Of a stretch of DNA of 64,000 nt, positions 1-64,000 are shown in pieces. The first letter of the stretch is position 1. The number at the start of each line of letters is the position of its first letter. Source of the stretch: Antedon mediterranea (taxonomy: Eukaryota; Echinodermata; Crinoidea; Comatulida; Antedonidae); contig NC_092671.1 of the NCBI RefSeq assembly GCF_964355755.1, positions 36,783,304 through 36,847,303 of the forward strand, given 5' to 3'. The translations under genes were made by a program, and so were the position numbers. The notes under the pieces are model-generated. The model was not told where the DNA came from. It did no database searches and saw only the letters and a list, made by a program, of their open reading frames with translations.

Positions 1-779
1 TCATCAATATGACCTTTAACTCCTCCTAAGACAATATCATTCATATTCCAAAATTATCAACAACCCTACCTCTATACAGAATCATTTCAACCAATGAAGG
101 CCACATCAGCGGACTGTTCTCCTTAGAAAAAACTATTCTTAATATTCCACCAATATCGAGTCATTGTCCTCATCTTAAGCTCTTCTCAGTTTTCTAAAAC
201 CCCTTGGGGTATCTCTCATCCAATCAGCCAATCACAAGCCATACTTGGTACCAACTATACCATATAAGGCTAGTGTACTTAAAGCCCTCATGCTTTAGTT
301 AAGGTCATTACTACACTTCCTCTAAATTGAAATGTGAAAAGCCTAGTGATTTCCATTTTCCTATTACATTACACTTATAACTTTATTGAACCAATTCAGG
401 ATAATTTTGTTTTTTTTGTTTACTTTAGTAAACATGCATCACATGTAAACAGGGCTAAAAAATAAGCCTCATCACACCACTAATTACAGTAGAATTCAAC
501 TAATACGGTATAGATGATTTTATAAATGGAAGAATGTTGGTATTTTACCAATTTTATCATATTTTAATGATTTATATTCGTGACAAGCAAGACACTTTTC
601 AAATTAGAATGCTTGACGAACTAAAATGATTTGAATTGACACGGAGAACTACAGAAATCACATAAAAATTGATACCAACATTGAAAAATATATATTGGGT
701 TAAATTATCTTCAAAATAATAATAATATCCTAGATTTATATAGCGCCTAATGTTGTGAAACCTCTAAGCACTGAACAGT

Positions 780-1030
780 ATTACCTCAGTCATTTTTTTG
801 GGATCAAACACGTATGGAAACATACTCCCATAATGCAGCTAGTAATCAGCACAAAATTGTGTCTTGATCTAACCGGGTACACATTTATACACCTGGGTGG
901 AGCGAGGCAAACGTAAGTAAAGTATCTTGCCTAAAGAACACAGTACAAGCAATGCAGTGAGAGTTGGATTCGAACCTCGATCTCCCGATCAGTAGTCGGA
1001 CGTTCAACACACTGTGTCACACGCCCTTAC
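780..1030 (-). mobile_element. tRNA-derived SINE
   Basis: On the minus strand a tRNA-like head carries the B box GGTTCGAATCC (near 965-978). The body follows with GCAAGATACTTTACTTACG and CTCCACCCAGGTGTATAAAT, and GTACCCGG, a body shared by many invertebrate tRNA-SINEs. Confidence 0.7.
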
Positions 1031-1789
1031 AATTGCATCGTGCTGTAGTGACATGATACAATATTTTCCAATCTAATCTATTTATTTTACAACAATGCAT
1101 TCAGCCTCATGTTCCCTCAACTATGTAAAGATATGAGGTATTTTTAAATGATTTGACACTTTTTTTTATAATAAGTACTAAAACGATTGCAATGAGCAAA
1201 ATGAATCTCTTCTTGACACCATTTGCAGAAATTAAATTATACCAAGGCAATTTTTCTAATAACTCTGCAGGCTTCATTAAACGCTACGCTAATACTAAAA
1301 TTCCTCCACTGGGAAGAATAAAATGAAGCAGGTTATTAAAGTCACGATTCTCATATATAATTCTTACTTCTGAACGGTTATCAGACGATTGGCTAGTGAG
1401 TAAACTACAGTGTTACACTTCCCCCTTGAGGCACATGTACAACACCTATCAGTGTATTGGCGTTTAATGGCAAGTATTTCATCTTAGGCATACATTCTGT
1501 GATCTGTCGATGATGCTGAATATTATCTATCCTACACTGTAACTAAATACTCCTGCACTGTCAACATCTGGGTCACAGAACTTTTCCTTGGAGAGAGAAA
1601 ATCTAGAATCTGTATCAAATTGGACGAACTTTAATAACATGGAAACTATCCAAATTAATTGGAAATTATTAATGAATAATATTGATTACATTTTACTTCT
1701 TTTAAGATTTTATGCTTTGAAAGAAATGTATTGTAGGTCATCTAATTTTTATGTATTTTCAAATTATATATCTTCTGCCATATATTATT

Positions 1790-1965
1790 GTTATACGTGT
1801 TTGTATGTTTATGCCGTTTGTTGTAATTATCTGTTTTTAAAGGACTGCAATGGAATGAGGTTGATTTTCCTTTCGCATTAAGGGCTATCCTTAGTTTTTT
1901 ATTTAATGTATTTGCTTGTAAATTGTTTGTATTCATATTATCAATCAATCAATCAATAATTTTTA
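1790..1965 (+). mobile_element. LINE 3'-end fragment with (ATCA)n tail
   Basis: It ends in TCAATCAATCAATCAA, the short tandem tail typical of CR1-group LINE 3' ends. No coding part is left. Confidence 0.35.
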
Positions 1966-2333
1966 TTTCTCAAATAAAAACAAAATACAGTTAACATTTT
2001 CTAAAAATAATAGATAATAAATGAGAAAAAGGGGTACCCCACTGGAAGCTTAAGCTTTAAAATGTGGGGTCCTGGCAACATAATTAAAAATATTGTCTTG
2101 TAATCTTATGGTGAAACCGAATCAAATCCAATCATTTTTATCAAACCTATTGAGTTATACCGCTGTTAACTATAGGTTGTATTTGATTAAGCTGCTCTTG
2201 CAAAAAAGACCTACTTTGTTTATTACAGATATTATATTAGTCATAATAATATGAATTTGAACATCAGAAACGATGTATACATCAAAGTAATGCATCCTGA
2301 ATAGTCATAAACGGAAGTATCATCAGGTATTAT

Positions 2334-2354
2334 TATATATATATATATATATAT
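2334..2354. repeat. (TA)n microsatellite
   Basis: About ten TA units; a second (TA)n run lies at 63904-63921. Confidence 0.9.
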
Positions 2355-2456
2355 ACTCTTTACAAAAAATATATATATCACTTACATTTCCTACCAACGA
2401 AAGCTAATCAAAATATTAACCGATACTGTACTGTATGTACTTTTCCTATGCAGCGT

Positions 2457-2630
2457 TTAAAGATGTATTGTCCCCAACAACATGAAAAATGAATTTTTTT
2501 TTTGCTTTAAATTACAGTTTTTCACGTAAATACAATTTTACAATTTTTGGTACTGTAAAAATGGATAATTATTATGTTACATTAAAATGACATATTCAAC
2601 AAAAATAATTATTTTTCCAGGGGGAGAATA
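2457..2630. mobile_element. TTAAAG-TIR MITE, copy 1 (internally deleted)
   Basis: Left end TTTAAAGATGTATTGTCCCC and right end matching GGGGGAGAATAAT. It shares the CATTAAAATGACATATTCAA interior with the other copies. Confidence 0.6.
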
Positions 2631-3239
2631 ATGAATCCATTCTTCTTGAATAGTAAATTTATTCCATAACCTAAAAGTCATCCAAGTTAATCATGTTATA
2701 TCGAAAAATTACAAAGAAGAGGTTAGGCTGCTTGATAAAAATCAAATTTGGCTTAATGGTGACCCCACCCAATACAACAACAGCAATGTCAATAAATTTA
2801 ACTATATTTCATTCCTGGATGTAATTGTTTGATATCCTGACCTACATTCATATGTGCTGCAGCATCATGCTACATGGCAGTGATCTTCCGGTTTCTCCTT
2901 CCCGAGGGAATTTACAATAGGACAAATTGCCATTCCTAGAAGAATCATGATGATCAAAAACTTTTGAGGCATTTTACTTCCTCAGTTTCGATTCACTAGT
3001 TTATATATAATTTTATATAACAGTTAAATAAATTCCTGGCATTTGATTGGAAGATTGTGGGTCACATGGCGTGCAATAGTGCGATAGCTAATTCTATATA
3101 GGTATTATTAAGTAGGTATTACAGTCAAGAGATTATTTTAAAATAATAGTTAAGTACTTGTTGCTACAGAAAAATTCATTTTAATTTCATAAATATAACG
3201 CATCAATTTTTATCATCAAAATTTCTGAATATTTTAATG

Positions 3240-3605
3240 CTCTTAAATTTGACCTGTTAATTCACATTTTAGCTTATCACAGTTATAACTGCTGCTGCCT
3301 TTGACCCGCTAATTTACATAGCGCATTAGCTCATTAGTTTATCACTGCTATAGACTTTATATAAATGACCTTTGACCTGCTAATTTGCATAGCGCATTAG
3401 CTCATTAGTTTATCATTGCTATAGACTTTATATAAATGACCTTTGACCTGCTAATTTGCATAGCGCATTAGCTCATTAGTTTATCATTGCTATAGACTTT
3501 ATATAAATGACCTTTGACCTGCTAATTTACATAGCGCATTAGCTCATTAGTTTATCATTGCTATAGACTTGATATAAATGACCTTTGACCTGCTAATTTG
3601 CATAG
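3240..3605. repeat. 71-bp tandem repeat carrying DR1 and octamer sites
   Basis: The 71-bp unit starts ATAAATGACCTTTGACCTGC at 3361, 3432, 3503 and 3574, with diverged copies before it. Four units have a perfect TGACCTTTGACCT, and three of them have ATTTGCAT 5 bp later. Confidence 0.9.
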
Positions 3606-4713
3606 TCGTAGCACTGCCTGTTTATCAATGCCCAGGTAATGAACCTGAAACACAAAGAAACCTGAGCCTAGGCGATCATCTAATTAAACTGCACTACCGA
3701 TACAATGTTCATTTTTATTATATCACGGACGCTGCTTGATATACAAGAGTGTTCCTGTTGGCGTCTACTGATTGAATATATACATAATATTTAGATTGTG
3801 TTAATGAGAAATGATTCTGATTGTTATCAAATTAAATTATAATAGTTTGATTAACAGGTTTTAAAACCAAATTGTCATGATTGAGAAAGCAGTTTATATA
3901 TCAATCCAATTATGTCCAACTTGTCGATAATTGTAAATAATTTATAACGGTTTAATAGAATATAAGATTTCCTATTTAAAGCTATGATTCCTAGTAAACA
4001 CTAAATGGAAATGTGTTGTGTGTGTGCCACTTTGTGATATTTTGGAATTAAAAATAATCTAATTTTTTATTTATAAACTATTAATACATTTTTGTTCTTC
4101 AATCCCATTTTGAATTCTCTTCTCTTCCCAAAAACCTCAGTCTATGGCGCTATAAATTTACATTTTATGCCTCCATGCTTAGTCCGTTTTCATAATATTC
4201 GAATGGAGTTGGTTTTGGACCCAGTTAATTTTATGCACTACTATCTTCTTTCAAATTGTTTTTTTTTTTTGTTTTGTTTGACAGAGATTCTAACAAATAT
4301 ACAGTGATCTTTACAATTTTTAACTCGAACAATAAATAGTGCATTTATGATCATACAGTTAGTATTCTTTATAACAGTGTCTACATGTTAACTAGGTCAA
4401 AAGTAATATAATGTAATTTTACAATGTAAAACATGTTCTTAAACAAGAGTATAATATAATCCCAGACGATACTACTACACTAGCAAAACGATAAATTGTT
4501 ATTAGACATCGTACATCAATTCTCTGTCTTATTCTGTTTCCTTGCCACTTTGATTACACTTTCTTTACTATCATTGCCTAAATGGGGACAAGTGAAAAGG
4601 TGACTTATATAACAGCTTTTGTTGGCCTAGTAAATCTTATAATAGGTAGTCATACATATATAGACTGTACTATATTACTGTATAGTAGTGGTATTCCGTA
4701 AATAAATTGAATC

Positions 4714-5179
4714 TTTAAAGATGTATTGTCCCCCTGAAAAAATAATTCTTAAACAATTTTTTGTTGAATATTCCATTTTAATGTAACATATAGTTATCAA
4801 CTTTGACCAAAAATTGGATCGAAAAAAATGTATTTACCCGAAAAAAATTCATTTACCCGAAAAAAATTTATTTACCTGAAAAAAAATGTAATTTAAAGAA
4901 AAAAAAAGGTCAAATTGGCTGCCAGCCAATGGATTTTTGGTTGAATTTAACCATTTATTTGTCATTTTATAAGTGAAAACATGATTTTGTTCGGTTTTTT
5001 TTTTATGGAAGTGATTAACTTTATTAAAACTACAAAATAACATATTAAAAGTCTGATTTAATTATTCTTCATTTTTAAATTTTAGGTCAAAGTGGATAAC
5101 TATTATGTTACATTAAAATGGAATATTCAACAACAACATTTTTAAGAATTCTTTTTTCAGGGGGACAATACATCTTTAA
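4714..5179. mobile_element. TTAAAG-TIR MITE, copy 2 (longest)
   Basis: Ends TTAAAGATGTATTGTCCCCC and its inverse at 5160-5179. The interior has GGCTGCCAGCCAATGG and CATTAAAATGGAATATTCAA, shared with the 34.3 and 46.1 kb copies. Confidence 0.7.
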
Positions 5180-5595
5180 ACGGGCAAACAAATATATTCA
5201 ATTTTGTAAAATAGTTTCTGTTACTTCATTCTGCCAAATACATAAAGTTCTTTAAATATATTCACTATACTTGTATTTAATTATATTATTCAAAACTTTC
5301 TAACTGTACTTTTACTGTTTATATACAATACAAACAACAATTATTCTAAAATTAGTGAAGACATAAAATGATATTCTTTTAAAGTGTTCAAGTTGGTTAA
5401 GAAAGGTCAAAAGAGTAACATATAAATAGGTTGTAATTGGACTAATTTAATATGCTATGCCATTCTGCTAAATTAAAGCAAGAATTTAAAACCTCCAAGA
5501 CATTCATTCACACGCAATAAAAAGTCCAATATATAAACTTACCCACAATAAAAAAAGCCAGAGTAGATGTGGAAAAAATGTAAAGGAAACCTATT

Positions 5596-5697
5596 GCTCT
5601 GTCTACACTACCATATTTGGGCATATCACTACCATATTTGGGCATATCACTACCATATTTGGGTACATCACACTAGTTTGATAGTGTAGGCAGAGCT
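5596..5697. mobile_element. CArG MITE copy 1
   Basis: Family ends are CTCTGTCTACACTATCAAAC and its inverse. This copy lost its inner arms and holds three tandem CCATATTTGG boxes in a 21-bp period. Confidence 0.75.
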
Positions 5698-7900
5698 TTA
5701 CTTATATGTTTGACATAATCGTTTGACATAATCGTTTAGATTAATCTTTGATTAAAGTGATTAAAATCAAAGACACAATCTTAATAGAGATCAATAGTTT
5801 GCTTTTTAATTATATTGTTTTTAAAGAACTTTTTAAATCTAACTTAATCAGTTCTTACTTAGCGCCAGAAAAAGGTTTATCTTTAAAAGCTATACCAAAG
5901 TGGTCTATAATTATAAGACAACACATATTGTAGTTTGAAGTGCAGTTTGTAAAATGTACTTTCATCTAATTGTATCTCGAGACAACACAGTTTTCGATGA
6001 CAAGAAAAATGATCTCAGTGTCTTTACTGCATGACTATTAAGCACTTTCTTATTGTCCATGCTTATTGTAACCAGTTGTAACTAAAACAGTGTTATGGGA
6101 CAATCAATAGAACAATACACTAATCCTTTGGTATGTGATTAGGGAAAGAAAAGAAATCTGATGAATAAAAGACAGCATGAGTAGTTGAAACCTATTATTC
6201 TCATAACTATCATAACAAGAGGCAATTCACAGAGGTGTGAAGAGGTCCGATAAATGGCTAGTTGGGATTTCAATAGAGGCTATTGAATGCTAGATTTGGG
6301 CAATTACAGGTATGCTTTGGCCCCCCTGGTGGACAGGTAACTGTGGGCTTTCAAATAAAGGGCATTGACTAAATTATTATTGTGTTCACCTACGCATAAA
6401 TTTCCCAAGCTTTAAAAATCACAAAGTATATTTCTCTTTCGTTTTCTAAGAAGAAAGGAACAATAATATCCAATAATCTTTCACAATGTTATTGATTAAG
6501 AAAAGATAAGGTTTCTAAAGGAAATAAAAATGATAGGAACTAATCAGTTGTAGATTAATCTACGTATTCAATGGGCAATTTCTTTTTTTATTTATTGCAG
6601 TATATTGAAGATTTGTGGTAGGGGGTTAATGATAAACTTCATAGCAATGAACCACCCTGATAATATAAATGTCTTTCCAGCTATAAACACCCAGTGTTGA
6701 CATGCAGTGGAGAAGCTATCGGTCAATCCATAGTTTGTAAATTTAATTCATGATCACTTCATTTTATTTATGAAATGTTACATTTTGTATATTGTCATTA
6801 CGTAGGAAGATAGATATTATATTAATTTTATAAAAAATAAGAAAGATATTTAATTTAAACCGCACTGAATTAAATTTCCTAAGCGTATTAAAATAAGAAG
6901 TAACAAATAAACCCTCATTTTATTGTAAAGATTGATAAAAAAACAACAAGCCAACATCTACAACATTGTCATTACAGTACACCCCAAACTCTAACAATGG
7001 TACAGTCCAGAATTGGTGGGTACAGTCCAGAATGGGTGGTTATAATTGTCGTAGTGGTTATTGTCCAATTTCCAAAACATTTAAGTTGTAGTTTATAATC
7101 TAATTTAAATAAATAAACAACAATTCATAATTGTGAATGTAGTTGAAATATTATATTTTTGTACTAATATCACATTTAAATTAATTAATTGGATCCAGAT
7201 AAAATTATTAAAATAATTCATAGTGCTTTATTTACATTTTAAAGAAATCACGTTGATAATTTACTTGAATGAATCTATTCAATCATTGCAATAAGGACAG
7301 AATTGTGACTACCTTGATTATAAAATTAAATATTAATGAAGCAGGTGTTTTATTTGTGTACACTGCTTAAGAGACACAGACATCAAATAATATAACAATG
7401 CTCTTCTTATAAATATTGCACATTCAATTATTTAGCCAAATTTCTAAACATATTGCATTTAAAATAGCCGTCTAGATCAATAACAACAATATGAAAAAAC
7501 ACTTCCTTTCGTTTACACCCTGGAGAAGCCCCCTTACAACAATCTAAAATCAATGAATATATTGCATTATTTTTATTAAAAGGTCATAGATATTATTAAT
7601 GTGTTGGTAAGTATTATTAAATAATGTCCGCAAGATTTGCCTTTAGATACAAGCCCTTCGTAATCAGTCTACTTAACAACCATTTTGTTTTATAATTCAT
7701 CATCTTCTCGGTAATCAATCACATATAAATCACGCAAGACGTTTTAAACTCCAGCAAAATAAAGAAACTGTGCGTCGGGGCAAAGCTAAATTAAACATAG
7801 CAAATCCGGACGGTAAGCCTTAAGTGCTATTATTTCCATTGGCCTAGAAACCTAAACCTTTTATAAACTGATGGAACTTAATATAATACACCCACATATA

Positions 7901-8058
7901 AAGCTTTGTCTACACTATCAAACTAGCTTGACAAAAAAGTGTGATGTGCCCAAATATGGTAGTGATATGCCCAAATATGGTAGTGATATGACATCATCAT
8001 GTCTATGGGCACATCACATTTTTTTTGTCATAAAGTTTGAGAGTGTAGACAGAGCTTA
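7901..8058. mobile_element. CArG MITE copy 2
   Basis: Full length, both termini present; two CCAAATATGG boxes 21 bp apart. Confidence 0.8.
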
Positions 8059-8528
8059 AAGACTGTAAACTGAATATACAGTTTACACACCTAGTGTTCG
8101 GATGCGTTAAAGGCCTGAAATATTAACATAACCAAGAAATCACCTACAAAATAGAAATATAGATGAAACAAAACCCTTGTTGCTCAAATGTTTGTTGAAT
8201 ATGAACTTTGACCTTTTATTAATCAGGGATTTAATATAATTATTCTACTGTGAGCACTCATGTGGAACCAGTCTAGATGCAATGGCCTGAACACTTAATG
8301 AGACTTATAACACTGTGTTTTTTTATTAAATTTTTTTTTAAAATACAACCTATAGTATAGTATTATTAGTAGTCATATGTACAAAATATACTACTTGTAC
8401 ACAACATGGATATGTAAAGATATTATATATTCATCTCATGAATGTCTGTATTTCATCAATATATAGGCCTATACAAACTTAGTCCGTGACCCAAGATTAA
8501 AATTCCAAGCATGATAGAACAATTATTT

Positions 8529-9064
8529 AGCCATTACAGCAACTCGCTGTAGGAAGACAACATCTTCTTATTACTGTACATTACACCGAGATGATCATAA
8601 CAAAATAATTTACAGCCCAATGGAACAAAAAATATCACACATCTTTTATATTTTCATATGGGTGTAACTTTCCCATTTAGAAAACACTATAAAAATTCTC
8701 AAAACATTAATATTATTCAGGGGCAGATCCACCATTATAGATTGGGGTGGGAGGGAGGAGCTAAATATTTCATAAATGATATTTAACGATCCGTCTAGCC
8801 ATTACAGCAACTCGCTGGAGGAAGACAACATCTTCTTATTACTGTACATTACACCGAGATGATCATAACAAAATAATTTACAGCCCAATGGAACAAAAAA
8901 TATCACACATCTTTTATATTTTCATATGGGTGTAACTTTCCCATTTAGAAAACTCTATAAAAATTCTCAAAACATTAATATTATTCAGGGGCAGATCCAC
9001 CATTATAGATTGGGGTGGGAGGGAGGAGCTAAATATTTCATAAATGATATTTAACGATCCGTCT
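8529..9064. repeat. 268-bp tandem duplication
   Basis: Two adjacent copies (about 8529-8796 and 8797-9064) differ at only a few bases, for example CTGTAGG/CTGGAGG and AACACT/AACTCT. This indicates a recent duplication. Confidence 0.9.
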
Positions 9065-10117
9065 GGTTGCAGAAAAATAAAAATAGTCATTATTTTATTT
9101 TTAAAAGACATGCCTGTTAAATTTTAGGGGGTGGGCTAAGGCCTGTTTAGCCCCAGCCTAAAGCACAAAGTGTTAAGGTATTAACTATAATAGTCAACAT
9201 GTAATCAACACTATTAGATAATTAATTTTTATGGGGCATTACTGTATTTCCAAGTAACGAGCTCCAATAATTAATAATGTAATTTTATACTTTGGTTAGA
9301 TATCATAAACATTTTCCTAAGTATCAATTATTCATTAGCTACCATATTATAATGACATTTAATTTTGAATTTGTCAATTTTATGGATTTTGAGATAACAT
9401 TTTTTTTTTAAATTTAAAATTATAATAACTGTAAATTGTATAACTTGACACGAATGAACCTAACAGTTTTATCAACAAAAATATGTTTGAACTTGTCAAT
9501 TGTATGGATTTTGAGATAAAATTATATATCAGTTTTTAAAAAAATTGTAAAATTATACAATAACTGTATGTAATTGTAGAACTTAATATTTTTATCAACA
9601 AAAAATTAAAAATCATTTTATATGTTTGAACAAATAGTTTATCATTATAATTGCACTTCCTTGATAAACAGTAAAACCCAAGTCACTGTGAAGGATGAAC
9701 CCCCTTCCTACTAAATAAAAGGTCGCTACACTTCTCAATACCCCTGGGAATCTGAGAATACAACAAGCAGGATATGGTTAACCAACGCCAGTTTCATCGA
9801 CGCATAATGTCGTTGAGATGAATATAAAACATCACAATACCCTGAGAAAGTGAAAACTACACCATTAATGATTCATAATAGCCTCGCTGTATCAAGTATA
9901 AGAAAATGAAGATTACTGTAGAAACTGTTTAAAACAGGACAAAATCTGATTGAATTAGGCTAAGATTTGGCAAGGTGCCAAGGCTAACGCTGCCTAAATC
10001 TTCAAAAAAAAAATCAATTAAACTATCGCTTGGACAATGTAACAATGATGTACTGTATGGGCCAAAATGACACATTTAGCAGTATGATCGAAGCTTGCTA
10101 TAATCATATAAAAACGT

Positions 10118-10278
10118 AAAGCTCTGTCTACACTATCAAACTTTATGTGACAAATGTGATGTGCCCATATATGGACATGATGATATCAATCACTACCATA
10201 TCTGGGCATAACACTACCATATTTAGGCACATCACGCTTTTTGTTGTCAAACTAGTTTGATAGTGTATACAGAGCTTA
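10118..10278. mobile_element. CArG MITE copy 3
   Basis: Full length, opposite internal orientation to copy 2; one intact CCATATATGG. Confidence 0.8.
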
Positions 10279-10859
10279 ACATGTTTATCTACCAAGCATA
10301 GGCGAAGTAAGGAAACTAGTGCATGACAGAATATTGGAATAAAATTAAGTACGACGTTTCAGCATGTGTAATAGTGTCCTGAGAATACAAAACTAATCAC
10401 CTTCTTCCTCTGATTGTATTCCTTATACACTGATTTACTACGCTATACTTTCCTAAAGAGTTGAGGCCCAAAAAAACTTATCTACTGTAGCGCATGAAAG
10501 GACAAGCAAAAGATGACCGGTAGAATTATCACTCCAATGAGAAATCACTTGTTTTTCCCTTCCATTTAAATGCGACTCACACGAAATGAAATTAAACATA
10601 ACATGAAATTTGAAGTTTTTTTTTGCATGACTTATGATATAACCTATTATTTGGGTACATATTTAATAATGACCATAACAAATTTTGTATCATATTATCT
10701 CTTAAGGAAATGCTATATTAATATCATGGGGAAATCTGTTGTACTGCTGGTATCTATACCAGTACTAATAAATGTGGTTCGTATAATAATGTATATATAG
10801 TCTCTTCTTGTCTTCTGTGAAATTTTCGAAGTTTAAACAACTATTCCCTATACTCCAGT

Positions 10860-10985
10860 TTGGGTGCTAGCTTGGTGTTTTTGTCTTTTTGTTCTCTTCC
10901 GTTTGTTTTCCACTCTTTCTCGTCGAGCGCATAGAGACATTGTTTATTTGCGCTATATAAATCTATCTATTATTATTATTATAAA
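10860..10985 (+). mobile_element. LINE 3'-end fragment with ATT tail
   Basis: It has a T-rich stretch, then GCGCTATATAAATCTATC and an (ATT)n tail, the usual form of a CR1/L2-like LINE 3' terminus. Confidence 0.4.
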
Positions 10986-11764
10986 AGAACAAGACATCTT
11001 CGGGACTAACAAAATGTCCATGCCACCTCTCTACTGTATTTATACATCTTTAATAACTTTTTTTTAAAAACATGTTATAAAAATGTTAATTAAAAATTGT
11101 GCATAGGAGACAAGAAAAAATATTGATAGATATTGCTGTACATTAAAAGCACGAAGTGTGATGTGGTTTACAAGTGTATACCGGTATTACAGTACAAATG
11201 AGAGAGGAATGTTAATATTATACTAGTGCATTCATTAGAGACATGATAAGGGCCAATCGTATCCTGCTTCCATTGCACGCTACCGGCCTACACAATCATC
11301 CGATTTTAAAACCAAAAAACAATTATTTTCAATAAAAAGATTTTTATGAATTTTTATGATGATTTATTTGTACAGTAATTACTATCTACTTAAATCAATA
11401 TATTTAAAAAATCTTTTATATATTTTATTTATTGCTAAAAAAAGTGATTGTAATAAGTTCTTTATAGTCAATTTTATTATTATATAATAAGCAAATAATG
11501 GTCGCTGTCGAATGTGTAGTAACTACTTTACAGTAGTACTAAAAAGAACACAGAGTTAGTACTAAAATGGTAATCACAAATCTGTAATAATATCTCAATA
11601 AAACTATTGAAAAATGACATAAAACATATCTGGTGTTAATAAAAAAAAAACTGCTCAACATTTGAGTAACCAATCAAGTACACGTTGAAGTTGTGCGATA
11701 TGAAAAAACTTAAACAAAGGGGTAACATATATAGAGACATAAGCATAACACCAAGAACACAAAG

Positions 11765-11880
11765 GCACAGCTCATTTGCATACAGCTGGCGTTGTGACCT
11801 TTGCTGTAAGAGGGCTAAAATGATTATGAGAACGGACCATCGGAGACGTATCTTTCACCATTTTCCACTTGGTTAGTTTA
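11765..11880. promoter_or_regulatory. candidate intronic enhancer
   Basis: A repeat-free, GC-richer stretch has ATTTGCAT (octamer) at 11774, CAGCTG (E-box) at 11783 and TGACCTTTG (nuclear-receptor half site) about 15 bp on. Its place in a presumed E-protein intron suggests a regulatory element, but this rests on motif clustering only. Confidence 0.3.
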
Positions 11881-12320
11881 CAAGTACGGGACTCAAATAT
11901 TAAGCAAATAATATTAAACAAGTGGATAAATATACATACAGTGATATCATACGCTTTGCTTAACCGATTTTGTTAAGGTGGGAGATTTTCATGGGTTACT
12001 TAATGTACGTGATTGTTCTCCAAATTGTTTTTTATCGAGTTACATCTCTAAAAGTGAAGTTTAAACAATTTAGTCAAGATATAAAAACAATATAATGATA
12101 TGAGTCACCTTTTGAGTGTTAGTATTAAATCAGTAAATCAACTTAATTCGAGATAATACCAACAATGCATTATAATACGATAAATGTGTTATTAAATTTG
12201 TCCTTATTCATTTGCGAATCAAATTTAATATTAAATTATGAAATAAGGAGAATGAGTAATAGTAATTGTAACAGTAAATTTAATTATTTAGAGCATGTAT
12301 CAAGCACAGTAACATTTTAT

Positions 12321-12458
12321 AAGGCTCTGTTTACACTATCAAACTTTATGTGACAAAAAATGTGCTAACGTATTGACATGATGATGCCATATCAATACCA
12401 TATTTGGGCATATCTCCACAATATTTAGGTACATCACACTTTTTGAGACAGAGCTTAA
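12321..12458. mobile_element. CArG MITE copy 4
   Basis: The right arm is shortened; one intact CCATATTTGG. Confidence 0.7.
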
Positions 12459-13332
12459 GATTTTTATATTTAGAAGTAAAAGTTGGTGCATAAACAATCA
12501 AAACATTAAGGAAATATTCCCAACAATACTGTACTTTATTTTTCCTCTTTCAGAACACAAAGGGTACTTAACTTTATTCCTGTGGAAAATGAAAATTGTT
12601 TTCGTAAGAAGTTTTTAAACAATTTGCTCATATCATATTATGATTCTTATGTTAAAATGCAGTGTCTCAGTAATGACTCTAATTTTGAGCTTCGAAAAAA
12701 AATGTCAAAGAAATGAAGGCACCTTGCAGATGGATGTAAATAAAAATACACTGAGATACAGTACTTCGAAAATAGGCACAGTACCATACAATTCCAAAAA
12801 GTACATTTAATCGCATAAAGATCCTTAAATCGACCACTAAAGTGTAAATGTTTGATAATATAATATAACCAATCCAACACTTTACTAGCCAAACGATTTA
12901 TCTAGGTGTAAAATGGAACAAGGTCTATGTGCTAACCTATCAAATGAAGATTAATTTCACGAAAATTGCTACAAATTTCACAAACTCTCAAATGAATTAG
13001 AAATTACTATAGTTTTTTTTCACTCTGTATAAAGTGGTAAATTCATAAGTGAAAATGTATAGTCCTGTTGTGGAGGCAACGATGCAGAAATAGTGGTGAT
13101 TATAATTTGCACTGCCTCCTCCTGCTCGTAACCCTGATGGAACAATAGCATACGGAAAGCATCGGAAAGCGTTCATCTATGACGATAACGAATCATCATC
13201 ATTTTCGCTTATCAGTGTTTAGTTTCTTATCAAATGATAAAATATATCAAATTGGAAATCAAGATTCTTTAACGCCATGTTCTTAGATTTAAGGAAGACT
13301 TTTTGTACAGTACAAATATATCTTAGTAACAA

Positions 13333-13620
13333 TTAAAGATGTATTGACCCCCAAAATCATGGAAAATAAAGATGTATAAAATCAGACTTTGTATAGGCCT
13401 GTATTAATAATGCAGTATAAATGAAGTTCCATAAGAAAAAATGGAAAAAAAATATGATTTCACTAAAAAGTTAAATTTAACCAAAAATTCATTGTCTGAC
13501 AAATAATTTGACTATTTTTTGCTTTCAAATTAGTTTTCTTACAGTAGGTAAATAATTTTTAAATAGCATATTCAACAACAAAAATTAAAATTTTTTCAGA
13601 AGGGGACAATATATCTTTAA
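13333..13620. mobile_element. TTAAAG-TIR MITE, copy 3
   Basis: Ends TTAAAGATGTATTGACCCCC and the inverse GGGGACAATATATCTTTAA. Confidence 0.65.
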
Positions 13621-15261
13621 TAGAAACTATTTATAGATAAATATTTTGGCATTTTCATCATTTGCAGTACATACACGTTTTTGTATTATATTATTTTTTT
13701 CAATATTTTTACCACTAATTAAAGAATAACTAAATGATGAAGTCATATACTATAATAATATATACAGTTGAAGTAGCTATATTAGAAATCATTATGAAGG
13801 AAATCAAAGGAAGAGGATATTGCTAATAACTGTGAGTCCTACAGTATATAAATTTTACACTTTAATAATTACTTAATCAAACTTTTATTAACGAATTAAA
13901 ATACATTTATCAACTTAATCGGATTAAAATTTCAAAAAGAAACATTTAAATAAATCAAATAATTATCATGATTTTCAATTAAAAATAATTGCCAAATTTA
14001 AAAATAAATTGTTATGGAAACGGGTAGATGAATTAATTTATGAATACAACACTTTTAGAGAGAATTATTTTGATAATTTAGTGCAGCGAGTTCATTATGA
14101 ATATTGTGTAGAATCGTTGACCATATCAAATGTAATAATAATAGAGTTCTTACGCGCAACGTGATTAGCTTGTAAGACCGATTCAAAATGAAAGTATCAA
14201 ACTTGATGGATATTAAATGATTGGTAATTTTATCAAAATAAAATTTATACCCATTTGCGGCAAAATTATTCACAGATAATTAACATATTTTGTCATATTT
14301 TTCAGTTTTTCATAACACAAATCAGTTACTAACAATAAAAAAAAAAGTATAGTTGATCATATTTCTCTAAGTATACATAGGTCAACCTTTGCCCTAAATA
14401 TTTTGTTTAAATTATAACTATTTTGAGCAAATTTGTAATTGCAATAAGTTATTGTCAATTGTGTTAAAAATGATTTATTTATGGAAGATAGGTGGACATT
14501 TTTGGGATAGGAGGGGGGGGGGGCATCAATATGGTATTTGGAGGCTGAGATACACCTAGTATATTCACAGCTCCCACCAGGTGAGATGTGGTACAAATCG
14601 TAATCGGTGTTAAAATGTTGGAACCCGTAAAAATATACAACATAAGAAAAAAATAAAAAAAGAAATCATGAAAAATCACAAGCATCTTCAGCTGACTTCC
14701 AAATTCCTTGTACTGTAAGAAATCTACACTATCTTAATACCTACAGTAATGTACTGTACCACCATAACCACAAACCAAATAAATAAATAAGTACTATTAC
14801 CTGTACTGTATTTCAATGATAAAATAATCAGTCAGTTTTAGTTAAAATTAAATTAATTTTGGTAACAGTAACACAGATGTCTTGGCTATTTTTGTATGAA
14901 ATTGGGTCAAACAATTGCATGTCATCTATAGTAGAGAAGTGTAACGTGGGCTGTGGAGTGCATTTATCAATATGGTAGGTATCAGTTTTTATAATTCATC
15001 ATTCCATGTGTAAATCCTGGTTCTCGACCACGGTTATAAAATTTTATCTGATAATCCATTATTTGCACAAAATCACAGATAAGGACATTATCCGGGTGAT
15101 GAATTTAAATTGATAAGATATTTTAAGGATTAAATAAGAGAAGTAAGGATTTCATCTCCTCTAAATTAAAATCACAATGTTTTTGATGATAACAGTATTT
15201 TATAATAAGACATTTTTCGATATGTACACTTAGATGGGTTTAACTTTGCTAATCTTGTTGG

Positions 15262-15380
15262 ATGTGATGTTCCAAATATGATAGTGATGTTCCCAAACAT
15301 GGTAGTGGTATGACGTCATCATCATCAGGGCACATCACATTTTTTTGTCACATAAAGTTTGATAGTGTAGACAGAGGTTT
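15262..15380. mobile_element. CArG MITE copy 5 (left end eroded)
   Basis: The right arm with GATAGTGTAGACAGAG is intact; its boxes are mutated. Confidence 0.6.
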
Positions 15381-16681
15381 ACAAGAGTTAATGAAAAAAA
15401 ATGGTATACACTAATACTTTTAGGTATCCAGAGGTTTCTTGGTGGGTGCTGTGTTAAAATTAGACAAGTAGTGGAAGGCCCTAAAATGAGCTTTAGGCTG
15501 GGGGGGGGGGGGGAGATTTCAAAGGTGGGCATCATTTCCTACCTCCACCCAGTGTAATAGCATTCATAAAATTCAATGCTACAGTAAATTGTTTCTCCAA
15601 TCAAGCAATTTACCACTTTTTCCTCAACAACAATTGCACTGCACAAAAGTACTAGCACGTCCGCTAAACAAAGACTAAGACCAGTTGAGTAGATCTTAAA
15701 GATCAATTGAAGAAAATCATAGAACTCTAAAGCTCATAAGCATAACACTGCAAATAATCCTCAACACTGGTCACATGATCAAATCAAAATACCGTACCTA
15801 CTTAAATAATGAAAAGCAATGCTGTTTTTTTATCTAGACAAAGACTTGGCTTGTGGCTCAACAATTTGCCCTACAATACAACCTGTTTAAATACAGTAGT
15901 TCTTTCATTTAATTAGGAATTGCAGGTATAGCAAAACAATATTGTAAATGATGAGAATTTAATATTTTTCTTCAGACTGTACTTTAGGTACTGTACATAC
16001 AGGGATCATATTCAAATGACAGTATTCTACAGTACTGCAGTTACTGCAAAAACTTTTATTTTTATTTTATAACCTGTCTGCAATAATATAGCAGGTTTTT
16101 TATTTATTTCAGTGTCTACCACTAGTCAAGTCAAGTATCATTCACTATAAACTATTCTATATTAAAACAAATTAAATTCATACACGTTATTTTAGATACT
16201 GCAGTAACTGCAGTGGAATAATGTTGATCTCTTATTTGACAATTTACATGTGTCACCATCACAACAAATTATTATTTTAGTTTTAATATAATCATTCACA
16301 TTTTTCTAAACACAAATGTTTCATTATCTTAATGATATTAAGAGTATAATAAGTATAATAATAACTCTCTGTTAAATGAATTGTCAATTTGTTATATTAA
16401 CAACAAATGCTTATTTTCTCTAGATCATTATTTCCCAGGTAGCCTTGCTCTGCAGGATGTCAAACTTGGCGACATGCTATGTTTTTTACAAGTTCAATAT
16501 GTCACTAGTACAATGCTTAATTTGATTGAACACTAAATTAATTTGTTACAAAATATCATAATTTTTCTTTGGAACAATAAAAGTTTTAAGATATAATATT
16601 TTTTATTTCAATAATTTATTAAATTATGATACAAGATCATGCAGTTTTAAAAACGTAAACGTGAATACAATGATTAAATAC

Positions 16682-16751
16682 CTTGTTTAAATGGCGCACC
16701 TTGCGCTGGCTGGCCCGCGTTCTTTGACGCACCAGTAGGAGGTGAAAACAT
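16682..16751 (-). CDS. E-protein second coding exon (MFSPP)
   Basis: A good polypyrimidine-AG acceptor (CTTTTTTTAG) precedes ATG TTT TCA CCT CCT. The exon reads MFSPPTGASKNAGQPAQG and on to a phase-1 donor, GTATTT. MFSPP continues the AD1 domain; the Gly/Ala/Gln-rich remainder replaces the vertebrate SSGK-type linker. The exon begins with ATG, so it could also serve as an internal start from a downstream promoter. Confidence 0.82.
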
Positions 16752-19700
16752 CTAAAAAAAGAAAAAACAATATTTAATAATCAAAATTATCCTCCTTACA
16801 ATCACTATGCTGTCAAAAAGTGAAGAAAAAAAAAAGTGCAGTAAATATTCTTTCCATCTGTGTTCCTTCAAATCACACCAAAACTTAATTTCAACTTGAA
16901 AAAGAATTCCTTTCAGTTACTGTATGCTATAAAATGATAGTAAATTCCGATAATTGTCTAATTTTCAAACTGAATTTGATAACTATGAACATCATCTAGT
17001 GTAGAGCATGCAGCGAGATGAAATGAATGGATTGGCTGGAAACAAAGAACATAGCAACATTACTGTACTATGGACATCCAAATAGCAATGTCCACCTACA
17101 GTACTATAATAAGTACTTTTAATCGCGATATAATATTCGCAGCAAGGAATGTAGTGTTGAAAGCAAAATGAATTACAACATCAAAACTAAGCTTTCATAA
17201 ATCTTCTAATCATCCTTCTCCAATCCCACTGATTTCAATCAAAAAACATTACAAATTGAATATATACGGAGAAATGAACATTTTTCCATAACTGGAGCTA
17301 AACAAACCTGGCAACAGCAATAAATCATTGTGGATAGATAATGCATATCAATTAAGTATAATCACATAAACCAGACACATTAAAATGATAATCTGACTGA
17401 AGGGAGCAAAATGAGCCCTCGATTAATACCTCTCTCGTGATTTATGACATTGGGAGAAAGAAATAATGAAAAACAATAATACATAATAGATTGGAATAAA
17501 CTTTTAAATGCCTAGAAACAAGTAGAAAAGCCATATGTACTACCCTAGCATCTAAAAATAAATCGTTTACGAATCACTTCGGTAATCAACTTTTAGAGTC
17601 GCAATAAAGTGCACATGCTGGCCCACAGTAGTATGATAGTACTTTGTAGAGGCCTATGACCCAGTCAACAGTTAATTTTATTATCTTATCTACAAACCTG
17701 AACATTATTAACTACTACTGTAGTACTATTTAATTGATTTGGATTTCATCAAATCATTTTGTAAGTTAAACGAATACAATCACCTTTAAAGCTCTGTCTA
17801 CATTATCAGACTTTATGTGAAAAAAAAATGTGATGTGACCATATATGGACATGACGATGTCATATAACTACCATATTTGGTGATATCACTACCATATTTG
17901 GGTACATCACAAACTAGTTTGATAGTGTAGACAGAGCTTTAAGTCATTCATAGAAGATAGAACGATATATTACTGTATGATAATGTTAAAAGCAGACTAT
18001 AAACCACATTGAAAAAACTGAATATGGTATATTACTTTATTAACAATTTTAGGCTTACACAGTTCAAAAACATACGAGAGGATTTAGAACAAGTGTGACC
18101 ATATACAGCGCCACATGCTGGTACTGGTACTATTTTCTTCCTGATTTGATAATTTATTGTTTCTACGTCTGGGTTTCTACTTGAAGAGATTACATTTAAT
18201 GACTTATTTTGATAAGACAGCAAGTATATCACAGTTGGATAAGTACAGTGCATGTGATATCACAGTTGGGTTCAGCCACCGTTTGTAATACCTCCACCAT
18301 GGTGGTGCATGCTTACTGTTTGTGTGTACAAACATCTCTTGAATTGTATTTACTAATTATTCTTTAAAATACTGGCAGAAACAGAAATATTAAGAAATAC
18401 ATTGAATTGAGAAGTGTATAATCATTTGTACCATTTGCATGGCATGTGCTGTGAAATGCACAATGAAAAATTCCAATGGCCTGCAGTGCGGTAAATAGCT
18501 CCACGACTGTGCTTTGTAGAAAACATACATTAGCATAGCAATACCCCATCTATGAGCAAGTGGGTACAGTATTTATTAATAGCCGAGAATGGCTTACTGT
18601 ACACTCTCACAGACTACTGGTATAGGTGATCTGGCAACTGCTGGAACCATAGGGCACAAGCAAGTGTCTTTAGCATAGGTGTTCAGGCTATTGGAACCAG
18701 CTGGACTGAAACCCTTGCATGACCTCATGTGACAACCTAGCCTGACCAGTCAAGCGTACAACATTAGAAACACCTGCAAACTTAGTAACAGCTGCTTGAC
18801 TTCCACTTCTCATTAGTAAAATGTCCTTAAAACACTGAGATTCCACCAGTAACCACTGGCTACAGGTGTACTGTGCTATCTTTAAACACTAAATATTAAA
18901 CTGTACAGTATACTGTACTACATTTTAACTGTACAATACCAGATGTTACTACAGTAACTTTACTACATTTTATCTATAGCAATACATAGCAATGTACAGT
19001 ACCAGATGTTACAGACGTAGTAGGTTTCCACTTCTGGATAATAAGCGATTGCATACATTACTGCATGTACTGCAAGATTTGATACTGTACGTCATACAGT
19101 AGTTGATACTTTACGTCATACAGTAGTTGATACTGTACGTCATACAGTAGTTGATACTGTACGTCATATAGTAGTTGATACTGTACGTCATACAGTAGTT
19201 GATACTGTACGTCATACAGTAGTTGATACTGTACGTCATACAGTAGTTGATACTGTACGTCAATGTACTGTATTGATGTAGCCTCTATTTCAATTACCTT
19301 TTTTTCATTTCAATGTATAATCTAAACAAAGATATTGGTGTTAAGCTCTATCTACACTATCAAACTTGACAAAAAAAGTGCCATGCGCCCAAATATGGTA
19401 GTAATATGCCAAAATATGGTAGTGATATGACATCATCATGTCCATATATGGATATCATTTGTTTGTCACATAAACTTTACATTGTCCACAGTATGTTTAT
19501 ATATAAACAATGTTAAATTAACTACTGTATAGTAAATAATGGAAACTGTAATTTAAGAATGATGTTACGTTCTTTACTGGAAACTCCAATTTTAAGAACC
19601 ATTTTATTTTACTGTACGTTCTTTACATACTGTAGTAAAAAATAAGGACCAAATGCAGGCATAATTCATATCAAACTATTTTTTACCCAAAAACAAGGTT

Positions 19701-22700
19701 TTATCAAATGAAAATAGGATAGATTAGAGTAGAACTAATATTCATAGGCAACCTTGAAACAATAAAGTTTTGATAATCTTGTATTGTGACCTTCTCCAGT
19801 CAGGATGTATACTAAATTCATATCTATTCCTTTTTTAGGTTACTTCATATAAATAACATCCGTTTGAGATTTGAATAATATAACATGTACTGTACTGTAT
19901 ACAGTAGGCAGCTTCTGTATCTTTAATAATAAGAGCCAATCATTTTCATCATCAGCATGAATTAAATCCAGTAGCTTAAGGGGTCCTATTGAATTACTCT
20001 TGGAATCACAGTTAATAGCAGTTACAGGTTTGAATAAGAACTGCTTAAAGTTTGTGTTTATCTGGGTTGCACATACTGTAAGAGTGATTATAATTTGGTA
20101 ATATTGTAATGTTAAACATTCATACAGATCATTAGTTGTTATGTTACACATTTTTATGTGCGAAAAAATGTAATTAGACTATTGGTTTCGGACTTGAGAT
20201 TGGTGGTTTTATCTAGCCTAAAGTATCCAGTACTTGGCTTGCACAGTAGAATAAATAATTGCTTGTTTGCTAATATTTTACAGTAGCTCCACACTGTATA
20301 ACAACATATCATTTGAAATTATGTTACACATTTAGACATCTAGACATAATTAGACTAGAATAATACTGTAGTTGTGCTAATTTGAGATTGGTAGTTTTAT
20401 CTAGCATAAAGTACTTGGCCTACACAGATAAATGTTGCTTTTGCAGCCTACTATATCCTATTTTTGGCATCCATCTTACAACCCTATGCACCCCCACTTC
20501 CCTCCACCCACATCTTAGGATTTTGGCATATTGTCTTATGTTCACTATGTTTTTTGTATAACCTTATACAGTAATTAAAACATGTGATGTGAAACATGTA
20601 CAGTACAGTACTGTTGTAAAGTACACCAATATTCTACTCTGTTAGACAGAAATTGAGTTGAACCCAAGTTTATCTAGAATATTGTAAATCATTAATAGTT
20701 TGTGAATTGCGCATACCGGAATACTGGGCTAGAAAGGGTCACTTCCTACTACTTTCAATCTTGGCTCTGTAGTAGACATCTTTTAATAAATAATTTGTAT
20801 TTAATGTCATATTCTTATGTGTATATATGAGAAAAAAACATGAATAGAATATTAAAGATGCATTGTCCCCCCAAAAACATGAAAAATGAAGATTAATAAA
20901 ATCAGACTTTAAATAGCCAATTTTGCAGTTATTTTATAATAAAGTTATTCACTTTTGTAAAAAAATAAACAATTATTTCACTTATAAATAAACAAAAGAA
21001 ACAGTTAATGTTAACCAAAAACTACTGCAATTTTAATATTTTTTGCTTTAAATTACATTTTTTCAGATAAATAATTTTTTTTTTGATCCAATTTTTGGTC
21101 AATGAATAATGAATAACTATTATGTGACATTAAAATGCCATATTCAACAAAACAATTTCAAAAATAATTTTTTAGGGGGACAATGTATCTTTAAATCATT
21201 TTTTTTAAATTCTTTTATAGGAAGTTCTTTGGATTTACTGTACTGTACCTTATTAAGATCATTTTAGATATTTTATTTACAAGAGAGTGAAAAAAAACAA
21301 GTCTCCTAAAGTTTAATAAGAAAAATAAAACATTTAGTTGATTTATGAAGAAAAAAAAAACATGGTACAGTACAATAACACGGAATAATAGATTTTTTTT
21401 TTACATTCTTTTATAGGATGTTCTTTACGTTATCATAAATATTTGTGGATTTTTTTTTATTTATAAGAAATAAAATAAGTCTCCTAAAGTTTAATAAGAA
21501 AACTAAAACATTGGTTGATTTATGATATAATCACTGCCAATTTGTTAGGAAATATACAGTTTTGTACAACACTATAAAGTTAAGTTGAACATTAAGTAAG
21601 AAAGTACTATATAAACAAGATACGATAGTAATCTGCAAGTTATTTTTAATACAGATCTTTAATTTTGTCTTTCCGTACAGTTTAAAACTTGTAACTCGTT
21701 ATCAAAATTAAGAAATTTTTTCCCAAAAATTAAAAAAACTAGTTGACACAAGATTAAGATTCAGTAAAAAATGTCAAGCAGTTGATGAAAATGCGCTTAA
21801 AGTCATTGTAAGAAAAATGATTTCAAACTCATATTCCGTTGACCTAGTATTTCATAGTATTACCATATGTCCTAATTAGATGATTCATTTTAGTTTTGGT
21901 TTAGAATTACAATAGAGCTAATTAAATCAAAAATTCAAATACAGCTTAATACTCTTCCCACTTTTACGATGATATAATCGTTTTATTGAAATGAGATTGC
22001 TTGGTTTAAAGGTAAAGTTTCATATTGTGTCTTTGAACTGTACCGCTTCTTTATAATCTCTTTTATATATGGTATGCAAGCGATTTGTGCAATAGTGACT
22101 TTATAATGCAATAGTGACTACTAAAATGCAATAGTGACTATTAAATGCAATAGTGACTATTAAATGCAATAGTGACTTTAAAATGCAATAGTGACTATTA
22201 AATGCAATAGTGACTATTAAATGCAATAGTGACTTTTAAAATGCAATAGTTATTTTTAAAATGCAATAGTGACTTTTAAATGCAATAGTAGGTTAATAAA
22301 AATAGGTTAATTTATTGCATACAGTAGCATGGTGAATGCAAGTGATAAGTCAGACTTTGACTGGTCTCCAATGCAGGCATGGTGGGTACTGGAATGATGG
22401 TAACGCTCATGTATCATGCATATGTACACTATAGACCGAAGTGTGATGTGCCAAAATATGGTAGTGGTACTATGCCCAAATATGATAGTGATATGACATC
22501 ATCATGTCCATACTGTATGGGCACAGACAGACCATTAGTATGGGTATGTATGTCAGACCACAATATGAAACTAAACTTAAACCACACTTAATAAGTACCA
22601 TATTCCTTTCATTTTTTTCATAGATATTGTAGATATTGTAAGAAACCTTATTATTACCCCCTCCCCTTCCCCCTAATCTATAATGCTGGATCTGCCCCTG

Positions 22701-25700
22701 GAAACGTTGCCTAGTATCTGTACACTGTACTGTATACCAGACTGTACATTAACAATGGTGCCATCACATTTTACTTAAGTTTAAAGGGTCACATCAGAAC
22801 TATACCTGGATAATCATTAACAAATTATTATAAATTTTACTATGAGTAACAACTGATTAACTCGGTTCCACGTAAAATAAAAACATAATTACCGCTATCA
22901 CACTAGCTTATGGAATCACCAACAGATCAAATACGGTCAAATAGGATTTGTATAAAGCTCTGTCTACACTATCAATCTTTACAGTATGTGACAAAAAAAT
23001 GTGATGTGCCCATAATATGGACATGGTGATGTCATATCACTACCATATTTGGGTATACTACTACCATATTTGGGCACACCACACTTTTGTTGTCACATTA
23101 GTTTGATAGTGTAGACAGAGCTTTATAATAGAGCTCAATGACAGAATGAAATATAATGCTTATGGTGTAAAATAATAATTCATAAATAATTCTGTTTGAG
23201 TTAATTATTAAAAACTATTAACTTTAACAAGGATACTTTACAACATGTATTTCCAGTATAAAGTGATGAGAGTGAGAGAGAAAAAATAATGAAATATAAA
23301 ATTCTGGAAGTGAGAAGAATATTTTTAATAAAATAGCTGAAGTGGAATTCATACCACTTGCTTTACATTATCATTATACTGAACTATTCTATTGAAATTA
23401 AATGCTTGATAACTTTAACAAGAGGACTTTACCTCTTACAAATTAATAGTTTTAATGCCCAAATCATATGCATTCAGTTTCATCCATTGAATTTCAACAT
23501 TGTATCTGATCTACGAAATACGCAGTAAAGCCGACTTGAAAAGATGAAATTATACGCCTCGACTGGTTTAACTTGCAATCCTTTCATAGATATATTGGTT
23601 GTAATTTGCCGTATTAATAAAACTTGATTCTACTAGGATTGGTTACACAATAGCGGTGGTATATAATTGGTAGTCATAGAAGAATTCTATTATTGTAGTT
23701 TTGCGTGTATAGTACCTTTTAGTTTCAAATTTGTACGCTTCGCAATATCTTCATAATTAAACTAGTGGTGTTCACTCAACCATATCAAACACAGAATTTA
23801 ATGTGGTAGAAATGTACGAATTTCTCAAAATGTGTTTCCTTTTTAAAAAAGGAGACCTTTTGTGCACCCTTACCAGACGTGATCTAAAGCCTTGTTTGTA
23901 TACACTATCAAATTTTATGTGGCAAAAAATGTGCCCATATATGGACATGATGTCATATCACTACCATATTTGGGCACATCACCACCATATTTGGGCACAT
24001 CACATTTTTTACATAAAAGTTTAATAGTGTAGACAGAGCTTTACTGCACTAAATCTAGAAACCTGATGACATATTTAGTGTTTTATCGTAACAACTTACC
24101 GCACTAAAATCTAGTAGATCGCTAAGCTCCTTGTCCGAGACCATCGGAACCCGCCCATTCGGACTCTGCATCATATCCTATTCAAAAAATTAAATCATCA
24201 TTATTGTCTTTATAACACTCTGTAATATCAACTTTAAGCATACACAGTAGGTAGATACTTAATCAAAAATAAGCATCTGGACCTAGTGTTAAATGATTTA
24301 GAAATTCATCCTAGGCATTAAATTATTGTCTATCCGCTGATAAAATATTTAGCAGATGAGTCAGAGTAGAAAATATAGAGGACATTGTATAAGATGGTGT
24401 TTAGTTGAGCTACCATCCTGACCACAATGTGCTTTAGATTGGTAATATGGTAGTGCTTGCTTAAGCCGTGGTCTTCCGCACAAGGCGAATACTTAAGCCA
24501 TGGTCTCAGTGTACAAGGCAAAAAACATTTGCTTTAATGTGTGTTTATACTCAAAGTCAATAAGGCTGTTGCTTTTGCTACCAAAACATTATATAAAAGA
24601 TACTGTACATTACAATATATACAAAACAATAGATACATATGTGTTTTAGGTACAGTTACATCTTACAGTTAATGTAAAACACAATGTACAAAACAACACC
24701 ATCGGGAATTCCCAAATAGCTAAACATCTTTGCAGTTTTTGCTAAGCAAACATCTCTACATCTTTACAGTTACCAAACAATGACCTACAGCTGCATTTAG
24801 TGTACAGTACAGTACTTTCTATAAACTTCACTATGATATTAATAACATTGAATATACGTATATATTTTTAATACAGTACTTGATTGACAGGATATAATTC
24901 TTATCAATCAACAATTTATTAGCAAAGTAATTAAGGACCCCATTGGAATTAAGTAGATTTAAAAACTTTCATTTTAGTATAGTAGCCCTGCATTTACCTT
25001 GATAAATAAAAAAAGTGTTTACTAAAATAAACTTTAACAGAACTTTCTAATATTGTTTTAAATTTACTGTTATTAATAATCTGTAGTATTATGAACAAAA
25101 GTAAAAACGTTGCTATGCATGAAAATTAGTTTTAGCATGAACATGTTAAAAAGTCCCTTTATGGTGGGCCTATAGTATATCTGGACCAGTAATACATAGG
25201 CAGTATATACTGTGTACCATATTTGTATACATACTGGTATATTTCTTATGGTATTTAGTGATTAACTGTATTATTTTGTTATTAAATATATTTTTGAATA
25301 TGGCAGTTTCTGTTAAAGGCATCTTATAAAGGCTTTAGAGTTTAGCTTTATTGTGACCTGTATTGTGTTGCATAGCTTTGTGTTTAGTTAATGTTCTGTT
25401 TGGTTCTTATAATGTACAGCAACTTATTGGACAACTCCACAGTAACAACCAAATTAGTATTGTGTTTAATTTGTCGAGGCATGAACACAAAGTAACCATT
25501 TTCAGAAAGAAACAGTTTAAAATTTAAAATATAAGTTTTGAATTATAGTTTTAAATTATTTTTCTCTATGTTGCCCGAAAGCTCTGCTAATTTTTCTGGC
25601 TGTTTTACTTTATCATTTTGATTTGTCTTTTTTTTGTATCTCCATTGAGATCCAGCCCTGATACACACAGCATTATCATTTTTTCAGTAATTTGCTTTTT

Positions 25701-27480
25701 GATTTATGATATTAGAAGATAGTTAATAGTTAATTTAAATGTAAATGTTCTTTTTTATAATAGTTAGCATGGTATCTGTGTTAGTATTAGGTGAACAATT
25801 ATTTTGTTGTTGATTTTTAACAATTAATAGTTAAAGCTATGTGAATCTAAAACATTATCCTCAGTCCAATGTGTGTTACCATAGTAACCTACCTTCATTC
25901 AATGTTGGAATATCCACACTAGAAACAATTCTGTGAAACAAAACATAAAATATTAATGTTTTTAGAATCCAAACACTCAAAAATATAAATAAATTATTTT
26001 CTTTTTTATGATTCACTTAAATCAGAATCAGACAATTATATTTGAACAGGAGTGAAGTTATATGGGCAAGCACAGGACAGTACTAAAAATAACACTGTAT
26101 AACACTACAGTATAATGTTTACGAAATTAAAGAACTACAGTTTAATTTACTGTACCACAACTGGTGAACTGAAGTGTATACTGTCACTGATAAATTGTTT
26201 ATCTATTCTTTATACAGTATAAGTCCTTGTATAGTATCATATTTAGATCAAAATTCACAAAATTGACATCAGAATATGTCTATTTGCTCAGCCTCCAATC
26301 ATGAAGATACAGTAGGCCTACCTCCATGCTCCAGTAGTTCAATTTGTGTGTTGCAAACAAAAGTAGGCTTTGCTCAGTCATTTAATGAAGGTAAAACAAT
26401 AATGTGTGCAATCCTGATAATTATTGTATTTTGTTATACAATAAAAGACGGTGATTAACAGAACAAACGGTCTTAAAAAACAATAGAATCTGTAAAATGC
26501 TAGACTACTTTTTGTGCTGTAGAATGTGAACATTGTGTATGGTACCTGTCTCTAGAATAGATAATTTGAGTGGTGGATTTATGATTATGGAAAAAATGGT
26601 GGGGGTGGGGGCTCAAGGTCCTACTGTAAAGTTAAAAATTAAAGGAGAGGGGAATGCTGGTTCCCCCACTTCAATTCGCCCAAATTCAAATTTCCTATAA
26701 TGCTTTTTGCATACAAATAATATTAAAGAAATATTTATAAATACTAAAATGAAAAAAAAAACATTTCCCTGAAAAAATCAAAAATACAATTAAATCATAT
26801 TTTAACACTATACTTTTTAAAATAAATTTGCTTAAATTTTAGTAATTACTGTATAAGGTTGTGTTGGACACACATTAATTTGGAAGAACACAAAATACCT
26901 ACCGTGTCCTGTAACACTAAAAGTACCAAAATTCTAAGACAATTCTCTAAACTAACACCACCACAAGTAGGCTAAATAAAACCAATGCTTGCTCACTGGT
27001 TTTCCGTCCTATAGATCCCAGATTTATTATTAATTAAATATAGAATACGAGACAAACTTTAATATATTTAACTCAAACTATACCATTTAGATGAACTTAA
27101 AAATGTTTGTGTTATTGGCGCCTTTTAAACACACCAGACTACGGCGAGTGCTAGGCCCACGATAGCTCTGTAAATCTGAGCACCAAATGTATGACCAATC
27201 GAGCTTAGAGTAAGCACTTTCTAAACAATGCCGACTCAATACCCACCTAAATATTTTTTAATTTCAGTCCAAAAATTAAACACTTTCCAAAGTAATACGA
27301 TAAAACATATTTAAATCCAATAAATTCCTGCCAGAACAGTTTCTGAGTTGTTAGTTACACGCTAAGCCAGTAATGTTGAGTATATCTGCAGTCCTACAAG
27401 CTCACTTACACCGTAGACATATTTCCACACCACTCTCTGCTCTGCTTTGTTGTGGTTGATACGAAGAACTACGCAGGGTC
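16682..27480 (-). CDS. E-protein bHLH transcription factor gene, 5' part only (TCF3/TCF4/TCF12/Daughterless family)
   Basis: Two minus-strand exons join in phase to give a protein N-terminus with KELSDLLDFSA followed by MFSPP. This is the near-invariant AD1 transactivation segment of class I bHLH E-proteins (E2A, HEB, TCF4), whose LDFS helix binds p300/CBP KIX and TAF4. In the cell these nuclear factors bind E-boxes as homodimers or with tissue-specific bHLH partners. Only about 48-51 residues are visible, against about 650-700 for the family. AD2 and the bHLH exons were not found in 1-16681 and presumably lie past the left edge. The splice junction between the LDFSA and MFSPP exons sits where I remember it in vertebrate genes, and the MFSPP exon ends in phase 1. 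Which vertebrate paralogue it matches cannot be told; an invertebrate normally has one. The span includes inferred non-coding exons up to about 27.4 kb. Confidence 0.85.
17787..17941. mobile_element. CArG MITE copy 6
   Basis: Full length in the E-protein intron; three intact boxes (one CCATATATGG, two CCATATTTGG). Confidence 0.8.
19078..19265. repeat. 24-bp tandem repeat, about 8 copies
   Basis: The unit is TTGATACTGTACGTCATACAG plus TAG, almost unmutated. It contains the dyad ACTGTA-CGTCA-TACAGT. Confidence 0.9.
19341..19490. mobile_element. CArG MITE copy 7
   Basis: The right terminus is diverged; two intact boxes. Confidence 0.7.
20852..21194. mobile_element. TTAAAG-TIR MITE, copy 4
   Basis: Ends TTAAAGATGCATTGTCCCCC and the inverse GGGGGACAATGTATCTTTAA. 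Confidence 0.65.
22086..22290. repeat. about 19-bp tandem repeat, 11 copies
   Basis: Repeats of ATGCAATAGTGACTATTAA with small length variation. Confidence 0.9.
22436..22530. mobile_element. CArG MITE copy 8 (inner fragment)
   Basis: Termini absent. The interior GTGTGATGTGCC, TATGG and ATGACATCATCATGTCC blocks remain. Confidence 0.55.
22953..23125. mobile_element. CArG MITE copy 9
   Basis: Full length, two CCATATTTGG boxes. It is only about 420 bp from copy 8. Confidence 0.8.
23886..24042. mobile_element. CArG MITE copy 10
   Basis: Full length, three intact boxes. It ends 58 bp downstream of the LDFSA exon donor of the E-protein gene. Confidence 0.8.
24100..24177 (-). CDS. E-protein exon with start codons and AD1 LDFS motif
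   Basis: The acceptor AG lies at 24178-24179 and the donor is GTAAGT below 24100. Reading runs from ATG at 24174 (a second ATG follows directly) for 25 codons, ending DLLDFSA in phase 0. Residues after the start (MMQSPNGRVPMVSDKEL) are lineage-specific up to the conserved DKELSDLLDFSA. If the 25893-25930 exon is spliced on, an additional in-frame ATG adds M-K-D, with a TGA immediately upstream of it, so the start would be closed off there. Confidence 0.85.
25893..25930 (-). other. candidate 5' exon of the E-protein gene
   Basis: A 38-nt segment lies between a TTTCACAG acceptor and a GAAG|GTAGGT donor on the minus strand. In the frame of the downstream start it ends TGA-ATG-AAG, giving a possible upstream initiator (M-K-D-M-M). 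It fits as a short leader exon between a promoter near 27.4 kb and the first AD1 exon. There is no expression evidence. Confidence 0.4.
27410..27480 (-). promoter_or_regulatory. candidate first exon/promoter end of the E-protein gene
   Basis: A consensus donor GTAAGTGAG follows a GC-richer, repeat-free stretch on the minus strand whose exon edge would be 27410. Its position upstream of the other E-protein exons suits a non-coding first exon. The start site cannot be set. A plus-strand donor-like GTAAGTAATT at 27485 leaves open a divergent transcript. Confidence 0.3.
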
Positions 27481-28927
27481 AGGGGTAAGTAATTCTACAT
27501 AAAGTAGTTCCTAACAATTGTCTTTCTTATTTCGTACTTAATGAGAAGCACAGACAAACAAAATATATATCAACATAGAAGGTAGCTAATTTTGAAGCCT
27601 GAGTGTTGTAATAATTCACTATTTAAACGTGTTTTATTTAAAATATTTCAATTACAAATATTAATCCGCATTAAGCATGCCATGTACAGTACAGTGTACA
27701 TATAAGTGCGTACTTAATGTGCGGAAAAGACGATGTACGCTCAATGCGCAAAAAATTACTGTATAAAAATGCGGCGCTCACAAAAGTCCTTGCAAGTAAA
27801 TGTGTCATTTTATAGTAAATTCTCTTGTCGTGTCGTAAATTTTTAGTTCGTGTCATTTACACCATAGAGATATTATAGTGCACGCGTTAAAAAAGTAAAG
27901 TAGAAACCCTAGTATTACAGTAGACCTCAATTGCAATAATTTAAATAAAAATTATAAAGATATTTTTTATTTAAGGTAACTTAAAAAAAAAGTTCATTTA
28001 AGATAAGATAGATGTAGTGTGAATAGGTTGTTTTTGTATACAGTCATTTAATAAAGAAATCCTTTGTTAGCAACAATGAACAAAAAAATACCATGAAAAA
28101 GAGTAAACCCCATTCACCCCACAAGTTTATATTAGGTCTATGTTTGATTTATTTTATTTAGATACTGGCATTGTTAAAGGTTAGTGCATGTTTGTGTTAT
28201 TTTAGAAACGTTCAGATGGCATTTCTACCGGCTGCGAACTCGGCAAGATTTTTTTTGCGTGCGCGTGCGTTAAATTTGAATGTTTTCACGTTATCATTTG
28301 ACCCCAAAAAATACAAATAAATTGTAGCAGCAATGTCAGTATAAATCTTGTTAGCGCCCTCTTTGGTTATGATCCACAAGAACGAATCATAATCATTCGC
28401 ATCAAAATCAATCAATCTTGATCCGTCGCCTTATCATAATAATATCATTGTGCAAAAAATATACTTAGGACTACCTTCTTCTTGTGTTATATCTTTATTA
28501 ATATGCTTATCATAAATAGTATACGCTTCTTCATCTTTTGTTTTATTGATAAGATTTTAGAACATTACCATCGTATCGTAAAAGATATTTAAAAAATAAC
28601 AATTTTTTTTTTTTAAATTCAAAATCAATGTTAAGTCTCCCAATGATCCACTTGTTTCTGAAATGAGAAACAAATATGTGATGTTGGAATTAAAATGATT
28701 GACATCGCACTTTATTTTGTTGTCGATGTATTTTATTATTAGTAGGCATACGTCTTAATTTGAAAACGGCAAAAAATGAACTCATCATACATCATATCTA
28801 GTTGGAATCATCATAAAACCTAATATTTTAGGCATTCTTTAGTATATTTCGTACAGTTTTGTTTTGCCGATATTTACGTTGTCATTCGTTTTTGTGCGGT
28901 CATCCATGACGCGCGCTATAATGATTG

Positions 28928-29516
28928 GTTCCCACTAGAGAGACGCAACGCAAGGACTTAACGCAACGTAAAGCTTGGTTCCCACTAGAACGCAACGCAA
29001 GGACGTAAGCCGTAACGTAAGCGAATTGACCAATCACAAGGAACGGTTCGAATAATCCATCGCATGGATTGGTCAAGCGCTGGATAATTCGAACACTAGA
29101 GACGCAACAAAAGGACGTAACGCAACGTAAGCGAGTTGACCAATGACAAGCGACAGTTTGAATATTTCATCGGTTGTGAAAAGAGCTTGGTTCTCACTAG
29201 AACGTAACGCAAGGACGTAAACGCAACGCAAGCGTTTTAACCAATGACAAGCGAAGTTATAACAGACAGTTAGCAATCAAAAGCAAATAAAAAATAAATA
29301 AATAAATAAAATAAATTCCAAGTATGATGTTTGCACACCGAGAGACTGGCGCATATACCCATGTGGTCCTTCGCCAGTATTCATCCAGATCCAGAAGCCA
29401 TCGCTTGTGATTGGTCAATTCACTTGCGTTGCGTTACGTCCTTGCGTTGCGTCGCTAGTGGGAACCACGCTTTACGTTGCGTTACGTCCTTGCGTCTCAA
29501 GTGAGAACCAAGCTTA
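28928..29516. repeat. cluster of CGCAACG-type repeats, direct and inverted
   Basis: Four direct copies of a block with CACTAGAACGCAACGCAAGG and TTGACCAATCACAAG start near 28936, 28990, 29096 and 29200. The inverse lies at 29403-29516. It looks like nested insertions of one MITE family whose ends read TTCCCACTAGAACGC. Confidence 0.65.
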
Positions 29517-29760
29517 AAGGCGCGAGTACCGTGCGTCCTTCTTGTTTTGAGGTTTATCCACAAAAATAACAAGTGAACATTTATTATTTTTCCATAATTT
29601 CATTTATTAAAGCAAAATATTTTGGCCCAAGTCAAATTTATATAAATTTATGACAAAAAATTGAAAATGAGTGAAATTTTTATTTTTTTAGTGTACCTAA
29701 ACCAAACGTATATCTACGGACACAAAATTGTTATAATCTCACATAAAATGAACAAAGATT

Positions 29761-29901
29761 AAAGTTCTGTCTACACTATTAAACTTTATGTGACAAAAAG
29801 TGATGTGCCTATATAGACATGATGATGTCATATCACTACCATATTTGGGCACATCACACTTTTTTTTGTCAAACTAGTTTGATAGTATAGACAGAGGTTT
29901 A
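29761..29901. mobile_element. CArG MITE copy 11
   Basis: Both termini present; one CCATATTTGG. Confidence 0.8.
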
Positions 29902-30647
29902 GAACATGGGAATCAGCACAAATTTATTTATAAAAACTATTTGTCGAGGCAGTACAAAAGATCTTATACATAAAAACACATTTCATTTTATTCTTAAAAG
30001 TACTATTTTTAAGAGGGCGTATTAATACGCGCCATATAATATTAGACTTTGCATCAAAATAGGCAATTTATAAGATCCTTGTACTGTATTACGATACAGT
30101 AAAATCCATATAGAGGGCGCTTTACCAAATTAGTTATAAGTAAGTTGCAATAAGGTGATACATTAACAAATTCTAGTAAAGAACAATGCTTTTTCATTGC
30201 ACAATTAAATCACAAACAAATATAACAATTATACCTTATAGGTCTATACTAGCACAAAACAAACACATATATACATATCAATATGTATAAACTAAATTGT
30301 CATTTAAATGTACGTTACCGTATTCATAAAAATAACATATTAAGATTTTGATACAGATCATAGAGATATTATCTCTATGGATATATATCTATTTAGTACC
30401 AACATTTTTATTTAAATAAATAAATGATATTGTCTGCTGTACAATTTATGAAGAAGATAACAATTACAATCCAAATGACAATTCAGTATGTCATATTTTT
30501 TGAGTTATTAAATTTATTTGAGCCTTAATTATTAAAGATAATAGTTTAAGCCACCACCTTAAATGTCATATAATAACAATGTGATGTTGCACAAGTTGTA
30601 ATAAAACCATTTCGGCTCATTGGCCTATGAGCTCCGCCTGCAAAGCC

Positions 30648-30794
30648 TAAAGCTCTGTCTACACTATCAAACTAGTTTGACAAAAAAAGTGTGATGTGGC
30701 CAAATATGGTAGTGATATGACATCATCATGCCCATATATGAGCACATCACATTTTTTTGTCACATAAAGTTTGTTAGTAATAGACAGTGCTTAA
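30648..30794. mobile_element. CArG MITE copy 12
   Basis: Both termini present; one CCAAATATGG. Confidence 0.8.
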
Positions 30795-31383
30795 CACAAG
30801 TTAAACAAAAATAATAAATAGTTTTTTGCTATAATTGTGTATATTGCCAATATTCAATAATCATTTTGTTTTCTTTTGCTCGACTTCTTTATAAAAGTAA
30901 TTGATTAAACGAACTTATCCCCCACAAAAATCAAACTTTCCGTTTTTCAGTAATGCAGTCTCCTTAAATAACAATCATAAATGTGGGATATCCACATTTG
31001 TCCAGTAAATATAATTGTCCATTCAAACAATTCAAACTTTTTTTTCTTCTTTGCAAGAAGTCCAACATTACAAAATTGTTTACATTAATGCTTGAAAAAA
31101 GCAGTAAAGTGCAGCATGTATTAATTACTCTAAAATAAAAAACAAATTACAAATAATATTTTTTTTTAAATCTTTCTTCTAAATTGTTGTTATATACATA
31201 ATAAGGCCTGTAGGTTGTTCCCCAGTTGACCGCAAAAATGAAAAATTATGAAGTATTTTTTATATTAATTTTGGACAGACCATTACTTTTATATGTACAC
31301 CCTTTAAATTCGCCTCTGTGATTACCTTTTATTACTATGAGTGGCTTCAAGTGGCATTAGTCTAATTAATTTCTAACACTGAG

Positions 31384-31716
31384 TCCCATTCCAGGGTGTG
31401 GCTCGGGTGGGCCTCATACCAGGGTGTGGCTCAGGTGAGCTCCATACCAGAGTGTGGCTCAGGTGGGCCCCATACCAGGGTGTGGCTCAGGTAGGCCCCA
31501 TACCAGGGTGTGGCTCAGGTGGGCCTCATACCAGGGTGTGGCTCAGGTGAGCTCCATACCAGAGTGTGGCTCAGGTGGGCCCCATACCAGGGTGTGGCTC
31601 AGGTGGGCCCCATACCAGGGTGTGGCTCAGGTGGGCCCCCATACCAGGGTGTGGCTCAGGTGGGCCCCATACCAGGGTGTGGCTCAGGTGGCCCCATACC
31701 AGGGAATGGCTTAGGT
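31384..31716. repeat. 28-bp GC-rich minisatellite, about 12 copies
   Basis: The unit contains CCATACCAGGGTGTGGCTCA and GGTGGGC. A 112-bp higher-order repeat (four units) is visible through the variant GAGCTCCATACCAGAG at about 31437 and 31549. GC content is far above the surroundings. Confidence 0.92.
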
Positions 31717-32587
31717 TGTGGTTGTGGTATTTTCTAAAAGAAACTAGTCAGCCTCTCAAACAGGAAAATTCACTCCTGCTCATCAACCATTAGAGTACAG
31801 ACCTGACAACATTTAATAAACAATACCTAAACTTATATCAAAGTCAATGTTTTTCTTTTAAGTTAGTAGTCCATATATTAAGTATATGATAAATGAAATA
31901 ATAATAGATAATATATAACTCCCTAGTAATCTATACAAATATAGAAAGGTGTTAAATTCAATAGTAAAGCCAAAGTTTCAAAATTAAAACTGAAAAAGAA
32001 ATTAAAAATTATTAGTTAAATAATTTTAAATGTATGCAAATTTTTAAAACCATGAATAATCTACACTTAAAAATCATAGCTTGTTTTGTATGTTTTAGAT
32101 GGAAAATCAAGCCAACAACAACTACTTTCTGGTAATATCTTAAAGATTGGATTGTGTATGCTGTGACTGAAAAAGTGTGCATGTGTATTTGCTGACACTT
32201 GCATATCAATTGGGAACCGACAAAAGGTTTTGGTTGAATGCATTGAATGAACATGTCAGAAAAACATTTACAGTTAAATGCTTGTCATAACAACAATGTT
32301 ATTTAAATTCAAATAAAACCTACTATGTATCAACATAGAAATCAAACCCATAGCCAGGATTTTATAGAAGGGTTCCATTTCCCTTAAAAGAGGCAAAAAT
32401 CATCATAACTTATACTAGTTGAAGCTGTCCTCACTACCACTGTGAGTGTCTAGTTTGAAAAGGGCAGCCCATCAAAAAGAGTGGTTTGTTTGAACCTTCA
32501 ACTCCCTCTGACCTTTGACATTTTTTCTTGTGCATTAATTAAAATAAAGATATCATCTTAAAGTTGGTTCTGAAAGAAGTCATTATA

Positions 32588-32727
32588 TTATATCTCAGCA
32601 AAACTGTCTTCAATGAGGGCGGTCTCATCTGCTCTACGGTATCGTCTGCGTCTGTTGACGTACAACAGTCCAGCGATGACGCACAAGACGACCATTCCAG
32701 CGAGCAAAACACCAAACACGATACCAA
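32588..32727 (-). CDS. exon 15: transmembrane span, cytoplasmic tail, stop
   Basis: The acceptor TTTTTCAG leads directly into a roughly 24-residue hydrophobic span, the stop-transfer cluster RRRRYRR and a short tail ADETALIEDSFAEI, then TAA. The tail has no kinase, death or ITAM-like motif that I can see. Confidence 0.9.
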
Positions 32728-35700
32728 CTGAAAAATAATGTATCAAGTTTTAACCAATATTTTTACTGAAATTTCCCTTTTTTAGGAATTTAATCAAAAG
32801 TGGTAAAAAAAGGACATTTTAAAGATAAGTGCTTGTTAGAAATACGGCACTTTAGTAACGAAAAAAAGTTAGGAGAAAAGTCTACAAAAGTTGAGGATAA
32901 ACTTGTGAATTGCCAGCACTAAACTCTGTTTACACTATCAAACTATAGTGTGATGTGCCCAAATATGGTAGTGATATGCTCAATTATGGTAGTGTATGAC
33001 ATCATCATGTACATATATAGGCACATCACATTTTTTGTGATAGTATAGACAGAGCTTTAGAAATATTCCAAAAATGATATATTGAGAAATAATAATTGTA
33101 TAATATATTCACCGTTGTTTGAATTTCCGTCTTCTACAATTGGCACTTTGTTAGGCTTATCATTGCCTGCCAGTGTTGTTAGTCCAAATGCCTTCATTGT
33201 TGGTTCAACTAGAAAAGAGAAAACAGAGGATTTACTTTTTACTTTAACAGTCAGTTGATTTTATTATATGTGCATTTAATAATATCTATAAAAATGATAG
33301 TGGAAAGAATGATTCATAATTTACCTATTATGGTATTCACAATTTATCTATGTGACATTCAAAATTTACGGTACACCACGTATATTAGTTCTGAAGAGAA
33401 CTGTTAATATACAAATAATGAATGTTTATGAGTGCAATGGTACAAATAATGGCACGAGGTGAATGATGAAAGGTTATATCAACGAGGCAAAGCCGAGTTG
33501 ATATAACCTTTCATCATTCACCAAGTGCCATTATTTGTACCATTACACGAATACAAAACATTCATTATTTGTTTTATATAACATCTAGACGTTTTTTTTT
33601 CGTACACAAAAATGTTTCAAAAAGTACTATTTAACGATCGTTGAATAGTGCGTACTATTGCACGCCATGTGACCCACATTCGTCCAATCAAATGACAGGA
33701 ATTTATATAGGTGTTATATAATATACTTTGATCGTCCTCAGGAGTGAGAATGCTGAGGAAGATCAAAGTATATTGATCGAAACGTCGAGAAACTCAACAG
33801 TTCCCTTCAGAACTAATATATGTGGTGTACCGCAAACTTTATATCAACATTTGATTTCACCATGCAAACCTTCAAACAATATATTCACAATTTACCTATG
33901 ACATCCACTATTAACTATATGACATCCACAATTTACCTATATTATGTGAATTCCACGACAAAATGAGCAAAACACTATACTGCTATAGTGTAGCACAAAA
34001 TAGTCAAGTCCTAAATAGCATGCCTACATTGTGTGTGTAGTAAGACCGCATAAACCCTCACCACTGGTGTCACTCCATCAAGGGGCAAAGGTTTTGTTCA
34101 ATGTTTACACAATGATAACTATAATATTGATAGCTTTTATTTGCTGTTTTTACTACAATCAATGATTGGACATTCACCTTAGGTTTATTAACAATTTGAT
34201 AGGTACTAAATGTGTCAATGAGCTATGTTAAGTTTTATACAAATAATAATATGAATAGTGAGGGTAACGATATATTGTCCCAAAAAAAAAAACATGAAAA
34301 GATAATTTATTAATTAAGATAATTTTTAAAATCACGACATTTTGTAGTTAATCACTTCCATAGAAAAAAAAACCAAAAAAATAATGTTTTCACTTAATAA
34401 ATGACAAAATAAACAGTTAAATTCAACCAAAACACATTGGCTGGCAGCCAATTTGATTATTTTTTGCTTTAAATTACAGTTTTTATCCAACATTTTTTCA
34501 GGTAAATAATTTAGTTTTTCGGTCCAATTTTTGGTCAAAGTGAATAAACTATAATGTGACATCAAAATGGCATATTCAACAAATTTTTTTGTAGGGGGAC
34601 AATATATCTTTAATTGAATCTATTAAAAAATATATATACAGTACTTAAAGACCCCTTCCCTGCAATTTTGGACGTTTTTTGGAAAATAATACATATATAT
34701 CACTTTAAAAACATTAAACCATGTCATTTCTTGTCTTAAATGTACGTTTTATGGTAAATTATGATAAAAAGTGAGAAACAATGCACTACCTAAGTAGCTC
34801 GCGGCGATCGACCTCTCGTGGACGGTCTTAGGCCTAGCCTAGCTAGGCTTAGTTTTGTAGGCCTAGCTGGTAAACATCGGTAACGTACGAACATCGTACG
34901 CGAGCTATATACCTAGCCTGACGTTGTATAGTTGCTGCATTAATTGTCTTTCTATTTTTGCCAGACTCCGTTGATACAAATTGGGGAAAACCCGGTATTT
35001 TTGCTGAAAAGTTAGGAGTCTTCCATTTGTTTTGGCCTCACGATCGATCGAAAAGTGGGCGAATTACAGGTGAAAAACAAAAATATCAATCCGCGCGCAA
35101 TGCATTTTGGGATTTATAGCGGGCCGCTATAATTATTAGAATCGACTTATTTTTCACATTTTTAACAGTTTAAAGACGAAAAAAGTTATCGCAATAGGAC
35201 CATATAGTATTATTTTTACATTAAATATAGTTTGTGATCTTAAATTAGATCTAAAAAACGTAGGGAATGGGGCTTTAAGTGATACTAGCACTAGAAAGTG
35301 AGGTGCACACATGCAAAAATCAAACAAACTGTTACATAAAAATGAGCAGTACATGATCCACTAATTAATTAATGTACGAAAAAAAATACAAATAAACAAA
35401 ACACGCTACCTGTCTTTTCACCAGATTTGTCAGTTGTCATGGCAATAACTGTAGGATTACTACCTGCAACAATATTCCCAAGATGCACAAAGGTTAAAGG
35501 TGAGTTTAGAGGTCAGTTTAGTTACAAACATGAAGCTGTTATATTGGTTTTAAACAGTGAAAATGAAAACAATCACAAACAAAAATGTGCAAAAATAATA
35601 AATACTTTTGGTAGTGCTAAAGCGTGTTTCCCACTAGAACGCAGCGACGTATTGACACAAAGTCCTGTATTGCATAATCACAAGTGGGAACCGACGATGC

Positions 35701-38700
35701 AATAGTGCTGCAAACATCGCAGGTTTGAATTAACGCAGGTGGGGCAAACACAATTATTGGAAGGGCATTTTCGTATGTTAAGTAGGTTGTGTAACGTTGC
35801 GTCACTAGTGGGAACCAAGATTAATGATTGGCCTCATAGATAGGTTTTACTTACCATTGCATTGGCTAACAGTGATCAACTGATCTTCAATAAGTGTATC
35901 TGTGTAAGATGCTCCCAACAATGAAAATTTTACATCCAAGCCTAGTTCCACGTGTGTGTCGTCTTTCTTCTCAAGAGTGGCCTTAAACGACGGGTTAAGC
36001 AATCCTTTAAAAAGAAAGTTAATTAAGTTAAAGATTTATTGTCACCTAAAAAAAACAATGTTTACCAAAAAAAACATGTTTTATTGTACTCAATTTAAAA
36101 AATATATATATTTCATTTTTATTATATAGTACTAATGCTTCATTATTCTCACTAGTTCTTATCATTTTTTTGATGAAAAAAAAAACTGAGACAAGTTTAC
36201 TTCTAGGTTGGTCCTCATTTTATGCTCTGTATTAGTTGTATGGCATTTGATGAAATAAATGTTTGTTGAATTTCAATTTGATATCGCTCCTGTTGAACAG
36301 TCCCCTGAATGGTCTGGTTGATCTGATTGGGAAACTGACTAATTAGACCCAACTAAAGCTCTGTCTACACCATCCAACTAGTTTGACAAAAAAAGTGTGA
36401 TGTGCCCAAATATGGTAGTGATATGACATCATCATGTCCATATATGGGCACATTTTTTTGTCACATAAAGTTTGATAGTGTAGACAGAGCTTTAGGACGG
36501 TGCGAATTAACCTACCAGACGTTGGTAATACGAAGCTTTCTCCATGAGTTATAGTCTTTTGCCAGTCCACATCACCATCAGATTCGCTCTTAATACTCAT
36601 CCAAAGTTCAATTGGGGTCACACAATGTCGAAGGTCAAGTCGAGCTATATATCCTTTACCCTGAAATAAGTAATTTTTAAAAATCATTACTCGATTTTGT
36701 CCGTTTTTAGCAGCTATAATTTTACTAAACCGGAATTGAAATGAAATATTGTATTTATACTGGGCGACCTCTTCAGTGAAAGACTGGTCTCCCAGAGGGC
36801 CAGTTAAGATAAGTGGCTGTGATGTACTAGTACACCGGGGTAACTCCCTAATCGTCTTGAAAGATGTACTAGGTTCTTTAAAGTGCATATCAGCTAGATG
36901 TGTACACTGGACCTAGGTTTATAGTCCTTATCCGAGAAGACTTGTTCTACCACCAGAACCATGGAGCGAGTGAGCCTCGAACCCTTGCCCATGTGATGAT
37001 GGCTACGTAATTATGGTTCCACTGTCTTTAACCGCTCGGCCACTCTCTCGCAATAAATAAGGGATTAGGTTGACTTACCGAGACTAAGTCTTCACAGACT
37101 ATTCCAGTACAGTTTGCAGTCACGTTACACGTTAATGTACCAAGACCTTTTGCTGACTGTATCATGTCATGAATGATATTTGCCCACGAGGTGCATTCAT
37201 TTGAAGGAGTTGGTGTTACAGTGATCAGTGACGGTTTATTAGCTGTAGTCATGATGTTAATAGGTGGTGAAGGCGTTGTTGCTGGTTCTAATGAGATGCA
37301 TGATTGAATTAAATGCTTAAAACTCTGTCTACACTATCAAACTAGTTTAACAAAAAAGTGTGATGTGCCCAAATATGGTAGTGATATGCTTAAATATGGT
37401 AGTGATATGACATCAATATGTCCATATATATGGGCACATCACATGTTTTTTGTCACAAGTTTCAAGTCTCATAACATTTATTTACAAACTCTGACATAAA
37501 AGATAATAAAATACAATGCAAAACAAAAAAAGATATGAGGTCAGAGTTTGAAGGCAGATGCCATTGAAGATGTGGTGGGAGAGCCTAAAAAAATGAATAA
37601 AAAAAAGGAATAAATGAAAAATAAATATATAAAAATACTGTATGGAAAAGACAAGTGGGGTAAAGAAATGAATGGCTAGTATTTAGAAAAGATATAATTT
37701 TGGATTTAAAATTGAGTCTAAAATGGTGGATGGAAGATTATTCCACAGTGTGGGTTCGGACTATCTTATATTGTGTTGGAATCAGTTGGTTTTATGGATG
37801 GGTACAGACATATTGTTTTGAGATCGTGTGTGGTCGTGATCAGAGACGAATTCAAGGATAGCAGAGATGATTTGGCATGAGTCAGTTAATGCAGGAGAGC
37901 TTACAATAAGGATTAAAAAAATAAATAAAATTGTCAGATAGATAAGCTCAGGTACAGGCATGAATTTTAAATATAATATTTGGTCAATTGTACATAAATC
38001 AAATATTTGTAACGGAAATCGAGACAAAAAAACATGAATTTCTCTTAATATGGTCAAATACAAAATTTGGCAAAATTCTTCCATAAAAACCAGGAAGACT
38101 TTTTTTCAGTAGTTAGGTAGTTAACCTAATGTAATAACATGTCTGATGACTCCCTAGACGGTGAAAAAAGATGGTGGATATACAGTGGATAATTTTTGCT
38201 ATAGCATGAAAATAAAAATCTGAAATTGAATAAAAATATAAGAAATGTAATATTCAATTTATATTACCTATATTTAGTCATCTGATAACATTTTTTAACA
38301 CACCGTTTATTTTTCATAGCTTTTTAAAATGCCTCTCTATTTACAAAATTTGTGTACAAAAGAATAGAGATTTTACTGTGTAATTTGAACTATCCCCCCA
38401 CTGAAAAGAAAGTGCTTATTTTCAACAAGCTCCTGTAACACAAATAAAATCCCAAAAATTATGAAACATAGGGGAAACTAAAGATCGATAATTATTGGAA
38501 TGTATGATCAATAGAAATTTTTTGCCCGCACCTGGCCTTTAATCTTCATTATTTATTTTTATAGAAGCTAAATTGAAAGTTATTGAATAAAATAAAATAC
38601 TATTAATAGAGAGCTGCTATGCACAGTGACATGCCTGTGATAATAATAATGTCTTACTTACTGCATGGAGGAACTGGGATAGGTTGGTTATCAAGTAATT

Positions 38701-41700
38701 TCTCTTGGAATAAACACACAGGTATTCCCAAAACTTTAGGACAGCTTTTCACTATAACCTATTGAAATGTCGAATAAAAGAATTATGAATGATATTAAGA
38801 CAAAGAGGTCTGCTCATTTTTACGGCTGTTTTACTTTATTGTTTAAGTTTTTTGGTTATATGTTTATTTTGCTTATTTTTCAGTAATTTGCCTTTGAATT
38901 TATATATCATAAGAATGTAATAAATTTATATTTTAAAACTATAAAAAAAGTATAAATTCTTTATTTTGTATTGGTTTTTATTACTGTTATATTTTCTGTA
39001 TATGTGTGTATTTTAAGCATCAAGGAAAACAAATTTCATGTTCGCCGTGTTGTGGTCATGACAATAAAGATTTATCTAATCTTATATTGAAGCAGCTTTA
39101 ACATTTTTTATTTTGATTTTATCAGAAGAATGAGTTCCCCCCTCCCCCCACCCACCAATTTTTAGAATTAAACATTTGTAACACTGTTAAAAAAACAATA
39201 ATAACCGCTTTCACATAAGCGGATACATACAGAGACTAAAGAAACCGGGCGTAGATTTGTATGACTGCCGCAAAAAGTTACTTATAGAGTTCTGCGGTGT
39301 GACGTCACAACGATAGATGGTGCTGCGTGGTTGCTAGCCAACCAAAAAATGCGTTTCAACGCTACTATGTTTATAAAATATATAGATCTGTATTTCTATC
39401 AAAATTATGTATCTTAGCTTGATTTTTTTAAACTTAAACTGTAGTTGAAGAATAAATAGATTATTAAAAACAAATATTTAGTGATCTTTTCAAATTTTAC
39501 TTCAATAAGCCCATTCCAAACCATTGGTGACATTAGAGTCACTCAGGCAGGTTGAACGCATTTTTTGGTTGGCTAGCAACCACGCAGCGCCACCTACCGT
39601 CGTGACGCCCAGCGCCCTAATCAATGTGAAACCATCATGTTTCATAGAAAACCAAAAATTGCTTATTATTCTGATATGACTAAAAAACAGTTAAAGTAAG
39701 TAAAACTTTTCTAATATTTTAACAAAAACTAAAGTAATACATTACTGTGGTCATAATCGTATTTGTACTTGGATCTGGGATCATGGTAACATCTAGATCA
39801 ACAGGAGCAGGCCCTACAAATAATAAAATTGAAATAGATTTATTAAAAATTGTTAATAACCTTTCGGTGAATTGAAAGTCAATGTTTTGTTTTCACGTAA
39901 CTCCACAATCAATATGTGTGTAGCCGTGTGAAAACGAAAAAATTGCCGTTTGATATTATTTGCTGGCGCCGGACCAGAACCATGCCGGAACAGGTGTGAA
40001 AAACCCTTAAAAAGGCACAAAATAAATAGTACACTTATATATACATACCTGCAAGAATTTGGAAACTTTCTGATTGGGTAAAATTATGTGTCTCGGCAAG
40101 ACCTAAAGAGTTACTTTTAACCGTGATGTTGAAGGAGTATGGAACGCTACAAGGGTCTATCCTCAAGTCAACCAGAACATCATTTTCCTGGAAATATAAA
40201 CACTAGTGGTTAAGCATGGTTTCCACTAGAACGCAACGTCAACGCAACGCGGCGATGTATCAACCACTATATTGTGCATTCACAGGTGGCAACAAATGAT
40301 GCAACAGTGCTGCAAACATTGCTACAGGAAATCAGTTTGGAAATCAGGCATCGTACTGTACATTTTCAATTTATATTAATCAAAGTATCTTCGCAGGACA
40401 GAATAAAAATGCAAAATAGATTTAACCTTTTTTATTGGTTCGCTATTTGTTTTTGATGGATTTGATGTGGGCCACATAATATGCATTCTTAGGCCACATA
40501 TTATGCACTCTCAGGCCACATAGTATGCACTCTCAGGCCACATAGTATGCACTCTCAGGCCACATAGTATGCACTACCTACCGCTTCTGTTCCATTGCAT
40601 TGAAAGCCATTGCAGTCTTGGTGACTTCTACAAACAAAGCTGCTTGGTATTCGAGCTTGTGCTAACATATTATTCATGTCTGTACAATTACCAGCTTCAA
40701 CAGCTATAACTAAATAGACACAACATTAACTAGACTAGACCAACTAGTTATCCGCACGACAAACGCCACGTCCACGCCATACGTTGGAATATTGCACACG
40801 GAAAAAGATTATGGCATTATGACCTGAACTGAAGACTATGATATGTTGTTATTGCTGAATTCTATTATTTTGATTCATATTATAGTATACACAGTGTAAT
40901 CTGTATACATATCACATACAGTGTAGAATAGGGGAAATTACGGGACCCGCTATTTATTGCAATTTTTAACATGTTGATGGTTTTAAAATGAAACGCGAAG
41001 GTAGCAATTTTGGAAAGAAATTATCTCAGCAACAACATATTAACGTGTAGAAGAAATTTGAATACGTGAAATATTAATGCGCGCTCTTTTAAATGTAATG
41101 AACTATGACGCAAAAGATGAAAATACGACTTTTTTTATTTAACTGGCCATATGATGACGTCACCACATCCGATTGGCAAAATGTTCACATGATTTTGTAT
41201 CTACAATCCAATAGCTTCAAGAAAACGTTTTTATCGTGATTATCACATTTTATTCTTACTAGCTATAACAGATTGAAATTTACTGTAAAGATGAAATTAA
41301 TGCCACACGTAATTTAAATTTTTAGGCATGATGACGTCATAAAAATTAAAATATTTTCAACTCATGCTAAAGATAGTTCATTGACCTAGACAATATCAAA
41401 ATCGGGGTGAAAATGGAAAACGGATAAGTGGAGATGCCCTCTATTAAATGTGAGGAGTTATGACGAAAGATACAAAAATCCTAAATTTCATATTCGCGTG
41501 GCCATACGATGACGTCACAATGTCCGGTTAGCCATATTAATGCATGATCTGATATCTACAACTCATCAACATCCAGAATATGTAATAAAAATAATTTTTA
41601 CCGTTTAGTTTAGAAACTACGATTGTTTAAAAAAAGGCTTAATTTTGACGAATTTTTGAAGTTTTTCATCAAAAAAGCTCGCAAATTATCATATTCTACG

Positions 41701-44700
41701 TGCTCGTATGACGTAATTTGAAGTCGAAATTATTCAAAAGTTGGTAAAATTACTAGAAAAGGCTGGAAAAACATAAATCACTCGAAAAAATGACGTTTTT
41801 AACGCTACGTGTGCACCACGCGCGTAAAAATTTGCGCACGTGTGGGAATTTTTGACATGCTCAAAATGACATGAAACGCGTATAAAGTTGATTAGAAATT
41901 GATTTTTCGCATTGGAAAATTTTAAACGCGCGTGCGCGCGTAACTTTGTGTAAAACATGCCATTTTTAGTGCACAAAAAGTTAGCGCACGATATAAATTA
42001 GACTTTTGCTAAGTTTCAATTTAAATTGTTATATGGTTTTCGATCTATGTTAAATACGCGAAATTCATAAAAACGCGCGTAAGTCATGTTGCGCAACTCT
42101 GACGTCATTCAATTATAGGAAAGCACAACTTCACGTGATTGCCCATATGTTGACAAAGTTATAAAATGTTAACTTTACACGTTTTAGAGATACGCTCTGC
42201 ACAAAAATGACAGAAAGAAAGAAGAACTAGACATGAAACTCGTCACTTTGACGAGTTAGTTATCCGCACGACAAACGCCACGTGCACGTCATACGTTGGA
42301 ATATTGCACACAGAAAAAGATTATGGCATTATGACCTGAACTGAAGAATATGATATGTTGTTATTGCTGAATTCTGTTATTTTGTGTCATACACAGTATA
42401 ATCTGTATACATATCACATACAGTGTAGAATAGATGAAATTACGGGACCCGCTATTCCAATTTTTAATGTTGACGGTTTCAAAATGAAAAACTAAGGTAG
42501 CAATTTCGGAAGGAAATTATCTCAGCAACAACATATTAACGTGTTTAAGAAATTTGAATATGTGAAATATTGTAGCGCGCTCTTTTAAATGTAATGAAAT
42601 ATGATGCAAAAGATGAAAATACGACTTTTTTTATTTAACTGGCCATATGATGACGTCACAACATCTAATTGGCAAAATGTTCACATGAATTCGTATCTAC
42701 AATCCAATTGCTTCCTGAAAATATTTTAATCATGATTATCACGTTTTATTCTGACGAGCTATAACAGATTGAAATTTACTGTAAAGATGAAAATTAGTGA
42801 CCCAGGTTATTTACATTTTTAGACATCATGACGTCATAAAAATTAAAATAAATTTAACTCATGCGAAAGATAGTTGATTGACCTAGAAAATATAAAAATC
42901 GGGATGAAAATAAAAAACAGATAAGTGGAGATGCGCTCTATTACATGTGATGAGCTATGATGAAAGATACAAAAATCCTATATTTTATATTCGCGTGGCC
43001 ATACGATGACGTCACAATGTCCGGTTAGCCATATCAAAGCATGAACCGATATCTACAACTCATCAACTTCCAGAATATGTAATAAAAATAACTTTCACCG
43101 TTTAGTTTAGAAACTACGACAGTTTAAAAAAGGGCATGATTTTGACGAATTTTTGAACTTTTTCATCAAAAACACGCGCAAATTGTCCAATTCGACGTGC
43201 TCGTATTGACGTAATTTTAAGTCGAAATGGTTCCATATTTGGTAAAATTACTGTAAAAGGCTGGAAAAATATGATTTACGTAAAACATTGACGTATTTCA
43301 CGCTTTGTGTACACCGCGCGCGCACAAATTTGCGCATCCGTGGGAATTTTTGACATGCTTAAAATGACATGAAACGCGTAGAAAGTTGATTAGAAATAAA
43401 TTTTGCGCATTTTGAAATTTTAAATGCGCGTGCGCGCGTAACTTCTTGTAAAACATGCCATTTTTAATCCACAAAAAGTTTGCCCTTGATATAACTTAAA
43501 TTTTCACAAAGTGTAAAAAAAAAATTATGCTTGGTTTTTAATCTATGATCAATCATTGAAATTCATAAAATCGCACGTAAGTCATGTTGCGCAACTCTGA
43601 CGTATTTAAAAAATACATGCTGCACAACTTCATATAAATGTTCATATGTTGACAAAGTTATGAAATGTTATGTTAACACATTTTAGAGATACAGGAGCCA
43701 CAAAAAAGTGGAGGAAAGAAAGAAGAAAAACATAGAAATTGATCCAGTACAGTTACAAGGAGTTATCCGCTCAATGCGGATAACTAATAATGCATACAAT
43801 ATATTAATAATAATATAATACTATGCCAGGGCCGTAGCCACCAGTATGGTTGGTAAGGTTTAAACCTAACCACTTTTTGACAGAGGCCTTTGACAACCCA
43901 GTGGCTTGAAGAGAGATTGTTCCCTTTTCCTGTGGCTACATCACTGTATGCATATAATATAATAATGCATGCATTTGGGGAAACATAGATCTTTAAATGA
44001 AACACAAAAACACCAATATATATCACATTGGATAATATTTATTTAAGGTATCAATACCTCTTGGTGGATTAGGATGACTGACATCGGTAGCTCTTGTTGG
44101 TTGGTTGCTCGGCACGGTGTCACATGGCGGTGTCCTGATCACCTGATCTGTCACAAGAGGTACTGTTGTTGTTTTGCCAACAGCTGTCGTATCTAAGAAA
44201 AGCTAAGTAAACAAAAAATTAAAACATTAAAAGGTAGTTCTTTAAACTAATAAACATTACTTCTGAAGAATGACAAATTTATCATATTATTATTATAATA
44301 CTTCTCAAGTAGAAAAGCAGAGAGCAGGAGTAAATAATTAATCAGGAAGCAATAGATATATTTATTCCATAAACAAGAACACTTATGTACAATAAGTTGT
44401 AAATAATAACAGCATTCGCAATAACATTGGTCTGCCGGAAAATAACCAGTTAAATGTTTGCAGACCTGTTAAATAATCAATAATTAATAATTAATTAATT
44501 AATAATTTTCCAGTTAAAATTTCAATAAAATCTGATGAAATATCAATAATTTCACTTGATTCATCTCTTCACATCATTTCATACCTGGACTGAATGTAAA
44601 GATCGATTGTCTGTACCTCATTTTTAGTCTTTTAAGTTAATTGAAGGCCTTCCTTGAAGGGTCATATTTTGTGACCAGTAAATGAAGTGGAGAAGACCAG

Positions 44701-47700
44701 TGAAAATAAAAATGTACTGGTCCTCTTGTCTAGTTTAAGGTAGACTTCTGAATAATCTGACAGATTGACGTCTAGGTACAATGTCCATTTAGAAAGTAAA
44801 ACTTGACCTGATAACAAACAGGTTTCTAATTAACTAAAAGTTACGCACCCCAAATCTCACTCCTTCTGTTACAGGTTGAAAGTCAACACGCAAGCTGGAT
44901 GTTGATAAACCAAATGCTTAGGAAAAAAACACAGAATTAGGAAGTGTGATGCATTAAAACACAACTAAAAATAATTGAAAAGTCATGACTTTAAAACAAA
45001 ACAAAATTATTTTTTGCTCTCTCTATCTCTGTTACACGCACACAACCAATACAATTTTAGTTACCAAATTCTTAGGGAAAAAATATAGAATTAGGAAGTG
45101 TTATATGCATTCAAGGTTGTTGGGATGTTGACACCACAGTTGTGAAATTCAGCATTATAATATTTCACTTTGATTATTTTCCTTGTCAGATAATAACAAA
45201 TAGAATACTTACGGTCACTGGGTAAAGGAAATGTTGTTTGATGTGTAATGTTAGTATTAACATTAATTTGGCCACTTGTATCTTGGAGAATGAATGTCAT
45301 TTGCGGAGGAATAGAACATGGTGACAATAGTACGCGCATATCTAACTCCTTTCCCTGAAAAACATAACAAAAGAAATAAACATTAATTTAGTTTTTTCAT
45401 TTCATTTAATAATTGTTCACACATTGAACAAAATACAACAGATATTTATACTTTAGAAAAGAAAAAAAAGATACAAAGACAATATGGTATCCTCTCCACA
45501 CTCCACTTCCTAAACATTTACAAAAGTTGTATTTTTACTGTGGTTGGTGTGATCAACAATTAACTAAAGCTCTGTCTACACTATCAAACTAGTTTGACAA
45601 AAAAGTGTGATGTGCCTAAATATGGTAGTGATATGCCCAAATATGGTAATAATATGACATCATCATGTCCATATATGAGCACATCACATTGTCCCATAAA
45701 GTTTGATAGTGTAGACAGAGCTTAAAAATTTTTGGTTAAATTTAAGACTGATCATTATCGTATGTGGTGTGACCAGACCTTTAGGAGAGAATACTGAATC
45801 ATACCGTAGTTTGACTTGAGTGACTAAGTCCGTAACTTTCCTGTGAGTAAGCTAGTTTACATTACTTAACTAGACCGTTTGGTTAATTTGCAAATTTTGA
45901 TAAAAAAAAAAATCCGTATGGATTTAATTACAGTAGAGATATTACTCACTACACATCCTATGTACAGCCATTGTATACAACTACAAGTAGTCACTTTATT
46001 TGAAGAAAGTTTAAACAAATGTCTTTAATAAAGAGGCAAATACAAAAATTATCTTGTAAAGATGTATTGTCCCCCTGAAGAAATAACTTATTTTTGTTGA
46101 ATATGCCATTGTCATATGTCACATTATAGTTATCCACTTTAAACAAAAATTGAATAAAAAAAAAATTATTTACTGTACCTGAAAAAACTGTAATTTAAAG
46201 AAAAAAAATATTCAAATTGGCTGCCAGCCAATGGGTTATTGGTTGAATTTATCCATTTATTTATTTGTCATTTTATATGAGAAAACATTATTTTTTTTAG
46301 TTATTTTTTTTTGGAAGTTATTAACTTGATTAAAACTACAACATAACCTATTAAAAGTCTGATTTGATTATTCTTCATTTTTCATGTTTTTGGGGACAAT
46401 ACACCTTTAATATATTGTAGGTTTTTATGCAAAAACCAAAGGTTAATCCTATTTAAATGAATGTGATTGATAGGAAGGAAACACAATTGTTGATAAGTAA
46501 GTCAAATGGACAATACGGTATCCAGATATCAAAGTAATCAAGGATACAGGAATTGCACAATGTTTATGTATTCCTGACCTCAAATAAATGTGTTGAATAT
46601 CTGCGAAGTCAGTACAATATTACAAGTGTTCATTTATGACAGGGAAGAGGGACTAGTTGTCATGGTGACTGCACATTCCATAATAAATAATTTTATTGAG
46701 CATAATCACAATTTGGCATAGAAACTAAAGCTCTGTCTGCAACTAGTTTGACAAAAAAAGTGTGATGTGCCCAAATATGGCAGTGATATGCCCAAACATA
46801 GTGATATGACATCATCATGTCCATGTAGGCACATCACATAACAAGTTTGATAGTGTAGACAGAGCTTCACAAAATGCTTTCAATAATTTTATTTAGCATA
46901 ATCACAATTTGGCATAGAAACCAACAAGAAATATGGAATTTGGCAAAAACACGGAGATGGGATTTACTCACATAACTTGAACATCGATAAAGAAATTAGG
47001 ACTTTACAGTTTATTGTTACCTTATCTTATTATTATCTATTTACAACCAAAGAGTTTGTAAACCGTTCAAATAGAATAAAAGATAAAAAAGTGGGCAATC
47101 CTGAGGAAACATCAACAGGAAAGCTAAATCACTCGCAACAACTCCCTCAAAACCCACCATTTTAATTTGCACTATTAATTTGTGTTCTTCTTTCTGTTGA
47201 TTGTCTACATCACTATCAAAATTTATGTGACAAACAAATGTAATGTGCCCATATATGAACATGATGATGTCATATCATTACCATATTTGAACATATCACT
47301 ACCATGTTTGGAAACATCACATTGATTTTGTCAAACTAGTTTGATAGTGTAGACAGAGCTTTAGAGGCGGCCTGCATTTGTGCTATATTAAATTGAATAT
47401 TATTATTATTATAAATAGTTACTGCAGTAATCGCCAACCAGATACGATAGTCTAAATTTTCCGCACCTCTACTCTGTCATAGACCACAATGCCTACAATG
47501 CTTGCATATGGGCAAATATAAGATTTTTACTCAAAATTTAAATACCATAGCAACCTAGAATTAATCAATAAAAACTGTACTGTACTAAATCTCTCTCCTC
47601 AGCCTCACTAGGCTGTTAACTAGTTGCGAATACAGTAATAGTCTTTGTTAACAACATAAATATGAAGTATTGACAAATGGAGTAGCATAGTGTTTAGCTA

Positions 47701-50010
47701 ATCAATAAAAATATTAATGCCTATTGAAACATGCAGTTGGTTTCACTCTCAGTTGGAACATAGAATATATTGAATCTTGTTTCTGCTGTAGGATAGACTA
47801 TTTCTAATCTGGTTCTACTGTAGGATACTAGACTATTTAAATCTGTTGTAGGATAGACAATTTTCAACCATTGTTTTTAACTGTAGTATAGACTATTTTC
47901 AATCTTGTTTTCTAACTGTAGACTATTTTCAATCTTGGTTCTACTGTAGACTATTTTTAATCTTGCAAAATGCAATATATTTCAATATTATTATAGTATT
48001 TTTCTTATACAATTGTTAAAATTGTATTTTTCTTTTTATGTTGAATTTAAAGAGCTTATTGAAAACACTTAAAAATTGAAATTTAATCTAAGCCAATCAA
48101 TTTAGATGCAATAAAATAAATTAATAACAACTTATTCAAATCCTTTGCATTACCACGGAAACTAGCTAGTATACTGGTTTTTATTGAAATGATTGGGAGG
48201 TTTAATCGTTATAACTTGAAAGAAACCTAAATAATAGTTTTCACTGTTTTTTTGGTGAGAGGGGTGGGATCCTTTTTTTAAAAAAAAGGGGAAATTTTGT
48301 GACAATGTAACAGGGCGTTAACACAAAGGATGGGTTCAGCATGAAATTCAAATGATTGGAAATATGGCTTTGTTACCAAGGGGATATTTTAAAATTCATA
48401 ATTGGTGTTTTTGATGTTATGGGAAAGCAATAACTGTCAATTATCTGCCACGGACATAAGTTAACGCGAGCGTGTATAACATCATTTGAACGTGCACGCG
48501 TCAAGAGTCTCTAAAGCTTGGGGAGCATGGCAGTCACCAGACAGGCAAAGAAGACTTGGAATAAAACTTTGTTTTGGTCAAAAACACTGTTATTATCCCT
48601 ATCCAGGTAACACTGTCAATAAACTTGTACTCTATAAAATGGTGTTAGACTTAGAGTGTATATGTCTGCACAATGGTTGAGATGGGATGTTTCGTAATTT
48701 TGTTTTGTTATTTCCCTTATAGTGGGAAATATATTTAAGTTAGGTAGACAAACAATAAAGGAGACTTACGTTGTTGTAACCATTCAACATCTCCAACGAA
48801 CCAAATAAAATTGAATCAGGGACAAAGGGATTTCATTTGGAAAGGTCTTTCAGGTACTGACAATTCTCTAATGGCTTTTTGTATACATTTTTTAAAACTA
48901 AATCTCCTTGCTAGTTTATTAATTGTTATATTGTATTAAATGATAGTACCTAGTTTTAGCTACTGTAGTACAAAATTTATAGACACATTCATTTATTCAG
49001 TCTACTACCCAACCAATGTGAAGTATACAATAACTGTAGACCTATGTACATAAATATTATTATATACAGTATTAGTGATGAATTAAAAAAACATAAAGGC
49101 TCCATTTTGTTAACAAAGTAAATTTCAGAAAAATATCTAGTGGGGATTAGAGTATAAGAATGCTTTTGTGATAACAGATTTTGAGACATAAACAGTAGTT
49201 TCATATTCTGAAGTGTCAGGATAGATTTTATAACTCTAAATTTACAATCTTCTTACCAATAAAGAGAAAGTGCAGTGTAGAGAAGTACAGTCCGCTGATT
49301 TGACGCATGTTGGTACGGTACCTCCTGGTAAGTTGCTACTTAAGTCGGTAATTACAGAATCTAGGTCATGGCATTCTGGTTGATACTGACTCAAAACACC
49401 TAAACATGTGTTACAATACAGTTAAATGGGCTTTAAAAAGAAATAATGGTGAAATAAATTATTCATTTTTAAATAATAATCTTTCATTGATTTGATTCAC
49501 AATCTTAATTTTAATATAATTTTGTCATAAAATGATAATACAGTATTATTCATAAGCATGCCACAGCAGGCATAAAACTAGGCAGCATTTTTAATCGTGT
49601 GGGGTGGCGGATGAAATTAACTGATAGACACGAAAAAAAACTTTTAATACATCTTCTGAAAATAAAAAAAAGGTCAACAATTTTCTTGTGTTGTTGGTAA
49701 TGGTCATACAAACAGAATTGAATAAAAATAATTGTGTTTTTAATGAATAAAGACCAGCAGACAAAAACATTTATCAGATTCTGACTTCCTCAACACCTAA
49801 CCTCAGGATGTGACAAAACAGGCGAAGTAGCCTACACACTCACATTACCTTTTACATCGTACCTTCTACCTGTGTCAGCCAGGGAAAGGTGGTCAGTATC
49901 GTTTCCGTCTTGCAGCCTGCCTGGCTAAACAAAGTAAATTGAATGTTCTTACCTGTTAATGATAGCGAAAACACTGCTAACAATAAGCATTCAGAGCTAA
50001 ATGATATCAT
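32588..50010 (-). CDS. single-pass membrane protein with three six-cysteine modules (591 residues, 15 coding exons)
   Basis: Fifteen exons with GT-AG borders join in frame without a stop: 1776 nt including the stop. Residues 1-20 are a signal peptide (core LLLAVFSLSL). Residues 21-183, 184-327 and 328-495 are three diverged copies of one module. Each opens with C-x(17-21)-C-x5-C-x4-C, then a strand-like segment with [SDR]-x-C-x-x-P, then a third segment ending in Cys. Residues 496-545 are a Thr/Ser/Pro-containing stalk, 546-569 the membrane span (VGIVFGVLLAGMVVLCVIAG) followed by RRRRYRR, and the tail ends EDSFAEI. Several N-glycosylation sequons (NVT, NCT, NIT, NFT) fit an extracellular module. 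Each module is bounded by phase-1 introns, the class 1-1 pattern of shuffled ectodomains. I do not recognise the family; an adhesion or receptor role is inference. Confidence 0.88.
32921..33059. mobile_element. CArG MITE copy 13
   Basis: In the last intron of the three-module gene; one CCAAATATGG. Confidence 0.78.
33113..33208 (-). CDS. exon 14: juxtamembrane stalk
   Basis: Phase 1 in and out, 96 nt. It reads EPTMKAFGLTTLAGNDKPNK, then an acidic NSNNG end. It can also be skipped in frame. Confidence 0.8.
33365..33838. mobile_element. fold-back MITE
   Basis: The outer inverted ends (TTACGGTACACCACGTATAT; right arm 33790-33838) enclose an inner hairpin (about 33405-33580) with arms carrying GGTACAAATAATGGCAC and loop CAAAG. 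A related fragment in reverse orientation occurs at 3030-3110. Confidence 0.65.
34267..34613. mobile_element. TTAAAG-TIR MITE, copy 5
   Basis: The left end is eroded (ATATTGTCCC); the right end GGGGGACAATATATCTTTAA is intact. The interior GGCTGGCAGCCAAT is shared with copy 2. Confidence 0.65.
34643..35280. mobile_element. non-autonomous DNA transposon (ACTTAAAG ends)
   Basis: The termini ACTTAAAGACCCCTTCCCT and (reverse complement) ACTTAAAGCCCCATTCCCTA are inverted; the centre is GC-richer with GGCCTAGCC runs. It lies in the intron between stalk exons 13 and 14. Confidence 0.65.
35410..35463 (-). CDS. exon 13: stalk
   Basis: Phase 1 in and out, 54 nt. It reads SNPTVIAMTTDKSGEKT, a short Thr/Ser-containing linker between the last module and the membrane. 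It is class 1-1, so it could be skipped without changing the frame. Confidence 0.75.
35617..35822. mobile_element. short MITE with TTCCCACTAGAACGC ends
   Basis: Inverted ends TTCCCACTAGAACGCA and GCGTCACTAGTGGGAA lie about 200 bp apart. This is a complete small copy of the family clustered at 28.9-29.5 kb; a fragment lies at 40214-40255. Confidence 0.6.
35855..36004 (-). CDS. exon 12: module 3, segments C and D fused
   Basis: Phase 1 in and out. It reads NPSFKATLEKKDDTHVELG and ends LITVSQC, closing module 3. Confidence 0.85.
36028..36060. mobile_element. TTAAAG-TIR MITE, end fragment
   Basis: Only one terminus remains (TTAAAGATTTATTGTCACC), 24 nt upstream of module-3 exon 12. Confidence 0.4.
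36354..36495. mobile_element. CArG MITE copy 14
   Basis: Two intact boxes (CCAAATATGG, CCATATATGG). It ends 20 bp downstream of the exon 11 donor. Confidence 0.8.
36516..36660 (-). CDS. exon 11: module 3, segment B
   Basis: Phase 0 in, 1 out. It begins GKGYIARLDLRHCVTP and ends ESFVLPTS. The longer open frame through it continues into a SINE on one side and a MITE on the other; only this part is exon. Confidence 0.87.
36775..37055 (-). mobile_element. tRNA(Ser/Leu)-derived SINE
   Basis: On the minus strand the head has the A box GTGGCCGAGCGGTTAA and B box GGGTTCGAGGC, with a partly pairing acceptor stem. The body has GCACTTTAAAGAACC and a CCCCGGTGT block. It lies between module-3 exons A and B, leaving their splice sites intact. 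Confidence 0.7.
37079..37287 (-). CDS. exon 10: linker plus module 3 segment A
   Basis: Phase 1 in, 0 out. A Pro/Thr-rich linker (PATTPSPPINIMTT) leads into C-x21-C-x5-C-x4-C (CNVTANC, CTGIVC) with NVT and NCT sequons. Confidence 0.87.
37318..37465. mobile_element. CArG MITE copy 15
   Basis: Right end degraded; one CCAAATATGG. It starts 30 bp upstream of module-3 exon 10. Confidence 0.7.
38662..38758 (-). CDS. exon 9: module 2, segment D
   Basis: Phase 0 in, 1 out. It reads VIVKSCPKVLGIPVCLFQ and ends VPPC. Two extra Cys are present compared with modules 1 and 3. The acceptor has a weak pyrimidine tract. Confidence 0.75.
38805..39085 (+). mobile_element. LINE-like 3' end
   Basis: The end of this stretch (TGTTGTGGTCATGACAATAA plus AGATT) is a LINE-type 3' terminus. 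Its beginning matches 25570-25700 (GGCTGTTTTACTTTAT and TTTTTCAGTAATTTGC), so the family has at least two copies here. Confidence 0.4.
39295..39615. mobile_element. MITE with about 60-bp inverted repeats
   Basis: The left arm at 39297-39362 (GTGCTGCGTGGTTGCTAGCC core) and the right arm at 39552-39615 are reverse complements with few mismatches. It lies in the intron between exons 8 and 9 of the three-module gene. Confidence 0.65.
39746..39813 (-). CDS. exon 8: module 2, segment C
   Basis: Phase 1 in, 0 out. It reads PAPVDLDVTMIPDPSTNTIM. In module 3 the matching C and D segments are one exon, so an intron was gained or lost between copies. Confidence 0.75.
40049..40187 (-). CDS. exon 7: module 2, segment B
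   Basis: Phase 0 in, 1 out. It reads ENDVLVDLRIDPCSVPYSFN, then an HNFT sequon, then ESFQILA. Confidence 0.85.
40467..40575. repeat. 22-bp tandem repeat, 5 copies, beside a splice donor
   Basis: Copies of GGCCACATAGTATGCACTCT lie directly downstream (transcript sense) of exon 6, the last only a few bases from the donor at 40581. Confidence 0.85.
40582..40709 (-). CDS. exon 6: module 2, cysteine segment A
   Basis: Phase 1 in, 0 out. Cys pattern C-x17-C-x5-C-x4-C (CRSHQDC, CNGFQC), with NCT and NGT sequons. A 22-bp tandem repeat lies directly downstream of its donor. Confidence 0.85.
40746..43770. repeat. 1.5-kb tandem duplication rich in TGACGTCA
   Basis: Two diverged copies (about 40746-42256 and 42257-43770), each starting AGTTATCCGCACGACAAACG. 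They fill the intron between module 1 and module 2. The interior has several TGACGTCA palindromes and CGCGCG-rich blocks. No coding frame is seen, and the element type is not recognised. Confidence 0.8.
44058..44192 (-). CDS. exon 5: module 1, segment D plus linker
   Basis: Phase 1 in and out. It reads TTAVGKTTTVPLVTDQ, then the module-ending PPC, then a Pro/Thr/Asn-rich linker before module 2. Confidence 0.8.
44845..44916 (-). CDS. exon 4: module 1, segment C
   Basis: Phase 1 in. It reads FGLSTSSLRVDFQPVTEGVR. A donor at GTAACT keeps the frame (phase 1 out); the nearby GTGCGT would break it. This is the least certain donor in the gene. Confidence 0.65.
45213..45354 (-). CDS. exon 3: module 1, segment B
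   Basis: Phase 0 in, phase 1 out. It reads GKELDMRVLLSPCSIPP, then a strand-rich stretch with an NIT sequon, ending FPLPSD. It aligns with the other two segment-B exons (DLRIDPCSVP and DLRHCVTP). Confidence 0.85.
45565..45724. mobile_element. CArG MITE copy 16
   Basis: Full length in the 3.9-kb intron; one intact box. Confidence 0.8.
46055..46410. mobile_element. TTAAAG-TIR MITE, copy 6
   Basis: Ends TAAAGATGTATTGTCCCCCT and the inverse GGGGACAATACACCTTTAA. It has the GGCTGCCAGCCAATGG interior. Confidence 0.65.
46726..46868. mobile_element. CArG MITE copy 17
   Basis: Both termini recognisable; one CCAAATATGG. Confidence 0.75.
47198..47363. mobile_element. CArG MITE copy 18
   Basis: Older copy with mutated boxes; right terminus intact. 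Confidence 0.7.
47765..47965. repeat. degenerate tandem repeat around CTGTAGACTATTTTCAATCT
   Basis: Five to six imperfect copies of TACTGTAGGATAGACTATTT / TTCAATCTTGTT of about 40 bp. Confidence 0.65.
49257..49399 (-). CDS. exon 2: module 1, cysteine segment A
   Basis: Phase 1 in, phase 0 out. It holds four Cys: C-x21-C-x5-C-x4-C, with CVKSADC and CTSLHC as the last two spacings. The next coding exon is 3.9 kb away. Confidence 0.85.
49953..50010 (-). CDS. exon 1: signal peptide
   Basis: ATG at 50010 opens MISFSSECLLLAVFSLSLTG, an N-terminal hydrophobic signal; the donor GTAAGA gives phase 1. The frame is open further upstream (first ATG at 50202), but that ATG lies within about 10 nt of the TATA box, before any likely start site. 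The ATG at 50010 places the hydrophobic core correctly. Confidence 0.85.
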
Positions 50011-50209
50011 AATAACTACCCTGGTTAAATTTTGATAAAAATGTTTTATTTCTTTACATGAACATCCGACAAAACATTGACTTTTTAATAGGAGCTTCGC
50101 AATCGTTTTTTTGTTGTTGTTTTTCTTTATATAAACAACAGAGGGCGGCAAACACAGTTTTGCGATCACACACGACGTACACACGTCACAGTCAGTCACC
50201 ATTTGGAGC

Positions 50210-50253
50210 TATATATCCAATACCAAATTGGCGAGTAAATCATGTTTTACTTT
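50210..50253 (-). promoter_or_regulatory. core promoter of the three-module gene (33-bp element plus TATATA)
   Basis: Reading the minus strand from 50253 to 50221, the element contains AGTAAAACATGATTTACT (a dyad, AGTAAA/TTTACT), then CGCCA and TTTGGTA. After 5 nt comes TATATA (50215-50210). A start near 50180 is expected, giving about 170 nt of 5' UTR. The same 33 bp with one mismatch and the same 5-nt spacing to TATATA precedes the hinderin-like gene. Confidence 0.6.
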
Positions 50254-50603
50254 AAATTAAATTTATACGCTCTTCCACAAGGTCAATTGTTAGTTATACA
50301 TACAGACTATATTAAAACAATGATTTTGAACACGTAGGGCATTTCTTTGAATTCTTTCCTATTGTCGTTTTGTGGTAATTTACAGCTTTTTATATGTTTA
50401 ACAAACGTACATAATCAATTGCGTCTGCATCATGCTAGACTACAACTTCCGGTAGTGACGTAATCAGCATATTTTTGGTAATAAAACTTTTTCACTAAGC
50501 TAGGGAATCTTCTGATATCAATATTCATTAGACCGTACTTTAGTTAGCCAATCAAAATAAACGTATAAACAATTTTGCGGCGATGTTGTTGAGGTAAAAT
50601 ATA

Positions 50604-52960
50604 CTGTGTTTTACAATAACCAATTTGGTTAGAGTAAAACACAATGATAAAGAATAGGAAACATTTAATAATATGATAAATGTCATTTACATAGCAATTT
50701 AGCACTGTGTTTTACTATAACCAATTTGGTTAAAGTAAAGCAGAATGATAAAGAATAGGAATTTAATAATATGATATATGACATTTACATAGCAATTTAG
50801 CACTGTGTTTTACTATAACCAATTTGGTTAGAGTAAAACACAATGATAAAGAATAGGAAATATTTAATAATATGATAAATGACATTTACATAGCAATTTA
50901 GCACTGTGTTTTACTATAACCAATTTGGTTAAAGTAAAGCAGAATGATAAAGAATAGGAATTTAATAATATGATATATGACATTTACATAGCAATTTAGC
51001 ACTGTGTTTTACTATAACCAATTTGGTTAGAGTAAAACACAATGATAAAGAATAGGAAATATTTAATAATAATGATTATTTACATAGCAATTTAGCACTG
51101 TGTTTTACTATAACCAATTTGGTTATAGTAAAACACAATGATATAGAATAGGAAACATTTAATAATATGATAAATGACATTTACATAGCAATTTATCACT
51201 GTGTTTTACTATAACCAATTTGGTTAGAGTAAAACACAATGATAAAGAATAGGAAACATTTAATAATAATGATTATTTACATAGCAATTTAGCACTGTGT
51301 TTTAATATAACCAATTTGGTTATAGTAAAACACAATGATAAAGAATAGGAAACATTTAATAATATGATATATGACATTCACATAGCAATTTAGCACTGTG
51401 TTTTACTATAACCAATTTGGTTAGAGTAAAACACAATGATATAGAATAGGAAACATTTAATAATTTGATAAATGACATTTACATAGCAATTTAGCACTGT
51501 GTTTTACTATAACCAATTTGGTTAAAGTAAAACACAATGATAAAGAATAGGAAACACTTAATAATATGATAAATGACATTTACATAGCAATTTAGCACTG
51601 TGTTTTACTATAACCAATTTGGTTAAAGTAAAGCAGAATGATAAAGAATAGGAATTTAATAATATGATATATGACATTTACATAGCAATTTAGCACTGTG
51701 TTTTACTATAACCAATTTGGTTAGAGTAAAACACAATGATAAAGAATAGGAAATATTTAATAATAATGATTATTTACATAGCAATTTAGCACTGTGTTTT
51801 ACTATAACCAATTTGGTTATAGTAAAACACAATGATATAGAATAGGAAACATTTAATAATATGATAAATGACATTTACATAGCAATTTATCACTGTGTTT
51901 TACTATAACCAATTTGGTTATGGTAAAGCACAATGATATAGAATAGGAAACATTTAATAATATGATAAATGACATTTACATAGCAATTTAGCACTGTGTT
52001 TTACTATAACCAATTTGGTTAAAGTAAAACATAATGATAAAGAATAGGAAACATTTAATAATATGATAAATGACATTTACATAGCAATTTATCACTGTGT
52101 TTTACTATAACCAATTTGGTTATGGTAAAGCACAATGATATAGAATAGGAAACATTTAATAATAATGATTATTTACATAGCAATTTAGCACCATGTTTTA
52201 CTATAACCAATTTGGTTATGGTAAAGCACAATGATATAGAATAGGAAACATTTAATAATATGATAAATGTCATTACATAGCAATTTAGCACTGTGTTTTA
52301 CTATAACCAATTTGGTTAGAGTAAAACACAATGACAAAGAATAGGAAACATTTAATAATAATGATTATTTACATAGCTAGCAATTTAGCACAATGTTTTA
52401 CTATAACCAATTTGGTTATGGTAAAGCACAATGATATAGAAATAGGAAACATTTGATAATATGATAAATGTCATTACATAGCAATTTAGCACTGTGTTTT
52501 ACTATAACCAATTTGGTTAGAGTAAAACACAATGATAAAGAATAGGAAACATTTAATAACATGATAAATGACATTCACATAGAAATTTAGCACTGTGTTT
52601 TACTATAACCAATTTGATTAGAGTAAAGCACAATGATAAAGAATATGAAACATTTAATAATATGATAAATGACATTTACATAGTAATTTATCACTGTGTT
52701 TTACTATAACCAATTTGGTTAGAGTAAAACATTTTAACTATGATAAATGATATTTAGCACTGTGCTGGATACAGTAAAACACAAATTAAGAATAGGAAAC
52801 ATATAATAATATGATACATTTACATACAAATTTAGTATTGTGTTTTACTATAGCCAATTTGGTTACAGTAAAACACAATGATAATGAAACATTTATTATA
52901 TGATATTATTTACATAGCAAAATATTATATTAAACATATCTTATTATCTAAACGTTATGA
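50604..52960. repeat. ~100-bp satellite, left arm, about 23 units
   Basis: Each unit reads GTGTTTTACTATAACCAATT then TGGTTAGAGTAAAACACAAT and ATAAAGAATAGGAAACATTT, ending ACATAGCAATTTAGCACT. Units at the inner end (52.7-52.96 kb) are degraded. Adjacent unit types recur in order, suggesting multi-unit amplification. Confidence 0.92.
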
Positions 52961-52969
52961 AAAGAATAG

Positions 52970-54200
52970 GATACATATAATGTAATAATATAATAAATAC
53001 AAGTTACATAGTTTATCATCTTGTTTTACAGAACCAATTTGGTGACACAGTTAAACACAGTGATAAAGAATAGATACTGTTTTAGGTTATATAACCCTAA
53101 CCCTAGTTTGAAGCGACATAATAAATTCATCGCGAAAAAGTACGTATCGTATTTAGAAACTTTTGAAATTTGTTAGATATGTTTAATAGGTTCTTACGTC
53201 TATAAAACAAACAAAAAATATAAATTTCACAAAAAAATCGTGATTTTAATAATTTGCATTTCTAAAAATGTACACTTATGAAATACCATACATTTTCCAA
53301 CACATTTTTACTTCATTGATGATTCCCAGAAATCAAAATAAAACAAATTATGATATTTCTTTTACATTATAGATGTAAGAACCTATATTGAACATGTACC
53401 AAATTTCAAACGTTTTTTAAGACGATACGTATTTTTATCGATGAATTAAGTATGTGATCGCTTCAAACTAGGGTTAGGGTTAAATAACCTAACAGTTCAT
53501 TCTTTAACACTGTGTTTAACTTTTAACCAAATTGGTTTTAGTACAACACAATGATAAACTATGTACATTTTATTTTTCATATTACATTATAGGATACATA
53601 TAATGTAATAATAATAAATACAAGTTACATAGTTTATCATCTTGTTTTACAGAACCAATTTGGTTACACAGTTAAACACAGTGATAAAGAATAGACACTG
53701 TTTTAGGTTATATAACTCTAACCCTAGTTTGAAGCGATCACATACTTAATTCATCGCGAAAAAATACGTATCGTATTCAGAAACATTTGAAATTTGGTAA
53801 ATATGTTCAATAGGTTCTTACGTCTATAAAACAAAACAAAAATAAAAGTTTCAAGACAAATTCGTGATTTTAATAATTTGCATTTCTAAACATTTACACT
53901 TATGAAAGACAATACATTTCCAACACATTTTTACTTCATTGATGATTCCCAGAAATCAAAATAAAACTATTAGGATATTTCTTTTGCATTATAGATGTAA
54001 GAACCTAAATTGAACATATCTACCAAATATCAAACGTTTTTCAAGACGATACGTATTTTTAGCGATGAATATTAAATATGTGATCGCTTCAAACTAGGGT
54101 TAGGGTTAAATAAACTAAAACAGTTCTATTCTTTATCACTCACTGTGTTTAACTTTTAACCAAAATGGTTATAGTAAAACACAATGATAAACGTACTTAT
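52970..54200. repeat. two direct copies of a 620-bp palindrome with telomere-like CCCTAACCCTAG
   Basis: Copies at about 52970-53585 and 53590-54200. Each has inverted arms reading AACCCTAACCCTAGTTTGAA then AATTCATCGCGAAAAA and ACGTATCGTATT, with the inverse CTAGGGTTAGGG at the other end. A decayed third right arm lies near 54690-54790. Confidence 0.85.
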
Positions 54201-55132
54201 ATGTCAATTTTATTTTTCATAACATAAAATGTTTGATATTCTTTATAATATTTAATATTATATTTTAGGCCTACTATTAATGACGTATAAATGCACACTA
54301 CATCTGAAATAACTTTCTACTTCATTGGCGATTCTTACCAAAAAAAAGAACTAATTTTGTTATGTATATAGAGCAACCTATTATAACATGTCTTGTATGA
54401 TTTTTATCTCGTTTCAATGACATTTTATACTACAATTCAAATGAAAAAGCATCACAAAAAAATACGTCTGGTATTCAAAAAGTTTCTAAACTCGGTACAC
54501 AGAAAAAAGGAAATGTTGAAAATGTATGGTCTTTCATAAGTGTGAATTTTTTGAAATGCAAATAATGGAAATCATCGATTTGTCTTGAAATTTATAATTT
54601 GTTTTGTCTTATTGAACATATCTATACAAAATGTCAAACGTTTCTGAATACGATACGTTTTTTTTCTCGATGAATTTATAATGTCGCTTCAAACTAGAGG
54701 GTAGGGTAGTAACCTAACAAGTATCTATTCTTTATCACTATGTTTAACTGTGTAACCATATTGGTTCTAATAAAAAACAATGATAAACTATGTAAATTGT
54801 ATGTTTCATATATTACATTTTTGCCAAAAAAAATTATTGGGAATGTCAAATTTCTTTTTCATGACATATATCTACAAATTTCAGAAGCTTTTGAGTACGA
54901 GTATTTTACGCGATGTTTTTTTATCCTCATTTTAATATTTTGGTAATGTAATTCACATAAAGTTTTGTATCCAAAAATTGTTTATTCTTGGGTAGAAATG
55001 AGGAAATAAATAGTATTCCTGTATAATATAATAATCAATAATAAAGTATAAAAAAAAGTGTTGTGTAAACGAACGTTTTTTACGCTTCGAATTTTCTGTT
55101 ACATTATGTTTGAATTGAAGCTACAGATATTG

Positions 55133-55173
55133 AATCATGGACCTATAAATTAGTAATTTATAGGTCCATGATT
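55133..55173. repeat. perfect 41-bp palindrome
   Basis: Left arm AATCATGGACCTATAAATTA (55133-55152), single G, and the exact reverse complement at 55154-55173. Confidence 0.95.
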
Positions 55174-55459
55174 GAACATATCGTCACTCACCACACATTT
55201 TTTGTTTTGTATTTCGAAAGTATTTATTCTAAAGAACAATTGATGCAAACATCAACTGCGTATCTTATTTCATTAATTAATTATATTAATTATAATTTGG
55301 CGATTATTCGTCACACGAAGAGTCGAATATCGATTCGTCTCGTCATGGGAAGAAAACGTGCATTGCGCACACTGTTTACGCGCCTCAACAATAAACGGCG
55401 AATATGCGATTCGTCACTTATGGAACGCCGTTTTACACAAGTTTTTGGCGATGATAAAA

Positions 55460-55665
55460 ATTGCGTCGATGATGAAATTGCGTCGATGAAAATTGCATCG
55501 ACGCAATGTAGATTGCGTCGATGCAATGTAGATTGCGTCGACGCAATTTACATTGCGTCGATGAAAATTGCATCGATGAAAATTGCGTCGATGAAAATTG
55601 CGTCGATGAAAACTGCATCGATGAAAATTGCGTCGATGAAAACTGCATCGATGAAAATTGATGTG
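55460..55665. repeat. 15-bp tandem array (forward)
   Basis: Repeats of GCGTCGATGAAAATT / GCATCGATGAAAACT, in frame as Ile-Ala-Ser-Met-Lys. Because the period is a multiple of three, it keeps long frames open on both strands. Confidence 0.9.
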
Positions 55666-56074
55666 ATGAATTTAATTGATTATGAAAATTCCAAATGGTT
55701 TTAATTCAATCAATGATGAAAATTACTACTAGTAAAGTAAATGATGATGTTAATAATGATGTTAATAATGTTATTATGTTGCTAAAAATTGACGGTTTCT
55801 GAATATTTTGATATGATAAACATGTTTACCGCTTGCGCTAGCGCGCGTTATAGACAAGCGCACAGTGATCGCGCACTAAAACAATGTTGAAATATATGCA
55901 CTGATTAACATTTTAGTGATTTATTGTCAACACATTTTAGCAATGGATCCATTATTGTCCTTTCGGACACATTATATCTTCTAGCTAATTGCTTCCGTTA
56001 ATCCACCAGTTCAGTACATAAAATCCAGATGTCCAGCATCCATGACATCATATTCAAATCATACCGGCAGGGAG

Positions 56075-56330
56075 ATCGCAATTTTCATCGATGAAAACTG
56101 CATCGATGAAAATTTTTTTTTTTTTCATCGATGCAGTTTTCATCGATGCAGTTTTCATCGACGCAATTTTCATCGACGCAATTTTCATCACATTAACGCA
56201 ATTTTCATTACATCGACGCAATTTTCATCGACGCAATGTTCATCACATCATTACATCAATACTATATTCATCGACGCAATTTTCATCACATCGACGCAAT
56301 TTTCATTGCATCATCGACGCGATTTTATCA
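56075..56330. repeat. 15-bp tandem array (inverted partner)
   Basis: Repeats of AATTTTCATCGACGC, the reverse complement of the 55.46-55.67 kb array. It is flanked outward by ATCATCGCCTAAACTGGCAT, which mirrors the outer flank of the forward array. Confidence 0.9.
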
Positions 56331-56699
56331 TCGCCTAAACTGGCATTCCATACTAATTGCGTGTGATCTGATTGGTGTATTATAAATAAATTCATCGCGA
56401 TGAATTTTTCAGTAGATGTAATGAGACAGTTCAGTAGATGTAATGACAGTTAATTTAATTGTTCTGCTCTTTTTGTACAAATCTATACTACTTTATATTA
56501 TGGATTTTGTAGTACTGTTAAAATTATTAAATCTCTGGAAGTGTGTTTTACGAGTATGTCCGCAAATTTATGCGTTTACGGTTTTAAAATGTGAGTTTTA
56601 AATAGCGAACATGATCTTGTTAGGTGCACTACGCACGCAGTATTCCAAAATGTCTTACTAATTGGGAGAAAATCATATTGTATCATATCATATTATATC

Positions 56700-58110
56700 C
56701 ATTCTTTAAATTCATATTCTTTATCCAAAACTAAATTGGTATAGTAAAACACAGTGCTAGCAATTTATCATATTATTAAATGTTTCATATTCTTTATCAT
56801 TGTGTTTTACTCTAATCAAATTGGTATAGTAAAACACAGTGCTAAATTGCTATGTGAATGTCATTTATCATATTTTTAAATGTTTCCTATTCTTTATCAT
56901 TGTGCTTTACCATAACCAAATTGGTTATAGTAAAACACAGTGCTAAATTGCTATGTAAATGTTATTATCATATTATTAAATTCCTATTCTTTATCATTGT
57001 GTTTTACTCTAACCAAATTGGTTATAGTAAAACACAGTGATAAATTGCTATGTAAATGTAATTTATCATATTATTAAATGTTTCCTATTCTTTATCATTG
57101 TGTTTTACTCTAACCAAATTGGTTATAGTAAAACACAGTGATAAATTGCTATGTAAATGTAATTTATCATGTTATTAAATGTTTCCTATTCTTTATCGTT
57201 GAGTTTTACTCTAATCAAATTGGTTATAGTAAAACACAGTGCTAAATTGCTATGTAAATGTTATATATCATATTATTAAATGTTTCCTATTCTTTATCAT
57301 TGTGTTTTACTTTAATCTGATTGGTTATAGTAAAACACAGTGCTAAATTGCTATGTGAATGTCATTTATCATGTTATTAAATGTTTCCTATTCTTTATCA
57401 TTGTGCTTTACTCTAACCAAATTGGTTATAGTAAAACACAGTGCTAAATTGCTATGTAAATGTCATTTATCATGTTATTAAATGTTTCTTATTCTTTATC
57501 ATTGTGTTTTACTCTAACCAAATTGGTTATAGTAAAACACAGTGATAAATTGCTATGTAAATGTAATTTATCATGTTATTAAATGTTTCCTATTCTTTAT
57601 CGTTGTGTTTTACTCTAATCAAATTGGTTATAGTAAAACACAGTGCTAAATTGCTATGTAAATGTTATATATCATATTATTAAATGTTTCCTATTCTTTA
57701 TCATTGTGTTTTACTCTAATCTGATTGGTTATAGTAAAACACAGTGCTAAATTGCTATGTGAATGTCATTTATCATGTTATTAAATGTTTCCTATTCTTT
57801 ATCATTGTGCTTTACTCTAACCAAATTGGTTATAGTAAAACACAGTGCTAAATTGCTAAATGTCATATATCATGTTATTAAATGTTTCTTATTCTTTATC
57901 ATTGTGTTTTACTCTAACCAAATTGGTTATAGTAAAACACAGTGCTAAATTGCTATGTAAATGTAATTTATCATATTATTAAATGTTTCCTATTCTTTAT
58001 CATTGTGTTTTACTCTAACCAAATTGGTTATAATTTATTTAATTTCATTTCAAAAGACATTTACCTAAATTGCTATTTAATTATAGTAAAACACTGTGCT
58101 AAATTGCTAT
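56700..58110. repeat. ~100-bp satellite, right arm, about 14 units in reverse orientation
   Basis: Units are the reverse complement of the left array (CTAAATTGCTATGTAAATGT, then TTTCCTATTCTTTATCATTG, then CTCTAACCAAATTGGTTATA). Confidence 0.92.
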
Positions 58111-58285
58111 TGTATTAAGGACGAGTTCCGAGAAGATGTATTCAAAGCTACAACCAATCAGAACAGTGTTAATCAATATAGTCCATGGCTACAGCCAATC
58201 AGAAACGTCCAAATCGCAATAACCCCTAGGCTAATAGAAATTATTGGTCCGAGTAGCCTTTTCAACCAGACGTTGCGAGGTTTAA

Positions 58286-58329
58286 AAAGTAAAACATGAT
58301 TTACTCGCCAGTTTGGTATAGTTTATATA
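58286..58329 (+). promoter_or_regulatory. core promoter of the hinderin-like gene (33-bp element plus TATATA)
   Basis: The 33-bp element occupies 58286-58318 and differs from the 50221-50253 copy only at one base (CGCCAG versus CGCCAA). TATATA follows at 58324-58329, and the first ATG is at 58395. Upstream CCAATCAG boxes near 58156 and 58196 also fit a promoter. Confidence 0.6.
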
Positions 58330-58394
58330 CCTGCCATTTGACCTCACCACACACCGCCAAAATTAAAAACAACATTTTATCTAGCCAGGAGAAA

Positions 58395-58452
58395 ATGTCG
58401 TCTCTCAGTAGAGAGGATGGCATTGAATATGAAGTTTACTGGACAAAATATG
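58395..58452 (+). CDS. hinderin-like exon 1
   Basis: ATG TCG TCT starts MSSLSREDGIEYEVYWTKY; phase 1 out. The donor GTTATT is weak, but joining here produces YWTKYESDESSSEAFIPG, which resembles the vertebrate hinderin N-terminus. Confidence 0.6.
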
Positions 58453-61400
58453 GTTATTAAGTTCTTGCGATGTGTAATTATTCAAGATAAAACTGTAGTA
58501 TTTATTTGTATAATGGTGGATTACCTATTAAGCCCTTATTAGCTATGTGGAATTACCTTCTTTGAGAGTGAGCTGAGAGGCTAGGCCTAGCTAGGCTAGC
58601 CAATGTTGGGCAAGTCTCTAACAAAAGGGCTTTCCTACCTCCTCCTAGCCTCTAGTCTTAGTTTAGGTAGGCCAAGTAGTAGTAGTAGGCAGGGCTAGAA
58701 TAGCTAGGGGTAGTACAGTTGTAGTCCTTTTTACAAACTTTATATCATTTAAAATCAAGTGAATAGTATTTATATTCATTATGTCTAAAGATACGGTACC
58801 GTATCCATACTTTTAAAAACTAAAGGTACGGTAATTATAGAGGGCGCTTTGTAATCTGGATGTTAATCAAATAGGTTATTGCATTGGTTTTCTGCAAGCC
58901 AGCTGTGTAGCCTAGTGGGCATGTGGTGAGGCTTTGGCTTAAGAGGTTGTAGGTTCGATACTCTTCTTGACGTCTTTTTTTAATTTTTTTTTTTTAGTTT
59001 TTAATTTAAGAGAGATTATTTAGAGGGTTAGGTTTTTAATATTTAGGAAGGAGTTTAATATTTAGGAACGAGTTTTATATTTAGGTACGAGTTTTAGGAA
59101 TGCAATTTTACCGTACTTTTAGCAAACGGAAGCGCCCTCTATAATTACCGTATCTTTAGTTTTTAAAAGCATGGATACGGTACCGTATCTTTAGCAACGG
59201 CGATTTATATTATGTAAATACAGTATTAAAATGTGCTTTCAAATTCAGATTTGACCATAAATTAAAACATTATTAATCTTAATTTGTTTTTATTTTATTA
59301 TAGAAAGTGATGAAAGTTCTTCTGAAGCATTTATTCCTGGTAAATAAATCTACCCAACACACAAAAAAAAAAGATTATTGCATCTCTTGAATGAAGAAGC
59401 CGGCATACATGCATGTGAAAGCTCATTTGGATGAAAAATAGACAAAAAATATTGTGTCTAAAAACGTAAACAGACTAGTGAAGTGGAATAAACACATCTC
59501 TCTGACTACTGGTAAATGCAATAAACTTGTAGGATTTATTAAGAGGTGTGTTAGAACCAATGATCAGACCGTTTTTCCTAAATTATTTAAGTCTATCATT
59601 AGGCCTGTAATTGAATACGCTTCACCTGTCTGGTTTCCATTTCTGCAAAGCACCATCAATCAGATTGAATCTGTTCAGAGACGCTTTACACGATCATGCT
59701 TCCCACGTTTTTTTCACATGGATTATGACATGCGGCCGTCATACGAACAAAGGTTACGGACTCTAAAATTACCCACGATTTATAATAGACTTAAATTCAT
59801 CCGTGTTAAATTTGTTGTGAAGTGCCTCTGTACAGATTTCCTAATTGATGGTGCTTTGCTACCTAAACCTGTTGAACGTAGAAGTGAGAAACTTGTTTTC
59901 AGACATGAGAAGTCTCGTACTAATGCTTTTTTTTATTCTGTTTTTATTTCATTTCCACGGATGTGGGATGAGATTCCGGTATATATAACAGACATGTTTA
60001 TTTATAATGATTGCAATTTTTATTCTGTTTTATATAAATTCTATGTTACCGGGTTGTTAAATGTTTATCCTTGTTAATGTTATTTTGCCACCAGCACTAT
60101 CAGGAGAGTCTTTTATAGCGATATTTTTTGCTTTTTGACAATCCGCCAGGATAGTGTTCTGCGCTTTTTCTCTGCTTGTTGTTGTTCTATGTAATATATG
60201 CTTTTTGTATTGTTTTTGTATTATTTTTTCTGGATAATAAATGAATATATGAATATGAATACTAGTAAATAATAACCCGCATAAATGTAGATGTCGCCTA
60301 ATTAATTTATGGCAGTAACATTTTGAAATATTGAATTTTTATTGTTTATTTATTATAGGATTGACACAAAATAATAAAATGAAATCTTCAAAATTGAATG
60401 AAAAGAGAGTAAATTCAACAAAGTCAAACTCAGTGAAACAACGGCGATTAAAATCCGATAAAGAGGTAAAGTCATCTGTATATTCGACCTGTCATAATAA
60501 TATAAAACTAAATCATAATAATAAAGAAAAATTAATACAAACAATTATATAAAATACAATGATATATAGCAAAAATACAAAGTGGTTCAGTATGTAAAAC
60601 AGAATGTCTTTGATTTTAGAATTCAAATATGAAAGAAGATCGAGACAAGCCATCTTTAAAAGATTTATGTGCAGAAGACAAGACGCGGGTTGCCAACTTG
60701 ATAAGAGAGTTAGCCAAGTATGTCATGCAGTAATGTAGCTAAACAAGTATAAAGCTCTGTCCACACTATCAAACTTTATGTTGCAAAAAAACATGATGTG
60801 CCCATATCCAAATCACTACCATATTTGGGCATATCACTACCATATTTAGGAACATCACCCTTTTCTTCAAACTAGTTAGTGTAGAAAGGGCTTTAGGGTG
60901 GTGTTAAAAGTTATGGATACGGTAGGAAAGAAGGTTTCTTGGTTTCTTGGTTCTATGGTGAGATTATACTTATTATTCTCTGTCTACACTATCAAACATT
61001 ATGTAAAAACAAAATTTGATGTACTCATATATGGTGGTGATATGCCCAAATATGGTAGTGATATAAAATCATATCCATATATGGGCACATCACATAAAGT
61101 TTGATAGTGTAGACAGAGCTTAACACAAGTTAAACTTGTACACTTATAATTAGTGCCTAGTAAATAATACTTTGTATCAGTATCTTTTGATGCATATAGC
61201 TATGTTGACAAGTATATTTATCTCTTTTTTGCAACCTTATAGAACGGGTCGAGAAAAGGACAATGCAACAAATGAGTTGGAATCAGAAAGGAAAAAATAT
61301 CACCTACAAGAACAGCAAAGCAAAGAGCAGTTAAAGTTGTTGGAAAAGGAAAGAGACAATATCTTTACTGGTTTTTGAAAGCAAACTAGTTAGCTAGCCA

Positions 61401-63504
61401 ACTAGTTAATGTTAGGTGGTATAAAGCTCTGTCTACACTATCAAATATTTGACCACATCAAACTTTTTTTGTCAAACTAGTTTGATAGTGTAGACAGAGG
61501 TTTAGACACAGATTAGAGCAAAGCTGTTGTTTATAATGAGTGAAGAGTTGGCTGAAAGGTTTTTAATTGATAAGAATTCAAATTACTTTCCCACTTCTTT
61601 TCAGCACAACTGTATCTCTACAATATGTAAACTAAATACAATCTATGATAACAACAACAAACAAATCTAATTCTTAACTCTTCGTACCAGTAAAGAAACA
61701 CTATGTTGACTGTCAACAGCTTCTTGCGCAATACCAGAAGGAACTAAACGAAGAACAGTTAAAGGTGGCAGAAGCTGTCGAAAAGAACAGGGAAAAAGAG
61801 AAAGCTCTGAAAGCTGCACAAGAGATGGCAGAACAGAAAGCAGCGTTGGCTGCCAAAGTTGATGCGGAGAAGGAACGAGAGATTGCAGAGAAAGCTGCCC
61901 AGATTGTTGCGGAAAAAGAAATTGCAGACCAGAAGAGATCATTGATTGCTGAGAATGAAAGGTTTGCAATGGTGAGTAGGTAATGGAAATGAGGTGGATA
62001 ATGTACATCTTTCTATGTTTCTGCAAAACTAGAAATATTTTTTTTTCTCTTTCCAGTATCAGAATGGTGATCAGAACCGGTCAAGACAAAATAGAACAAA
62101 ATCTTCACATCAAAATCATTCCACAGTTGGTCCTCCTAAAGTGCATACAAAGATTCCTGTTGAGGGAGAGTTCTATCCAGCTATGACCAGTACAAATCGT
62201 ACCAAACTTGTAGGAGAATTTTATCCAGCTATGACCAGTACAAACCGTGCCCAACATAATGGAGAATTTTATCCAGTTATGATCAGTACAAACCAGTTAC
62301 ATCATCATTTATCTCAGAATATTCCTCCACAATCAAAGGAATTAAGAAACCAGGCAAATAACCTCAAGGATCCAAACTGGTTTGTCAATGATGTAGAAGA
62401 TCCCAGGAGGTCAGTGGAAGAGTTCCACGCTCTTGAAGCTCAAGTCGATGACACTCCAACATTAGAAGATGGTTTTACACCGATGTTACCGGTTGAACGT
62501 CAAGAGTATAACGATACTGCCCCAGAGTACAGACAGAGCTACATGCACTTGACATCTGAACAAAGATGGAATGAACTTCTACAGCACAGAAAAAAACTGC
62601 GTGACGAACAAGAATGGCTTCGGAGAAAGCTTCATGAGCAAGAAGAGTTGTTAAAACATCGACACAAAGTGGAGACTCATGTTGCAACAAAGCCTTTAAC
62701 TCCTGCTCACTTGTTATCAGAACAGCATAGTGAACCTGGTTGGCCAGTGTCACCTTCAAGGCCTACTCCTTCTCATCGAAAATCTGAACCAGTATCAACT
62801 CAGAATATGAGAAATGGACATCCTGATGAAAGGATTAACAGTGGCTATCTTTCAAGAGCCTTTAGTAGCCATCAACCAGGTAGTAGAAGACTGGTTTCAG
62901 AACCTAGACATAAAGCTGTTGCCATGGATGAAAGAGATGTAATAGCTAAGCAGAACCATCTGCATACACCTCCTTCGAAACAGACTGTAATAATGAAAGA
63001 CAAAGGTAAGGGAGAATAAAAAATAACACACTTAAAATATTATTATTAAAATAAAGACAGAAACTAAGAAATCAATTTAAACAATGCATAATCTTATTTT
63101 GTAATCTTAAGCTCTGTCTACACTATCAATGTTAAATTCTACTACACTGTTTGCAGTGATACTGTATAATACTATTTTAACATTAAAAAAAAAATCTTTC
63201 TATTTAAAACTAAATCTCAAGTTATGCTGCTGTTTTTTCATGGAGGTAATTGTGGTACAGCGACAACAATGATTTGAACCATTGACTATGGAATTAATAA
63301 GCAAGCATGTCAACCACCAAACTACAGTGCCGCTACAATAGATTTATTAACCTAGAGTCCTTTGATATTTTATACAGGATGTTCACCACTTTATGTTGAA
63401 AGGGAAATACAGACTACATTGAAACAAACTGGTGGTGAGTCAAGAGACCGAGTGCTGGATTCGAACCGTTACAAGACAGATACAAGATATATGGAAAACA
63501 GAAG
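58395..63504 (+). CDS. KIAA1328-like: hinderin (KIAA1328)-like coiled-coil protein, eight exons, 3' end outside window
   Basis: Eight exons join in frame (1784 nt, about 594 residues), and the last leaves phase 2 with no later exon recognised. Motifs match what I remember of vertebrate hinderin in order. These are an N-terminal aromatic-Trp segment with SDES...AFIPG, then SLKDLCAEDKTRVANLIREL, a charged coiled coil, then CQQLLAQYQKELNEEQ and a long Ala/Glu/Lys coiled coil with EK heptads, and a low-complexity C-terminal half. Hinderin is described as a coiled-coil partner of SMC3; its cellular role is poorly defined. Human hinderin is about 577 residues, so most of the protein is here. Identification is from memory of the family, not a search. 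An odd feature is a threefold 16-residue repeat, GEFYPAMTSTN. Confidence 0.75.
58785..59194. mobile_element. non-autonomous DNA transposon with 65-bp terminal inverted repeats
   Basis: The left end (58785-58849) and right end (59130-59194) are near-perfect reverse complements, beginning CTAAAGATACGGTACCGTAT and ending at AGGGCGCTT. The 280-bp centre contains a tRNA-like SINE head. No clear target duplication is seen. Confidence 0.7.
58880..58985 (+). mobile_element. tRNA-like SINE head nested in a MITE
   Basis: The A-box-like TAGCCTAGTGGGC and B box AGGTTCGATACTC are followed by a T-rich tail. The whole sits inside the inverted-repeat element at 58785-59194. Confidence 0.5.
59304..59339 (+). 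CDS. hinderin-like exon 2
   Basis: A 36-nt microexon with acceptor TTATTATAG and donor GTAAAT. It encodes the acidic SDESSSEAFIPG; phase 1 in and out. Confidence 0.65.
59454..60255 (+). mobile_element. 5'-truncated non-LTR retrotransposon (LINE, CR1/Jockey-like), reverse-transcriptase C-terminus
   Basis: An intact frame to a stop at 60077 (207 codons) reads KLFKSIIRPVIEYASPVWFP, then INQIESVQRRFTR. These are typical residues C-terminal to the reverse-transcriptase domain of CR1/Jockey-superfamily LINEs. The catalytic FADD part and the endonuclease are missing, so the copy is dead. A 3' tail with repeated TGAATA-like units ends near 60255. It lies in the intron between exons 2 and 3 of the hinderin-like gene, in sense orientation. 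Confidence 0.8.
60359..60465 (+). CDS. hinderin-like exon 3
   Basis: Phase 1 in, 0 out. It encodes a basic, Asn/Lys/Ser-rich stretch (LTQNNKMKSSKLNEKR, then VKQRRLKSDKE). Confidence 0.7.
60620..60717 (+). CDS. hinderin-like exon 4 (signature segment)
   Basis: Phase 0 in, 2 out. It contains SLKDLCAEDKTRVANLIREL, the most diagnostic hinderin segment, and starts the coiled coil. Confidence 0.8.
60750..60895. mobile_element. CArG MITE copy 19
   Basis: It lies 33 bp downstream of hinderin-like exon 4; one CCATATTTGG. Confidence 0.75.
60976..61121. mobile_element. CArG MITE copy 20
   Basis: Two intact boxes; about 80 bp from copy 19, in the same intron. Confidence 0.78.
61243..61370 (+). CDS. 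hinderin-like exon 5 (coiled coil)
   Basis: Phase 2 in, 1 out. Heptad-like charged sequence TGREKDNATNELESERKKY through LLEKERDNIF. The donor GTTTTT is non-consensus, but the frame joins cleanly to exon 6. Confidence 0.72.
61421..61504. mobile_element. CArG MITE copy 21 (core deleted)
   Basis: Both termini are joined with little interior; no box left. Confidence 0.7.
61691..61971 (+). CDS. hinderin-like exon 6 (CQQLLAQYQ and long coiled coil)
   Basis: Phase 1 in, 0 out, with a strong GTGAGT donor. It reads KKHYVDCQQLLAQYQKELNE, followed by about 70 residues of Ala/Glu/Lys-rich coiled coil (EKEKALKAAQEMAEQKAALA and on). Confidence 0.82.
62057..63005 (+). CDS. hinderin-like exon 7 (large C-terminal exon)
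   Basis: 949 nt, strong CTCTTTCCAG acceptor, donor GTAAGG, phase 0 in, 1 out. It begins with an Asn/Gln/Ser-rich stretch, then three tandem 16-residue repeats (62165-62310). Next come a conserved-looking VEDPRRSVEEFHALEAQ, a basic coiled segment (EQRWNELLQHRKKLRDEQEW) and a Ser/Pro/His-rich tail. VEEFHA matches my memory of hinderin. Confidence 0.85.
63109..63131. mobile_element. CArG MITE single terminus
   Basis: One end only (AGCTCTGTCTACACTATCAA). Confidence 0.5.
63232..63345 (-). mobile_element. tRNA-like SINE head
   Basis: On the minus strand TAGTTTGGTGGTTGACATGC (A box) and GGTTCAAATCATT (B box) lie between partly pairing GCGGCA and TGTCGC ends. There is no proper cloverleaf, so it is not called as a tRNA gene. 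Confidence 0.5.
63378..63504 (+). CDS. hinderin-like exon 8
   Basis: Acceptor TTTTATACAG, phase 1 in, phase 2 out at GTTAGG. It reads CSPLYVEREIQTTLKQTGGE through YMENRR. The terminal exon was not found before the window ends. Confidence 0.65.
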
Positions 63505-64000
63505 GTTAGGTATATTTTTTTTACCTCTGCCAAGGAGGTATATGTAGTCGATCGTGTTTGTCTGTCTATTTGTTTGTTAGCAGGATTACTCGAAAAGTAA
63601 TTACAAGATCTTTACCAAAATGGAAATACAGATAGATATGTGGCCAAGGACCACTGCATTACATGTTGGAGGCAATCTGGACCACGGTCCCAATTCTGGA
63701 CCACTTTTTAGTATAATTTTTAGACCTGCTAGTTTTAAAAGATAGACATAGATATTTGTTTTTTGGCGTTGTTGTTCTATTGTTAGTCAACAGAATCTGT
63801 TGTTACTTGAAAGAGTGGTTACATAACCATTACACCAAATTCACATACACATGCTTGTAGTGAAATTAGCCTAAATCACAAACAGCATTAAGACACACAC
63901 AAATATATATATATATATATTTTCCAAGATAAATCTTATGCAGGAGAATGTTACAGTAGGCGGAGGTATGCAGTCTCGTAGTGGCTTTCTAGTTTTAAAT

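Follow-up and report, generated by a model that had tools for sequence, protein, structure and literature searches.

Mirrored TATATA-associated 33-mers at the outer ends of an inverted repeat in Antedon mediterranea lie in the terminal inverted repeats of a foldback-type DNA transposon

The window, i.e. the whole stretch of 64,000 nucleotides of contig NC_092671.1 that we analysed, contains a large inverted repeat whose arms each carry a 33-mer, at 50253-50221 on the minus strand and at 58286-58318 on the plus strand. The initial annotation had read this pair as a core promoter element shared by two divergent genes. Re-reading of the sequence confirmed that the 33-mers agree with one mismatch, in the claimed positions and orientation, and that the gap from 33-mer to TATATA is 5 nt at both sites, and an inverted-repeat search placed both at the outer ends of the repeat. 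The features of the locus, which we assign to a transposon family designated F1, are as follows (TIR, terminal inverted repeat).

50199-50205: left target-site duplication CCATTTG, identical to 58334-58340
50206-58333: whole transposon, family F1, 8,128 bp (sharp boundary, end pairing, 100% identical copy at C4:2999213-3007340)
50206-50253, minus strand: left TIR, including the reported 33-mer and TATATA (47 bp, 89% against the right end)
50603-52731: left array, 101-bp tandem unit, 21.4 copies (TRF)
55114-55704, plus strand: 196-aa open frame, probably no gene (no Pfam match; absent from the copy L039)
55453-55660: 15-bp minisatellite GATGAAAATTGCGTC, inner left (TRF)
56122-56287: 15-bp minisatellite TTTTCATCGACGCAA, inverted counterpart of the GATGAAAATTGCGTC minisatellite (TRF)
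56762-58032: right array, 101-bp unit inverted, 12.7 copies (TRF and inverted-repeat search)
58286-58333, plus strand: right TIR, including the reported 33-mer and TATATA (47 bp, 89% against the left end)
58334-58340: right target-site duplication CCATTTG, identical to 50199-50205

Each 101-bp unit contains a near-palindrome around CCAAATTGG, which matches at 34 of 37 positions. To the right of the element lie two plus-strand frames, one of 211 aa (59442-60074) with no Pfam match, which we take to resemble the tail of a LINE reverse transcriptase, and one of 328 aa (62033-63016), possibly a large exon, with no usable Pfam or PDB match.

A 101-bp query across the left site matched many places in the genome, and so did a query across the right site; the matches other than the window itself, among the best 40 for each query, ended near 50205 on the left and near 58333 on the right. 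Across 20 left ends, which came from the top of the match list and are hence selected for similarity, all 27 displayed columns from GAGCT inward were invariant and no displayed column outside exceeded 12 of 20. This sharp boundary and the 7-bp duplications therefore define an element of 8,128 bp at 50206-58333. The 33-mers of the initial annotation are thus real, but its limits were drawn too far inward, the true ends being 50206 and 58333, and the TA target duplication that it proposed gives way to the 7-bp CCATTTG found at 50199-50205 and 58334-58340.

The 33-mer recurs far above chance: in the 354-Mb genome, a combined 31-bp end pattern occurs at 169 sites when as many as 3 mismatches are allowed, and its control, the same pattern read backwards, at none. 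The left-end pattern (up to 3 mismatches) marked 57 left ends genome-wide and the right-end pattern 58 right ends with 0-2 mismatches, each with 0 matches to its control. When each opening end was joined to the first closing end that follows at no more than 30 kb, 108 of these 115 ends paired convergently to give 54 elements with a median of 8.8 kb (30 left-right, 23 right-left, one left-left and no right-right), and F1 elements were present on all 11 large contigs. Among the matches listed, 28 of 40 left ends, that of the window included, have a listed right end in fitting orientation 5.2-22.8 kb away. A perfect 7-bp duplication was found in all 20 of a set of F1 copies read at both ends (the window and 19 others) and in eight of nine further two-ended copies; overall, 29 of the 31 F1 elements read at both ends have one. 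At C2:11106978-11114814 the duplication agrees over 5 bp only, and an old 1,437-bp element (L066, C2:5381595-5383031), segments of which are 67-71% similar to the window copy, showed no duplication at the ends read. We also observed a 553-bp palindromic mini-copy with two left ends (L052, C10:7470327-7470879); since this has its own 7-bp duplication, ACTGAAG, two left ends are enough for insertion.

Part of the family was read at full length. The copy at C4:2999213-3007340, on another chromosome, equals the window element at 8,128 of 8,128 positions, and the window insertion therefore looks very young; identity to the window element is 99.4% for L038 along the entire length and 97.2% for L037 along 7.8 kb. 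Older copies exist as well. Some 4.5 kb were read at each of the seven ends left without a partner by the exact pattern, and all seven contained F1-type sequence, with segments longer than 70 bp at about 70-99% identity to the window copy; at L085 and L090 the partner was missed because the alignment continues into a diverged left end.

These data show paired inverted ends and a fixed-length duplication at unrelated sites, which mark a cut-and-paste DNA transposon, together with the long inverted arms of tandem subrepeats, variable in unit number, that mark a foldback element. The 33-mers form the inner, conserved portion of the TIRs of a single foldback-type DNA transposon, and the equal TATATA spacing is simply part of the TIR. 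The sequence at 50206-58333 is almost certainly an F1 transposon of foldback type, without a recognizable transposase, for which CCATTTG served as the target site and was duplicated on insertion.

Two other origins had been put forward for the mirrored sites. According to one, expanding repeats divided an ancestral bidirectional core promoter and moved its parts 8 kb apart, a history for which only the mirrored arrangement and the same distance to TATATA at both sites speak. With 54 end pairs spread over all 11 large contigs, 7-bp duplications at nearly all of the copies read, and a full-length identical copy at another place, the evidence against it is so strong that we give it practically no credence. 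The other held that the TIRs of a large element had been adopted as promoters, and its first half stands, on the evidence of the paired ends, the 7-bp duplications and the full-length identical copy. Its second half, that the TIRs supplied the promoters of one or both adjoining genes after insertion, fits the TATATA motifs close to each end, an ATG at about 58395 that by eye starts a short frame, and the 328-aa frame on the right, but we judge it very improbable: the insertion looks very young, and among the flanking open reading frames tested none had a Pfam family above the cut-off, so that no gene was identified by Pfam on either side. Dozens of genome copies, one of them letter-for-letter identical, make the pattern that of a recently active transposon and not one of common gene control. 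A false lead on common promoters is thereby removed, and an exactly bounded, very young 8-kb mobile element takes its place.

No transposase emerged from the F1 copies scanned. The longest frame in the window element is of 196 aa and has no Pfam match; it is kept in the close copies L037 and L038 and missing from the more diverged L039, the longest frames of the three being 196, 196 and 113 aa respectively. Three long F1 copies of 15-23 kb were considered as autonomous candidates and rejected, as they consist of arrays, F1 interior and nested DNA and contain no open reading frame above 196 aa. L001 has a frame of 166 aa that was likewise rejected as an F1 gene, since it belongs to a nested high-copy family, presumably a LINE, with frames of more than 1,000 aa, and a 202-aa frame in L005 had no Pfam match. 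Scanning about 4.5 kb at each of the seven unpaired ends revealed no transposase, the sole longer frame there (173 aa, L090) lying outside the F1 part. A genome profile search placed none of 35 PF21787 matches and none of 24 PF21789 matches within F1 elements, and of three KDZ matches in the genome none lies within F1. These scans covered part of the copies, and a coding F1 copy may exist.

P-type transposases are present in this genome, as the 35 PF21787 matches indicate. One young P family, with two copies 99.5% identical and domains PF21787 and PF21788, has 47-bp TIRs and 7-bp duplications in both copies, and in a second P family three copies, read by eye, showed duplications of 7 bp, of 8 bp and of an imperfect kind, respectively; the F1 TIR was found in neither family. 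The P loci L046-L051 and L053-L058 contained no F1 ends in the stretches read, several of which stop before the elements' own ends, and none of the 35 PF21787 matches and copies scanned yielded a P-type transposase with F1 or F2 ends (F2 being the sister family described below). Several features of these loci were observed in passing. At L046 and L048 the P transposase (1881-4262 and 1319-3169 respectively, plus strand) is accompanied by a convergent frame of about 340 aa (4368-5378 and 4856-5881 respectively, minus strand) with no Pfam match; the two convergent frames show a distant resemblance to each other (23% across 187 aa, E 2e-7), and the one of L048 shares 33% identity with a frame in L051 (E 2e-41). 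The N-terminus of the L048 transposase matches zf-AD below threshold (25.8 bits against a cut-off of 28), and THAP was not among the matches listed. At L046 (1-500 and 6050-6501) the young P element breaks a retroelement frame, which we take to be gag-like, with a 7-bp duplication, CGGACAC, at the break.

At 3 mismatches the right-end pattern also matched 49 further sites, and all 42 of those listed share one other end sequence, which defines a sister family, F2. Our description of full-length F2 is that of one copy (L059+L060, C1:15786460-15799030, 12,571 bp), in which the outer 50 bp are identical at both ends, a 7-bp duplication, CAATCGA, can be seen by eye, and the inverted arrays are built of a 106-bp unit, with about 66% identity to those of F1. 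A further locus, L061, joins an F2 end to a different interior, and the frames in the part of it that was read do not exceed 69 aa. Among the 42 listed F2 ends, five lie within 10 kb of an F1 element (C2:14548477, C5:29591075, C6:2688458, C7:26546743 and C8:17104066), which suggests nested insertions or common target regions.

The array unit appears to resemble the TIR core, clearly in F2 and more weakly in F1. When the F2 TIR was aligned with its own unit, none of 1,000 shuffles reached the alignment score, whereas for the F1 TIRs and the F1 unit 375 and 140 of 1,000 did so under free alignment, which is not significant, and 34 to 352 of 1,000 under other scoring. With the F2 register and its 2-nt gap imposed, the top two of 202 registers for the F1 left TIR were the halves of the unit palindrome (20 and 19 matches of 27, the next register giving 15), and the right TIR gave 18 and 18, with 15 for the next; one of the two best F1 registers is the place homologous to that of F2. 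Comparing own with foreign unit, we counted 24 against 17 matches of 27 for F2, 20 against 16 for F1 left and 18 against 19 for F1 right, so that two of these three ends fit the unit of their own family better and the third, the F1 right TIR, narrowly does not. The word AGTAAAAC occurs 64 times in F1 and twice in F2, and GTTGAGAA 54 times in F2 and never in F1, these being counts from amplified units and hence not independent events.

Mobilization would fall to a transposase whose gene lies elsewhere, which would bind both ends, bring them together and move the element by cut and paste, and the array units would multiply putative transposase-binding sites at each end, which is their likely role. 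As no transposase with F1 ends was found, we infer the class of this enzyme from the duplication length and the arm architecture, which point, with moderate confidence on our part, to the P superfamily, as in Galileo, as its most likely source. F1 is no proven member of Galileo or the P superfamily, because an open reading frame with the P-type RNase H fold and THAP was absent from the copies scanned, which are possibly the non-coding ones only. Superfamilies with 6-8-bp duplications, namely Dada, hAT and KDZ, are the candidates if the mobilizing transposase came from outside the P superfamily, an alternative that we rate as quite possible, if short of an even chance. It would accord with the lack of PF21787 and PF21789 matches within F1 and of any P gene found with F1 or F2 ends, with the difference between the TIRs of the young P element and of F1, and with the occurrence of foldback structure in several superfamilies, Tetris having been assigned to Mutator (available text of PMC4079207). 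Against it, 7 bp is the duplication length of Galileo (PMC4168063 and PMC2775673, as far as their accessible text goes), duplications of that length also flank both copies of the young P family found here, and the few KDZ matches all lie outside F1.

Retaining a P-type enzyme as the preferred reading, we put forward only tentatively, and as a rather doubtful proposal, that F1 and F2 are sister foldback families, at about 7 to 45 units per array, in which each unit carries the family's own TIR words (AGTAAAAC in F1, GTTGAGAA in F2), with arrays and ends together tracking one evolving P-type transposase DNA-binding specificity; on this reading both are parasites without any coding capacity, and the number of their binding sites decides their competition for a common transposase. 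What interests us most is the way in which TIR and array unit run parallel in the two families, and F1 and F2 together lend themselves naturally to testing a proposal made for Galileo, by which the tandem repeats of long TIRs give transposase binding specificity.

Long inverted arms with a subrepeat structure are also known from FB of D. melanogaster and TU of sea urchin, the subrepeat and duplication lengths of which are other than those of F1. Both are named as foldback elements in the available text of PMC4079207, which describes Tetris, a foldback element of Drosophila virilis assigned to Mutator, with units of about 220 bp, duplications of 8-10 bp and a 37-bp stretch, about 80% alike, shared between the unit and its outer domain. 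As far as that text allows comparison, F1 is like Tetris in having an outer domain and a tandem-array domain in each arm, a variable number of units and, apparently, a stretch common to unit and outer domain, and no transposase-bearing copy is known for Tetris or was found for F1. It differs in its 101-bp units and in its 7-bp duplication, which lies outside the 8-10 bp of the Mutator type.

Galileo, of the P superfamily in Drosophila, is described in the text accessible to us as making 7-bp duplications and having long, internally repetitive TIRs (PMC4168063, PMC2775673 and PMC3573991), the repeats of which contain extra THAP-binding sites (PMC3688188). Compared by description (duplication length and architecture), F1 shares with it the 7-bp duplications (a length that, with 8 bp in some, marks Galileo and the P superfamily), the long inverted arms with a variable number of internal tandem repeats, the short conserved outer ends (a terminal sequence of about 40 bp in Galileo) and the many copies without a transposase; extra binding sites in the repeats are shown for Galileo and inferred for F1. 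Within the same limits of the sources, F1 is unlike Galileo in its much larger arrays (21.4 and 12.7 units in the window copy), in that no transposase-bearing copy was found, and in lacking the GTANTAC target preference, a motif absent from the 21 duplications tabulated, in which the first base was C or A in 18 and the last base G in 12. The F1 family is named in no title that we found in the open-licence literature, where Galileo, Tetris and other foldback elements do appear. The comparison suggests that F1 is a foldback element of an established, Galileo-like type, and its long, nearly identical inverted arms, dispersed over all 11 large contigs, may well give rise to ectopic recombination and inversions, for which Galileo provides the demonstrated case in Drosophila.
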